Part shown: piece by piece, positions 1 to 64,000 of the stretch
Layout: every line of letters begins with the position of its first letter
Position numbering within the stretch: the first letter of the stretch is position 1
Source of the DNA: Acidobacteriota bacterium
Lineage (GTDB): Bacteria > Acidobacteriota > Blastocatellia > RBC074
DNA: 64,000 nucleotides
Direction: 5' to 3'
Assembly: GCA_016196035.1 (NCBI GenBank)
Contig: JACPYM010000054.1
Coordinates: 62,001-126,000 of the forward strand
The notes under the pieces: model-generated
Databases searched by the model: none
Told to the model about the DNA's origin: nothing
Seen by the model: only the letters and a program-made list of their open reading frames with translations
Made by a program: the position numbers and the translations under genes

Positions 1-282
1 AAAGGGATCGCGGGAATTACGTCGCGAGCCGTAGTCTACGGATTTCATCCTAAAGCGTCTACACATTTCAGCTTGGAACGGGGATTTTAATGTGCTGAAG
101 GCATTGATTTTAATCTTCTTGCAGAGGATTGGCGTGCCGCTTGTGCCGGGGGTGGGCTGCGATTATGATGCTCTCCGCATTGATTCAGCTTCATCACAAT
201 TCAGAGGCAATTCAAGAGGCAATTCAAGTAACTCGCTATTCCCGCGAAAACATCTTCGCGGCTACTTTCCGAAGGAGTCACC

Positions 283-627
283 ATGAGTATGGAAGCGCTC
301 GGCATGGTCGAGACAAAAGGATTTGTTGGCGCGGTCGAAGCCGCCGACGCAATGGTTAAAGCCGCCAATGTCGTCTTGATTGGCAAAGAATACATCGGGG
401 CAGGCTTCGTCACGATTTTTGTGCGCGGCGATGTCGGCGCCGTCAAAGCGGCCACCGATGCGGGCGCGGCGGCGGCCCGGCGCGTCGGCGAACTCGTCTC
501 GGTGCACGTCATTCCGCGCCCGCATATCGAAGTCGAGCGCGTATTGCCGGGCGGTTACAAAGCCGGTTCGCAATTGGCGGGCGGCGAACCGAAAGCGCTC
601 GGCGATGGCGGCGCGGGCAAGCAGTAG
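283..627 (+). CDS. BMC-H (hexameric) microcompartment shell protein
   Basis: This is a 114-residue single BMC-domain protein of the PduA/EutM type, which forms the hexameric tiles of bacterial microcompartment shells. The N-terminus ([20 protein letters not shown]) and the later [15 protein letters not shown] segment are classic family blocks. The central pore loop reads YIGAG where PduA has KIGSG. The conserved IPRPH motif is near residue 78, followed by a short Gly/Ala-rich tail. A GAAGGAG Shine-Dalgarno at 271-277 supports this ATG. A second in-frame ATG lies two codons downstream. The leader has a 12-bp tandem duplication (GAGGCAATTCAA). The aspartic-protease gene follows after 13 bp and the aldehyde dehydrogenase after that, so this is an operon for an aldehyde-handling metabolosome whose other genes would lie outside the window. 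The identity is certain; the substrate of the compartment is not. Confidence 0.95.
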
Positions 628-640
628 TCAGGAGGTTTCT

Positions 641-1060
641 ATGGGCGAAGTGGTCGTGCAGTTGCACCTCGAAAATGCGGTGGATCGGGAGTTAGCTAGA
701 CGAGGTCTAATCAAAGAAGAGGAAGTACGTGAGTTGGAGACCCCCGCTATTGCTGATTCAGGAGCGCGAATGCTGCTGCTACCGCAAGAGCAAGTGGAAG
801 CACTTGGTTTGCGAGAAATGCGCAAAGCTATTGTGAAGTATGCGGATGAGCGTAAAGAAGAACGTCTCGTGGCAGGCATCGTCACCGTGACGGTCAATAA
901 CCGCCAGGCAAACGTGGAATGCGTGATACGCCCGCTAGCTTGCGAAGCTTTATTGGGACAAGTTCCCCTTGAGGTAATGGATTTGCTGGTGGATTGCGCT
1001 GAACAGAAACTCGTTCCGCGCCCGGAATCACCCATCTTGCCTTTGCTCAAATTTTACTAG
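641..1060 (+). CDS. Clan AA (retropepsin-like) aspartic protease
   Basis: This 139-residue protein carries the retroviral-type aspartic protease half-site ADSGA (D39-S40-G41), followed by LLLP and later LLGQVPLEVMDLLVD and LVPRPESP. This is the typical layout of the small bacterial/archaeal clan AA family, which acts as a homodimer with one Asp per chain. The start was chosen at the ATG with a strong AGGAGG (629-635); the open frame itself extends further upstream, inside the shell gene. It sits between the BMC shell gene (13 bp) and the aldehyde dehydrogenase (6 bp), in the same direction, so it should be co-transcribed. Its codons are visibly less GC-rich than those of both neighbours, which suggests insertion of a mobile cassette. 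Similar proteases are often stand-alone or toxin-antitoxin-like. A role in processing microcompartment cargo is only a hypothesis. Confidence 0.8.
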   Translation: MGEVVVQLHLENAVDRELARRGLIKEEEVRELETPAIADSGARMLLLPQEQVEALGLREMRKAIVKYADERKEERLVAGIVTVTVNNRQANVECVIRPLACEALLGQVPLEVMDLLVDCAEQKLVPRPESPILPLLKFY

Positions 1061-1066
1061 ACGCGC

Positions 1067-2806
1067 ATGCCCGACAAAGACCTGCAATCCATTCAAGCCG
1101 CCCGCGATCTGGTCGAAGCAGCACACCGCGCGCAAGCCGTTGTCGCCACCTTTGACCAAGCCCGCATTGACGCGATTTGCGAAGTCATGGCGCAAGCGGC
1201 GCAACGCGAATCCATGCGGCTGGCGCAACTGGCGCACGATGAAACCGGCTATGGCAACGCGGCGGACAAGCACGTCAAGAATCTCTTTTCCGCCGTCAAC
1301 GTCCACAACTATTTCAAAGGGCTGAAAACCGTCGGCGTCGTGCGCGATAACGGCTCCGTGGTTGAAATCGCGGCCCCGCGCGGCGTGGTGGCGGCGATCA
1401 TTCCTTCGACCAATCCGACCTCGACGGCGATCTTCAAAATCCTGATTTCGATCAAATCGCGCAACGCGGTCGTGCTCAGTCCGCACCCTTCGGCCACGCG
1501 CTGCGTTGTCGAAGTCGCCCACGTGATGCGCGCCGCCGGGGTACAAGCCGGGCTGCCAGCCGAAGCCATCGGCTGTATCGAACTCACCACGCTCGAAGGC
1601 ACCGAAACGCTGATGAAGCACAAACACACCGCCGTCATTCTGGCGACCGGTGGGTTAGGGCTGGTGCGCGCGGCCTATTCGTCCGGCAAACCGGCCTTTG
1701 GCGTCGGCCCCGGCAATGTGCCCGCGCTGATCGAACGCACGGCGGACGCGGCCAAGGCTGTGCGCGATATTCTGGCCGGGACGTGTTTTGATTTCGGCAC
1801 GATCTGTGCTTCTGAGCAAGCGATGGTGGTGGACGCGCCGCTCGATGCGGAAGTGCGCGCCCAACTCGCCGCACAAGGCGCTTGTTTCTTGAATGCCACG
1901 CAGGCTGACGCGCTGGCCAAACTCGTGGTTGGCCCAAATCGCCATCTCAATCCGAAGATTGTCGGCAAACCGGCGACCTTGTTGGCCGAGTGGGCGGGCA
2001 TTAGCGTGCCGTCAAACACACGCTGTTTGATTGCCGAGGGCGGCGGCGTGGGGCGCGACTATCCGCTTTCCATCGAAAAGCTTTCGCCGATTCTGGCCTA
2101 TTACGTGGTGGATGGTTTGGCAGCGGGCAGCAAGCTCTGCGATGAGATTTTGCATTTCGGCGGGATGGGGCATACGGCTTCGATCCACACGCGCAATCGT
2201 GAGGCGGCGTTGCAGTACGGCGCGTTGATGCCCGCCGCGCGCGTGGTCGTCAATTCGCCTTCGACGCACGGGGCGATTGGATTCTCGACCGACCTGGCGC
2301 CTTCGATGACCTTGGGTTGCGGTTCGTGGGGCGGCAATGTGACTTCCGACAACATCTCGCCGCTGCATTTGATGGACATCAAACGCGTGGCGTTTGAGAC
2401 GCGGCCTGTCACATCAGGCGCAACAAATGCCCCGCTGACGGCGGCTACGGCGGCGCAGGTTGATGGATCGGTCATTGCGGCGTTGGTGGATAAACTGTTT
2501 GCGGCGCGCCAATTCGCGCCTGCCGCGCCAGCGCCACCGGCGAATGCCAAGCCAAACCCTCATCCGGGCACAGGCGCGGCTCCTGTTGTCGTGCCGCCCG
2601 CGCCCGCGCCCGCACCCGCCAAGGCAACGCAGAAAGAGGCCGCCGAGAAGCCGAAGCCGAAAGCCGTGGACTTTGTTTGCGAAGAGGATGTGAAACGGGC
2701 GCTGGCTCGTAACGAGAAGATTTTTGTCAACGCCAAGACGATCATCACGCCCGCCGCCCGCGATGTGGGCAACGAGCGTGAAATCTTCGTTAAGACCGTT
2801 GGCTAG
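1067..2806 (+). CDS. Aldehyde dehydrogenase, CoA-acylating type (EutE/PduP-like), with C-terminal BMC tether
   Basis: A 579-residue protein. Residues about 1-460 form an NAD(P)-dependent aldehyde dehydrogenase of the EutE/PduP class, which converts an aldehyde to acyl-CoA inside microcompartments. Visible are the nucleotide-binding [14 protein letters not shown] stretch, the GPGNVPA motif and the catalytic cysteine C247 in the TICASEQ context. After residue about 475 comes an Ala/Pro-rich linker, then a compact module of about 45 residues (from [14 protein letters not shown] to the ITPAARD motif and the end). EutE is about 467 residues, so this tail of roughly 110 residues is extra. It is probably an encapsulation or tethering element. 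No clear Shine-Dalgarno precedes the ATG; translation may be coupled to the protease gene 6 bp upstream. The exact substrate (acetaldehyde, propanal, lactaldehyde-derived) cannot be read from the sequence. Confidence 0.9.
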
Positions 2807-2952
2807 TTCGCGCAGACGCGTAACGTTTGCTGGTACCGCTCACCTAACCAAACACGATTGAGCAACGCGGCAAGCTGATGGAACGCCCTTGCTTCAAGCG
2901 AATAAATGGCCCCCCCATCGGCATTGCCCTCCAACCTTGATAAGAGGTGTCT

Positions 2953-3855
2953 ATGTCAGCAAACTTTTCCAATTTTGAAAACTTCGGCAAACAGGCCCAT
3001 CTGGGCGGCGGCGGGTTGCGCAAACTCGTCTACCTGGTGCTCGGGTTTTTCCTCCTGATCGTCTTTTTCTCCACCTTCAAAACAGTACCGGCGGGGTATC
3101 GCGCGGTGGTCTTCAACAACATTACCGGCGGCTTGGGCGCGCGGGGCGAAGGCCTGACGCTGTTGATTCCTTTCACGCAAACCGCAACTCTCTATGATGT
3201 GCGCACCTCAACCTACACGATGAGCCGGATGACTAACGAAGGGCAGGTGCGGGGCGATGATTCGGTGCAAGCGCTGACCAGCGATGGGCAGGAAGTCGCG
3301 GTGGATGTCTCGATTCTTTATCACCCCGACCCGACCAAGATTGTGCTCTTGCACCGCGAGATCGGCCCCGATTACGAAGCCAAAATCGTGCGCCCCTCGG
3401 GCCGCAGCGTCACGCGCACTTCGGTCAGCAAATACGCCGTGATTGATGTCTATGGGGCAAAGCGCTCGGAAATTCAGAACGAAGTGCAGACGGAACTGAA
3501 GGTGCTCTTCGATAAAAGCTACCTGATCCTGGATAGCCTGCTGGTGCGCAACGTGGACTTTTCGCCCGAATTCAAAAAGGCCATCGAATTGAAGCAGATT
3601 GCGCAACAGGAGTCCGAGCGCAAGAAGTACGAACTCGAAAAAGAGAAGATCGAAAAAGAGCGCAAGATCGTCGCCGCCGAAGGCGATGCCGAGGCGATCA
3701 AGCTGCGCGGCGACGCGCTCTCGCGCAATCCGGCGCTGATCCAATACGAATACGTCCAGAAAATCACGCCGGGTGTTCAAACGATCATCACCGATGGCAA
3801 ATCCATCCTGAGCTTGGGCGATATAGTTCGCGGCAACGGGGGCAAGGGCAAGTAA
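2953..3855 (+). CDS. SPFH/prohibitin (band 7) family membrane protein
   Basis: A 300-residue prohibitin-like protein. It has one N-terminal membrane helix (about residues 24-42), followed by the hallmark TVPAGYRAVVFN segment and the SPFH domain to about residue 200. A highly charged coiled coil follows (repeated E/K-rich heptads around residues 210-240), then the conserved AEGDAEAIKLRGDAL region. Family members oligomerise into large membrane rings and are linked to protease control and membrane microdomains. The ATG at 2953 is preferred because AGAGG (2943-2947) is well spaced; a GTG six bases upstream is also in frame. A rho-independent terminator follows at 3887-3939, so it is probably monocistronic or the end of the preceding transcript. 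Confidence 0.9.
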   Translation: MSANFSNFENFGKQAHLGGGGLRKLVYLVLGFFLLIVFFSTFKTVPAGYRAVVFNNITGGLGARGEGLTLLIPFTQTATLYDVRTSTYTMSRMTNEGQVRGDDSVQALTSDGQEVAVDVSILYHPDPTKIVLLHREIGPDYEAKIVRPSGRSVTRTSVSKYAVIDVYGAKRSEIQNEVQTELKVLFDKSYLILDSLLVRNVDFSPEFKKAIELKQIAQQESERKKYELEKEKIEKERKIVAAEGDAEAIKLRGDALSRNPALIQYEYVQKITPGVQTIITDGKSILSLGDIVRGNGGKGK

Positions 3856-3886
3856 TTGCCCGCTTGCCTTAGAACACATTGAGTTG

Positions 3887-3939
3887 ACAGGATTGGGAGC
3901 CGCCGCGAAAATCCCGGCAGCCTAACCAATCCTGTTTTT
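3887..3939 (+). terminator. Rho-independent terminator after the SPFH gene
   Basis: A 10-bp perfect stem (ACAGGATTGG / CCAATCCTGT) encloses a second imperfect GC-rich hairpin and is followed directly by TTTTG. It lies 31 bp after the SPFH stop and just before the helicase start. Confidence 0.75.
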
Positions 3940-3952
3940 GTGTTGTTACACG

Positions 3953-6900
3953 ATGAAGAAATACCTTGAGAAACAGTTGGCCGAGTACTTCGATCCGGGG
4001 GTGCGCGGGCGCGGTGAAGCCTATAAACGATCAAGTGCCGTGCGCATCAAGCGTGGCGATATGTGGCACGTCGCGGCCCAGGTGCACGGCGGCGACAATT
4101 ACGAGATCGAACTCGAACGCGAAGACGACAATATCGAGGTGCGGTGCGCGTGCCCTTACTTTCAAGATCGCGGGCCGTGCAAACATATTTGGGCCGTGCT
4201 GCTCACGGCAGATAACTACGGTTACTTGATTGGCGACGGGTTATACCGCCCGGTGACGTTGACTGAAGCCGGTTATGAGGGCGACCTCGATGAGAAATTA
4301 GACGAGGAATTCGCCGATTTTGATGATGAAGACGACGCTGACGAATTGCCGCGCGGCCCCCTGCGCAGCGCGCTGGCCATGCTCAAATCGGTCATTGCCA
4401 AGCCCGCTCAACCGGTGAAACCTGCCACGCTGGTTCCGCCCGTCCCGCCCAAGCCCAGCGTGCCCAGTTGGAAAGAGCAGTTGGCCGCGATGGGCAAAAC
4501 ACCGGCGGGGGCGCCGGTCATCGTCCCCACGAATGATTGGCCCAGCACACGCGAAGTGATTTATGTGCTGGACGTGCAAGCCACGCTCAACGGCCACGAT
4601 TTCGTGCTCGAAATCTTTTACCGCGACCAGCGCAAAGATGGCAGTTGGGGCACGACTAAATCCAAACGCTTCGCGCGTTCCGTGCTCGCCCACATCAACG
4701 ATCCGCGCGACCGCCAGGTCTTCGCCCTGCTGGCCGGCGCCAAAGAACATCACGGCTATTACAGCTACGGCTACTATGGCAGCTACGATCAAATGCCCAC
4801 GCAGGTGCGCCTGCCCGAGCCGCTGCCCGACATGATTCTGCCGGTGATTTGCCAATCGGGGCGTTGCCGCTTGCGCTTGACGCCGGGTTCGCAGGAACAC
4901 ACCTGGCTCAAAATTGCTTGGGATGACGGCGTGCCATGGGAATTCCGCCTGGAAGTCGCGCCCGTGCCCGAAGGCTGGGAATTGAAAGGCGTGTTGCGGC
5001 GCGACGCAACGCAAATGGAATTAAAAGAACCGCTGCTCTTACATCAGAGCGGGTTCGTCTTCACGCGCACGCACGCCGCGCGCTTGAATGATCGCGGCGC
5101 CTTTCAGTGGATCGCGCTGTTGCGCAAAGCCGAGCGCGTCGTGATCCCTTACGAACAGCGCGAAGAGTTGCTGCAAGAATTGCTGCGCTATCCCGAACTG
5201 CCCCCGCTCGATCTGCCCGAAGATTTCAAATACGAGGAAGTCTCGCTCACGCCGCGCCCCTTGCTGACCATCAGAAAACCGAACAAAACACCATACAACA
5301 ACAATCAGGAACGCTTGCGCGGCAAGCTGACCTTTGATTACGACGGCGCGGTGGTCGCGACCGACGACGCGCGGCGCGGCATTTATCAGTCCGAACAAGG
5401 CCGCTTCCTCATCCGTGACCGCGCCTTTGAACAACAGGCCGCGACGCTCTTGTATGACCTCGGTTTCCGCTTCAAACCAAGCGATTATTACAACAAAGAG
5501 GCCGGTTGGGATTTGGCTCCGTCCAAACTGCCGCGCGCCGTGCGCACCTTAATCGGCGCGGGCTGGCACGTCGAAGCCGAGGGCAAAGTCTTTCACAGTC
5601 CTGGCGAGATGAAGATTCAAGTCAGTTCGGGCATTGACTGGTTCGAATTGCACGGCACGGTGGATTACGGTGCGCTCTCGATCAAGCTGCCCGCCTTGCT
5701 CGCCGCGCTGCAACGCGGCGACAACATGGTCAAACTCGATGACGGCACCTTTGGCCTGCTGCCCGAAGAATGGCTCGGCAAATTCGGCCTGCTCGCCGGT
5801 TTGGGCAAGGCGCAAGACGATCATCTGCGCTTCACCAAAAGCCAAATCGGCGTGCTCGACGCCTTGCTGCTGGCGCAACCCAAAGCCAGCGCCGACGAAG
5901 TCTTTCAACACGCCCGCGATCAACTGCAACGCTTCAACGGCATCGAACCCGTAGACCCCACGCCTGGCTTCATCGGCGAGTTGCGCGGCTATCAACGCGA
6001 AGGCCTGGGCTGGCTGCACTTCCTGCGCGGCTTCAATTTCGGCGGTTGCCTGGCGGATGACATGGGCCTGGGCAAAACCGTGCAGGTGCTGGCGCTGCTG
6101 GAAGCGCGCCGGGCCGAACGCGATGGCGAAAAGGGCGGCGGCATCGTGCCCTCGCTGATCGTCGTGCCGAAATCGCTGGTCTTTAACTGGCGGCAGGAGG
6201 CCACAAAATTTGCGCCGCAGTTGCGCATCCTGGATCACACCGGCCAAGCGCGGAACAAAGAGGGCGAGAACTTTGGCGAATACGACGTGATCCTGACGAC
6301 CTACGGCACGCTGCGCAACGACGCGGTCACGTTCAAGGATTTGCAGTTCGACTACATCATTCTCGACGAAGCCCAAGCCGTCAAAAATGCCGACACCGCT
6401 TCGGCCAAAGCCGTGCGCCTGTTGCGGGGCAATCACAAACTCGCGCTGAGCGGCACGCCGGTTGAAAATCATCTGGGCGAATTGTGGAGCATGTTCGAGT
6501 TCCTCAACCCCGGCATGCTCGGTGCGGCGTCGGTCTTCAAACTCACCGGCGCCGCCGCGCGCAACCCTGACGAAGAAACGCGCAAGATGTTGGCCCAGGC
6601 GCTGCGCCCGTTCATCCTGCGCCGCACCAAAGAACAGGTCGCCAAAGATTTGCCGCAAAAGCTCGAACAAACGCTCTTTTGCGAACTGGAGCCGAAGCAG
6701 CGCAAGCTTTACAACGAACTGCGCGACCATTACCGCAACAGTCTGTTGAACCGCCTCGATGTCGTCGGCCTCAAGAAATCCAAGATTCAAATTTTGGAAG
6801 CCCTGCTGCGCCTGCGCCAGGCCGCCTGCCATCCCGGCCTGATTGACAAAAAACGCATTGACGAATCGTCGGCCAAGCTCGATCTGTTGCTGACCAACCT

Positions 6901-7381
6901 CAGCGCCGTGCTCGACGAAGGCCGCAAGGTGCTGATCTTTTCGCAATTCACCTCGCTGCTCGCCATCGTCAAAGGCCATCTCGACAAGGACGGCATCGAG
7001 TATGAATACCTCGACGGCAAGACGTCATCCAACGAACGGCAGGCGCTCGTCCAACGCTTTCAAACCAACCCTGACAGCAAGTTGTTTTTGATTAGTCTCA
7101 AAGCCGGTGGCCTCGGTTTGAATCTGACAGCGGCAGAGTATGTCTACCTGCTCGACCCCTGGTGGAACCCGGCGGTCGAAGCCCAGGCGATTGACCGTGC
7201 CCACCGCATCGGCCAGGTGAATCAAGTCTTCGCCTATCGCCTCATCGCGCGCGACACGGTCGAAGAGAAAGTGCTGGCCTTGCAAAACACCAAACGCGAT
7301 TTGGCGGATGCGATCATCAATGCCGACAACAGCCTGATTCGGAATCTGGGCAAGGAAGATTTGGAATTGTTGTTATCGTAG
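3953..7381 (+). CDS. SWIM zinc-finger SNF2-family helicase/ATPase
   Basis: A 1142-residue protein. The N-terminus has a SWIM-type zinc finger (C65-x-C67, C76-x-H78), which usually binds DNA or protein. It is followed by an acidic stretch (about residues 115-130) and a long intermediate region. The SNF2 ATPase core starts near residue 675: motif I MGLGKT (M704-T709), motif II DEAQ (D805-Q808), the SGTPVEN motif, then the helicase C-terminal lobe with VLIFSQFTS and the final DRAHRIGQ motif. Proteins of this build remodel protein-DNA complexes or recycle RNA polymerase (HepA/RapA class), using ATP without strand separation. The ATG at 3953 lacks an obvious Shine-Dalgarno; TTG 3938 is in frame but lies inside the preceding terminator tail. 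It stands alone between two hairpins. Confidence 0.92.
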
Positions 7382-7424
7382 AAGCCGTGACGCAAGAGCG
7401 CTGCCTAAAGCGGCTTGACTGATT

Positions 7425-7480
7425 CCTGACTCCTGCTAGCTTGAAAATCAGCCGACATTATTAAGCTAGCAGGAGTCAGG
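7425..7480. repeat. Perfect 18-bp inverted repeat (hairpin)
   Basis: The left arm 7425-7442 (CCTGACTCCTGCTAGCTT) is the exact reverse complement of 7463-7480, with a 20-nt loop. It starts 43 bp after the helicase stop. There is no T-run on either side, so it is either a rho-independent-like terminator of unusual form or a palindromic repeat unit. Confidence 0.7.
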
Positions 7481-7547
7481 GTAGTGTCTTTGGCGGGCGT
7501 ATTGAGGACTTTGCCAAAGGCCTGCGGAGTTGTTGAGATAAAAAGCG

Positions 7548-8462
7548 ATGCTCAAAATGTATGGGAATCAAAATCACGCGGGCAGCACACCTGATTTTTG
7601 GGAGGAAAATTGGGCGGCCGGCCAGTTTGAAGACTCGGTCAGATTTTGCGCGGTTGATCCGTTGCGACCGCTTTTTGAAAAATACCTGCGCCCGGCTTCG
7701 CTAATGCTCGAAGGCGGCTGCGGGATGGGACATTACCTCGCCTATTACGCCGCGCGCGGTTTCTCGGTGGTGGGGCTGGATTTTGCCGAACAAGCCCTAA
7801 AAACGCTGCACAAACGCCAGCCGCAACTGCCGCTTTCCTGCGGCGATGTTGCGCAAATGCCGTTTGCCGACAAAACCTTCGACCTTTATTACTCGGGCGG
7901 CGTGGTCGAGCATTTCGAGGCGGGCGCGGAAAAATCTCTGGCGGAAGCGCGGCGCGTGTTGAAGGACGAGGGCGTCCTGCTCATCAGCGTTCCCTATTAC
8001 AATCCGCTGCGCCGCGTCCTCGCGCCGTTTCGCCAACGCGATTGGCGTGTGGTGCGCGAAGCGGCAACAGACGAACAAGAGTTTTTCAGCGGAAAGAAGT
8101 TTTTTCAATACGCCTATCGTCCTTCGGAGTTTGAAAAAATGCTGGACGCGGCAGGGCTGAAAGTCCTCGAAAAACAGGGTTATGCCATTTTGTGGGGCCT
8201 TTATGAACTGCCGTTTCTCAAGCGCAACACCCAAAACAAAACTCCCGCTCCCGTTTCTGCCTTGCCCATAAGAAAGACTGTGACAGCAGTCAACCTTGAC
8301 GAACTAATCAAAGACCGGCCCGCTTCGTTCGCAAAACGCCTTGCCGTAAATGAAGACGACGCGCTTCCGGTTTTAGGTTGGAGCGTTAAGTTTATGCGCT
8401 GGGCCGCAGCGAATATGATGATGTACGTCTGTGTCAGTAAAGAGTCGAAATTTTACGGGTGA
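7548..8462 (+). CDS. Class I SAM-dependent methyltransferase
   Basis: A 304-residue protein with a Rossmann-type methyltransferase core of the Methyltransf_11/UbiE kind. Motif I is EGGCGMG (residues 55-61), followed by a VVGLDFAEQAL motif II and the D-V-A-Q-M-P-F acidic-loop block. A YSGGVVEHF motif and ARRVLKDEGVLLISVPYYN complete the fold. The C-terminal third (after about residue 200) is unusual and may be a substrate-recognition part. The substrate is unknown. Genes of this kind often modify lipids, sugars or quinones. The start ATG 7548 has only a weak upstream purine stretch; a second ATG three codons later is possible. No operon partner is obvious. Confidence 0.85.
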   Translation: MLKMYGNQNHAGSTPDFWEENWAAGQFEDSVRFCAVDPLRPLFEKYLRPASLMLEGGCGMGHYLAYYAARGFSVVGLDFAEQALKTLHKRQPQLPLSCGDVAQMPFADKTFDLYYSGGVVEHFEAGAEKSLAEARRVLKDEGVLLISVPYYNPLRRVLAPFRQRDWRVVREAATDEQEFFSGKKFFQYAYRPSEFEKMLDAAGLKVLEKQGYAILWGLYELPFLKRNTQNKTPAPVSALPIRKTVTAVNLDELIKDRPASFAKRLAVNEDDALPVLGWSVKFMRWAAANMMMYVCVSKESKFYG

Positions 8463-8627
8463 GCTACTCGGTACTCCGGTAACTAAGTTTTCTGGCCGTT
8501 AGCCTCAACAGAGATCGCGGCGTATCTATACAAGCAAGCTAATGGTCAATTTGCTGGCCGTTACAAGCAGGCAGTAGAATGCGTCCCTGTTGCAACACGC
8601 ATTAACAATCAACCCGGAGTAAAACTG

Positions 8628-9089
8628 ATGGGCTATTCAAATTGGCAGACCGATGAAAAAGAGCGCCGCCGCCATGATGATTTTGCGGACGCGACGGCGT
8701 ATGGCGAACTTGAGCGTAAAGCGCGTGGCGCGGGCGGCACTTCGGGTGGCATTTTTGAATTCCTGCTGGGTCTGGCGCTGGCGATTGGCGGCGGCTACCT
8801 GTTTATGAATCAAGTCACCGTTACCAGCAGTTTCTGGACGCTCTGGGGTTATAACGCGTTTGGGTTGACGTTGCTGCCACTTTTGATCGGCATCGGCCTG
8901 CTCTTTTTCAACGGGCGTTCCAAGGCCGGTTGGCTGCTCACCTTTGGCGGCGCAGTCATCATTGTCATCGGCATCATTGCGAATCTGACGGTGTATTGGC
9001 AATCCACCAGCCTGTTCAACACGCTAATCATCTTTACCCTGCTGGCGAGCGGTCTCGGTCTGGTCGCGCGCTCACTGAAAGAACATTGA
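8628..9089 (+). CDS. Small multi-spanning membrane protein, unknown function
   Basis: A 153-residue protein with a charged N-terminal tail (about 40 residues, rich in Glu/Arg/Asp), then four hydrophobic segments at about 43-61, 72-90, 98-118 and 126-145, and a short basic tail. I recognise no family. A CGGAGT Shine-Dalgarno lies at a good distance before the ATG. It precedes the ABC exporter genes by about 80 bp, a spacer rich in GGGATTAGGGACT-like low-complexity sequence. It might be co-expressed with them, but nothing in the sequence fixes its role. Confidence 0.75.
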   Translation: MGYSNWQTDEKERRRHDDFADATAYGELERKARGAGGTSGGIFEFLLGLALAIGGGYLFMNQVTVTSSFWTLWGYNAFGLTLLPLLIGIGLLFFNGRSKAGWLLTFGGAVIIVIGIIANLTVYWQSTSLFNTLIIFTLLASGLGLVARSLKEH

Positions 9090-9167
9090 ATTCGCGGGAC
9101 TTGGGATTAGGGACTAGGGGTTAGTTTTATGCTCCCGCGAGTCCCTTATCCCCAGCCCCCAGCCTCT

Positions 9168-10925
9168 ATGAACTATCCAACCGGTAAAGCCTGGCTGTTC
9201 GCCTATTTCAAAAAGTATCGCAGTCATTTGAGCACGGGCACGTTTTTCGTGCTGGTGGCCGTCACGCTCGGCGTGTTCATGCCGCGCTTCGTGGGCCACG
9301 CGATTGACGACCTGTCGCGGCAAGGAGTGACGCGCGGCAAGATTTTGCAAAGTGTCGCGCTCATCCTCGGCACCCAATTAGTCAGCGGTATCTTTCTGTT
9401 TTTTCAGCGCCGCACGCTGATCAATATGTCGCGGTATATCGAATACGATCTGCGCCAGGATTATTACGGCCATCTGCAAAAGCTGCCACTGCAATTTTTC
9501 CAGGAACATCGCACGGGCGATTTGATGGCGCGCGCCAGCAACGACCTCAGCGCCGTGCGTATGCTGGCCGGCCCGGCGATTATGTACAGCGAACAAACCT
9601 TGTTTCGCGTGCTGATCATCCTGCCGCTGATGTTTGCCGTGAGCGTGAAGCTGACCCTGCTGCTGTTGCTGACGATGCCGCTGGTATCGGTGACGGTCAA
9701 ATACTTCGGCCAGCAGATTCACGTGCGCTTTGAGAAGATTCAGGAATTCTTTGCGGACATCACCGCGCGCGCGCAGGAAAACTTAACCGGCGTCCGCGTC
9801 GTGCGGGCTTACGCCCAGGAAGAAGCCGAGCAGCGCGAATTCGCTCGTTTGAATGACGAATACGTCGAACGTAATTTGGGATTAGTGCGCCTGTCCGCGG
9901 TTTTCCGTCCGTTGATGACGTTTACAATCGGCCTGGCCCAAGTGGCGATTCTCTGGTATGGCGGGCGCGAAACAGCACGCGGCGTCATGACCCTGGGCGA
10001 ATTCACCGCCTTCTTTCTCTACATGGAACAATTGATCTGGCCGCTGATTGCGCTGGGCTACATCACGAACATGGTGCAGCGCGGCGCGGCGAGCCTGAAA
10101 CGCATGCACGAAATCATGGCGATTGAACCAGCAATTCGCGATTTGGAAATGGAGCGGCAAAGCGAGCTAACTATTCAAGGCCGGATCGAGTTTCGCAATC
10201 TCACCTATCGCTATTCAGCAACCACGCCGGAAGTGCTGCGCGACATTAACCTGATGATTGAGCCGGGCCAGACGGTCGCCTTCATCGGGCGTACCGGCTC
10301 TGGCAAATCCACGTTGATGAATCTGGTGCCGCGCCTGCTTGATGCCGCGCCGGGGATGGTGCTGATTGACGGCCAGCCGATTCGTGAAATCCCGCTGCAA
10401 CAACTGCGCGCCAGCATTGGATATGTGCCGCAAGAAACTTTTCTATTCAGCGAGACCCTGGCCGAAAACATCAAATTCGGCATTCACAACGGCCATACTG
10501 TAAATGTCGAGCAAGCGGCTGCCAGCGCCGGTCTGGCCGACGATGTGCGCGAATTCCCCAAGCAATACGAAACGATTCTGGGCGAACGCGGCATCACCCT
10601 TTCGGGCGGACAAAAACAACGCACGGCCATCGCGCGCGCCATCATTCGCGAACCCAGGGTTTTGATTTTGGACGATGCGCTTTCGGCGGTGGACACTTAC
10701 ACCGAAGAAAAGATTCTGACGCAATTGCGCCAAGTGATGCGCGGGCGCACCTGTCTGATCGTGGCGCATCGCATCTCAACGGTGAAAGACGCCGACTTGA
10801 TTTGCGTGTTGGACGAAGGGCAGATCATCGAACGCGGCACGCACGAAGCGTTGTTACGTTTGGGCGGCGCATACGCAGATTTGTATGAGCGGCAGTTGTT
10901 GGAAGAGGAGTTGGCGGCGGTTTAA
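9168..10925 (+). CDS. Half-ABC exporter (degenerate Walker B subunit of a heterodimer)
   Basis: A 585-residue type IV (MsbA/BmrCD-like) half exporter: six membrane helices in residues about 15-310 and a nucleotide-binding domain from about 345. Walker A is GRTGSGKST (374-382). The ABC signature is canonical LSGGQ (478-482). The residue after the Walker B Asp (D502) is Asp503 instead of the catalytic Glu. That pattern, with the complementary defects in the gene at 11518, is typical of heterodimeric exporters with one degenerate ATP site. I chose ATG 9168 because the protein then begins close to the usual first helix. ATG 9129 would add 13 residues encoded by a low-complexity C-rich spacer. The substrate is unknown; drugs, lipids or peptides are possible. 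Confidence 0.92.
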
Positions 10926-10933
10926 CATTGGCT

Positions 10934-11257
10934 ATGAGCAAAGAGCAGAGCGATGTCTTGATAAAGATCAAACGGGCCGTGCTGGCTGGGCGCTATTCGT
11001 TTAGCGATAAAGCTCAAATGGAGTTGGCAGCCGACGGTCTTGAGGACATTGACGTAGTCGAAGCCATTGCCAATGCGATGGTGATCCATAAAAAGATTCG
11101 CTCGCGCAGCCCGCTGCGCCAACAGACTGAGTATCTTTATGTCATTCAGAGCACCAATCTGGATGGCATCTTTATCTACACGAAAGGCAAATTTGTGCGC
11201 GTTGGCGACACTGAGCTTTTCTACTTCCTGATCTCGGCGAAGAGGTCTGTTTATTGA
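10934..11257 (+). CDS. DUF4258-family protein (putative RelE-like toxin)
   Basis: A 107-residue protein. The pattern is DUF4258-like: a basic helix with AGRYSFSDKAQMEL, a DIDVVEAIANAMVI helix, then beta strands ending in FYFLISAKRS. DUF4258 proteins resemble small RelE/BrnT-type toxins and usually pair with a short downstream or upstream partner. Here the partner is the YgiT-type zinc-finger protein immediately downstream. The ATG at 10934 follows the ABC gene stop by 8 bp; the frame opens at TTG 10928. Its position between two subunits of one exporter is odd and suggests insertion of a small cassette. Toxin activity is inferred from family and pairing. Confidence 0.7.
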   Translation: MSKEQSDVLIKIKRAVLAGRYSFSDKAQMELAADGLEDIDVVEAIANAMVIHKKIRSRSPLRQQTEYLYVIQSTNLDGIFIYTKGKFVRVGDTELFYFLISAKRSVY

Positions 11258-11265
11258 GAAACCCC

Positions 11266-11490
11266 ATGTTGAAACTGAGCTATTGCCCCACCTGCGGCAG
11301 CGACAAAATCAAAGCTGTCAAACGCGATCTGGAACGGGCGGTCAAAGGGGTCGCGTACACCGTGCCCGCGCTGGAGTTTCATGAGTGCCCGGCTTGCGGC
11401 GAAAAAGTGTTTGACCCTGAAGCAATGCGCAAAATCCAAGCGCATTCACCGTCATTCGCTAAACCCAAGCAGAAAAAGCGTGCGGCATGA
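11266..11490 (+). CDS. YgiT-type zinc-finger protein (putative MqsA-like antitoxin)
   Basis: A 74-residue protein with two CxxC knuckles (CPTCG near residue 7, CPACG near residue 44) separated by about 33 residues, plus a lysine-rich C-terminus. This matches the N-terminal zinc domain of MqsA/YgiT antitoxins. No helix-turn-helix DNA-binding domain is present, so it is the short form. TTG 11254 is an alternative start: it has AGAGG at 11241-11245 with good spacing and overlaps the toxin stop, which would couple the two genes. ATG 11266 was kept as the conventional choice. It precedes the second ABC gene by 27 bp. Confidence 0.7.
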   Translation: MLKLSYCPTCGSDKIKAVKRDLERAVKGVAYTVPALEFHECPACGEKVFDPEAMRKIQAHSPSFAKPKQKKRAA

Positions 11491-11517
11491 CCATCAACGC
11501 AATAGGCCTGTTAATTG

Positions 11518-13356
11518 ATGTCCACTCATCACGAAGAAGAACAACTCAATAAACTTTATGACAACCACGCGGCGCGCCGTCTCTTTCGCTACTTAGCGCC
11601 ATACAAACGGCTGGTGGTGATCGCGCTCACGTTGACCATCGTGCTCAATCTGGTACGCCAGGTGGGGCCGTTGCTGGTCAAGTGGGCGCTCGACGATTAC
11701 ATCAAACCGGCGGGCGAGGGACGCTTGGCCGCGCAGACCGCCTTCGATGGCGTGATGTGGTTGTCGCTGGCGTATCTGCTCTCGCTGGCGGTGACGCTGG
11801 GGATTGGCTACTTTCAGGATGTGTTGCTCAACACCATCGGGCAGCGTGTGATGTACGACCTGCGCGCCGAGATTTTCCAAAAGCTGCAAACCATCGAGGT
11901 CGCGTTTTATGACCACAATCCGGTGGGCCGGTTGATTACGCGGCTGACGACGGATGTGGATTCGCTCAATGAGTTATTCACGTCGGGCATCGTCGAAGTC
12001 CTGGGTGATGTGGTGCTGATCGCGGGCGCGCTGGGGATGATGTTTTATTTCAACTGGCAGTTGGCGCTGGTTTCATTGACCGTGGTGCCGCTGCTGATCG
12101 TGGCGACGATCTGGTTTCGCAAAGGGGCACGCGAAGGCTTCCGGCAGGTGCGCACCAAGATTGCGCGCTTGAATGCCTTCACGCAGGAACACATCGCGGG
12201 CGCGCCGGTCGTGCAGTTGTTCAATCGCGAGGCGAAAGCTTTGCAGCAATTCGGCGAGATCAATGCGGCGCACCGGCAGGCGAACATTGACACGATCTTT
12301 TACTACGCCGTGTTTTACCCGCTGGTCAATTTAATCTCGGCACTGGGCATCGCGGCGATTGTTTGGTACGGCGGCGGCCAGGTCATTCAAAATGCCATTA
12401 CGATTGGGACGCTGGTCGCTTTTCTGCAATACACCCAACGACTCTGGCAGCCGATTCAGGACATCAGCGACAAGTACAACGTTTTGCAGGCCGCCGCCGT
12501 CGCCAGCGAACGCGTCTTCAAATTGCTGGACACGCCGGACGCGATTGCTTCGCCCACCTTACCGGCGGCGCAGCAACGGGCGGAGGGGCGCATTGAGTTT
12601 CGCGACGTTTGGTTTGCGTACAAAGGTGAAGAGTGGGTGTTGAAAGACGTCTCGTTCACGATTGAGCCGGGCGAATCGGTGGCCTTTGTCGGGGCGACGG
12701 GGTCGGGCAAAACGACGATTACGAATCTGTTGATGCGCTTTTATGACATTCAGCGCGGCACGATTTTATTAGACGGTGTGGACATTCGCGCCTGGGATTT
12801 GCGGCGGCTGCGCGAAAATTTCGCCGTGGTTTTGCAAGATGTCTTTCTTTTCTCCGGCGATGTGGCCGGGAATATCAGATTAGGAAACAACGCGATCAGT
12901 GATGACCGCATCCGATGGGCCGCGCAAGAGGTCCGTGCGAGCGAATTCATCAATCAATTGCCCAATCAGTATGCCACCCAAGTCCGGGAACGTGGCGCGG
13001 GCTTTTCGGTGGGTCAGAAGCAATTGATTTCTTTCGCACGCGCCCTGGCGTTCGATCCGCGCATCCTGATTCTGGATGAAGCGACATCGAGCATTGACAC
13101 GGAAACCGAGCAACTCATTCAGGCGGCGATTGAAACGGTGATGAGCCAACGCACGTCGTTGGTCATCGCGCACCGGCTCTCGACGATTCAGCGCGTAGAC
13201 AAGATCATCGTGCTGCACAAGGGTGAGATTCGCGAGTTGGGCAGCCATCAGGAATTGTTGGCGCAGCGCGGCATTTATCACCGTTTATATCAACTCCAAT
13301 ACGAGGTGCAAGACAAGGAAGAAGCTGTCGCGCAGGCGCATGGAAGGGCGGATTGA
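11518..13356 (+). CDS. Half-ABC exporter (degenerate signature subunit of a heterodimer)
   Basis: A 612-residue half exporter with six membrane helices (about residues 25-320) and a C-terminal nucleotide-binding domain. Walker A is GATGSGKTT (392-400). The signature motif is degenerate, FSVGQ (496-500) instead of LSGGQ. Walker B ends with the normal catalytic Glu (D520-E521). Combined with the gene at 9168, one ATP site would be fully canonical (this Walker A/B with the partner LSGGQ) and the other doubly degenerate. This is the TM287/288 and BmrC/BmrD arrangement. ATG 11518 is preferred over TTG 11515. The last residues are a charged tail. The gene is followed by a tRNA gene, so the transcript probably ends near 13.4 kb. 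Confidence 0.92.
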
Positions 13357-13505
13357 CAGGCGCTTGAAGAAGATCGCTTCCCGTTTGACAACCCAATAGT
13401 CGCTGCGTAAGATGCGCCTTGCTTTTTTGACGTATTGAACAAATCGGCAGCGCTTCTCAGTTAAAGATGGCCTTGGCGCTGCTGCTCCTGCGCAAGGCAT
13501 ATTGG

Positions 13506-13581
<76 letters not shown>

Positions 13582-14075
13582 TCTCTTCTAAATCCTTGAT
13601 CTTCCCATTTGGAAATTGAGGCAGATTTTGAACCTCCAGCAATGCCCCGACACGCGCTGGTCAAATAGGCGAGCAGGGCGCGTTAGGGCAGCAGTAATTG
13701 CGCCGCTTTGGCATCCATTACCCCGACGCCAAAGCTTGAGGAGTATCGGTTGAAGTGATGAACTCACTGGCTGCGTACATCCCGCTCCAACCCCCAGCGA
13801 ATCGCTGCGGCGATTTCGATCCCGTGTCATGTCCCGCTTTTAGCCCCAGTTGAAAAACAAGAGATACACCGCCACCGCCAAATGCAGTGTGCTGGTTTGG
13901 CGGCGAACACAATTCCACACACATCTGTGCCTATTAAGCTGCGAACTTCATTCCGCGCCTGTCCCGGTTTTCCTACGAATGAGGAAAGTTTCAACCAGGG
14001 GCAAGCGCCGCGATCCTCACACCCCGTAGAAACCATCGGCAGCGCGCTGCCCGCGATTATAGGAGTCATCTAGCT
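13582..14075. other. Intergenic leader, no gene recognised
   Basis: A 494-bp stretch between tRNA-Thr and the first giant secreted protein. Only short open frames are seen, none with a Shine-Dalgarno and recognisable product. An AGGAG at 14061-14065 serves the downstream ATG. No riboswitch consensus was recognised. Confidence 0.5.
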
Positions 14076-17000
14076 ATGTTTGCCTTGGGGGGTCTTTTGA
14101 AAATAACCTTGCGTTCAACCGTGCGTTCCATTCCTGCACGTCACTTCCAAACTCTTCGCATATTAGCCTTCGGTTGTCTACTTGCCGTAGGTGTGATGTG
14201 GTTAAGTCCCTTGCGTTATGGATTGGCCGCCCGTGTTTCCACGGCAACGCAAACAGCGCCACTGTCCGCGCAACCGCCTTATCACATCAATTCAGCGACA
14301 GAGCAGGATTTACAGCAACAGAGTTGTTCACTGAATTGCACCGCGACTGTGCCGGCGACGGGGTCGCTAAATACGCCGGTCGCGTTTCAGGCCACGGCCA
14401 CCGCGACGGGCTGTGTGAGCACGCCGACCTATGAATGGAACTTTGGCGATGGTTCCGCCAAAGTGACGCAACAAAATCCGAGTTACAGCTACACGGCGGC
14501 GGGGACTTATAACTGGACGCTGACAACCCGCGCGAGCACGGGCACGACCGGCATTGACACCATTGTGGGCGGCCTGGGCGAAGGCAATCCGGCCTTAAAG
14601 GCTCCTTTCAATACGCCGCTGGCGTTGGCGCGCGACCCGCTGGGACGCGGGGTGTACATTTACGATTACATCAACAGCAACAGCTTTATTCGTTTTGTAA
14701 ATACGAGCACGACCCCGTTCAATCTGGCTGGGCGCACGGTCGCGCCGGGAGCGACGCGCTTTGTCGCGGGCGGCGGCCTGGAAACCGATAGCAATGTGCC
14801 GGCGCTGCAAACGGATTTGGGAAATGTCACGGGCCTCGCAGTCAGCAATGACGGCAACGTTCTGTTCCTGGCGCTCACGCTGGGGCCTGATCCGCTCATT
14901 CGTGCGGTCAACGTCTCGCCCAATGCGGTTACGCTGGGCAGCTTGACGATTCAACCGGGCCGCATCAGCACGATCCCGGTAGCGGCCAGCCCGGCCTTGG
15001 GCAACGGGTTGAGCGTCATGACGGTGGGACCGAACGGCGACCTCTTTGTGGCGGATGCCACGCAAGACATCAATCGTATTTTCCGCATCACTCTGGCGGG
15101 CGCGGCGACGGTGTTTGCCGGCAACGGCGTCTTCACCGCCGCGAACGCGGCGTTCGTGGCAGGCGCGGCGACGGGGATTTCCCTGTCCAATCCGCGCGCG
15201 CTCGAATTCGATCCGGCAGGCAATCTTTATGTGGCCGATGCCGGGCATGGCCGCGTGATCAAAATTGATACCGGCGGCCAAGCAACCCTCGTCGCGCAAT
15301 TCAGCGCCGGTTCGGGCAGCGGCGCGGTGGTGATTGCGCCGTATAACACTCCACCCTATCCGGCAGGTCTGGCCTTTTTCAACAGCAAGCTCTACATCGC
15401 GCTGGGCAATGCGCAAACGCTGGTGCGCGTGGATGGCGCGAGCACGCCGATCATCGCGGGCGCGATCAACACGACCTGTGATTACACGACGACGAATTGC
15501 GGGGACGGCGGTGCCATCGCCAATGGACGCTTCTCATTATCCGGCAGCACCGCGCCGCAACCCATCACCGGACTTGAAGCGGATGCGAATGGGCTGTACC
15601 TGCTCGACCAAGGCCCCAGCAGCCGGGGCCGCTTGCGCTTTCTCAATCTGGGGAACAGCGCCGCAACCGTCGCGGGGGTCAGCGTGGGCAGCAATAACAT
15701 TGACACGGTTGCGGGCGATGGTTTGGTCGCGCCGTATGATGACGGCCTGGCGAGCAGCGCTTCGATCTCTACGCCTGTGGGTGTGGCGCTGGATGCGAAT
15801 GGCAATCTTTATTTCACCGATGTCGGGCCGGGTCATCTGCGCTTCGTCAATCGCGGCACGACGCCGGTCACGCTCTTCGCGGGCACCGAAGCGCAATTGA
15901 CCGTCCAACCGGGCAACGTGGCGCGCATCAATCGCGACGTCAACGGCGGCGGGCCGGGCAATGACGTACCCGCCAGCCGCGCAGTCTTCAATAATCCGCA
16001 AGGGCTATTCATCACGAACAAAGGCATCTACATTGCCGATTCAACCGGCGGGCCGACAGTGCCGGGCAACAGCCCAACGAATGGCCGCCGCACCAGCACG
16101 ATTCGCTTCATCAATACGACGGCCAGCGATATTACTTTCTACCCCGGCTCGGCCAACGCCATCGTTGTGCCGCCGGGCAATGTCACGCGCATCGCGGGCA
16201 AAGCCGTGGGCGAGAATGGCGATTCGGGAGCGGGCGACAATGGTTTCGCGCTCAACGCGCAATTCATCGGTATGACCGATCTGGCCGTCGCCAACGACGG
16301 TACGATTTACGTCGCTGATCCGGGTTACAAATTGGTGCGCCGCATCAATCCGCAAACCGGTGTTGTCACCAGCCTGACCGCGCTGGCGGGCAGCGGCACG
16401 AAACGCTTCACCGGCTTGGCGCTCGATACGACGGGTCGCCTCTACGTCACGAACTACGATGACAGCCAGCTTTTGCGTGAGAATAGCGCGGGCAGCGGCA
16501 CGTTTACGCGGCTCGACACCGGCTCGATGTTGAATCGTCCGCGCGATGTCGCGGTGGACGCCAACAGCATCGCCTATGTCGTCAACAGCGAAGTGTCAGC
16601 CGGTTCGCCCGGCACCAACGCCCATCGTGTAATGCGCGTGGCGACGGACGGGACGGTCACGACGCTCGCTGGAACGACCAAAGGCTTCAGCGGGGATGGC
16701 GGCGCGGCCAGCAGCGCGCAAATCAACGTCGCGCCGTCAAATCTGACCATCAATTCGATCTCGCAGGTGGTGACGCCCTTGGGCGTAGGAATTACGGCGA
16801 CGTCCACCGGCGAAGTCATTTTTGCCGACTCGAACAATGCGCGCCTGCGCCAGCTCAGCCCATCATTCGCCACTTGCACCAAGACCGGCCAGATCACGAT
16901 TGCTGGTCAGAATCCGACGCCGGCACTGACCAGCATCAACCCGACTTCGGCTTTACAGGCGTCAGGCGCACTTACTTTGACGGCCACAGGCACTGGGTTT

Positions 17001-20000
17001 GTGCCGGCTTCGGTGATTCGCTGGAATGGCGCGGATCGCCCGACGACTTTCGTCAGCGCGACGCAACTGACGGCGCAAATACCGGCGGCGGACATCGTCA
17101 ATGCGGGCACGGCGCAGATCACCGTTTTCAACCCGGCTCCGGTGGGCGGCACATCGGCCGCCCAAACCTTCACGATCACCGCGCCCAACCCGGTGCCCAC
17201 GATCAACACGACAGGCGGATTGAGCCCCAATTCCGCCCTTGAAGGCAGCGCGGGGTTCACGCTGACGGTCAACGGCACAAACTTCGTCAATGGTTCGGTT
17301 GTGCGTTGGGACGGCACACCACGCACGACAACGTTTGTCAGCGCGACGCAATTAACCGCGCAAATTACGACGAACGATTTGATCGGCACCGGGCAATCGC
17401 AAGTGACCGTCTTCAATCCCGCGCCGGGTGGCGGCGCCTCAAACGGCGTGAGTTTCAGCATCACGCAGACAAACCCTGCTCCCACCTTGACCAGTTTGAA
17501 TCCGAACGCAGCCACGGCGGGCGGTGCGGCCTTCACGCTCACGGTCACGGGCACGAATTTCACGAACAGTTCGGTGGTGCGCTGGAATGGCAACAACCGG
17601 ACGACAACCTTTGGCAGCGGCACGCAACTCACCGCCGCGATTCCGGCCAGCGATATAACCAGCGGCGGAACGGCCCAAGTCACCGTCTTCACTCCCGCCC
17701 CCGGCGGCGGCGTGACGGCGGCCCTGACGTTTACCATCAATACGCCGACCAATCCCGTGCCCACGATCACCAGCCTGAATCCGAATTCGACGGCAGCGGG
17801 TGGCGCGGCGTTCACCTTGACGGTCAACGGCACGAATTTCGTGAATGGCGCGGTCGTGCGCTGGAATGGCGCTGATCGCACGACTGCGTTTGTCGGCGCG
17901 ACGCAATTGACGGCGCAAATCACCGCCGCCGACATCGCCAACACGGGCACAGCGCAGGTGACGGTGTTTAATCCCGCGCCCGGCGGCGGAACTTCCACGG
18001 CAAGCACTTTCAACATCACCGTGCCGCCGAATCCTTCACCGACCCTGACCAGTCTCAATCCCAATTCGGCGCTGGCGGGCAGCGCAGCCTTCACGTTGAC
18101 GCTGACGGGCACGGGGTTCATCAATGGCTCGGTCGCGCGCTGGAATGGCGCGACGCGCACAACAACCTTTGTCAGCGCCACGCAACTGACGGCGCAGATT
18201 CCCGCGACGGATATTGCGAGCGCGGGCACGGCGCAAGTCACCGTTCTGAATGCCGCTTCGGCGGGCGGGGGTGGCGGCACGTCCAGCGCGGTCAACTTCA
18301 CGATTACGCAAACCAATCCGTCGCCCACCATCACCACCGTCAGTCCGAACTCGGTGACGGCGAATAGTGGAGCCTTCACGCTGACGGTCAACGGCACGAA
18401 CTTCATCAACGGTTCGGTCGTGCGTTGGAACGGCGCGGATCGCACGACGACTTTCGTCAACAACACGCAACTCACAGCGCAGATTGCGGCGGCGGATATT
18501 GCGGCGGCGGGCACAGCGACCATCACCGTCTTCAATCCCGCGCCGGGCGGCGGCACTTCCAATAACGCCACGGTCGGCATCGTCGCACCCAATCCGGTGC
18601 CGACGCTGAGCAGTTTGAATCCGACTTCGGCCTCGGTGGGCGGCGCGGCTTTTGTGCTGACCGTCAACGGCACGAATTTCATGCCGGCTTCGGTGGTGCA
18701 ATGGAACGGCCAGAACCGCGCGACCGCCTTCGTGAGCAACACGCAGTTGACCGCGCAGATTCCGGCGGCGGACATCACGAATGCGGGCACGGCGCAAATC
18801 ACGGTCTTCAATCCCGCGCCCGGCGGCGGAGCGTCAAATGCCCTGCCCTTTACTATCGCCAACGGCAATCCGGTGCCGACCTTGGCGGCGCTGAATCCAA
18901 ATGTAGCTTTGGCGGGCGGCGCGACCTTTACGATTACGGTGTCGGGCACCAACTTCGTCAACACGTCGGTGGTGCGCTGGAACGGCGACACGCGGCAAAC
19001 GACGTTTGTCAGTGCCACGCAACTGACGGTCGTCATCGGCGCGGCGGACATCGCCAATGCGGGCACAGCGGCGGTGTTGGTGCAGAATCCCGCGCCCGGC
19101 GGCGGCAATTCCAATACCCTGACCTTCACCATTAACAATCCAGTGCCGGCGCTGACCAGCTTGAATCCGAATTCAGCCCAGGCCGGCACGGCGGCCTTTA
19201 CCTTAACGGTCAACGGCACAAACTTCGTCAATGGTTCGGTGGTGCGTTGGAACGGCAATGCGCGCACGACGAATTTCATCAGCGCCACGCAATTGCTCGC
19301 GTTGATTCCGGCGGCGGATATTGCCAGCGCAGGCACGGCGCAAATCACCGTCTTCAATGCCGCGCCGAGCGGCGGCACATCGAACGCCTTATCCTTCACG
19401 ATTGCCCAACCAAATCTGGTGCCAACGCTGAACGGCTTGAGTCCCAACACGGCATTGGCGACGGGCGCGGCCTTCACGCTGACGGTGAATGGCGCGAACT
19501 TCGTCAACGGTTCGGTGGTGCGTTGGAACGGCGGCGCGCGCGCGACGCAGTTTGTCAGCGCCACGCAACTGACCGCGCAAATCACGGCGGCGGACATCGC
19601 CAGCGCCGGCACCGCGCAGGTTTCGGTCTTCAATCCCGCGCCGGGCGGTGGGACTTCGGCAGAATTAGGCTTCTCGATTGTGCAGCCCAATCCGCTGCCC
19701 GCGATTGTGAGCCTGACGCCGAATTCCGTCTTGGCGGGCAGCCCGGCCTTCACGCTGACGATCACCGGCACCGGCTTCCTCAACTCTTCATCCGTCTGGT
19801 GGAATGGGTTTGCCCGGCTGACCAATTTCATCAACGCCACGACGCTGACCATTCAGGTGCCTGCTGCTGACGTTGCCAACGCGGGCACGGCGGGCCTTAA
19901 AGTCGTCAATCCAGCGCCGGGCGGTGGCACTTCCAATGAAGTGTTGTTCTCGATTACGCAAAACAATCCTGTCCCCACGCTGACGTCATTGACACCGCAA

Positions 20001-21236
20001 CAAGCGGTGGCGGGCAGCAATGCCTTCACGCTGACGGTCAACGGGTCAGGCTTTGTCAACGGCGCAGTCGTGCGTTGGAACGGCAGTGCGCGCCAGACCA
20101 GTTTCGTCAATCCGACGCAATTGACGGCGCAAATTACCGCCGCCGATGTGGCGGTGACGGGCATCGTGCCAGTCACCGTGCTCAATACCGCGCCGACCTC
20201 CGGGCCGTCAAACGCGCTGCCGTTCAGCGTTGCCAGTTTGAATCCGACGCCGGTCATCACGACGATCACGCCCAACCCGGTCGCGGCGGGCGGGGCGGCG
20301 TTCACACTGGCCGTGAATGGGACGGGCTTCCTCAACACTTCGCGCATTCGCTGGAATGGCACGGAGCGCGAAACGGTATTGGCTGGCCCCACGCAATTGA
20401 CGGCGCAGATCACGGCGGCTGAGATTGCCAATCCCGGCACGGCGCGCATCACGGTCGTCAACCCGACGCCAGGCGGCGGAGTTTCCAACGAAATCACGCT
20501 GACCATCGCGCGAGCGTTGGCGAACGTTTCGGCGGCCAGCTATCTGGCGCAGATGTTCGCGCCCGAATCCATCATCGCGGCCTTTGGCACGAACTTGGCG
20601 ACCGGCACCGAGTCGAGCATGGTGTTGCCGTTGCCGACGACTTTGCGCGGCACGACCGTGCGCGTGCGTGATAGCGCGGGCACTGAACGGTTCGCGCAAC
20701 TGTTCTTCGTGGCGGCGGGCCAGGTGAACTATCTGCTGCCGGCGGGAACGGCCTCCGGCTTGGCGACCATTACCATCACCTCCGGCAATGGCGATCTGTC
20801 GGTGGGCACAGTGCTGGTCAGCGCTTCGGCGCCGGGCATCTTCACGGCCAACGCCAACGGGGCAGGTGTCGCCGCCGCCGTGGTCTTGCGCGTGCGGACG
20901 AACGGCGAGCAGGTCTTCGAGGTCGCCTCGCAACTCGATCCGACGACCAACCGCTTCGTGCCGGTGCCGATTGATCTAGGCCCGGCGGGCGAGCAGGTCT
21001 TCCTGGTCACCTTTGCGACCGGCGTGCGCGGACGCAGCGCGCCCAATGCGGTCACGGCGGCGCTGGGCGGCGTGAATCTGCCGGTCTTTTCGGCGGGGCC
21101 GCAAGGCGATTTGGCGGGCTTGGATCAGTTGAATCTGGGGCCGGTACCGCGTTCACTGGCGGGCCGCGGCGTCGTGGATTTGCTCGTTACGGTGGATGGC
21201 AAAGCCGCCAACGTAGTGCAATTCAACATTCGGTAA
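14076..21236 (+). CDS. Giant secreted PKD / NHL-propeller / 13x IPT-repeat protein with TIGR03437 C-terminus
   Basis: A 2386-residue protein. An export signal with a hydrophobic core lies around residues 28-50. A PKD-like domain follows at about 88-150 (YEWNFGDGS signature). Residues about 160-930 consist of NHL-like propeller blades (repeated LxxPxGLAxDxxGNLYxAD pattern). From residue 946 to about 2145 there are 13 tandem IPT/TIG-type repeats of about 92 residues, each opening NPxPTLTSLxPNS and containing VVRWNG and TQLTAQI. The last 240 residues are the 'Solibacter' domain (SAASY...[12 protein letters not shown]...[10 protein letters not shown]). Such proteins are probably surface-exposed or released and bind polysaccharides or other cells; the function is unknown. 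AGGAG (14061-14065) precedes the ATG. A paralogue with only three IPT repeats follows at 21796. Confidence 0.9.
16911..20509 (+). repeat. Tandem array of 13 IPT/TIG-encoding repeats (~277 bp unit)
   Basis: Thirteen direct repeats lie in frame within the giant gene. DNA-level similarity is strong: AACTTCGTCAATGGTTCGGT-like and ACGCAACTGACGGCGCAAAT-like blocks recur in nearly every unit. This regular array also creates a 981-codon antisense open frame that is an artefact. Confidence 0.9.
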
Positions 21237-21280
21237 AGGGCACTGACGGGTTCGGGCCACAAACTTCCATTCGCATGGGA

Positions 21281-21329
21281 ATCAAAGAGCATGGAGTTTA
21301 GCCTGAGGCTGAACTCCATGCTCTTTGAT
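21281..21329 (+). terminator. Long perfect hairpin, probable terminator
   Basis: The 18-bp perfect arms 21281-21298 and 21312-21329 are extended by five inner pairs (one G-T) around a 3-nt loop, 44 bp after the giant gene's stop. No long T-run follows (only CTTTGAT), so factor-independent termination is plausible but not assured. Confidence 0.6.
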
Positions 21330-21795
21330 CATTGCTCCAAGCAAGAATCTGCGGAGTTGCGGCGCACAAAAAACGCTGGCTCGGCGAAATAATTACGAAA
21401 CCGATGGCGACCTCAGGCGTGAAAGAGCCTTGATTGCCAAGCCCTAACATTATTGAAGAAAACATCCTTGAAGAACTGCTTGAAACGAATGGCTGGTTTG
21501 CGAACTTCACCCGCGTTTTTTCCCAAAAGATTTCGCCTGGATTTACAAAAAGATTTTTGTGCCATAAGCGCTACCAGGACTCGTACAAAGGGACGTACTC
21601 AGTCCCGCCCCCAAACCGTTTTGATTCGGATTCCGGCTTCAGCACTAAATAGCTGTGCCTCACGTATGCAGAAGGCGGTATCACTTTTCCCCCGCAACCA
21701 TAACTGAGAGTGACGGAACCGCTGGCGGCCCGCGCGCCAGGGCTACACATCATACCGGTTCACGTCACGCACTGATGAAAGGGAGTAATTTACCA
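21330..21795. other. Intergenic leader, no gene recognised
   Basis: A 466-bp leader ahead of the second giant secreted protein. A short open frame from TTG 21434 (about 72 codons) is seen but has no recognisable family, and I do not call it. AAGGGAG at 21779-21785 is the Shine-Dalgarno for the ATG at 21796. Confidence 0.5.
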
Positions 21796-24700
21796 ATGTT
21801 TCGATCTTTGAACTTCACGCGCAGCCTGTTGCACAAACGCCGGGCTAACACATTACTCACACTGCTGAGCCTGGTGTTGGGCGGTCTGTTGATTACGAAC
21901 TGGCAGTTCATTTCCAACGCAACGGCTTCCCAAACCAATTTCAAATCCCAAATCCCTAAAACCACCGCAGTGACGCCACCCGTCACGACGATCACGACGC
22001 TGCGCGCGGCGCAAGCTTCCGCTTTCACACCAACTCTGACCCAAGACAATCTGGAACAACAACAGGGCTGCACCGTCGGCTGTGGCGCAACGGTGCCAGC
22101 CACTGCCACGACCGGCCAGGCGGTCGCTTTTGCCGCCACCGCAACCCCGGCTGGTTGTGCGACACAACCCACCTACGATTGGGACTTCGGTGACGGCACG
22201 GCGCGTTCAACGCAGCAAAACCCGAGCAAGACTTACGCGGCTCCCGGCACCTTCAACTGGCGCCTCACGGTGAGCGCAGGCTCGGGCAGCACTAACATCA
22301 GCACGGTGGCCGGCGGCGTGGGCGAAGAGGCTCCAGCGCGGCAATCACCTTACAACACGCCGTTTGCCCTGGCGCGCGACCCGCAAAATCGCGGCCTTTA
22401 TATTATGGATCAAGGCGGCGGCTCGTATGTGCTGCGCTTCGTGAACACGACGAATGCGGCGGTGACCATCGGTGGACGTGAAATCGCCGCTGGCACGAAC
22501 CGGTTGCTGGCAGGTTTAGGCAATGATGATTTGGGCGACAATGTGCCAGGTCCGCAAGTGTCCCTCTTCGACAGCAACGCCCTGACTGTGCACCCCAATG
22601 GCAATTTAGTTTATTTCACGGCCCTGCAACCGGCGCGCGTGCGCGTGTTGAATGTCTCGAACACGAACCAATCTATCGGCGGCGGTATTACCGTTGGCCC
22701 CGGCAATGTGGCGACGCTGGCGACAATCAACAATGGCGACGGCCTGAATGGCATCGCCGTCAACGCCAATGGCGACGCTTTTGTCGCCTCAGCAGGCACA
22801 GGCCTTAATCGTGTTTATAAGATCACGGCGGCGGGCGGCGTTTCGAACTTTGCCGGCAACGGCGCGGTGACTTCGGTCAAAGACGCGTTCAGCGCCGGCC
22901 CGGCCAACAACATCGCATTGCTGAATCCGCGCGCCGTCGAACTTGATCCAAGTGGCAATTTGTACATCGCCGATTCCGGCCATTTGCGCGTCATCCGCGT
23001 GGACGGTTCCGGCAATGCGACGCTCGTGACGCAATTCGCTCAGCCTGACCAAGGCATCGGCCCGACGTATCCGAATGGGTTGGCCTGGTTAAACGGCAAT
23101 TTGTACGCCGCCCTGGGCAATGCGCAAACGATCGTGCGGCTGACCAATGGCCAGGCGATTGTGGCGGGCCGCGACGGCGTCTCGTGCGACTATGCCAGTT
23201 CGCAAAACAATTGCGGCGATGGCGGCCCGGCGACCGGCGTGAACAATGTCGGATTCTTTATGCTGGGCAGTTCGGGCACACCGCCCCTCTCGCATATCGA
23301 AGCGGACAACACAGGCATCTTTATTCCCGACCAGGGCAGCATCCAACGGGGCCGCATTCGCTATCTCAATCTGTCGGGTGCGGCGGTCACCATCCTGGGC
23401 ACCACGATCAACCCGAATCAAGTCAACACCATCATCGGCAGCGGCGGAACACCGCCGTATGACGGTGGGCCGGCCAAGTCTGGCGCGCTCGCGGTGGCCA
23501 ACGGGGTCGCGGTGGACGCCAACAACAATTTGTGGATTTCGGATACCAGCGTCAATCGGCTGCGTTTCGTGAATCGCGGCGCGACCTCGATCACGCTGTT
23601 CGCGAATACACCCGCCTCGCAAGTGGTCGCGGGCGGCGCCATCGTTTCGGTCAACAAGGACGTGGGGGCAGGCCCCACCGATGACACCAGCGTGAATCAA
23701 GCCGGTTTTGAAACGCCTCAAGGCTTGTTCGTCAACGCCCAAGGTGTTTTCATCGCCGACTCCCGGAATGGCGGCGTGGCCGGTGCTCCGGGTACCCCAG
23801 GCGCACGTAAAGCCGGCCTGATTCGCTTCGTCAACACGACTTCCACTGGTGTGACGCTGTTTCCCAATGCAAGCGGCGGCGGCGCGCCGATTGTCGTGCC
23901 GCCTGGTTTCATTCGCGCCATTGCCGGCGGCAGCGAAGACGGTGGCAGCATCGGCAACGGCAACTTTGCGTTGAATGCCAAGTTCATCGCGCCGGCGGAT
24001 GTAGTGGTTGCGGCCAACGGCGATATTTTCGTCGCCGATGTCGGCAACAAGGCGGTGCGCAAGATCGCGGGTTTGACCGGCATCGTTTCGAGTTTGAGTT
24101 TACCGGCATTTGAATACACCGGTCTCGCCCTGGATAGCGGCGGTCGCCTGTTTGTCGTCAACAATGACAACGGCCAGATTTTGCGTGAGAACGCGGCGGG
24201 CGGCGGCACGTTTTCGGTTTTGGCGACGGTGTCCAAACCGCTGGACGTGGCGGTGGACGCGGGCGGCAATGCCTATGTCACCAGCGCTGACCACAAGGTT
24301 TTCCGCATCACCTCCGGCGGGCAGGTTTCGACACTCGCCGGCACGACCCAGGGCTTTGACGGCGATAACGGTTCAGCGTCCAGCGCCAAGCTGAATATCA
24401 TGCCGACGCCCATCAGCATCGGCACGATCACCAACATCTTTGTGGATGTGACGGACGGCATCGCCGTCAATGCTGCCGGAGAAATCTTCTTCAATGACGT
24501 CGGCAATAACCGCGTGCGCCGCATTGCCACAGGCGAAGTAAGCTGTGTGCGCACGGGCACGATCACGATCAGCGGCGGCGACAATCCGGCGCCAACCTTA
24601 ACTACCCTCACGCCGAATGTGCGCGGCGTGGGCCAAGGCGCCTTCACGTTGTCGCTGACAGGCACGGGCTTTACGCAGTCTTCGCAAGTGCGCTGGGTCG

Positions 24701-26124
24701 GGTCGGCGCGTCCGACCACCTATGTCAGCCCAACCCAATTGACGGCGGCCATTACGGCGGCGGATGTCGCCACCGCTGGCAGCTTCACGGTGACGGTTTT
24801 CAATCCCACCCCGGGCGGCGGCACTTCGGCAGGGCTGAACTTTACGGTGCAGCCACTCAATCCGATGCCGACCATCAACACCTTGGCGCCGAATACGGCG
24901 GCGGTGGGAACGTCCTTCACGCTCACGGTAACCGGCTCAGGCTTCATCAACTCTTCGGTCGTGCGTTGGGAAAATAACAATCGCACCACGACGTTCGTCA
25001 ACGAAAACACCTTGCGCGCGCAAATCCCGGCGAGTGATTTGGCAACGGCGGGCGTGGCGGATATTACGGTGGTGAATCCGGAACCGGGCGGCGGCACGTC
25101 GAACCTGGGACGGTTCACCATCATTGCCCAGAACCCCGCGCCCACGCTGACCAATATCACGCCTAGCTTCGTGCCGACGGGCAATCAACCGGTCACGGTG
25201 ACGGTCAACGGGACGGGCTTCGCCTTTAATTCCGTTGTGCGTTTAGGCGGCCAGGATCGCCCGACGACCTTCGTCAACAACACTCAATTGACGGTAGCGC
25301 TACCAGCCGCTGATGTTGCGGCGGCGGGAACCAAGCAGATCACCGTCTTTACACCTACGCCGGGTGGAGGTGTGACATCTGCGGCAACATTGACCGTGGG
25401 TGCCTTGGCGGTCAGTCTTTCGGCGGCCAGCTTCCAACGCGATGTCGCCACCGCCGAGATGATCGTGGCAATGTTCGGCGTCGAAATGGCGACCAGCACG
25501 GTGAGCGCGACTGGCACGGAGTTGCCAACCACGTTGGCGGGCACGACAGTAAAAATCCGTGACGTGGCGGGAACAGAACGCCTGGCGCCACTCTTCTTCG
25601 TTTCGGCTGGCCAGATCAACTACTTGGTACCGGCAGGCACTGCGGTGGGGCCGGCTGTGGCCATCGTTACCGCCGGTAACGGCAAACTTTCGGTCAGCAA
25701 TCTGGACATCCAAGTTGTTTCGCCAGGCCTGTTCACGGCCAACGCCAATGGCGCGGGTGTCCCGGCAGCGATTCTGTACCGGCAAAAGGCCAACGGCCAA
25801 GTCACCTTCGAAGAAATCACGCAAGTGCAAGGCGGCACGCTGGTGCCCAGACCACTTGATCTAGGCCCGGCAGGTGATGTTGTGCTGATCATCGCTTTCG
25901 GCACCGGCGTTCGCGGGCACGCCAATTCGCCAACGGCAGTCACCTGCACGATTGGCGGCGCAGGTGTGGATGTCCCGTTTGCGGCGGCGCAAGGCGGGTT
26001 GTTCGGTCTCGATCAGTTAAACATTGGGCCGTTGCCCCGCTCCCTGGCGGGCCGCGGGCCGGTGGATATGGTGATCACCGTGGATGGCAAAGCCGCGAAC
26101 ACCGTGCAACTCAACATTCGCTAA
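21796..26124 (+). CDS. Giant secreted PKD / NHL-propeller / 3x IPT-repeat protein with TIGR03437 C-terminus
   Basis: A 1442-residue paralogue of the upstream giant protein, in the same domain order. It has a signal segment (hydrophobic core about residues 17-32), a PKD-like domain with YDWDFGDGT near residue 135, NHL-like propeller blades to about residue 925, three IPT/TIG repeats (from nt 24583) and the 'Solibacter' C-terminal domain (SAASFQ...GQINYLVPAG). The chief difference is ten fewer IPT units. I chose ATG 21796 because AAGGGAG lies 10 bases upstream; ATG 21775 and the longer open frame from 21655 lack such a site. A strong terminator follows at 26148. Both proteins probably act outside the cell or on the surface; the ligand is unknown. 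Confidence 0.9.
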   Translation: MFRSLNFTRSLLHKRRANTLLTLLSLVLGGLLITNWQFISNATASQTNFKSQIPKTTAVTPPVTTITTLRAAQASAFTPTLTQDNLEQQQGCTVGCGATVPATATTGQAVAFAATATPAGCATQPTYDWDFGDGTARSTQQNPSKTYAAPGTFNWRLTVSAGSGSTNISTVAGGVGEEAPARQSPYNTPFALARDPQNRGLYIMDQGGGSYVLRFVNTTNAAVTIGGREIAAGTNRLLAGLGNDDLGDNVPGPQVSLFDSNALTVHPNGNLVYFTALQPARVRVLNVSNTNQSIGGGITVGPGNVATLATINNGDGLNGIAVNANGDAFVASAGTGLNRVYKITAAGGVSNFAGNGAVTSVKDAFSAGPANNIALLNPRAVELDPSGNLYIADSGHLRVIRVDGSGNATLVTQFAQPDQGIGPTYPNGLAWLNGNLYAALGNAQTIVRLTNGQAIVAGRDGVSCDYASSQNNCGDGGPATGVNNVGFFMLGSSGTPPLSHIEADNTGIFIPDQGSIQRGRIRYLNLSGAAVTILGTTINPNQVNTIIGSGGTPPYDGGPAKSGALAVANGVAVDANNNLWISDTSVNRLRFVNRGATSITLFANTPASQVVAGGAIVSVNKDVGAGPTDDTSVNQAGFETPQGLFVNAQGVFIADSRNGGVAGAPGTPGARKAGLIRFVNTTSTGVTLFPNASGGGAPIVVPPGFIRAIAGGSEDGGSIGNGNFALNAKFIAPADVVVAANGDIFVADVGNKAVRKIAGLTGIVSSLSLPAFEYTGLALDSGGRLFVVNNDNGQILRENAAGGGTFSVLATVSKPLDVAVDAGGNAYVTSADHKVFRITSGGQVSTLAGTTQGFDGDNGSASSAKLNIMPTPISIGTITNIFVDVTDGIAVNAAGEIFFNDVGNNRVRRIATGEVSCVRTGTITISGGDNPAPTLTTLTPNVRGVGQGAFTLSLTGTGFTQSSQVRWVGSARPTTYVSPTQLTAAITAADVATAGSFTVTVFNPTPGGGTSAGLNFTVQPLNPMPTINTLAPNTAAVGTSFTLTVTGSGFINSSVVRWENNNRTTTFVNENTLRAQIPASDLATAGVADITVVNPEPGGGTSNLGRFTIIAQNPAPTLTNITPSFVPTGNQPVTVTVNGTGFAFNSVVRLGGQDRPTTFVNNTQLTVALPAADVAAAGTKQITVFTPTPGGGVTSAATLTVGALAVSLSAASFQRDVATAEMIVAMFGVEMATSTVSATGTELPTTLAGTTVKIRDVAGTERLAPLFFVSAGQINYLVPAGTAVGPAVAIVTAGNGKLSVSNLDIQVVSPGLFTANANGAGVPAAILYRQKANGQVTFEEITQVQGGTLVPRPLDLGPAGDVVLIIAFGTGVRGHANSPTAVTCTIGGAGVDVPFAAAQGGLFGLDQLNIGPLPRSLAGRGPVDMVITVDGKAANTVQLNIR
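24583..25401 (+). repeat. Three tandem IPT/TIG-encoding repeats
   Basis: Three in-frame repeats of about 270 bp, starting with NPAPTLTT, NPMPTINT and NPAPTLTN. They are homologous to the 13-unit array in the neighbouring gene. Confidence 0.85.
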
Positions 26125-26147
26125 CTGCGGCGAATTAACCTAAAACG

Positions 26148-26195
26148 AAAGCGGGCGCGCGTGAGACCTTCAACTCTCACACGCGCCCGCTTTTG
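26148..26195 (+). terminator. Strong rho-independent terminator
   Basis: A GC-rich stem of 18-19 bp with one mismatch (AAAGCGGGCGCGCGTGAGA against TCTCACACGCGCCCGCTTT), an 8-nt loop and a TTTTGTGTGT tail, 23 bp after the stop of the second giant gene. Confidence 0.9.
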
Positions 26196-26287
26196 TGTGT
26201 CTTAGAGCTTCGGCAAAGAACCGTGTGGGCACAAACGTCCTCACTTGCGCTCGCAGGAGAGCTTATGCCGTAGATGTATTCGAACCG

Positions 26288-26737
26288 CTACGCCAGCCAC
26301 TTCGTCAGCAGGTAACGGTCGTGATCAACAAAACCGAACTGACGATACACCGCCTGGGCACGTGTGTTGGCGCGCTCGACTTCCAGATGCAAGGCGCGTA
26401 TACCCAACCCGATGCACATCTGCGCTAAAAATTCCAACGCCTCTTTCCCCAACCCATGCCCGCGATGGGGCGCGCGCAAATACAATTCATCTACAAAGGC
26501 GTCCATCCCGCCGAATTCCAAACTGTAGCCCAGCGTGAGCACTGTATAGCCAGCCACGTCGGCACCAACCACAATCAGCAAGACCAAGCCATAAGACTCA
26601 TTTTGCAAGAGTCCCAACAAGGCGCGCCGCGCGTTAGTTTCGTCAAGCGCCAGCCCTTCGTGCGCATAGAAGTCTTGCATCATGCCGAACAGGACTTCGA
26701 CATCAGCCAGCGCGGCGCGTTTGAATTCAGCCTTCAT
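26288..26737 (-). CDS. GNAT-family N-acetyltransferase
   Basis: A 149-residue single-domain GNAT enzyme, which transfers an acetyl group from acetyl-CoA to an amine. The acetyl-CoA pyrophosphate loop R-G-H-G-L-G is at residues 92-97 after the VDELYLRAPHRG strand-turn. The later LHLEVERANTRAQAVYRQFGF block is the conserved motif B. It reads like members annotated with antibiotic or small-molecule substrates, but the acceptor is unknown. It shares the minus strand with the lipoprotein gene, whose stop is 15 bp upstream of this start, so the two are probably co-transcribed. Confidence 0.88.
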   Translation of the reverse strand: MKAEFKRAALADVEVLFGMMQDFYAHEGLALDETNARRALLGLLQNESYGLVLLIVVGADVAGYTVLTLGYSLEFGGMDAFVDELYLRAPHRGHGLGKEALEFLAQMCIGLGIRALHLEVERANTRAQAVYRQFGFVDHDRYLLTKWLA

Positions 26738-26752
26738 GGTTCGTTGGCAGCC

Positions 26753-28045
26753 TCAGACGTTCGCCAACTTCGCCAACCAGCCTGCCGGATTGGCGAGCGA
26801 TTTTAACAGCGCGTAAGGGACTGTGACTTCGTGCTCGCCTGTCGCATAAGGGCCGACTTGATAAGGATCGAAAGTGAACCGCAAGCCTAAAGGCGTGACA
26901 TTCCAACGTTTGAAATTTTCAGCCTTCGCGGCAGCCCCTTCCGCTACGCCGTCGGTAGTATGCAACTTCTTCAACTCTTTGATGCTGTAATCCGCAATGA
27001 CTTTCAGATAGCCCGCTTTGGGCGCAAACAAATCCGGCAGCTTCACTTCAGCGGCGCGTTTCAGATCGTAATTGAACGCCAGCGAGGAACGATTCGGATG
27101 CGCGCCGCCAAAATAGGTCGAGTAACTGAACAACACGCTCACCATCTCGGCATTAGCGTAGACCACTTCATAACCGCTATCAAAGGTGAGCGGCGGCAAC
27201 TCCGCAGGCTTATTTTCTTTCAGCGCAGGAGCAGCGGATTGGCCTGCACCAGATTTTTCAGCAGCGGCCGTGGCTTGCTGAGAAAGGGGTTTCTGTTCCG
27301 AGGTCGCGGCCTCCTGTTCGGCTTTAACGGCTTCGGCGGCATCTTTCTTGAATTGGGCAATCGCTTTTGTGATGAGCGCCAGCGCGGTTTTATTGAAGGC
27401 TTCAGCGCCCGCCGCGTCTCCGCTCAGTTGCGGAACGCTGGCCGTGATTTCCAGCCGCGCCTTCTTGTTCGTTTCCTGAATTTGTTTTTCGCTGAATTTA
27501 AGCCCGCCCAAGTCATAGCGTAATTCTTGCAACGTCACCGGGAGCGACTTCTTGCCCTTCACATCCGTCCAGACGCCCAGGAAGCGTAATGTCTGTTCAC
27601 CGTTGATCGTCACGCCGTCGAGCGCGCCTTTGAACTCACCGCTTTTTTCGTCTCCTTTATCACCCGAGAACGCGGTTTCAACCAGCGTGACCTTGCCCTC
27701 TTTGTCTATCTTGCCCGCCAGCGAAAGCAGCTTTTCCGCGACATTGGCCGCGCCAACTTTTTCATAATAATAGCTGCCGGTCAGCTTGGCGCCTTTGCGT
27801 TCAAGCTCCACGTGCAAGGCAAGCTTATTGTCCAGCTTGCCGGTCAAGACTTTTTTGAATTCCGTGGGCGCGGCGCTGACCAGTTCAGGCATGGCCAACA
27901 GCGCTGGTTCGGGAGTGACCCGCGCCGCCGTTTCAGCTTTCGGCGAACCAGGCTCATTGGCTGGGTTGGACTCTTTTTGGCAAGCGCCCAGAACGGCGCA
28001 AAGGGCAGCCAATACCAACAACCATAAGTTGCTGCTCAATTTCAT
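26753..28045 (-). CDS. Lipoprotein with DUF3298/DUF4163-like domain
   Basis: A 430-residue lipoprotein. The signal peptide ends in a lipobox with C22 (AVLGAC). The first part (about 60-190) is an unassigned beta-rich domain. The last 250 residues carry features of DUF3298-type proteins (RsiV/PdaC relatives): STYFGGAHPNRS, a NYDLKRAAEVKLPDLF segment and a terminal F-x-F-x-P-Y-Q-V-G-P-Y motif. An Ala/Glu/Lys-rich insert sits in the middle (about residues 235-290). I start at ATG 28045, which has a GAGG site and gives the signal peptide; the open frame runs upstream to 28108. It is likely anchored to a cell-envelope membrane. Its function is unknown. Confidence 0.85.
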   Translation of the reverse strand: MKLSSNLWLLVLAALCAVLGACQKESNPANEPGSPKAETAARVTPEPALLAMPELVSAAPTEFKKVLTGKLDNKLALHVELERKGAKLTGSYYYEKVGAANVAEKLLSLAGKIDKEGKVTLVETAFSGDKGDEKSGEFKGALDGVTINGEQTLRFLGVWTDVKGKKSLPVTLQELRYDLGGLKFSEKQIQETNKKARLEITASVPQLSGDAAGAEAFNKTALALITKAIAQFKKDAAEAVKAEQEAATSEQKPLSQQATAAAEKSGAGQSAAPALKENKPAELPPLTFDSGYEVVYANAEMVSVLFSYSTYFGGAHPNRSSLAFNYDLKRAAEVKLPDLFAPKAGYLKVIADYSIKELKKLHTTDGVAEGAAAKAENFKRWNVTPLGLRFTFDPYQVGPYATGEHEVTVPYALLKSLANPAGWLAKLANV

Positions 28046-28847
28046 TTGTACCTCGCGAGTCAAATCAAAGATGGACTGGAAAGGCATTATGCACGCCCGG
28101 GCAAACAAGGTCTATTGGACGTCGCGGATTGTAAGTGGGGAAAGAAAGGAAGAAAGAAGCAGAAACCCCGCAGGACGCTGTCAACGCGCGCGCTTGCCCC
28201 TAAACATCAAAGGCTCGCCAGCACCGCGAACCAGGTGGCCCGGTACTGCTTAATTGGCCGACCTGTTCAAGCGATGCATTCACGCGTTGTCAAAACCCTG
28301 CGGGGTTCAACGGGGGGGGAAAGCAATTAGCCAGGGGTGATAGCCGCGGAATCTTGTTATCCAACACCATTTTCATGCCCGCCCAAACCAGCGCACCTGT
28401 CGAAACAAATGACGCTGATTTTCCGACGAACCACCAGCACCAACGCCCAGCTCAGCGGCTACCACCTCTAGCTAATTTATCTTTCGGTCATTCAGGCAAT
28501 CATTCAGGCAAGGAGAAAGCAAAACAAGGGGACTGGCCGCAACGGCCACCTACATTCCCAGCAGCTTCTCAACACCACACCAAAACGCCTGACCAGCACC
28601 TGTGGAGAAACTGCGTTTCAATACACCAAAACACCGGGTTTGGTCGCAACGCTTAGAGCTTGAACCGGCAACTCCGAGAGCCAGTTTTCTGCCAGCAGCG
28701 CTTTCACCAATCCCCCCAAATTGTTCGAGGCTTTCTGTTACGCCCTGAAGTGTACGAACGCCGGAAACATTACACTGCTAGTTTAGGCGAGGAGGGCCAA
28801 GTCATTGAAACGGCACTCCCTGCCCGGACAACACTGTCAATTGCCCT
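28046..28847. other. Intergenic region, no gene recognised
   Basis: About 800 bp between two minus-strand genes. Several short open frames are present but none has a believable start site or family. A small direct repeat (CATTCAGGCAA, twice) lies near 28490-28512. The stretch may hold the promoter of the lipoprotein gene at its left end. Confidence 0.5.
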
Positions 28848-30653
28848 TCAGCCTTCGCCTGCTAAAACGAATCCTGCCCAGTAAAAGGGCCTGCGCCAGC
28901 GGCCAGCACGCGCCAGTTCCAGTTGCGCCGCGCGCAAGGCCTGCGCCGGACGCAGGGCCGCAGCGCCAAACAATTTCGCATAAAACCGCTGCATCAATTC
29001 CGCCGTCGCGGCATCATTGACCTTCCACAGACTCGCCACCACGCGATGAGCGCCCGCTTGCATGAAGCTTTGCGCCACGCTGTGCGATGGGCGATCAGAC
29101 GCCAACTCGTCCAGGCCCGATTCACAAGCGCTCAAAACCACCAACTCTGCCGACAGGTTCAGTTGACTGATTTCCCGGCTTAATAGCAGGCCATTCACCG
29201 CCTCGCCGCGCTCGTTCACTTGGGAAAGCAATAAACCGGAAGCCGCCGGGTCGGCGGGATCAAGCACGCCGTGCGTGGCAAAATGAAGCACCGGATAGGC
29301 GGCGAGTTTGCCACTCAGCGCCAGACTGCGACTGGCCTCAAAATCGAGCCATTTCTCGCTGTGCGGAGCCAGTTTGAGAATCGCCTCGGCTTCAGTGCGG
29401 GCGGCTGGCAACCGAGCCAGCAACATCTGCTGTACCTCGCTTTCCGAGGCAAAAACCTGTCGCAAATCCAGATACCGCAAGCGCGTCAGCATGCCATCCA
29501 AACCACCCAGTTGAAACGTGGCGGGCGTGGGTGTTTCAACTGCGGGCGCGCGCTGCACGCGGACGCGTTCGTCATACTTACCGAAAACCGGATCAGCAAT
29601 AACGGCCACGGAACCAGCGAACGGCTCGGCTGTCTGCGGCGGCGAAGCGGGTTGCGGATGACGCTGGCGCAACCACACGCCTGTTGCGGCTGCCGGTAAA
29701 TTAACGACTTCGTGTTGCGCCAATAATGAGGTCTCGGTCAAACGTGCGGGCCGGTTCTTGGCAACCGTACTTTCAGGCACAGGCAAAGCGCTAAACGGCA
29801 CCTGCTGCAAAATTCCATCCGTGACGATCAGCAGTTGGCGCAGCCTCATTTGTGCGGCCACCGGTTTTAACAACCAACCGCTGAGTTCGCGCGCCAACGT
29901 ATCGAACTCCGCATTGGGGTCATCTATCGCTTGATCCGGTTGTGTGCTCAACAATTCGTGCAAGCGGGCGGCTTTGGGTTCCAACACTGCCCGGCCCGGC
30001 AAGGTGAAGCAGGCAAACCCAATTTTCGTAATAGCCCAGAGATAACTTTGCTCTTCCCCCAAAGCGTATTCGAGCAACAGGCTTTGCTCATCCAGCAGTT
30101 GCTGTTGCACCTCGGCCACCGTGAGCATTCTGGACACGGCTCGCGAAGAGTTTTTCGCTTGCTGGGAAAGCAGCCAGCGCAATCTGTCATGAGCTTCCCA
30201 AGCCCGCGTCGCAAAGCCTTCTTCGGGTTGCAACTGATGGCGTTGTAACAATACGCCCAAATACACTTGGTAGTACTGGCGTACCAACTGCAAATCCTCG
30301 TCCGCTTGCGCTAAAGTGGTCGTGCGGGTCAAGGCCAATTCGGCAAAGGAAAGCGCCTTTTCCAATTCGGCCTGCGCCGGAGCTAAAGCGGCTGTCGCCA
30401 GCGCGGCCTGCGCCTGTTGAAAGTGTTTGGCCGCCAAGGCCGCCGTGTTATCCGGAATGAGCCGGAAGGTTTGCGTGTGCGTGGCCAGCGTTTCGGCATA
30501 CGCCACACCCCGCCGCGTGGTTTGTTCAAACCAACGCACACTGCTTTCCGATTTGAACAGCCAGCCTAGTGCCCCCACCAACAAGATGAAAAAAAGAAGG
30601 CCGTTTGATCGCTGCCGAATCGCGCGTTTATCTCCTGAACGTCCCAACTTCAT
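28848..30653 (-). CDS. Membrane-anchored CHAT-domain (caspase-like) protein
   Basis: A 601-residue protein with an N-terminal membrane helix (about residues 18-31), a mostly helical middle of TPR-like character and a C-terminal CHAT domain. CHAT is a caspase/separase-fold cysteine peptidase. The dyad is visible: H461 in FATHG and C510 in SACESG, followed by the usual QSFMQAGAHRVVASLW and a final FYWAGFVL. CHAT proteins are seen in programmed cell death, CRISPR-linked and other defence systems, and as stand-alone TPR-CHAT proteins. No clear partner is next to it. GGAG lies 8-9 bases before the ATG. The substrate is unknown; the peptidase residues look intact. Confidence 0.88.
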   Translation of the reverse strand: MKLGRSGDKRAIRQRSNGLLFFILLVGALGWLFKSESSVRWFEQTTRRGVAYAETLATHTQTFRLIPDNTAALAAKHFQQAQAALATAALAPAQAELEKALSFAELALTRTTTLAQADEDLQLVRQYYQVYLGVLLQRHQLQPEEGFATRAWEAHDRLRWLLSQQAKNSSRAVSRMLTVAEVQQQLLDEQSLLLEYALGEEQSYLWAITKIGFACFTLPGRAVLEPKAARLHELLSTQPDQAIDDPNAEFDTLARELSGWLLKPVAAQMRLRQLLIVTDGILQQVPFSALPVPESTVAKNRPARLTETSLLAQHEVVNLPAAATGVWLRQRHPQPASPPQTAEPFAGSVAVIADPVFGKYDERVRVQRAPAVETPTPATFQLGGLDGMLTRLRYLDLRQVFASESEVQQMLLARLPAARTEAEAILKLAPHSEKWLDFEASRSLALSGKLAAYPVLHFATHGVLDPADPAASGLLLSQVNERGEAVNGLLLSREISQLNLSAELVVLSACESGLDELASDRPSHSVAQSFMQAGAHRVVASLWKVNDAATAELMQRFYAKLFGAAALRPAQALRAAQLELARAGRWRRPFYWAGFVLAGEG

Positions 30654-30735
30654 GCACCACGCTCCTCTCCGCGTACTCCTAACGCCTGAGACCTAACCCA
30701 TCACGACGCCAATGCGGCCTTGCGTCAATGCACCA

Positions 30736-30777
30736 GAAACAGAAAGGCCGTTAGCAGGAACTGCTTTGCTAACGGCC
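30736..30777 (-). terminator. Terminator-like hairpin, minus strand
   Basis: A perfect 11-bp stem GGCCGTTAGCA (30746-30756) pairs with 30767-30777 across a 10-nt loop. Read on the minus strand it is followed by TTTCTGTTTCT. It could end a former minus-strand transcript from the region at 31.2 kb. Confidence 0.5.
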
Positions 30778-31175
30778 AGCAACTGCTTTCCATTCACCAA
30801 CACCTGGAGCCAGTCTGAAAAGTGACCCAGACCACACCCAAAGAGCCGATTGCCCCGTCCAGCACCTACACCCGTCCTAACTAGCATCGGCTTCTGTCAA
30901 TAAATGGCGGTGGTCCTAACACCTTGCCAGACCACACCCACAGAACCACCGCTGTGCCGCACGCACACTCGCGCCGCGAAGGCTATTCGCTTTATGTCTT
31001 CAAAAATTTCCTGAATAGATTGCCGATAATCCAGACGCAGGGGACGCTCTTGACCTTGTGAGGGACTAATGGATCATCGAAGAACTTCACCGACTGTATA
31101 GCATAAGACTGTGATTATTTGCTAGAAAAAACTTGAGCAATAGCTGCAATGTGCCAAGAATAACCAAGGACATTT

Positions 31176-31460
31176 CTAAAAACCTATCTCTTTCCGGCAA
31201 TCACATTTCATCTTCGCTACATTTATAACAGAGGTAGCGTTTTCTGGCCATAGAACAACAAAAGACATACCATTATTTGGCCAGTCATTTTGTGGTCGAA
31301 CTACGAGGAGCGGTAACATCTCATTCACGCAAGTCGTAAAGTCTTCTCCTTCCAAATGCCGATGACCCAACTTTCCAGGTTTCATCACGAGACGTTTTTT
31401 GGCATCACAGAAGACATGGCCGATGGCAACCCCAAAATCTTGCCCACAGTTGACGCTCTA
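31176..31460 (-). pseudogene. Possible remnant of a small protein gene
   Basis: On the minus strand a frame of about 93 codons reads without interruption from an in-frame TAG (31458-31460) to its stop at 31176. It looks protein-like (for example GHVFCDAKKRLVMKPGKLGH). The same frame is also open upstream of the TAG for about 30 codons. The only in-phase starts after the TAG are GTG 31388 and ATG 31385. This may be a gene broken by a nonsense change, or a chance frame in AT-richer DNA. No family is recognised. A plus-strand frame (31356-31574) overlaps part of it. Confidence 0.25.
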
Positions 31461-31582
31461 GCGAGAAATGTTTACTCTTCGGCTTACCTCAAGACAAACA
31501 ACTTCCAAGTCACAATCCGAAAGCAGTTGAATTACCCCGCAGGCGCACAATGCGGTTGCGACCTTCTTTGGTGAGAGAACGC

Positions 31583-33241
31583 ATGCCGAAATACATCTTT
31601 GTAACTGGTGGAGTGGTCAGCGGCTTGGGCAAAGGCATCGCCGCCGCTTCGATTGCTGCGTTGCTGGAAGCGCGCGGTCTGAAAGTCACGTTGATGAAGT
31701 TCGATCCCTACATCAACGTTGACCCCGGCACGATGTCGCCGTTCCAACACGGCGAAGTTTTCGTCACCGATGACGGCGCGGAAACCGATCTGGACTTGGG
31801 CCATTACGAACGCTACTCGCACGCGCGGTTGACCAAAGCCAATAACTGGACTTCGGGGCGTATTTATCTTTCCGTCATCGAGAAAGAACGGCGCGGCGAT
31901 TATCTGGGCAAGACGATCCAAGTCATCCCGCACATCACCAACGAAATCAAAGACGCGATCAAAACCGTTGCCCAAAGCCACGACATCGTCATCGTCGAAA
32001 TCGGCGGCACCGTCGGCGACATCGAATCGCTGCCCTTCCTCGAAGCCATCCGCCAGATGGGCAACGAAGTCGGACGCCACAACGCGATCTTCGTGCACCT
32101 GACGCTGGTTCCCTACCTCGCCGCTTCTGCTGAACTGAAAACCAAACCGACGCAGCATTCGGTCAAAGAACTGCTGACCATCGGGATTCAGCCCGACATT
32201 CTGCTTTGCCGTTGCGACCGCGAATTGCCCAGTGAGATGAAGGCCAAGATCGCGCTCTTCTGCAACGTCTCGACAGACGCCGTCATCACCGCGCCCGATG
32301 TCAAAACCGTTTACGAAATCCCATTGATGTTCAACCGCGAAGGTCTCGATCAATTGATCGTAGACTTGTTGCGCTTGCCACTTGGTGATACCGATTTGCG
32401 TCAATGGGCGGCGCTGGTCAGCCGCATTCGCAGCCTGCGCGAATCGGTCACCATCGGCATCATTGGCAAATACGTCGGTTACGAAGATTCCTACAAGAGC
32501 CTGAATGAAGCACTGCATCACGGCGGCTTCGCCAATCACGTCAAGGTCAAATTCAACTGGATCGAAAGTGATGAGTTGATGACCGACGAACGCTGGGAAG
32601 ACCGTTTGCGCGAACTTGACGCCATCCTGGTGCCTGGCGGCTTCGGCAAACGCGGCGTCAGCGGCATGATCCGCGCGATCAGCTTTGCACGAAAGTATCA
32701 CAAACCCTTTTTCGGCATCTGCCTCGGCATGCAATGCGCCTCGCTCGAATTCGCGCGCAATGTCTGTGGCTTGGAACAGGCCGATTCGACCGAGTTTGCC
32801 GAAGACACGCCCGATCCGGTGATCTTCAAACTGCGCGACCTGCTGGGCGTAGACCAACTCGGCGGCACAATGCGGCTGGGCGCGTATCCCTGCAACTTGC
32901 GCGAGGACTCGCTCGCGCAACGCATTTATGGCACAGATGAAATCAGCGAACGCCATCGCCATCGTTACGAATTCAATCCGGCCTACATTGACCCGCTAGC
33001 CGAGAACGGCCTCGTCTTCAGCGGCAAATCCCCTGACGGCAAATTCGTAGAGATTGTCGAACTGCCCGATCACCCCTGGTTTCTGGGCTGCCAATTTCAT
33101 CCCGAATTGAAATCGAAACCGCTCGCGCCGCATCCGCTCTTCGTCAGCTTTATCAAGGCCGCGCACGAACACCGGTTGCAGGATGAAGCGGGTGAGGTCA
33201 AAAAAGAAGGCGAAGCATTGCTGACAAGCGCCAGCGATTAA
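31583..33241 (+). CDS. pyrG: CTP synthase
   Basis: A 552-residue CTP synthase, which aminates UTP to CTP using glutamine and ATP; this is the final step of pyrimidine nucleotide synthesis. The N-terminal amidoligase domain begins [17 protein letters not shown], with the conserved [22 protein letters not shown] region split over residues 37-58. The C-terminal class I glutamine amidotransferase has its nucleophile C380 in GICLGMQ, and the HPE motif of the triad near the end. Length matches the family (about 535-550) with a slightly long charged tail. ATG 31583 starts at the conserved N-terminus; the longer open frame from 31550 is not needed. CTP also serves CMP-Kdo formation, which fits the Kdo genes downstream. 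Confidence 0.98.
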
Positions 33242-33265
33242 CGCCCTTGGCCCTGCGAGGTGCCC

Positions 33266-36200
33266 ATGCCATTTCAACGTGCTTTCTCACGTCCTTTTGC
33301 CTGGTTTTCACTCTTTGTCGTATGCGCCGTCATTAGTCAGCCGAGCGCCTTGCGGCTCAGAAAAGCTGTCTTCGCTGCGCCTCCGCCAATCACAGCGAAC
33401 ACCCTCGACAGACAACATCCGCCGGCTTCCAAGCTCTATCAATGGCCGCTCAGCTTTGAAGAGAATCGCGGCCAGACCGATCCGCGTGTGCGCTTTCTGG
33501 CGCGCGGGCCGGGCGCAATGTTCTTCCTGGCGGCGGATGAGGCCGTATTGCGTGTGGTGAACGGGCAGCAAAACAAGGCCGCCAATGTGCCTGCGACTTT
33601 GCGCTGGCGGTTGCGCCACGCGAATCCCTCAGCCCGCATCAGCGGATTGAATGCCACCGGCGGGCAGACGAGTTATTTCAACGGCCACGATCCCAGCCAA
33701 TGGCGCACGGGGTTGCGTCATTTCAGCCGCGTCAAATATGAAGCAGTCTATCCCGGCATTGACCTTGTTTATTACGGTCAACAACAGCAACTCGAATACG
33801 ACTTCGTTGTCGCGTCTGGCGCAAACCCACGCCAAATTCGGCTGGCATTTGATGGAATTCGCCGGTTACGGATTGACCGGCAAGGCAATCTGTCGCTGCG
33901 CACGCGCGCAGGCACGGTGCAAATGCGCGCGCCTGCGGTCTATCAGCCAACAGCTAAGGGCCAACGCCGCGTGCGTGCGCGTTATCAACTGTTCGGCAAA
34001 CGCCAAGTCGGTTTTGCGTTCGGCAAGTATGACCGGCGCTTACCGCTGGTGATTGATCCGGTGCTGATTTACGCCACGCCGCTGGGCGGGAATTTCGGCG
34101 CGGCAGGTTATGCGCTGGCGCTGGATGCGCAGGGCAGCGCTTATGTCGCGGGCGCGACCAGTTCCACCGAATTCCCTTACCCCAACAGTTTGCCCAGCGC
34201 GCGCGGCGCACTTGGAGATGTGTTTGTCGCCAAGCTCAATCCGGCCGGCAACGCCTTAGTCTTTGCAGCCATCATCGGCGGCAGCGATGTCGAACATGCG
34301 AATGGCTTGGCGCTCGACGCACAGAACAACGTCTATCTGACGGGCCGGACTTTTTCGCCCGATTACCCGCGCACGCCGGGCGCACTGAAAACCACGCTGT
34401 CTGGCGATTACAGCGCCTTCGTCACCAAGCTCAACGCCAGCGGCAACGCGCTGCTTTATTCAACCTATCTGGGCGGCAACAACAACAGCACGGGCTGGGG
34501 CATCGCGACGGATGCGCAAGGCCGCGCTTTCGTCGCCGGTTCGACCGATGCGAGTGAAGCGCCGCTCGCCAGCGACGTCACGGTGCGCGGCGGCCAGCCG
34601 TTTTTTAGCAGCGGCAATGGCGGCGGCAATTGGACGCCGGGCGGCGGCACGTTGACGCCCGGTTCGGTCAACACCTTGGCCGTCGCCCCGGACACGGGCC
34701 AGACGATATACGCCGACACCTCTGCGGGTCTATTCAAAAGCCTGGATGGTGGCGCAACGTGGCGGCAATTAGCGCCACAGTTGCGTGATCTGCGCTTTCT
34801 CTTCTATCGCGCGTTGGCGGTTGACCCGTTCAATGCGGAAACTGTCTATGCGAGCGGGGGCTTGGGTGTTTACAAGAGCCTCGACGGCGGCGAACACTTC
34901 GCGTTGAAAACCATCGGCTTGGTAGGGCCGAATAACAGCTTTGTGGGAGCCTATTACACGCTGGCGGTGGCGCGCTCCGATGCGCAAACGCTCTACCTGG
35001 GCACGAGTCAGGGCGTCTTTAGAAGCGTGGATGGCGGCGAGTTCTGGACGCCCGCCAACAACGGCATGCTGGTCGCCAATCGTCCGCTCAATGTGGTGGC
35101 GCTGGCGCTTGATCCCACCGATGCGCAAACCGTTTACGCTGGCTCAAGCTATGGCGTTTTCAAAACGACCGACGGCGGCGCGAGCTGGCGACAGCTTTTG
35201 ACCGGCGGCAATCGCGTCCTCGCCATTCACCCCCAAGCGCCGCTCACCATTTATGCCGACCTGCTCACCGCCTCGAATGCGCCGCCCCAACTGCTCAAAT
35301 CCACCGACGGCGGCCTGACCTGGGCGCGCAGCGATACAGGGCTGGAACGTTTGAACGGCAATCAGCTCAGCAGCCCGTCCCTGCGCGCGCTGGCAATTGA
35401 TCCGAATAATCCGAACACGTTGTATGCGGGCACGGACGGCTTCGGCATCTTCAAGAGCAGCGATGGCGGCGCGAATTGGAGCTTGAGCGCCAACGGCCTG
35501 ACCACGCAAACCATTCGCACGCTGGCCGTCGCGCAACAACCGGCGCGTGTTTACGCCGGTGCCGACGCAGGCACGGATGCTTTTGTCGCCAAACTCAAAC
35601 TCGACGGCACAGGGCTGGATTATTTCAAGGTGTTGGCCGGAGCCGAATCTGACACCGCAAACGATGTGCAGACGGATGCCAGCGGCAACGCCTGGCTCGT
35701 GGGCACCACCAACTCAAGCAACTTCCCCACCCTGAATGCGCTGCATCCGCAAAAAGCCGCAGGCGACGATGTTTTCATCAGCAAGCTCGACGCGACAGGC
35801 AATCTAGCCTTTTCAACCTTCCTCGGCGGCCAGGGCAATGATGACGGCGCGGCGCTGGCGCTGGATGCGGACGGCAATGTTTATCTGACGGGCACAACGA
35901 ATTCGACCGACTTCCCTGCCTCGCGCACGCTGCGTCCGGCGAATGCGCCGCTGACCACTGATGCATTTGCCGCCAAGCTCAAGGCTGATGGCTCCGCGCT
36001 GGACTACGCGGTTTATCTGGGCGGCAGCCGCACCGACACAGCCGCTGACATTGCCGTAGACGCACAAGGTCAGGCTTTCGTCATCGGCACCACGGATTCC
36101 GCCGACTTCCCGGTGCGCGGAGCAATCTCGGAGCGGTTGAATCTCGGCAACAATACGGTGCGGACGGATGCCTTTGTGACGCGCTTGAATCGCACGGGCA

Positions 36201-39200
36201 CGGCGTTCCTCTATTCGACCTATCTTGGCGGCGTCTTTACCGACACTGGTGCAGCCATTGCCGTGGATGCGCTTGGGCAAGCTTACGTTACGGGCCGCGC
36301 GACCGTCTTTCCCTACGTCAATCCCATCTTTCAAGCGCAATCCACGGATGCCTTTGTCGCCAAACTCGCGCTCGCACCTGAACTGGCAATCACCCTGACT
36401 GCCGCATCCAACCCCGTCACCTTCGGCAATAACCTGAGCTATACGCTGACCGTCACCAACAATGGCGACAACAAAGGGACAGGCGTCAGCGCCACCTTCA
36501 CGCCTCCCGCTGGGGCGCAACCGGTTTCGGCGGCCGCAAGTCAGGGCATGTGTAGCAACACCGCGAACGATATGTTGAATTGCACTCTCGGTGAATTGAA
36601 CCCGGAAGCACAGGCGGCCATCACTATCATCGTCAAACCGCCCGCCGTCCGCACCGTCACGGCCAGCGCCAGCGTGCGCGCCAATGAACCCGAAGCGAAT
36701 TTGCTCAACAACAATGCGTCCGCCAGTTCCGAAGTGGATTTTGTCGAACTGAGTTTGCAAAACAGTTTGCTTTACAACCTGGCCGCACCGGGCAGCCGCC
36801 TCACTTATGTGCTGCGCGTCACCAACAACAGCGGCAGCACGGCCAGCAATGTCGTCATCACCGACACACTGCCGCTGCAACTGACCTTCGCTTCTTGCCG
36901 CTCACTGGATGGCGGTGTCTGCGGTGGCACGGGCAACACGCGCATGATTACATTCCCCACGCTGCCTGTCGGTGAGAGCAGAACCGCCTTCATCACTGCG
37001 ACCGTCAACAGCAATGTGCCGTCAGGCACGGTTATCAACAACCCAGCCAACGTTGCGGCTACGCTGATTGACGCCGCGCCGGGCAACAACACGGCCAGCG
37101 CCGGCAGCACGGTGGCGGCCACGCTACTGTCCCTCAAAAACAACGGTAAGTTTGCCTACACCGAAAACTCTCAAATCCTCACCACACCTCCAGGCGGTGG
37201 TGAATACACTCCTATTCAATTCGGCTCCGCACCCCTATGGTCGCCCGACGGCACGCAACTGCTTTTCCAGTACGGCGGCGGTTGGGCGATAGCGAATGCC
37301 GACGGCACTGGCGCGCGCCGGCTTCTGGCCGCGAGCAGTTCCAGCCAATCGCCAACCTGGTCGCCCGGCGGTCAGTGGCTCGCCTTTCCTCGCAATAGCG
37401 ACCTTTTCGTGGTCAACCAGGAAGGCGCCAACGAAACGCTGTTGCTGCCCGGCATCGGCGCGCTCGCGCATTTAACTTGGTCTCCGGATGGCTCGAGTTT
37501 CGCCTTTGTACAAGCGGGCGATCTTTACACCATCAACATTGACGGCAGCGGACGGCAGCAACTTACCAACTGGCCCGGTGAAGAAAGCGCGCCACGCTGG
37601 TCGCCCGACGGCCGGCAATTGCTCTTTGTCGGCCTACCGCCCGGTTCTAGTTTCTACACCCTCTACCGCATCAACGCCGATGGCAGCGATCCACAGCGCA
37701 TGGTCAATGGCGGGACGTATTTCGCCACGCCGGTCTGGTCGCCCGACGGCACGCAGATCGCTTTCGTCGCCGCCGAATTGCCAGGTGGAACGAGCACACC
37801 ACAGCTTTACCGCATGAACTTGGACGGCACGGGCTTGGTTAATCTCACACTCTTTCGTGCCGCCAGTTCCTGCGATTGGCAGCCGTTGCCTGCCAATACT
37901 CCCCTCACGCCTGGCCCGCTGCCGCAGACTTACACCATCAGTGGACGCCTCACGACCAACACAGCCAACGCCGAACCAGTCAATGCGTTGGTGCGCCTGA
38001 CTGGCACACGCGACGGCACGGTCACCACCGAAAGCGATGGTTCGTTCACGCTCGGCAATCTGCCCGCGGGCGGCCATTACACAGTGACGCCCGCCAGTCG
38101 CGGCATCACCTACGCCTTTAATCCCATCGCACGCAGCTTCGAGAATTTGCGCCAGCACGCGGTGGCCGACTTCCGCGCGGCGCGGGACACCTACAGCATC
38201 AGCGGATTGATTACCGACACCGCTGCCACGCCGTTGGCTGGTGTCGCAGTCACCTTGACGGCCAGCCCGTTGTTTACGACCTTCGCCACCACGACCACCA
38301 ACGCCGAAGGCCGCTATACGTTCGCGGGCTTGCCCGGCGGCGAAGGCTATATCGTCACGCCCACGGCCACCTTCATCGCCAACTTTCAACCGCGTATTGC
38401 CAGCATCCAGCCGCTCAATCGCAACTTCACAGCCAATTTCACCGGCACCCGCCATCAGCCCTTCACCATTCGCGGCAAAATCGCCGAGGCGAGCGGAGCG
38501 CCCAGTGCGGGTGTGCTAGTCACGTTGAGCGGCGGCAGCCAGCCATTGACGACCACCACAGACACACAAGGCAATTATGCGTTCGCCAATCTGGTCGAAG
38601 CTGCCGATTACACGCTGACGCCGCAGAAAGCCGGACTGCGCTTTGCTCCTGTCAGCCGCGCGCTGAACCAACCGCGCAGTGACCGCAACGTGAATTTCAC
38701 GGCTGGCGCGGGTGTGCTGACGGCAATCTCCGCCGCCAGTTATCAAACCATGCTAGGGCAGGATTCGATCATCGCCGCCTTTGGCACAGGCCTGGCAACG
38801 GCGCTGCAAACTGCCACTACCACGCCACTGCCGATGAGCCTGGCTGGCGTGACACTCACGGTGCAGGACAATGAAGGTGTCGAACGCCCGGCCCCGCTCT
38901 TTTTCGTAGCGCCGACGCAACTCAACTTCCTGTTACCCGCTGGCACGAGCGTTGGCACGGCCAGTTTCACCGTCACGCAGAATCAACGCATCGTTGCCGC
39001 CGGTACGGCGCTGATTCGCCGCAACGCGCCTGGCTTCTTTGCGGCCAATGCCAGTGGAGGCGGCGTCGCGGCAGCGTTGCTAGCGCGGCTGACCGTCACC
39101 GGGCAATTGCAATATGACCCGGTCGCGCGCTTCGATCCGCAACTAAACCGTTTCGTACCGATCCCAATAGACATCTCGCAACCCTTCGCGCCTGAACTCG

Positions 39201-39439
39201 TGCTGTTCGGCACTGGTTTCCGTTACGCGCGCGACACTGGCGCCACACCGCCTGACTTCAGCTTGAAAATCGGCGGTACCGCAGCTCAAGCCACCTTTGT
39301 TGGCGCACAAGGTTCGCTGGCTGGCCTGGATCAACTCAACCTAGCCTTGCCGCTAAACCTAGCCGGACGCGGCGTCGTGGACGTCGTTTTGACTGTCGAA
39401 GGGCGCGTCGCCAATACTGTGCAAATCGCAATCAAGTAA
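33266..39439 (+). CDS. Giant mosaic secreted protein: SBBP propeller, BNR, DUF11, PD40, Cna-B-like, TIGR03437
   Basis: A 2057-residue protein with a signal segment (about residues 8-28). The N-terminal domain carries the hallmark FEENRGQTDPRVRFLARGPG (about 62-81). SBBP-type propeller blades lie at about 262-440 and 768-1035 (DAQGSAYVAGATSSTEFP type). Between them are BNR/Asp-box repeats (about 445-765, SxDGGxxW). Next come two DUF11-like domains (about 1040-1288), PD40 blades (about 1291-1545, WSPDG), three carboxypeptidase-regulatory/Cna-B-like domains (about 1555-1812) and the 'Solibacter' C-terminal domain. It is probably a surface or released adhesin-like protein of unknown ligand. It starts 24 bp after pyrG with GCGAGG before ATG 33266, and kdsA follows 19 bp after its stop. 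It therefore appears wedged into a housekeeping operon. Confidence 0.88.
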   Translation: MPFQRAFSRPFAWFSLFVVCAVISQPSALRLRKAVFAAPPPITANTLDRQHPPASKLYQWPLSFEENRGQTDPRVRFLARGPGAMFFLAADEAVLRVVNGQQNKAANVPATLRWRLRHANPSARISGLNATGGQTSYFNGHDPSQWRTGLRHFSRVKYEAVYPGIDLVYYGQQQQLEYDFVVASGANPRQIRLAFDGIRRLRIDRQGNLSLRTRAGTVQMRAPAVYQPTAKGQRRVRARYQLFGKRQVGFAFGKYDRRLPLVIDPVLIYATPLGGNFGAAGYALALDAQGSAYVAGATSSTEFPYPNSLPSARGALGDVFVAKLNPAGNALVFAAIIGGSDVEHANGLALDAQNNVYLTGRTFSPDYPRTPGALKTTLSGDYSAFVTKLNASGNALLYSTYLGGNNNSTGWGIATDAQGRAFVAGSTDASEAPLASDVTVRGGQPFFSSGNGGGNWTPGGGTLTPGSVNTLAVAPDTGQTIYADTSAGLFKSLDGGATWRQLAPQLRDLRFLFYRALAVDPFNAETVYASGGLGVYKSLDGGEHFALKTIGLVGPNNSFVGAYYTLAVARSDAQTLYLGTSQGVFRSVDGGEFWTPANNGMLVANRPLNVVALALDPTDAQTVYAGSSYGVFKTTDGGASWRQLLTGGNRVLAIHPQAPLTIYADLLTASNAPPQLLKSTDGGLTWARSDTGLERLNGNQLSSPSLRALAIDPNNPNTLYAGTDGFGIFKSSDGGANWSLSANGLTTQTIRTLAVAQQPARVYAGADAGTDAFVAKLKLDGTGLDYFKVLAGAESDTANDVQTDASGNAWLVGTTNSSNFPTLNALHPQKAAGDDVFISKLDATGNLAFSTFLGGQGNDDGAALALDADGNVYLTGTTNSTDFPASRTLRPANAPLTTDAFAAKLKADGSALDYAVYLGGSRTDTAADIAVDAQGQAFVIGTTDSADFPVRGAISERLNLGNNTVRTDAFVTRLNRTGTAFLYSTYLGGVFTDTGAAIAVDALGQAYVTGRATVFPYVNPIFQAQSTDAFVAKLALAPELAITLTAASNPVTFGNNLSYTLTVTNNGDNKGTGVSATFTPPAGAQPVSAAASQGMCSNTANDMLNCTLGELNPEAQAAITIIVKPPAVRTVTASASVRANEPEANLLNNNASASSEVDFVELSLQNSLLYNLAAPGSRLTYVLRVTNNSGSTASNVVITDTLPLQLTFASCRSLDGGVCGGTGNTRMITFPTLPVGESRTAFITATVNSNVPSGTVINNPANVAATLIDAAPGNNTASAGSTVAATLLSLKNNGKFAYTENSQILTTPPGGGEYTPIQFGSAPLWSPDGTQLLFQYGGGWAIANADGTGARRLLAASSSSQSPTWSPGGQWLAFPRNSDLFVVNQEGANETLLLPGIGALAHLTWSPDGSSFAFVQAGDLYTINIDGSGRQQLTNWPGEESAPRWSPDGRQLLFVGLPPGSSFYTLYRINADGSDPQRMVNGGTYFATPVWSPDGTQIAFVAAELPGGTSTPQLYRMNLDGTGLVNLTLFRAASSCDWQPLPANTPLTPGPLPQTYTISGRLTTNTANAEPVNALVRLTGTRDGTVTTESDGSFTLGNLPAGGHYTVTPASRGITYAFNPIARSFENLRQHAVADFRAARDTYSISGLITDTAATPLAGVAVTLTASPLFTTFATTTTNAEGRYTFAGLPGGEGYIVTPTATFIANFQPRIASIQPLNRNFTANFTGTRHQPFTIRGKIAEASGAPSAGVLVTLSGGSQPLTTTTDTQGNYAFANLVEAADYTLTPQKAGLRFAPVSRALNQPRSDRNVNFTAGAGVLTAISAASYQTMLGQDSIIAAFGTGLATALQTATTTPLPMSLAGVTLTVQDNEGVERPAPLFFVAPTQLNFLLPAGTSVGTASFTVTQNQRIVAAGTALIRRNAPGFFAANASGGGVAAALLARLTVTGQLQYDPVARFDPQLNRFVPIPIDISQPFAPELVLFGTGFRYARDTGATPPDFSLKIGGTAAQATFVGAQGSLAGLDQLNLALPLNLAGRGVVDVVLTVEGRVANTVQIAIK

Positions 39440-39458
39440 CGGCAAGTAACGCAGTTTT

Positions 39459-40271
39459 ATGGATAACGTTTATCAACGGCTCAAACAAACGCCTGAACAA
39501 CTCTTTCTGCTCGCCGGCCCTTGCGTCATCGAATCTGAATCACACGCGCTGAAAATGGCCGCAGCCATCAATGACATCGCGCAACGGCTGAACATCCCCT
39601 ACGTCTTCAAAGCCTCTTATGACAAAGCCAACCGCACATCCGGCGCGGCCTTTCGCGGCCTGGGGCTGGACGAAGGCTTGCGCATCCTGCAAAAGATCAA
39701 GCGCGAGATCGGCGTCCCCGTGCTGACCGATGTGCACGAATCCGCCCAAGTGCCCGCCGTTGCTGAGGTCGCAGACATCCTGCAAATCCCCGCCTTCCTG
39801 TGCCGCCAAACTGATCTGCTGAGCGCCGCCGCCAACAGCGGACGCATCGTCAACGTCAAGAAGGGGCAGTTCCTCTCACCTTGGGAAATGAAAAACATCG
39901 TCGAGAAGCTGGAAGCTCACAACTGCCGCGAGATCATGCTGACCGAACGCGGATCAAGTTTCGGCTACAACAACCTGGTCGTGGATATGCGCGGCTTGCC
40001 GGTAATGCGCGGCTTTGGCTATCCGGTGGTTTACGATGCGACGCATAGTTTGCAATTGCCCGGCGGCGCGGGCGCGGCGACAGGTGGGTTGCGCGAATAC
40101 ATTCCCCACTTGGCGCGCGCGGCGGTGGCGTGTGGGGTTGACGGCTTGTTTATGGAAGTTCACGATCAGCCCGAACGGGCGTTGAGCGATGCGGCGACGC
40201 AATTCCCGCTCGACAAACTGCAGCCGTTGCTGGAAAAATTGCTCAAGCTTCACGCGCTGGCTCGTTCATAG
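39459..40271 (+). CDS. kdsA: 3-deoxy-8-phosphooctulonate synthase (Kdo-8-P synthase)
   Basis: A 270-residue DAHP-synthase-fold enzyme that condenses phosphoenolpyruvate with arabinose 5-phosphate to give Kdo 8-phosphate. Visible are the family opener [24 protein letters not shown], the TDVHE motif, [22 protein letters not shown] and the [16 protein letters not shown] block. The near-terminal [12 protein letters not shown] matches the metal-site region (EVHxxPxxAxSD). Length is standard (about 270-285). It lies between the mosaic surface-protein gene and an M1-like protein, with kdsC 3 kb downstream, so this stretch supplies Kdo for lipopolysaccharide. No strong Shine-Dalgarno is visible. Confidence 0.97.
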
Positions 40272-40346
40272 TTTTTGTAAGCCGCAATGAATGATGGCCA
40301 GGACGATAGCCCAACAATGGCAGAACCAAAGGATAGATTGCCCAAG

Positions 40347-42782
40347 ATGAAAAGACTCTCTTTCGCACTGATAATGCTCGCGTTTTGCTGCACCGTGACG
40401 GTCGCGCAGGAATTCGAGATCAAAAAGTACGACGTCAACGCCAAGGTCAACGTCGAAACGCGCAGCTTGGAAATGACCGCCAAGTTGCGGCTGGTCAATC
40501 TCTCGCCACCCGATTTGGCTGACAAGATTCTGCTCTCGACCGACAACAAGCCGCGCATGTCGTTTTACCTAAACGAAAAAGCCAAGCTCGGCACGCTGAC
40601 GGTCAATGGCGCTGCTGTCACGCCCAAGACGACCGAAGACACGCGCAACCGTTTGCTGCGTGTTTCGACCGAGATGACCGCGACGCTGGCTGCGGCGCGC
40701 GAATTCGATGTTGAATTCGTTTACACCTTGCCCTCGCCGGAACGCAATTCTTCGCTGCACGTTTCGGCCAACGAATCGTTTGCGCTGCCGCCCGGTTTCT
40801 GGGTACCGGTTGTGCATACGCCTTATGCTGAACACAGCGCCGACACGGGGCCACTGACGTTGACCGTCACGGTGCCCGGCAATCTCAAAGTCGTCTCGAA
40901 TGGTATTCGCAAAAGCGACACAGTGTTTGAACAGCCGCTGGCGGCGCAGCCCTTTTTTGTCGCGGGCGATTACGAAATGACGGCGCGCGGCGGCGACAGC
41001 TTACCCGTTGAAGTTTATGCGCCGCGCGGTTTGAACGCCGCCGGCAAAGCCCAAGCGCAACGGCTGGCCGCCGAGGCCGAAAAGATGCTGGCGTTTTACG
41101 CCAGGTTCTTTGGCGTCCCGGCCAACGGCCCCTTCCGCATCATTTCGACCGAAGCGCGCCAACTCGGCTCGACTTCGACCGAAGAGCTTTCGCAAGCCCG
41201 CGACAGCGCTTTCTCAACCGTGGGCGCGGTGCTGCTGGATGACAGCGTCTTTCGCCGCGATGCGCTCGACCTGGGCACGATTGAGTTTCTCGCGCAAGCC
41301 GCCGCGCGTTCGTGGATTGACGGCCAGGTGCTCTTGCGGGGACGCGGCGCAGGGCTGCTGCGCGATGCCTTGCCGATTTATCTGACGGCGCAATATCTGG
41401 GCGAACGCTTTGGCGCGGCCCAACGCGAAAGCGCCTATGATCGTTATCGCCGCGCCTATATCACCGTCGCCCGTTCGGACGCGCCTTTGCTGACACAGAG
41501 CGTGTTGGATCGCAGCTACACCACCGTCGTTTATAACAAAGGCGCGCTGGTCTGGCGCACGCTGGAACTGTTGCTGGGCCGTTCGTCGTTCGAGAACCTG
41601 CTGCGCGCCGCGCTCAATCGCCAGCGCGTAGACATTCTCTCGCTGGCGGGTTTCTTCGATACGCAAACCACGCGGCGGCCACCGCATCCGCTCTGCAATC
41701 TGTCGCGCTGTGCCGATGTGCGCATGCTGCTGCTCAACGCGGGCGCCAACAAACAGGTGGTCAGCGATTTCTTCACGAACTGGATTGAGAATGCCGTGCT
41801 GCCTGATTTCGTCGTCGGCCAGCCGCAACCGACCGCTGCGGGCGTCGAATCCACCATCGCCAATTTTGGCAACGGTGATTTCACCATCGAAATCGTCGCG
41901 ACCACCGACAAAAATGAAACGTTGCGCCAGCAGGTGGCGCTCAAAGCAGGCGAATACAGTACCGTCACCTTCCCCACCGGCACGGTGATCAAAACTATCG
42001 AAGCCGACCCGAACAAACTTTACGTGCAAAAGGATTACACCAACGACGTGTTTCCGCGCCGTGCCAATGCGGCGGAGGCTTTCGGCTTAGCCAACACGGC
42101 ATTCGGCAAAAACGATTTCGCCACGGCTGAAGCCAAAGCGCGCGAGGCGCTCGTCAACGAGCCGAATCAACCGACGCTGCAAGCCTTCCTGGGCCGCGTG
42201 CTGCTGGCCCAAAACAAAGGGGCCGAAGCGAAGCAGGTGTTTGAAGCCATCCTCAAAAGCGACACCTTGCCGATTCAGGCTTACACCTACGCGCACTTTG
42301 GGCTGGGCGACTTGGCGCTGCAACAGAGCAACTTTACTGAGGCCGCAGCGCAGTATCGCGCCGCCGCCGCCGCCGAACTCGATCCGGGCACCACGCTCAG
42401 CGCCCGCGAAGGCGCGCTCAAAGCCGAACGCGGCGGCAATGCGGTGAAGCTGCCCGAAGAAGTGCGCGCCTTTCTGAAAAATCTCGATTCTGTGGTGGTC
42501 AGCGGCACATCCGACCAAGTCGGCGCCCTGCTCGACCTCGGCAATTTGAAAGGCTTCTCGCAACGGCTGGTGTTGCGCAAACCGACCGTCTGGACGACCG
42601 AAGCGCTGCGCAGCGAAGAGTGGGACGCCAATCGCCTGGCGGTGGACGTGCTGTTGAAAATCAGAATCGAGGGCAAAGATTACGCCGGGCGCGCCGTTTA
42701 CGTGCTCAATCGCGCCAGCGGCAAACTACTGCTCAGCGAAGTGCCGATCTTTGATGTGAAGGTCACCGGGGGCACGCAATGA
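40347..42782 (+). CDS. Secreted M1-peptidase-like protein lacking the zinc motif, with TPR C-terminus
   Basis: An 811-residue protein counted from ATG 40347, which gives a clean signal peptide (MKRLSFALIMLAFCC..VAQ). ATG 40317 is an alternative. An N-terminal beta domain resembles the first domain of M1 aminopeptidases. The middle has the M1-like shape (LPIYLTAQYLGERFG, YNKGALVWRTLELLLG). Where HExxH is expected, near residue 313, the sequence is EFLAQAAARSW, so the zinc ligands are missing. The last 250 residues contain TPR-like helices (about 575-700) and a final beta domain. It may be a catalytically dead scaffold or periplasmic binding protein. It lies between kdsA and kdsC in the same direction. 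The family call is moderate, since it rests on fold-level pattern. Confidence 0.6.
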   Translation: MKRLSFALIMLAFCCTVTVAQEFEIKKYDVNAKVNVETRSLEMTAKLRLVNLSPPDLADKILLSTDNKPRMSFYLNEKAKLGTLTVNGAAVTPKTTEDTRNRLLRVSTEMTATLAAAREFDVEFVYTLPSPERNSSLHVSANESFALPPGFWVPVVHTPYAEHSADTGPLTLTVTVPGNLKVVSNGIRKSDTVFEQPLAAQPFFVAGDYEMTARGGDSLPVEVYAPRGLNAAGKAQAQRLAAEAEKMLAFYARFFGVPANGPFRIISTEARQLGSTSTEELSQARDSAFSTVGAVLLDDSVFRRDALDLGTIEFLAQAAARSWIDGQVLLRGRGAGLLRDALPIYLTAQYLGERFGAAQRESAYDRYRRAYITVARSDAPLLTQSVLDRSYTTVVYNKGALVWRTLELLLGRSSFENLLRAALNRQRVDILSLAGFFDTQTTRRPPHPLCNLSRCADVRMLLLNAGANKQVVSDFFTNWIENAVLPDFVVGQPQPTAAGVESTIANFGNGDFTIEIVATTDKNETLRQQVALKAGEYSTVTFPTGTVIKTIEADPNKLYVQKDYTNDVFPRRANAAEAFGLANTAFGKNDFATAEAKAREALVNEPNQPTLQAFLGRVLLAQNKGAEAKQVFEAILKSDTLPIQAYTYAHFGLGDLALQQSNFTEAAAQYRAAAAAELDPGTTLSAREGALKAERGGNAVKLPEEVRAFLKNLDSVVVSGTSDQVGALLDLGNLKGFSQRLVLRKPTVWTTEALRSEEWDANRLAVDVLLKIRIEGKDYAGRAVYVLNRASGKLLLSEVPIFDVKVTGGTQ

Positions 42783-42810
42783 TTATTTTGGGCTATCCTG
42801 CGTTTTAGCG

Positions 42811-43131
42811 ATGGCTGAATCGTCCAAAAATCTACTGCTCAAATGGCTATTCACGTTGGTGGCAATTCCGCTGTTTTGGCTGTTACTGTTTACCTCATTT
42901 AGAGAATCGGCAATGGCAATCTGGCTCATAGGAATGGCTTTCTATATTCCATTAGCGCTTTACGTTGGTGGCAAAATCACGCTTCAACATGGGCCACTTT
43001 CAGCACAAGCAGACCGCCTTCGTTATTGGGTCGTCATATTGGGCAAAATCGAATGGGGTCTATTTACCTTATTGGCCTATTTTCTATTCTACCTGCTTCT
43101 CTTTAATCGCGAGGCCTTCTGGGCAGATTAA
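42811..43131 (+). CDS. Small membrane protein, unknown function
   Basis: A 106-residue protein with hydrophobic segments at about 10-29, 33-52 and 76-97, and a polar loop with QHGPLSAQADR between the second and third. I recognise no family. It starts 29 bp after the M1-like gene and ends about 50 bp before kdsC, so it probably belongs to the same transcript. Its codon use is less GC-rich than that of its neighbours. Confidence 0.6.
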   Translation: MAESSKNLLLKWLFTLVAIPLFWLLLFTSFRESAMAIWLIGMAFYIPLALYVGGKITLQHGPLSAQADRLRYWVVILGKIEWGLFTLLAYFLFYLLLFNREAFWAD

Positions 43132-43183
43132 CAATCGAAGCTCAACATCACCCTGAGAAAAGAGCAACATTGACTGTTCCTTT

Positions 43184-43735
43184 ATGCCGCTTCCTCTGAC
43201 TGAAATCGAAGCACGGGCACGCCACATTCGTTTGCTGCTGCTGGATTGTGATGGCGTGCTGACGGATGGCAGCGTCATTTATTCAGTAACCGACGGCCAC
43301 GCGGCGGAAACGACCAAGGTCTTCCACATTCACGATGGCCAAGGTTTGCGGCTGGCCCGGCAAGCCGGCTTGAAACTCGGCCTCATCAGCGGGCGCGCGT
43401 CGCGGGCGCTTGAGACACGCGCGCGCGAATTGGCTTTCGACTATCTCTATCAAAACGTCGCCGACAAATTCAGCGTTTACGAACAACTACGCCAGGCCGA
43501 ACAACTCACCGATGAACAGATCGCTTATATCGGAGACGACTTGCCCGATCTCGCGCCGCTGTTGCGCGCCGGGTTGGGCATTGCCGTAGCCGATGCCGTG
43601 CCCGATGTCTTGCAACGCGCGCACTATGTCACCGCCAAGCCCGGCGGACGCGGCGCCGTGCGCGAAGCCGTCGAATTGATTCTCAAGGCACAGAATCGCT
43701 GGGATGCCGCTGTACACGGCTTCCTGCCAACCTAG
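43184..43735 (+). CDS. kdsC: Kdo-8-phosphate phosphatase (HAD family)
   Basis: A 183-residue HAD-type phosphatase that releases phosphate from Kdo 8-phosphate. The HAD nucleophile motif LLLDCDGVLTDG (D21, D23) is followed by FHIHDGQGLRLARQAG, the ISGR motif (motif II), a lysine in the DKFSVYEQL region and IGDDLPDLAPLL (motif III/IV). This fits the short, capless C0-type KdsC family. The stop TAG is formed by the left end of a MITE-like element at 43733. Before insertion the stop would have been TAA, so the protein end is unchanged. Confidence 0.93.
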   Translation: MPLPLTEIEARARHIRLLLLDCDGVLTDGSVIYSVTDGHAAETTKVFHIHDGQGLRLARQAGLKLGLISGRASRALETRARELAFDYLYQNVADKFSVYEQLRQAEQLTDEQIAYIGDDLPDLAPLLRAGLGIAVADAVPDVLQRAHYVTAKPGGRGAVREAVELILKAQNRWDAAVHGFLPT

Positions 43736-43909
43736 ATCGGTTTTCACTTCGGTGTACGGGAAAACACTGAGCGGCGGGACGGTACCGCGCGCGTCAGCAA
43801 GCGGTGTTTGAGCCGTTGAACCACTGGTGCAACGACGCTGTGTCGCTTGCTGACGCGCGCGGTACCGTCTCCACACGCTGCCCCGTATACGCAATTGCAA
43901 ACTGATCTA
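43733..43909. mobile_element. MITE-like palindromic element, copy A (177 bp)
   Basis: The ends are TAGATCGGTTTTCAC and ...ACTGATCTA, which are imperfect terminal inverted repeats flanked by TA. The interior has two arms (GGGACGGTACCGCGCGCGTC and GACGCGCGCGGTACCGTCTC) that would fold into a long hairpin. It aligns along its whole length with the reverse complement of copy D (56759-56937). The left TA forms part of the kdsC stop codon. No reading frame is present. Confidence 0.85.
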
Positions 43910-43924
43910 ATGCGAGAAATTCAG

Positions 43925-44506
43925 CTACTTCGCGGGCGGCGTAATCATAATGTGCGCGCCCGCCGTGCCCGCATCCATCAACCACGGTTCGCCGCGTTTG
44001 GATTTGGTCGAAAGCCCGGTGGATTCCGCCGTCGCAAACGGCACATAAATCACCCAGCGCACCTGCCCATCCACCACCTTGCCGCTCGCCGCGTCGTAGC
44101 TTTTGCCGGAGAGCACATAGAGCATGCGCGGTTCGCGCGGCATTTTCAGTTTGCCTTCTTTGATTTCCTTCCAGCGATACTCGGCGTTGCGATTGCCGCC
44201 CGTGATGCCTTGCGCCGTCAGCTCACGCCCGCGCGCCATGAATGGTTCGAGGTCTTTGTGATAACAGGCCGCGCTGAAGCGCGCCGCGTCTTTGGGATCA
44301 TCGGCAAGACAGATCAATTCATTCGTACCCTTACGCAATTCAATCAGCTTGCCTTCGGCGTTGTACCCCAGCACCGCCGCGCCCGCGCGCATTTCTTCAG
44401 GGGCGGCCTGAATCGTCGCCGCAATTTGTTCTTCCGCTGATGGAATCGTTTGGGCGAAAGCCGGCAGCGAAAGCAGGACGAGTGCGAATAAAACTGTAAT
44501 TTTCAT
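43925..44506 (-). CDS. Secreted hypothetical protein
   Basis: A 193-residue protein with a clear signal peptide (MKITVLFALVLLSLPAFAQ). The mature part is soluble and mixed in composition, with two cysteines in the middle (ICLAD and SAACYH). I recognise no family. It starts about 60 bp downstream of the glycoside hydrolase stop on the same strand, so it may share that transcript. It is preceded by a purine-rich GGAGGATCAAGAAC stretch that serves as Shine-Dalgarno. Copy A of the MITE-like element lies just past its stop, at 43909. Confidence 0.75.
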   Translation of the reverse strand: MKITVLFALVLLSLPAFAQTIPSAEEQIAATIQAAPEEMRAGAAVLGYNAEGKLIELRKGTNELICLADDPKDAARFSAACYHKDLEPFMARGRELTAQGITGGNRNAEYRWKEIKEGKLKMPREPRMLYVLSGKSYDAASGKVVDGQVRWVIYVPFATAESTGLSTKSKRGEPWLMDAGTAGAHIMITPPAK

Positions 44507-44567
44507 GTTCTTGATCCTCCGAGAATGAGTTTTAACCGGAAACTTGTCGAACGGCCGTACCGGCCTT

Positions 44568-45704
44568 TCATTTTCTTGCGCCGGTTTGGCCGGTCAGCCG
44601 GCGAATCAGTTCGACCTCTTCGACGCGATAGGGCGAGCCATCGGGCCTGAAAATCTCGTGAAACCAGACCGCCGGTTCGCGATCCACGTAAGGCTTTTGC
44701 CACGAATCCCAGGGCAGATGCGTTTGCGTCTTGCCTTGCACGAAGCCCCAGTTGATCGCGGCGACGCGATATTTTTGAGCGACAGGCAGCGAACCTTCAA
44801 ACGTACTTTTCGCGCCGCGCGCCATGTATTCGGTGCAGAGCAGCGGGCGTTTGAACCGTTGTAACGATTGAATGCGCTGCTCGAATTTCGCGCCGTCTTC
44901 ATAGCTGTGGAACGAGATCACGTCGGACTGTTCGAGCATGATTTTGTCCATCGCGCTCAGCTTAGCGTCCGTTGACCAATCGCCCTTCCAGACGCCCGCC
45001 GTCAACGGTTGCCGCGCGCCCGCCGCCCGCGCCCAGGCAAAAACCTTGGGCAAGAGCGCTGCGACCAGCGCGATCTTGTTGGGCGGTTCCAGCTTGCCAT
45101 AACTCGAACCGTTCATGTTGTCCGGCTCGTTCCAGACATCCCAGGCGAGGATGCGCTGGTCTTTGGCAAACGCGCCGACTACGCCTTTGACATAAGCTTC
45201 CAGCCGCGCGTATTGCATGGCGTCTTGCAAGGCCTGCGCACCGGGGCTTTGCAACCAGCCCGAATTGTGTACGCCGGGTTTGGGCGCGCGCTGCTTGCCG
45301 AGTTGCGGGTTTGGGTCCCACACCGAATCAAACAACACGAGCATTGGTTTGATTTTGTGTTTTGCGCAGAGGCGCAGGAATTGATCGAGCCGTTTTTTGA
45401 AGCCAGCGGCGTCTTGCTGCCACAGCAAGTCGTGCAGAAAGACGCGCATCGTATTCATACCCAAGCCTGCGGCCCAGCCCAATTCCTTATCAATCGTCGC
45501 CGGGTCAAACGAATCGGCCTGCCACATTTCGAGTTGGTTGATGGCGTTGGCCGGCGTGTAATTGCTGCCGACCAGCCAGGGCTGGCGCGTGTACCAGCCC
45601 TGCGCCTGCGCTTCCGTCCAACGGGTTGCTTGCGCCACGACAGACAAACAGCCGCCAATCAACAGCAACAGCAACAACACAGTCCGAATGAGTTGTTTTT
45701 GCAT
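44568..45704 (-). CDS. Secreted GH5-like (clan GH-A) glycoside hydrolase
   Basis: A 378-residue TIM-barrel glycosidase with an N-terminal signal. GGC (residues 17-19) could be a lipobox, or cleavage could follow VVAQ. The acid/base glutamate is E193 in WDVWNEPDN and the likely nucleophile is E292 in CTEYMARG, the two positions used by clan GH-A retaining enzymes such as cellulases and mannanases. NTMRVFLHDLLW near residue 84 and FHSYED near 265 fit the fold. Similar proteins are annotated as cellulase-family or 1,4-beta-xylanase. The real substrate cannot be read here. It lies just downstream of a rearranged palindromic repeat (copy B) that occupies its 5' region. Confidence 0.85.
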   Translation of the reverse strand: MQKQLIRTVLLLLLLIGGCLSVVAQATRWTEAQAQGWYTRQPWLVGSNYTPANAINQLEMWQADSFDPATIDKELGWAAGLGMNTMRVFLHDLLWQQDAAGFKKRLDQFLRLCAKHKIKPMLVLFDSVWDPNPQLGKQRAPKPGVHNSGWLQSPGAQALQDAMQYARLEAYVKGVVGAFAKDQRILAWDVWNEPDNMNGSSYGKLEPPNKIALVAALLPKVFAWARAAGARQPLTAGVWKGDWSTDAKLSAMDKIMLEQSDVISFHSYEDGAKFEQRIQSLQRFKRPLLCTEYMARGAKSTFEGSLPVAQKYRVAAINWGFVQGKTQTHLPWDSWQKPYVDREPAVWFHEIFRPDGSPYRVEEVELIRRLTGQTGARK

Positions 45705-45724
45705 CGAAGATTCCTTGCCAAACT

Positions 45725-45912
45725 GCGGGACAGTACCGCGCGCGTGAGCAAGCGGCGCGTCAAGCTTGCGTCATTGGTTGGACTGCCAACGCGCCGCTTG
45801 CTCACGCGCGGTACTGTCCCAGCGTTAAACGCTCCGCTTGCTCACGCGCGCGGTACTGTCCCAGCGTTAAACGCTCCGCTTGCTCACGCGCGCGGTACTG
45901 TCCCCGCGTCAA
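45725..45912. mobile_element. Rearranged MITE-like element, copy B, with triplicated arm
   Basis: The left arm GCGGGACAGTACCGCGCGCG is followed by the usual GTGAGCAAGCGG. The right arm is present three times in tandem: 45789-45828, 45829-45870 and 45871-45912 (40, 42 and 42 bp). The terminal TAGATCGG repeats seen in copies A and D are absent. The element lies between the propeller-amidohydrolase stop and the glycosidase start. Confidence 0.8.
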
Positions 45913-45920
45913 ATTGCCGC

Positions 45921-48917
45921 TCAACGCGGCTGTGTCAACAACGCTTGAAGCGTATAGGCTCTGCCGTTTTTGATCGTCACGGCGACGTTCAGCGTATCAG
46001 CAATGTTCTTTAACGGGTCGCCTGCGACAATCACCAAATCCGCCAGCTTGCCGCGCTCGACGCTGCCCAGATCGTTGCCGACACCGACCGCTTCCGCCGA
46101 CCAGAGCGTTGCCGAACGAATGGCCTCAGCCGGGGTGAAGCCCGCGCGCACGAACATCTGCAATTCGAGTTGCAGCGAAAAGCCGTAAGGAATGATCGGC
46201 GAATCGGTGCCCGCTGTGACGCGGCCTCCGGCTTTGAGCACGGCGAGCGAGACCTGGCCTTGCGTGGCGACGAGGTCGTGCATCACGGGCGAGCGGCCAG
46301 CGGCGGCGCGTGCTTGCAAGGCCTGCACGCCTGCTTCCCCGTTGAGCGCAACGAATTGTTTGTTCGTCAGCAACTCCGGCTGTTCGGCGAGTTGATACGA
46401 CAGGCCCGACAAAATCAGCGTCGGCGTGTAATTCATCTTGGTCTGCGCCAGGATCTGCACGACGTCGTCATAGCCGCGTCCAATCAAACTGAGCTTCGGC
46501 GAATAGCCGCGCCGGCTGGTGGCGCTCTGATGTTCGACGGCGTCCATGCCATAACTCGCCGCCGGCCAGAGTTCGTGCGATGAAGTCGGCACGCCCATCT
46601 GATGCGCCGTGGCCGCGATTTTCTTTTGCCACAGGTCAGGCATGCGCACATAGGTCTTAATCAGGTCGTACTCAAGCACGCGCGCGCGCTGCAACACCAA
46701 ATCCAAATGCGCCTCTGTGGCAACGCCCTCGGCAATGCTGTAATAAACGCGGTTGCCATCGAGCAGGCGTCCGCTGAAAAAATTGCGCGGCCCCGGTCGT
46801 TGTCCGGCAGCCCAGGCTTCGCGGCGCTCGGCGCCGTCATACGGATCAGTGCCGGGTTCGCGCACCGACGTGATGCCAAAGGCGAGCCAGGTGCGCCCGA
46901 GCTTTTCGCCGAGCGTGAGGCTTTGATGTCCGTGCATCTCAAACAAGCCGGGCATGACCGTCTTGTCGCTGGCGTCAATGACGTTGCCAGTGTGCCGCGC
47001 GTCGTTATGTGCGACGATTTCTTTGATGCGATTGCCCTCGATGATGACATCCACGTTGCGTTGATAGTCGGATGACTTGCCGTCGAACATTCGTCCGGCG
47101 TGGATGACCAGTGTGCCGGTGGGCTGCGCGGGTTGCCATTCGATTAGCGTGTTGAACTCTTCGACACGACCGGTGTCGAGACTGACTTTTTTGATGCGGT
47201 CGAGCGATTGATAAACGACCGACTTGCTATCGCCCGTCCAACTCAGCCAATCGGCTAGGTCTGCGTTGACGCGGCGCGGCATGCCTGCGAGGCGGCCTTG
47301 TTCATTCAACGCGACGACCGACAGCCTGCCGTCTTCGACATACGCCAGCGTGCGGCCATCGGGCGCGAGCGTGCCGTAACTCAGCGTGCGTTCGGGATTG
47401 GGCGCGAGGCTGTAACCTGCGCTGCCGTCAACAGGCCCATCTACCGGGATGACGTCTACTTGATAAAAGCCTTCGCGGTAGCGCGTCGAATGCGGATGCA
47501 GGATCGGCACGGCGAGCGCTTTGCCGTCGGGCGTCCACGAAAGTGTGGTGGCTTGAATCGAGCGATTGAGCACGGCTTTGGTTTTGCCGGATTCAATGTC
47601 GAACACCTGTAACGTCGCGCCCAACGCCAACCCCGCAAAGAACGCGATGCGTTTGCCGTCGGGCGACAGCACCGGCAGGTTGGCGTCCAGTGGCGGGTCG
47701 GCCAGCAAACGCTCTGCGCCGGTTTTCAGGTCGCGCTGCCACACATCCATCGCGCCTTGGTTGTCGGCGATGTAAATCAGCTTTGTGCCGTCGGGCGACC
47801 AACGCGGATGGGTTTGCACGAAAACATCGTTAGTGAGGCGTTCGGGTGGCTTGCCCATCTCGGCCAGCCACAAATCGCCGAGCGCGGTGAAGGCGACGCG
47901 CTGACCATCGGGCGAAACGGCAGGCGCGTAAATGCCGAGAACGCGACGCGGCGCGGTCGAATCGAAATCGCGTTTTTTGCGCGCATACGCCGGGCGATTC
48001 AATTTGACTGTCGCTTCAAAGGCCTGCGTGGTGCGTTGCGCGCTATTCAAGTTCGCGCGTTTGATTTGCCCGTCAGCGGTGTAAAGGAATTCGCTGGCCG
48101 ACAGCCACGCCGCGCGGAACGGAAAGACATCTTCAGCGGCGGCGCTGAGCACGCGCGGTTGCTCTTCGGAACCAACCGCCTTGGCCCACAACTCGGCCTT
48201 GCCGCTCGTGCGTTCGCCGGATTGAAAGAGCACCTGCTGGCCATCCGCCGACCACGAGGGCGCGGCAAGGGTCGCATTCGATTTGCTCAACAAAGACTCT
48301 TGGCGATTCTCAACCTGCCACAACCAAAGGCCGCGTCCGGCATTGCGTTCAGAGACAAAGGCAATCTGTTTGCCATCGGGCGACCAAGCGGGGTTGTAAT
48401 CATTCGCCGTGTCGCGCGTGAGTTGTTCGAGCTTCCCGCTCGCCGGTTCAAGCGTCCAGATGTCGTAATTGCCGCCGCGATCTGAGGCGAAGGCGAGGCG
48501 CTTGCCATCGGGCGACCAGTGCGGTTCGCGGTCGTCAAATGTGCCGCTAGTGAGTTGCGTCAATTGCTTGCCGTCAGGCGCGACTGTCCAGAGATGAAAG
48601 TTGCCGTCGCGGTAAGATTGAAAGGCGAGGCGTTTGCCATCGGGCGACCAGGCGGGTTGACGTGCATCGTTGAATTCATCGGTGATGGCCGTCGCTTTGC
48701 CACCCGTCGCGGGCATTCGCCACAGCGTGCCTTGCAAATCAAAAACCAGCGTTTTGCCGTCGGGCGACAGCGCCACGGCGATGTTGGTGCCTTGCGTCAG
48801 TTTGATTTCCTGGCGTGATTGTGCGGCGGCCAGTCCGAGCGCAAGCGCGCTGAAACAGAACAAAGCGCTGATGATTGAAGGACGTAGGAACTTTGTTTGG
48901 GGTGTGTTTTTCATCAT
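45921..48917 (-). CDS. Secreted TolB-like propeller fused to amidohydrolase
   Basis: A 998-residue protein with a signal segment (about residues 17-33). Residues about 40-580 are PD40/TolB-type propeller blades (many WSPDGKRLAF-type motifs). From about 610 to the end there is an imidazolonepropionase-like amidohydrolase. Metal-ligand positions include H662-G-H664 (MHGH), SSHE, EHQS and the late TDSP motif. Such fused proteins occur widely in Acidobacteriota and Bacteroidetes, and are annotated as amidohydrolase or 'prolyl oligopeptidase-like' exported proteins. The substrate is unknown. ATG 48917 (next to ATG 48914) was chosen for the GAGAAA upstream; a longer open frame starts at 48944. It is divergent from the TonB receptor gene at 49169, with about 250 bp between them. 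Confidence 0.88.
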   Translation of the reverse strand: MMKNTPQTKFLRPSIISALFCFSALALGLAAAQSRQEIKLTQGTNIAVALSPDGKTLVFDLQGTLWRMPATGGKATAITDEFNDARQPAWSPDGKRLAFQSYRDGNFHLWTVAPDGKQLTQLTSGTFDDREPHWSPDGKRLAFASDRGGNYDIWTLEPASGKLEQLTRDTANDYNPAWSPDGKQIAFVSERNAGRGLWLWQVENRQESLLSKSNATLAAPSWSADGQQVLFQSGERTSGKAELWAKAVGSEEQPRVLSAAAEDVFPFRAAWLSASEFLYTADGQIKRANLNSAQRTTQAFEATVKLNRPAYARKKRDFDSTAPRRVLGIYAPAVSPDGQRVAFTALGDLWLAEMGKPPERLTNDVFVQTHPRWSPDGTKLIYIADNQGAMDVWQRDLKTGAERLLADPPLDANLPVLSPDGKRIAFFAGLALGATLQVFDIESGKTKAVLNRSIQATTLSWTPDGKALAVPILHPHSTRYREGFYQVDVIPVDGPVDGSAGYSLAPNPERTLSYGTLAPDGRTLAYVEDGRLSVVALNEQGRLAGMPRRVNADLADWLSWTGDSKSVVYQSLDRIKKVSLDTGRVEEFNTLIEWQPAQPTGTLVIHAGRMFDGKSSDYQRNVDVIIEGNRIKEIVAHNDARHTGNVIDASDKTVMPGLFEMHGHQSLTLGEKLGRTWLAFGITSVREPGTDPYDGAERREAWAAGQRPGPRNFFSGRLLDGNRVYYSIAEGVATEAHLDLVLQRARVLEYDLIKTYVRMPDLWQKKIAATAHQMGVPTSSHELWPAASYGMDAVEHQSATSRRGYSPKLSLIGRGYDDVVQILAQTKMNYTPTLILSGLSYQLAEQPELLTNKQFVALNGEAGVQALQARAAAGRSPVMHDLVATQGQVSLAVLKAGGRVTAGTDSPIIPYGFSLQLELQMFVRAGFTPAEAIRSATLWSAEAVGVGNDLGSVERGKLADLVIVAGDPLKNIADTLNVAVTIKNGRAYTLQALLTQPR

Positions 48918-49168
48918 GGATTTTCTCAACCGGGAGCGGCGCAAGGTGGGAACCTGCGCGACCCCATTGGGTTTGTGGTGCGGCGAAACTTAGCCTCGTT
49001 GGCGCGGAAAGGCAATCTCGCAGCGGCCAAACGCCGCGCCATTTTTTTGGGTGCGACTGTTCTTCCCCGCTTGTGCCGCCCGCCCGTCAGTAGCAAAATC
49101 CCGCCGCCGCACTAAACAGTTGGCGCATGGGGCCGACACGAAGTCAAAACCTTCCACTGGAGATCGTC

Positions 49169-52100
49169 ATGAAAAACTATGCATTCGCTTTCATCTTGCT
49201 GCTGACGGCAATCACCGCCTCCAACACCGTAACGGGGCAAACCCCTGCGGCAGGCGTGACGGGCCGCGTGACTGACGCCAATGGCGCGGTTGTGGCCGGC
49301 GCGACGATCAAGGTCACCAATCTGGACACCAACATCAGCCAGCAAACGGTGACGAATGAAGCCGGCGATTTCGTCTTGCCTTATCTGAACCCCGCCAGTC
49401 ATGCGCTCGAAGCGCACGCCAACGGCTTTCGCGCGTATCGGCGCGACAGTTTCACGCTGGCGGTCAGCCAGGTCTTGCGCATAGACATCCGCCTGGAAGT
49501 GGGCGCGGCGACCGAGACCGTCAACGTCACCGATACGCCGACGGCGCTCAACACCGAAACCGGCACGCGCGGCGAAGTCACGACCGCCGCCGAGGTGGCC
49601 GAGTTACCCCTGGATGGGCGCAGCTTCAGCGACCTGGCCTTGCTGACGGGCGGCGTGATTCCGCGTGGCGATGGCGGCGACGGCTCGTTCGCGGTGAATG
49701 GCGGGCGCGGCGACAACACGGGCTTTTTGCTGGATGGGATGAACAACACGCAACGGCGCAACACGGGCGCGGTCATCAATCCGCCGCTTGAGAGCATTCA
49801 GGAATTCAAAATGCTGACCTCGGGTTTCTCGGCGGAATACGGGCGTTATGCGGGCGGCATGCTCACCGCCGTGACCAAGAGCGGCAGCAATCGCTTTCAC
49901 GGCGCGCTCTATGAATTCATGCGCAACGATGTGTTTGACGCCAAAGGCTATTTCGACCCCGAACGCTTGAAGCTGCGCCGCAATCAATTCGGCGCGACGG
50001 TTTCGGGGCCGGTCTGGATTCCGAAAATTTACAACGGGCGCAATCGCACCTTCTTTCTGTTCGCCTGGGATTCGCTGCGGCAGGTTGACGGCAATGCTGA
50101 ACGCGCGTTGACGCCGACGCCGGAAATGTTGCGCGGCGATTTTTCCAAAGTCACCGATGCCGCTGGCAAACCGCTGGTGCTGACCGACACGGTGAACAAA
50201 GTGCCGTTTGCGAATAACCAGATTCCGCTCAGCCGCATGGACCCGGTCGCGCTGAAACTGCTCAAGTATTTCCCCGCGCCCAACCTAAGTAGCGGCCCGT
50301 TCAACTTTGTCACACAAGGCAATGCGCGGTCTTCTTTCGACAGCTTCAGCGCCAAAATTGATCACACCCTGAGCGACAAAGACCGCTTGACGGCGGGCGC
50401 GTTCTGGCGCGGGCGCAGCACCTGGACGCCTGTCAACGGCAGCCGTTCGCCGCTGCCCCTTTTCGGTTCGTCGAATACGCCGAACGAAGTGCTGACCTAC
50501 ATTCGTTATCTGCGCACTTTCACGCCGACGATGTATCTGGAAGCGAGCGCCAATTATTCGCGCCGCGACAATCGCGAGGTCTGGCCTTACAGCGCCGACA
50601 ACAGCGACTGGGCGGCGGAAACCGGCTTCAACGGCGGCACGAAAAATCCGATCGCGGCGGGGCCGCCTTACCTGGTCTTTACGGGCTACCTGCCGCTTGG
50701 CCCGGCGTATGACATTCCGAAAATCTGGGCCTTCAACAACTATCAATACGCGGGCGCGCTGACTTGGATTCGCGGCAAGCACTCGTTCAAATTCGGCGCG
50801 GACTTTTTGCGCATGCAGTATTTCTCGCGCAGTTACGGCGACACGCGCGGGCGCGTCAATTTCCTCGGACGGTTCAGCGGCAACCCCATCGCCGATTTCC
50901 TGCTAGGCTGGATTGACAGCGACCGTCGCCAATTGGACGCCACCGGCCCCTATCATCTGGTCTCGAATTACGCGGGCTATGTGCAGGATGATTGGAAGGT
51001 CAGCCGCAACCTGACGCTGAATCTCGGTGTGCGCTATGACTTGATGAAACAGCCGAAAGAGAAATACAACGCGCTGGCCGAATTCATTCCCGCGCTCGGC
51101 AAGATTGTCGTCGCGGGCACGGGCCAGTTATCCGAAGCCGATTTCAACGCGCGCATCGCGGCGGCGAACCTGACGCCCTACATCGTCAAAACCGCTGACG
51201 TGGGCTTGCCCGACACCATCGTGCGCACCGACAAGAACAATTTCGCACCGCGTTTCGGCTTTGCCTGGCGCGTCTTCGGCAATAACAAGACGGTGCTGCG
51301 CGGTGGCTACGGCATCTTTTACGGCTCGAGTTCGCTCTATCGGATGGACGAATACAACGACACCTATCCGTTCGGCGTGACCGAAACGTTCAGCCGCGTC
51401 ACGACCGATCCGCGCCGTTTGACGCTGTCAAATCCGTTCCCGACCGACCGGCGCGGCTTCAGCGGCGTGACCAGCAGCTTCGGGCAGGAAAGCACTGCGC
51501 CCGTCAATCAATACACGCAATCGTGGAGCCTGGCGCTGGAACGCGAACTTGGTCGCGGCACCGTAGTCGAAGTGGCGTATGCCGGATCAAAGGGCACGCA
51601 CTTGCAACGGCGCTACGATTTGAACCAAGCGGGCCGCACGCAGGCGACCAGCACCATCCGGCCCTATCCGGCCTTCAGTTCGATCAACATTATCAACGAT
51701 GGCTCGAATTCGATTTACAACTCCGGCCAGTTGACGGTGCGGCGGCGGGTCTCAAAACAGCTCTTCCTGCGGGCTTCTTACACCTGGTCGAAATCCATTG
51801 ACGAATCGTCCAACACGGGCGGCACGATTGCCTTCAACTTTTCCGCCGCGCAGGACTCGCGCAATTTGAAGCTCGAACGCGGGCGCTCCGATTTCGACAT
51901 CGGCCACGCCTTTGCGGGCAGCTTCATTTGGTCGCCGACGTTCTCGAAACACTGGCTGGCGCGCGATTGGCAATTGGCGGGCACCAGCAATATCTACAGC
52001 GGGCAGCCCTTCACGCCGCGCGTCGCCACGGTGAATTTCGCCAACGGCGAAGCCACGCGCCCCGACCGCCTGGCTTCCGGCAAAGTAGACAATCCGACCG

Positions 52101-52399
52101 TAGACCGCTGGTACGACCGCAGCGCCTTTGTCGTCGTGCCGACGGGTTCCTATCGCTTCGGCAATTCAGGCCGCAACATTCTGGACGGCCCCGGCACCGT
52201 CATCATCAACACTTCGCTCTCGCGCCGCTTCCGCTTTGGCGAAAGCAAAGCTTTTCAATACCGGCTCGAAGCGTTCAACCTGCCCAACCATCCGAATTTC
52301 GGCTTGCCGGAAAATAACGTTGACGTGGCGACGGCGGGTACGATCAAGCGGGCCAAGAACAGCCGCAATTTGCAGATGAGTTTGCGGCTGGAGTTTTAA
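49169..52399 (+). CDS. Oar-like TonB-dependent outer-membrane protein
   Basis: A 1076-residue outer-membrane protein of the Oar/TonB-receptor type. It has a signal peptide (hydrophobic MKNYAFAFILLLTAITAS). A carboxypeptidase-regulatory (beta-sandwich) domain covers about 27-105 (VTGRVTDANGAVVAGATIKV). A plug-like domain follows at about 120-230 (GFLLDGMNNTQRRN, EYGRYAGGMLTAVTKSGSN), then a large beta-barrel that ends in an aromatic residue (LRLEF). Members import large nutrients such as glycans, siderophores or peptides with TonB energy. No SusD-like partner is present next to it. GGAGA precedes the ATG at 49169; the longer frame from 49127 lacks one. Confidence 0.92.
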   Translation: MKNYAFAFILLLTAITASNTVTGQTPAAGVTGRVTDANGAVVAGATIKVTNLDTNISQQTVTNEAGDFVLPYLNPASHALEAHANGFRAYRRDSFTLAVSQVLRIDIRLEVGAATETVNVTDTPTALNTETGTRGEVTTAAEVAELPLDGRSFSDLALLTGGVIPRGDGGDGSFAVNGGRGDNTGFLLDGMNNTQRRNTGAVINPPLESIQEFKMLTSGFSAEYGRYAGGMLTAVTKSGSNRFHGALYEFMRNDVFDAKGYFDPERLKLRRNQFGATVSGPVWIPKIYNGRNRTFFLFAWDSLRQVDGNAERALTPTPEMLRGDFSKVTDAAGKPLVLTDTVNKVPFANNQIPLSRMDPVALKLLKYFPAPNLSSGPFNFVTQGNARSSFDSFSAKIDHTLSDKDRLTAGAFWRGRSTWTPVNGSRSPLPLFGSSNTPNEVLTYIRYLRTFTPTMYLEASANYSRRDNREVWPYSADNSDWAAETGFNGGTKNPIAAGPPYLVFTGYLPLGPAYDIPKIWAFNNYQYAGALTWIRGKHSFKFGADFLRMQYFSRSYGDTRGRVNFLGRFSGNPIADFLLGWIDSDRRQLDATGPYHLVSNYAGYVQDDWKVSRNLTLNLGVRYDLMKQPKEKYNALAEFIPALGKIVVAGTGQLSEADFNARIAAANLTPYIVKTADVGLPDTIVRTDKNNFAPRFGFAWRVFGNNKTVLRGGYGIFYGSSSLYRMDEYNDTYPFGVTETFSRVTTDPRRLTLSNPFPTDRRGFSGVTSSFGQESTAPVNQYTQSWSLALERELGRGTVVEVAYAGSKGTHLQRRYDLNQAGRTQATSTIRPYPAFSSINIINDGSNSIYNSGQLTVRRRVSKQLFLRASYTWSKSIDESSNTGGTIAFNFSAAQDSRNLKLERGRSDFDIGHAFAGSFIWSPTFSKHWLARDWQLAGTSNIYSGQPFTPRVATVNFANGEATRPDRLASGKVDNPTVDRWYDRSAFVVVPTGSYRFGNSGRNILDGPGTVIINTSLSRRFRFGESKAFQYRLEAFNLPNHPNFGLPENNVDVATAGTIKRAKNSRNLQMSLRLEF

Positions 52400-52833
52400 G
52401 GCCAGACTGGTGAGGTTGAGCGGCGGCGTATCAATTCAACAGGTCGGCCAGCGGCGTTCAGCGGTTCGCCCAAGCGAGTATCGCTGAACGTCACTGACTT
52501 TTTAGATCGGTTTTCACTGCGGTGGGCGGAAAACACCCGCAGCGGGACGGTACCGCGCGCGTGAGCAAGCGGAGGTTTAACGGTTCAACCAATGACGCAA
52601 AATTGATGCGCCGCTTGCTTACGCGCGCGGTACCGTTCCAGCATTACCTGGCAACCGCAAGCGCCATTACAAAAAGCCTCTGCTGACAACAGCCACAATG
52701 CCGATTGATGGTTGGCAAAAACATTATCAAGTGGTAAAACCAATTCCCAATCAATCCAGGAACGGCTTGACCTGAGTCATCTGCACGAATTTGGTCAGGC
52801 CGGTAGCGCAGACCCATTCACGAGGAAAACAAA
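52400..52833. other. Intergenic region with MITE-like copy C
   Basis: About 430 bp between two TonB-receptor genes. A 9-bp stem (52455-52463 with 52482-52490) lies soon after the first gene and could be a weak terminator. Copy C of the palindromic element occupies 52503-52665. The right part has GAGGA before the next start. Confidence 0.6.
52503..52665. mobile_element. MITE-like palindromic element, copy C (right end decayed)
   Basis: The left end TAGATCGGTTTTCAC is identical to copy A. The arms GGGACGGTACCGCGCGCG and CGCGCGCGGTACCGTTCC are present. The right terminal repeat has lost the GATCTA end seen in copies A and D. It is in the same orientation as copy A. Confidence 0.75.
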
Positions 52834-55800
52834 ATGACGAGCCTTGGAAAGAATCCTTTCGGCGCAGCGGCAGGCAGCTTGGCCGTGCTGTGTGCCATGC
52901 TTTTGTGCGCTGGCAGCGCGTTCGCCCAGATCAAATCGGGTGCGATCACCGGCACCGTGACTGACCCGACGGGCGCCGTCATTCCCGGCGCGACTGTCAC
53001 TGTCATTAATGCCGAAACCAATGTTTCGACTACCGCTGTCACCGATGCGACAGGCAATTTCAACGTGCCTTATCTCGCGCCGGGCACGTATACGGTCAAC
53101 GTCGAAAAAGCCGCGTCGGGTTTTTCGCGCGCCAGCCGCACGGGCGTCAACGTACTGACCGCGCAGACCCTGCAACTCGAAATCAGGTTACAGGCGGGCG
53201 CGACCAATGACACCGTGACCATCACGGCGGATGCGGCAACGCTGCAAACGACCAGCGCCACTGTGGGCGGCAGCGTCAACGAACGCGTCGTGCAAACGCT
53301 GCCGAACATCACGCACAACCCTTTCTCGTATGTCGCGCTGCAAGCGGGCATCACGCCGCGCGGCGCGTTTAACAATACGCAAAGCACGACCTCCTTCGGC
53401 ATCGGCATTGACGGACGGCGGCAGGCTTCGGCCATCGGCATCAATGGCGGCTCGGCCTTCTCAAATGACATCGTGCTGGACGGCGTCAGCGTGCAAGGTT
53501 CGGCCTGGAACGAAGTCGCCGTGCTGCCCAATCAGGACGCGCTGCAAGAGGTCAAGACGATCACCAACAATTACTCGGCGGAGTATGGCCGCGCCCAAGG
53601 CGTCGTCATTTTCACGACCAAAGGCGGCAGCAATGATTTTCACGGCACGGGTTTCTATCGCATTCGCAACGAAGCGTTGAACGCCAATTCATTCAGCAAC
53701 AACGCCCAGAACATCGGGCGTGGGCCGTTCAAGTCGCACACTTACGGCGGCACTTATGGCGGACGCATCCTGCGCGACCGGGCGTTTTTCTTCGCCAGTT
53801 ACGAAGGGCTGTATTTCAACCGCAACTACGATTATTTGAAGACCGTGCCAACAGCCAAGGAACGCGCGGGCGATTTCAGCGAGACTTACATCAACGTCGG
53901 CGGCAAGCCGGTGCCGATCAAAATCTTCGATCCGTTCAACGTGACGCGCGTCGGCACGACTTCGCAATACACCCGCGCGCAGTTTCCGACCTTCACCGAT
54001 GCGGCGGGCTTGGTGCATACCACGGCGCTGCCCACGACGCGCTTGAACGCGCAGGGGCTGGCGTTGCTCAAAGCCTATCCGCTGCCCAACCGCACGCCGG
54101 ACGACGTGTTTAACAACAACAACTTTTTCAATCGCGGGCTGCAAACCTTCCGCAAAAACAACGTCAACTCGCGCGTGGATTGGAACTGGCGCAACCATAA
54201 TTTCTATTCGACGGGCGGCCTTCAGATGGGCAACATTCAAACGCCGCGTTCGTGGGGCGGCGACAATCCCTATTACAGCCGCAACGAATTCGTCGGCAAT
54301 AAGCAGCCGGACAAGAATCCGTACATCTCCATCGGCGATACCTGGTCAATCAAACCGTCGCTGGTGCTCGACGTGCGTTTCGGCGTCAATCGCATTCACA
54401 GCGACAACGAAGCCGATGCGTTCAAAGATTTCGACTTCAATCAATTCGGCATTCCCAAAGAAATTCAGGCGTTGGATTTGACGGGCGGCTCACCGCCGAC
54501 CTTCCAACCCGGGCGCGTCAGCGATCTCAGCTTCAACATGTTTCTGCACAAACGCGAACGCCAGACCAATTCCGATTTCAACGCCAGCATGACCTGGACG
54601 CACGGGCGCTGGACGCACAAATTCGGCGGCACTTATCGCGTCTTGTTGTCGAATTACAATGACCTGTTTGATTCCGTCAACATCGTGACGGGCGATCAAT
54701 ACACGCGCGCGAACATCAATGCCGACGGTTCGACCACGGGCTTGCCCGCCACGCCCGACGCCACGTACAACGGCCTGGCGCTCGCTTCGGTGGCGCTAGG
54801 CGCGGGCTTTTTGGAAGTGCGTTCGGGCTTCACCGTGCGGCTGGCGCTGGCGCAAAAGTATCAGGCGCTTTACACGCAAAATGACTGGCGCGTGAATGAC
54901 CGGCTGACCTTGAATCTGGGTCTGCGTTACGACATCCAACCGGGACCGACCGAGAGGTTTAACCACATCAGCTCGATTGACCTGAATCAGAAAAACCCCT
55001 TCGGCACGGCGGGCAAGGTCATTTTCCCCGGCGCCAATGTTGACCGGCGCAATATGTGGCCGACCGAATACACAGACTTCGGCCCGCGTTTCGGCGTGGC
55101 CTATCAACTGCGGCGTTCGCTGGTGCTGCGCGGCGGTTACGGCTTGACCTTTGTGCCGTCGAACACGGGCTACAACGACGGCCCGGGCTTTTATGGCGCG
55201 GGGCCGTTTGCGCCCGCGACCATCACGTCGAATCTGAACGCGGGCAACAACTCATCGCCGTATGGGACATCGCCAGCGGGTGTGCTCGTGGCCCCGTTTA
55301 ACAGCCTTTCGATCAATACCATCGTGCAACCGACGGGCACGAACGAGAGCGATCCGGGCATTTACGGCGGCCTCGTGCGGCGCTTCCCGCAGGATTACAA
55401 GAACGGTTATGTGCAACAGTGGAACGCCATCTTTGAACAGAAGATCGGCAACAACTGGATCGTCTCGGCGGGCTACGTCGGTTCGCACGGCAGCCGTTTG
55501 CAAGTGACCTTCATCCCGATCAACAGCGCGCAACTGGTGGATCAGGCGTTGCTCAGCGATTGGCGCAACACCTACATTCAAAGCAACGGGGCGACGAATC
55601 CTTCGACGCAGCAGGTGCAGAATCCCTGGCAACCGGCGACGGGCGCGTTGATTCCGTTCGGCGCGGGCAACATCCGCAACCGCACGATTCAGCGCATCGA
55701 AACCGCCTTCCCCTATCCGCATCACGGCAACAACATTCACCTCACGGTCGGCCAGTCGGATTACCACGCCATGCAATTGCAAGTGACGCGGCAATTCTCG

Positions 55801-56670
55801 AGCGGCCTGCAATTCAACGCGCATTACACCTGGTCGAAGCTGCTCGAAATGAGCAACTACAACGCGCAAAGCAACAACGGCTATGCCGACAGCAACGCCA
55901 ATTACTTTGCCAACATTCGCCCCGATCTGTACCGGACGAATCGCAAGCCTTCGACCAACGACCTGCCGCACCGCATCGTGGCCTCGTGGGTGTATGACAT
56001 GCCCATCGGCGGCGGCAAGCTGCTGGATTTGAAAAACAAGGTGGCGAACGGCGTGCTCGGCGGCTGGCGGCTGGGCGGTTCGGCTTCGATTCAGAGCGGC
56101 CTGGTTTCGCAAATTTCCGGCGGCGCGACGAATGCGATTAACGGCCTGCCCGATTTAGTGCCGGGCGTGGACTTCGAGGTACCGAAGGCCTTGCAAAAAT
56201 GGTACGACGGCAAAACCTCGGTGACGTTGCCGAGCGGGCGCGTCATCACGCCCTGCAATCGCTGCTTCCTGAAATACAACATTGACGCTTTCGCCGGGCG
56301 CGTCGCGACCACGCCCAACGGTGCGCAGGTCGCGGACTTGTTCTGGTACGGCACGTCGGCGGCGGGCTTCAGCGCCATCCGCTCGCCGCTCACCTGGAAC
56401 AGCAACCTCGCATTGGAGCGGAACATCAAGTTCGGCGAACGCTACGCGCTGAACCTGTCGGCGCAGGCGACCAACGTGTTCAACCACACGCAGTTCCGTT
56501 CGAGCATCAACACCAGCACGGGCGGCACGGTGTTGCCCGCGACGATCACGGCGAATCCGACGCAGAATTTGAAGGTCGGGCAATTGCAAAGCTCCGGCAC
56601 ATTTGGCACCTACGGGCTGACGACGAATGACCCGCGCCAGATCGAGATGGTGCTGAAGTTCAGGTTCTAA
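52834..56670 (+). CDS. Oar-like TonB-dependent outer-membrane protein
   Basis: A 1278-residue relative of the preceding receptor. It has a signal peptide (about 1-32, ending in ALA-like FAQ) and a carboxypeptidase-regulatory domain at about 37-110 (ITGTVTDPTGAVIPGATVTV). The plug domain has SNDIVLDGVSVQG and YSAEYGRAQGVVIFTTKGGSN. A long beta-barrel ends in the aromatic signature VLKFRF. Length is above the usual 1000-1100. GAGGA precedes the ATG. It may share a transcript with the receptor 434 bp upstream, though the palindromic copy C lies between them. A strong terminator follows at 56690. Confidence 0.92.
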   Translation: MTSLGKNPFGAAAGSLAVLCAMLLCAGSAFAQIKSGAITGTVTDPTGAVIPGATVTVINAETNVSTTAVTDATGNFNVPYLAPGTYTVNVEKAASGFSRASRTGVNVLTAQTLQLEIRLQAGATNDTVTITADAATLQTTSATVGGSVNERVVQTLPNITHNPFSYVALQAGITPRGAFNNTQSTTSFGIGIDGRRQASAIGINGGSAFSNDIVLDGVSVQGSAWNEVAVLPNQDALQEVKTITNNYSAEYGRAQGVVIFTTKGGSNDFHGTGFYRIRNEALNANSFSNNAQNIGRGPFKSHTYGGTYGGRILRDRAFFFASYEGLYFNRNYDYLKTVPTAKERAGDFSETYINVGGKPVPIKIFDPFNVTRVGTTSQYTRAQFPTFTDAAGLVHTTALPTTRLNAQGLALLKAYPLPNRTPDDVFNNNNFFNRGLQTFRKNNVNSRVDWNWRNHNFYSTGGLQMGNIQTPRSWGGDNPYYSRNEFVGNKQPDKNPYISIGDTWSIKPSLVLDVRFGVNRIHSDNEADAFKDFDFNQFGIPKEIQALDLTGGSPPTFQPGRVSDLSFNMFLHKRERQTNSDFNASMTWTHGRWTHKFGGTYRVLLSNYNDLFDSVNIVTGDQYTRANINADGSTTGLPATPDATYNGLALASVALGAGFLEVRSGFTVRLALAQKYQALYTQNDWRVNDRLTLNLGLRYDIQPGPTERFNHISSIDLNQKNPFGTAGKVIFPGANVDRRNMWPTEYTDFGPRFGVAYQLRRSLVLRGGYGLTFVPSNTGYNDGPGFYGAGPFAPATITSNLNAGNNSSPYGTSPAGVLVAPFNSLSINTIVQPTGTNESDPGIYGGLVRRFPQDYKNGYVQQWNAIFEQKIGNNWIVSAGYVGSHGSRLQVTFIPINSAQLVDQALLSDWRNTYIQSNGATNPSTQQVQNPWQPATGALIPFGAGNIRNRTIQRIETAFPYPHHGNNIHLTVGQSDYHAMQLQVTRQFSSGLQFNAHYTWSKLLEMSNYNAQSNNGYADSNANYFANIRPDLYRTNRKPSTNDLPHRIVASWVYDMPIGGGKLLDLKNKVANGVLGGWRLGGSASIQSGLVSQISGGATNAINGLPDLVPGVDFEVPKALQKWYDGKTSVTLPSGRVITPCNRCFLKYNIDAFAGRVATTPNGAQVADLFWYGTSAAGFSAIRSPLTWNSNLALERNIKFGERYALNLSAQATNVFNHTQFRSSINTSTGGTVLPATITANPTQNLKVGQLQSSGTFGTYGLTTNDPRQIEMVLKFRF

Positions 56671-56689
56671 ACCTACACCTGCTTTAACC

Positions 56690-56738
56690 GACAGCGCCGT
56701 GAGCAAGCCGTGTGCGTGCTCGCGGCGCTGTCTTTTTT
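56690..56738 (+). terminator. Strong rho-independent terminator
   Basis: A 16-bp stem with one G-T pair (GACAGCGCCGTGAGCA against TGCTCGCGGCGCTGTC), then six T residues, 19 bp after the TonB-receptor stop. Confidence 0.93.
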
Positions 56739-56758
56739 GTGCGGGAAAGCGCCGAGCT

Positions 56759-56937
56759 TAGATCGGTTCGCAATTGCGTTTACGGGAGCGCGTTGTGCCG
56801 GGACGATACCGCGCGCGTGAGCAAGCGGCACGTCAAGCTGACGCCCTTGGCCGAATCGCACAGGCTCCGCTTGCTCACGCGCGCGATACCGTCCCGCTGC
56901 GCGGCTTTTCCCATACACTGATGTGAAAACCGATCTA
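56759..56937. mobile_element. MITE-like palindromic element, copy D (179 bp)
   Basis: It runs from TAGATCGGTTCGCAATTGCG to GTGAAAACCGATCTA. It is the reverse-complement counterpart of copy A, with the same length within 2 bp, matching ends and matching internal arms. Its right-hand CTA (56935-56937) is the stop codon of the minus-strand DUF420 gene. Removing the element and one TA would leave TAA there. Confidence 0.85.
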
Positions 56938-57351
56938 GTACATTCGGTAAAGCATCAGGTAAACGATGACGCCGGTCACTGACACGTACAACCACAGCGG
57001 CAGCGTCCAGCGCGCCAGTGCTCTGTGCCGCGCGAACTCGCCTTTTAACGCCCGCGTCAACGTCAGCAGGATCAGCGGCACGATGGCGGCGGCCAGCACC
57101 GTGTGCGTCAGCAAAATCGTCAAGTACACCAGACGCGCCGCGCCCAGCCCTTGAAACTTCGTCGAGCCGTGATGGTAGTGATAGAAGAGGTAGGAGATCA
57201 GAAACACCGTCGAGGTCAGGAAGGCCGCGCTCATACAGGCCCGATGCGCGATGATGTGTTTGCGGCGAATTTGCCAATACCCCAAAGCCAAAAACGTCGC
57301 GCTCGTGGCGTTCAAGCAAGCATTGAGCGCCGGCAGATCAGCAATCGTCAT
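56935..57351 (-). CDS. DUF420 (CtaM-like) cytochrome oxidase-associated membrane protein
   Basis: A 138-residue membrane protein of the DUF420 family, with four hydrophobic helices (about 12-27, 38-57, 72-94, 113-131). Conserved histidines sit in HIIAHRACM, YHYHHGSTKFQG and LTHTVLA. Family members are linked to cytochrome oxidase assembly in Bacillus and many other bacteria, and commonly sit beside the subunit III gene, as here: it starts 3 bp after that gene's stop. The last codon is TAG, contributed by the end of the palindromic element copy D. Confidence 0.88.
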   Translation of the reverse strand: MTIADLPALNACLNATSATFLALGYWQIRRKHIIAHRACMSAAFLTSTVFLISYLFYHYHHGSTKFQGLGAARLVYLTILLTHTVLAAAIVPLILLTLTRALKGEFARHRALARWTLPLWLYVSVTGVIVYLMLYRMY

Positions 57352-57354
57352 AGT

Positions 57355-58014
57355 TCAATTCCAGAGAAACAACATTCCGAATAAAAACAACCAGAGTGCG
57401 CCGATGAAATGCCAGTAAAGCGTCGTGGTATCCATCGTCGCGCGCCGCCGCAGCGTCGTCCAATCGCCGAAGCTGTTTTTGACGACCAGATAAACCAGCG
57501 CTAGCAACCCGCCGAAGAGATGCGCGCCGTGCGCCCCCGTAATCAAAAACGCCAGCCAGGCGCGTTTGTTGACGGTGGCAAAAAAGCCCGCCGTTGAAAG
57601 TTGCCGCAATCCCAACGCTTGCACGCTTAAAAAGAGCAGCCCCAGCACCATCGTCAGCCCCAGCCAGCGGCTGAAATCCGTTTCGCGCCGTTGCCGCAGG
57701 GCGCGCCGGGCGGCTTCGAGTGTGCCGCTGCAACCGAGCACGAGGCCGGAACTGAACCAGAACAGGCGCGGCGTCGTGAGCGGCGAATGTTGCGCATCGA
57801 GCCAGACGTAAACCACGACCAGCGTGATGAACAGCATCGTCACCCAGATGAGCGTCAGCCACATGGCAATGCGATAGCCTTCGGGTGGCGGCTGGCGTTC
57901 GCGTTCAGGCTTGCCGTCATTGCCGCCGCCATATTGCGCCAATTCACCAGCACCGCCGCCGTCACCTCCCTGCTGCAATTGGTGCTCGTCGGTCTTCGTC
58001 AGTGTTACTGCCAA
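57355..58014 (-). CDS. Cytochrome c oxidase subunit III
   Basis: A 219-residue heme-copper oxidase subunit III with five hydrophobic segments between residues about 50 and 215, after a charged, Gly-rich N-terminal tail. The family features GAHGAHLFGG and the final LYWHFIGALWLFLFGMLFLW, with the conserved WHF motif, are clear. The start is TTG 58014. No ATG is available until residue 51, and a GGAG seven bases upstream supports TTG. It is co-transcribed with DUF420 (3-bp gap). Oxidase subunits I and II are not upstream in this window; a TonB receptor is found there instead. Confidence 0.9.
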   Translation of the reverse strand: MAVTLTKTDEHQLQQGGDGGGAGELAQYGGGNDGKPERERQPPPEGYRIAMWLTLIWVTMLFITLVVVYVWLDAQHSPLTTPRLFWFSSGLVLGCSGTLEAARRALRQRRETDFSRWLGLTMVLGLLFLSVQALGLRQLSTAGFFATVNKRAWLAFLITGAHGAHLFGGLLALVYLVVKNSFGDWTTLRRRATMDTTTLYWHFIGALWLFLFGMLFLWN

Positions 58015-58137
58015 ACTTAAACTCCAGTGCCAGCTTGTGATTTTTGTATCCGTAGCCCGGCCACGAATGCAGTGAGACGACTGCTGGGCATGAGTAGCGC
58101 AACCTGCCGAGTGCGCTACTCATGCCTGAAGCGCCTT

Positions 58138-61377
<3,240 letters not shown>

Positions 61378-61831
61378 TGCGGATTTCTCCTTCGTTGGAT
61401 CGTTCATTTTAGGTGCTTCGTTAAGCGGTGCAGGCTGGCATCTTATCGGTAGTGAATTGTTAGAAGCAACCGGTAAGGCAGTGGGCGGACTTGCGATAAG
61501 TTTTTTGGCTTGTCATTACCATAAACTTTTGCTTCCTGTAAAAAATCCGGTGATGACAATGTAGGGGCAGACCTGGGTGTTGCCCCGGTGGCAGCAGACG
61601 GCATCGCAGGCCGCAAAAGCGACCGGGGCAGACACTCAGGTCTGCCCCTACATTGTCACCGAAAAATTTACCGGAAGAACTTTTGCGTTTAGCGATTCCT
61701 GCCTTTTGCCTGAAAGGTCCCAGGTTTGATTTGATTGCTGTGTGGTGGGGCGACAACACGTCACCGCTGCTGGCGCGTGTAACGTAAAGGTACGCGCTGA
61801 CGCTGACGCCTTGCCCGCTGCAAAATGAACG
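61378..61831. other. Intergenic region with inverted-repeat element
   Basis: About 450 bp between two minus-strand genes. Most of it is taken by the inverted-repeat element at 61527-61684. The left end probably carries the promoter of the TonB receptor; I see no gene. Confidence 0.5.
61527..61684. mobile_element. MITE-like element with GTAGGGGCAGACCTG inverted repeats
   Basis: A 22-bp perfect repeat (61554-61575, TGACAATGTAGGGGCAGACC plus TG) is the exact reverse complement of 61637-61658. The outer 25 bp on each side also match imperfectly (TTTTGCTTCCTGTAAAAAAT against GCAAAAGTTCTTCCGGTAAA, read inward). The inside (about 60 bp) contains further small palindromes (CCGGGGCAGAC type). No reading frame. 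Similar GTAGGGGC-type interspersed repeats are widespread in bacteria. Confidence 0.75.
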
Positions 61832-63706
61832 CTAAGGGCGCTCTACCCTCGGCACAAAACACGGCATCGAGTCTTCCCAAAGACTGTCCGTAAGTTGCCG
61901 TTTCTCTGTCCCGTCAGCCTTCATCATGAAAATCGCGCCATAGGGCTGAAAGGTATTGTCATAGTACGCGGCTTCTTCCTTGAAGCCCGCTTGCCCGCTA
62001 TTCCACAGCACAGATTTGCCATCGTCGCTCCAGACCGCGTGCGCGTCATTGGCGGGCGAGGTGGTCAGCCGGCGCAATTCGGAGCCGTCAGGCCGGATGG
62101 TGAAGATGTCGAAATTCCCGTCATCGAGTTTGCGCGTGAACACGATGCGCTCGCCGGTAGGTGACCAGTACGGCACATTGTCGTATGCGGTGGTCAGCAC
62201 CCGCACCGAGCGGTCGGCCAGATTCAGAATGCGCAAGCCCATTTCCTTCGCGCCCCACACCCGGTAAACAATTTGTTTGCCATCCGGCGCATAGCTGGGA
62301 AACCCGGCGTTCGGCTCTCCCGCAGTGAGGTCTTGCACGTCGGTGCCATCCCGGCGCACCAGCATTAGCTTCGCGGGTTTCTGATTGCGCTCCTGCAAAA
62401 ATCCGCCGAAGCCAAACACAATCGTCTGTCCGTCCGGTGACCAGCTTGGCGCAAAGGCCGATCCACCCTGCGCCGGAAAGGGCCGAAACTTGTTGCTGCC
62501 GTCCGCCTCCATAATCGCAATCGAGGAATCCACGTTTTTATCCGTCACGACCAATTTGCCGTCCTTGCTGAAACTGGGGAACACGTCGGTGTAGCGGTAT
62601 TCGTAATTGGCGTCCCAACTGTAAAGCAGCTTATTTTGCGGTCGGGGTTTGAAACTCACTTGCTCATAAATCACGGTCTTGCCATCGGGCGACCAGGCTG
62701 GCGCGCGCAGTTTTCGTTTGACCGCCGCACTGCCGCCTGTGTAACTGAGTCCTTCATTCGGCCCGGCTTTGATCAGATAGCCAATCGTTTCAGCAGTCAG
62801 AAACTGAGGCGCGACTTTCAAGCCCGGCCCACTTGTACGCTCGACCCGTTCGCCCGTCGCAACGTTGACTGAAATAATCTGTGAAGTCGTTGCGTTGACC
62901 AGGCCCGGCCAGTGCGCCTTCCAGGTCTCTTCGACCGGGAGTTCATAAAACACAAGCTGCTTGCCATCGGGCGACCATTTCGGCGCGCCCGCACTGAGGC
63001 CGGGTTGTGTGATGCGGCGCAGCCCTTTGCCGTCGGGCTGAACAAGGTAAATGCTCAACTCCTGAACATGCTCCCAGCCGCTGCCGTTGCTGTGCCCTTT
63101 CCATTCGGTATTGCGGTCAGAGGAAAACGCGAGCCATTTGCCGTCGGGCGACCACGACGGGCGGAAAAATCCATTCGGCTTGGCCGGGTCGCCTTGTATG
63201 CCCGTTTGCCCAGTCAGATTGCGCAGCCGCCGCGTCTTGAGATCGAGAATCCAGATGTTGGCTTTGTAATTGCCACGGCTGGAAACAAAGGCGAGTTGCG
63301 TCCCGTCTGGCGACAACGTTCCCTGATCGTCCACCGCCGGACTGTCGGTCAACCGCTCCAGTCCCGTACCGTCTGGGTGAACGCGGTAAAGGTCAGCCTG
63401 CCCGTCACCGTTGCGTTCGGAAGTAAACACAATCCACTTGCCATCCGGCGCATATGAAGCGTGATAATCGAAGCCGGAACTCGCCAAGAGTTTGCGTTCA
63501 TTCGTCCCGTCCGCATTGGCGACATAAAGCTCGGATGCCGCAGGGCCGATGCGATTCATCAGCATGACGCCCTTTTCATTGGCGGCGCTTTCTTTTTCGC
63601 TGGGCAGGAACTTGTGGTGTCGCCAGCGTGTGGCTTCGACGAATCCCGTGAAGCCCGCCAGTACGAATAAAAACAGCATTCCGATGATAAGGTTTCTGAT
63701 CTTCAT
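61832..63706 (-). CDS. Secreted PD40/TolB-type beta-propeller protein
   Basis: A 624-residue protein with an N-terminal signal or anchor (hydrophobic 6-22). It then consists almost entirely of TolB-like PD40 blades: repeated WSPDGKWLAF, YAPDGKQIVY and HPDGTGLERLT motifs, roughly a dozen. Such proteins bind partners as all-beta propellers, often together with proteases or transporters. No catalytic domain is attached. The upstream EF-hand gene ends 15 bp before this start, so the two are likely one operon. Function beyond exported propeller is unknown. Confidence 0.88.
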   Translation of the reverse strand: MKIRNLIIGMLFLFVLAGFTGFVEATRWRHHKFLPSEKESAANEKGVMLMNRIGPAASELYVANADGTNERKLLASSGFDYHASYAPDGKWIVFTSERNGDGQADLYRVHPDGTGLERLTDSPAVDDQGTLSPDGTQLAFVSSRGNYKANIWILDLKTRRLRNLTGQTGIQGDPAKPNGFFRPSWSPDGKWLAFSSDRNTEWKGHSNGSGWEHVQELSIYLVQPDGKGLRRITQPGLSAGAPKWSPDGKQLVFYELPVEETWKAHWPGLVNATTSQIISVNVATGERVERTSGPGLKVAPQFLTAETIGYLIKAGPNEGLSYTGGSAAVKRKLRAPAWSPDGKTVIYEQVSFKPRPQNKLLYSWDANYEYRYTDVFPSFSKDGKLVVTDKNVDSSIAIMEADGSNKFRPFPAQGGSAFAPSWSPDGQTIVFGFGGFLQERNQKPAKLMLVRRDGTDVQDLTAGEPNAGFPSYAPDGKQIVYRVWGAKEMGLRILNLADRSVRVLTTAYDNVPYWSPTGERIVFTRKLDDGNFDIFTIRPDGSELRRLTTSPANDAHAVWSDDGKSVLWNSGQAGFKEEAAYYDNTFQPYGAIFMMKADGTEKRQLTDSLWEDSMPCFVPRVERP

Positions 63707-63721
63707 GAATTTCTCTTTCCC

Positions 63722-64000
63722 CTAGCGATGCTCATCGCGTTCCTTGCGCCGTGCGGCTTCGCTTTGCGCTTCGGCCAGCTTGCGCAGTTCGTCTTTGCTC
63801 AGCACGCCGTCTTGATTGGCGTCGCCGCGCGCGAACAATCCCTGCATGCGTTCGGACACTTCGTCCTTGCTGAGTTGGCCGTCGCCGTTGCGGTCGAATT
63901 CGAGCAACTCTTTGACGATCTCATCCGGCGTAGGGCCGCTGGGGCCCGGTTTTCTGAAGACCCTGAAGGCAATGAAGGCAACGATACAAACGACGCCGAG
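63722..64000 (-). CDS. EF-hand membrane protein (5' end outside window)
   Basis: At least 92 residues; the start lies beyond the right edge. Reading from the edge, a hydrophobic segment (GVVCIVAFIAF) is followed by a Pro/Gly-rich linker and two EF-hand loops (DRNGDGQLSKDE and DANQDGVLSKDE, canonical Ca-binding spacing D-x-N/D-x-D-G-x-L), then a charged Ala/Glu/Arg tail ending KERDEHR. This suggests a small membrane-anchored calcium-binding protein. It lies 15 bp upstream of the PD40 propeller gene on the same strand, so it is likely co-transcribed with it. Confidence 0.8.
   Translation of the reverse strand, partial: LGVVCIVAFIAFRVFRKPGPSGPTPDEIVKELLEFDRNGDGQLSKDEVSERMQGLFARGDANQDGVLSKDELRKLAEAQSEAARRKERDEHR

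Follow-up and report, generated by a model that had tools for sequence, protein, structure and literature searches.

M1 zinc aminopeptidases (Pfam Peptidase_M1; PepN, ERAP, PSA, LTA4H) have eukaryotic homologues in the cytoplasm and nucleus, non-catalytic or doubtfully catalytic, that serve non-enzymatic roles. One of these is TAF2, a subunit of TFIID, and another is yeast Tma108; we know of no TPR or Kdo link for either. The substrate pocket of Tma108 holds nascent chains, and all of its active-site residues but one are retained, as described in section 13 of a review (PMC11266112), where the pseudopeptidases discussed are nearly all eukaryotic. From another enzyme family comes BepA of E. coli, which combines a metallopeptidase fold with C-terminal TPRs and acts in the periplasm in LPS assembly (PMC8423444).

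We describe a bacterial protein that resembles both kinds. Like Tma108 and TAF2 it is an M1 homologue for which we propose a non-enzymatic role, although they act in the cytoplasm or nucleus; like BepA it joins a metallopeptidase fold to C-terminal TPRs, but BepA is of the M48 family and has an active HExxH. We assign the protein to neither the Tma108 nor the BepA family.

The gene, its neighbours and its domains

The window is the whole 64,000-nucleotide stretch of Acidobacteriota DNA analysed here (contig JACPYM010000054.1, positions 62,001 to 126,000). Gene calls are ORFs only, and all features given below are on the + strand. The gene of interest (40347..42782), recognised by its ORF, Pfam matches and profile alignments, encodes an M1-derived pseudopeptidase of 811 aa with TPRs and a C-terminal domain. 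The start at 40347 gives a signal-peptide-like N-terminus; an in-frame ATG at 40287 is a possible alternative, and the stop ends at 42782.

Upstream by 75 bp is kdsA, for 3-deoxy-8-phosphooctulonate synthase (39459..40271; NF003543, 415 bits, cut-off 242), and downstream is kdsC, of the Kdo-8-phosphate phosphatase family (43184..43735; TIGR01670, 150 bits, cut-off 107). Kdo is an outer-membrane sugar. The first-pass annotation, which was made from the sequence of the window, had placed the gene between kdsA and kdsC; both do flank it on the same strand, but a hydrophobic 106-aa ORF (42811..43131) intervenes before kdsC, 28 bp after the pseudopeptidase gene and 52 bp before kdsC. This ORF has no Pfam or NCBIfam match and phmmer did not find it at the other loci scanned. 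Further upstream lies pyrG, for CTP synthase (31550..33241; family profile match), which is a neighbour in other genomes too.

Residues 1-21 (40347..40409), as read from the sequence, are a likely Sec signal peptide ending in VAQ before EFE. Of 45 orthologues, 41 have a hydrophobic stretch among their first 40 residues, and none has a lipobox pattern. We take the window protein to be exported and most likely periplasmic. The M1-like part, defined by profile homology (residues 22-567; 40410..42047), comprises the beta domain, the lost catalytic domain and the beta-sandwich. It is followed by a TPR region (residues ~568-697; 42048..42437) that scores 43.7 bits with TPR_16, above the Pfam cut-off. 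The earlier description of an exported M1-like protein with a TPR-like C-terminus is confirmed.

The orthologue alignment adds a conserved C-terminal domain of ~105 aa (residues ~700-806; 42444..42764), with predicted helices and then five strands. By eye only, this helix/strand order is NTF2-like. The domain profile found no PDB match below E 0.4, one of 20 members matched DUF4864 (E 0.008), and an NTF2-like fold appeared in neither structure search among the matches listed. We did not adopt an NTF2-like identity, for which the helix/strand order was the sole ground and which the profiles did not confirm.

Structure models were of low confidence. AlphaFold2, given an alignment of only four sequences, modelled the full protein at pLDDT 52 and pTM 0.28; residues 565-811, modelled as a single sequence with no alignment, reached pLDDT 56.8. 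Foldseek rows for the low-confidence model were M1 enzymes, but with TM of 0.13-0.18 and rmsd over 20. VIA-align superposed the TPR region, in a model of low overall confidence, on the TPR domain of CHIP (Z 18.2, rmsd 2.4, 125 aligned); its rows were mostly TPR-type domains, with little information outside residues ~569-701.

M1 homology and the former zinc site

The Pfam Peptidase_M1 model gives the window protein only 16.9 bits (residues 384-426), under its cut-off of 27.7, and matches 25 of 45 family members at E<=0.1. Using hhalign, the M1-part profile of the 45 orthologues was aligned to five HExxH-bearing M1 proteins of the same genome over 470 columns (99.3%, E 9.3e-21), versus E 0.63 for a reversed-profile control. 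An M1-only profile (A4), for which 24 of the 45 orthologues were used, hit 29 distinct PDB sequences at E<=0.001, the best at 3.2e-9, all of them named as aminopeptidases or zinc metalloproteases (aminopeptidase N, PSA, ERAP2 and relatives). The full-length profile of the 45 orthologues (A1) matched many TPR proteins too, as expected. The M48 family was not among the Pfam matches listed, and the peptidase-derived domain aligns with M1. According to the Pfam model the window's genome has eight further M1-like genes, counting L082 and L084 as one; HExxH is intact in six and missing in two, L081 and L083. Matches to M1 paralogues of this genome reached E 1.5e-25.

These comparisons put the homology between residues ~22-567 and the M1 zinc aminopeptidases well above chance, and we infer that the M1 fold is retained. 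Shared with the M1 enzymes are the N-terminal beta domain, the catalytic-domain helices, the W.P and KGA stretches and the beta-sandwich. What sets the family apart, besides the window protein's score below the Pfam cut-off, is the absence of HExxH, in most rows also of the catalytic Tyr, and the C-terminal TPRs with their further domain. GxMEN is the exopeptidase motif of M1 aminopeptidases; by eye, no row of the 45-row aligned block contains it.

The first-pass annotation had read EFLAQAAARSW as a lost zinc site. Alignments with active M1 paralogues agree, placing the HExxH remnant at Q317-A318-A-A-R321 (41295..41309) and the third zinc ligand position, Glu in M1, at D340 (41364..41366). The register was the same across alignments: A-H-E-x-x-H-x-W of the paralogues lies over A-Q317-A-A-A-R321-S-W of the window protein, and the third Glu over D340. 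To count residues at the site we pooled the 45 orthologues in A1 with those of 13 further genomes, giving 58 genomes with the window's own included, and used 57 rows, excluding L115 and L116 where the site is incompletely covered. Conservation of the lost ligands had been proposed as a check, and the outcome was uniform: both HExxH His and the catalytic Glu are missing in all 57 orthologues. In the second-His column 50 rows have R/K, six Q and one E. Asp or Glu fills the third-ligand column in 51 rows (D 37, E 14), the others having Q (five) or G (one), and the two preferences, R/K with D/E, occur jointly in 45. The catalytic-Tyr column, before KGA, has Tyr in 10 of the 58 rows with a letter there, Y396 of the window protein included.

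In M1 enzymes the second His and third Glu ligands oppose each other across the zinc. Since the two positions would face each other here as well, an Arg/Lys-Asp/Glu salt bridge may have taken the place of zinc. Conservation at the old zinc site (residues 311-345) is 0.606, compared with a core average of 0.525. No residue in this stretch is invariant in A1; invariant residues, which are mostly Gly, Pro, Trp, Asn and Asp, are densest in the beta-sandwich and linker, 481-567 (seven of 87 columns). Judged by residue conservation, the old zinc site is under constraint and not degenerating. M1-type zinc peptidase activity is very probably absent from the window protein. Some other chemistry may still be possible without the HExxH residues.

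Distribution and descent of the family

An orthologue was present in 58 of 58 genomes of the first search. Class-wide, 146 of 162 genomes were matched (E<=1e-25), among them 98 of the 101 good genomes; the 16 genomes with no match include the remaining three good ones. In a sample of 199 genomes from the phylum, the 21 class genomes, own included, all scored E 1e-226 or better, while none of the 178 out-of-class genomes yielded a full-length orthologue. Eighteen of the 178 reach the E 1e-25 threshold, at 166 bits at most, and most of these matches end no later than the TPR part, profile positions 541 and 613 being the end points of two. Because it is near-universal in the class and has no full-length orthologue in the 178 others, the family marks the window's class. 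A scan of viral contigs for additional family sequences found none.

Loss of the site in this gene is not a local accident, since it is ancestral and fixed, with either His or Glu in 0 of 57 orthologues. An accident or a pseudogene is ruled out by this loss together with the keeping of the gene in 98 of the 101 good genomes. As the alignment shows, the M1 ancestor of the family lost both His and the catalytic Glu before the class diversified.

A tree of 32 M1 parts (508 columns, midpoint rooting) was built from 16 of the 45 A1 orthologues and 16 other M1-like proteins, omitting L082/L084. The window family formed a separate branch with support of 100, L105 was its neighbour, and the remaining M1 proteins, whether active or inactive, grouped together at 85. 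L105, of genome G090, is the best out-of-class match and has an intact HExxH; the other eight of the nine out-of-class loci examined lack it. Relatives with intact HExxH had been named beforehand as evidence against an inactive protein. None occurs among the orthologues, but the nearest out-of-class homologue, L105, is one. We read intact L105 as marking the ancestral active state, and with that the inactive reading of the window family stands.

Other M1-like proteins of the phylum also lack HExxH, and most of these have TPR-like tails. This second set comprises L081 (C119) and L083 (C2) in the window's own genome, and L106-L113, and extends to other classes of the phylum. Those forming a pseudo-M1/TPR group (L081, L106-L111, L113) resemble the window family in their exported M1-like part, missing HExxH and, by eye, TPR-like tail, but they lie apart from it in the tree, as a separate clade. 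With long branches and support of 85, the tree tentatively suggests that the class-wide site loss took place on the window family's own stem, separately from this second group.

Gene order and possible roles

Gene order was counted where a locus has 1500 bp of flank or more; L114, L115, L116 and L100, being short or fragmentary, were omitted. Conservation of the order had been proposed as a check. An upstream kdsA, on the same strand and no more than 1500 bp away, was present in 33 of 44 loci, and kdsC lay within 1500 bp downstream in 24 of 47. Both are near in 18 of 41 loci and neither in eight. The kdsA-adjacent orthologues diverge to ~30% protein identity, and gaps are often <100 bp. Many loci have pyrG further upstream, other neighbours vary, and in G020 a kdsB match shares a contig with the orthologue (G020:C22).

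In genus g17, seven genomes have kdsA elsewhere in the genome. We searched for kdsA in 20 genomes, mostly ones without an adjacent copy, and 17 of them contained a strong match (E<=1e-99). The other three, G002, G004 and G005 (draft genomes, 92-97% complete), gave no kdsA orthologue, their best matches being DAHP-synthase-like (1e-20 to 1e-28); the gene may simply have been missed by these incomplete assemblies. All three retain the pseudopeptidase gene (loci L040, L041 and L009), which directly follows pyrG in G002 (gap 102 bp) and G004 (312 bp). They also have kdsB, and WaaA was found in G004 and G005; a WaaA search in G002 found none. Kdo is probably still made in these genomes by another synthase, and they possibly contain a non-orthologous Kdo-8-phosphate synthase. 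LpxC was present in 16 of 16 genomes tested, and by this marker lipid A is made there. As G002, G004 and G005 keep the gene without kdsA, and eight of 41 loci have no nearby kds gene, the connection with Kdo may be no more than historical. For the pseudopeptidase itself, the role of a Kdo-pathway enzyme was rejected as unlikely, since these three genomes keep it without a kdsA orthologue.

Export, the domains and the neighbouring Kdo genes are the grounds for our proposal that the window protein is a non-catalytic binding protein in envelope assembly, a reading towards which we lean. After the M1 ancestor had lost both His and the catalytic Glu, before diversification of the class, the M1 fold would have persisted; the TPRs and small extra domain occupy the place of the helical-repeat domain of M1 enzymes. 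The Arg/Lys-Asp/Glu pair at the former zinc position would hold the old active-site helices together. The M1 groove and TPRs would then hold segments of envelope proteins that are unfolded or extended, without catalysis, in a scaffold or chaperone job in outer-membrane or LPS assembly. A more specific form of the proposal, which we consider rather unlikely, is that these class-wide periplasmic M1-fold pseudopeptidases, with a salt bridge for zinc, constitute a dedicated LPS/outer-membrane-protein assembly factor, a match to the chaperone half of BepA that evolved independently, out of a different peptidase family.

An outright non-catalytic counterpart of BepA, in which the protease-derived fold and TPRs would aid assembly of LptD or other barrels in chaperone mode only, is an analogy we hold to be unlikely. 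The layout does match, a metallopeptidase fold and then TPRs, in an exported protein whose gene adjoins LPS-core genes. BepA is described as aiding the maturation of LptD, as degrading LptD that has stalled, and as contacting LptD and BAM through its TPRs (PMC8423444). The peptidase families differ, however (M1 vs M48), maturation of LptD is supported only in part by the BepA E137Q mutant (PMC8423444), and the scan of neighbours (10 proteins, eight of them neighbours in other genomes) turned up no recognisable lpt or bam gene. The window protein could instead regulate the active M1 enzymes of its cell or act as their decoy, either by taking up the peptides they bind or as the partner of an active paralogue. 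Six own-genome paralogues with intact HExxH would be available for this, and pseudo-subunits act so in the mitochondrial processing peptidase (M16), according to the review (PMC11266112), but the linkage is to Kdo genes rather than to an active M1, and we find this role quite improbable.

The passenger explanation strikes us as equally doubtful: inherited gene order would keep the gene by kdsA, with a role unrelated to the envelope. It would accommodate the retention of the gene where kdsA is absent or elsewhere, but not easily an adjacency that lasts in three quarters of the loci at such sequence divergence and with such short gaps. Very unlikely, in our estimate, is a functional enzyme with other chemistry in the old M1 cleft, using the conserved basic and acidic residues on, for example, a sugar or lipid substrate. 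The joint occurrence of Arg/Lys and Asp/Glu at the old ligand sites and the carbohydrate enzymes encoded nearby would suit it, yet the old zinc site has no invariant residue in A1, and the residues that are invariant elsewhere look structural.

To our knowledge the outer membrane of Acidobacteriota has been little studied. A literature search by title or start of abstract, with most subscription journals outside its coverage, found no paper on this protein. Pseudopeptidases as a kind are already known; if our preferred reading of an envelope binding protein is true, a near-universal, class-wide bacterial pseudo-M1, usually found by Kdo genes, would add a conserved envelope factor not described before. 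Genes of this kind should not be annotated as active M1 peptidases.

Two further proteins were seen upstream of kdsA. In the window, the space between pyrG and kdsA is occupied by a 2059-aa secreted repeat protein (33260-39439) with DUF7948, SBBP, DUF11, PD40 and carboxypeptidase-regulatory domains. Some other genomes encode, immediately ahead of kdsA, a protein whose start is zinc-ribbon-like (L055:4113-5660, L063:10180-11691), and the one in L055, which was scanned, is a protein kinase.
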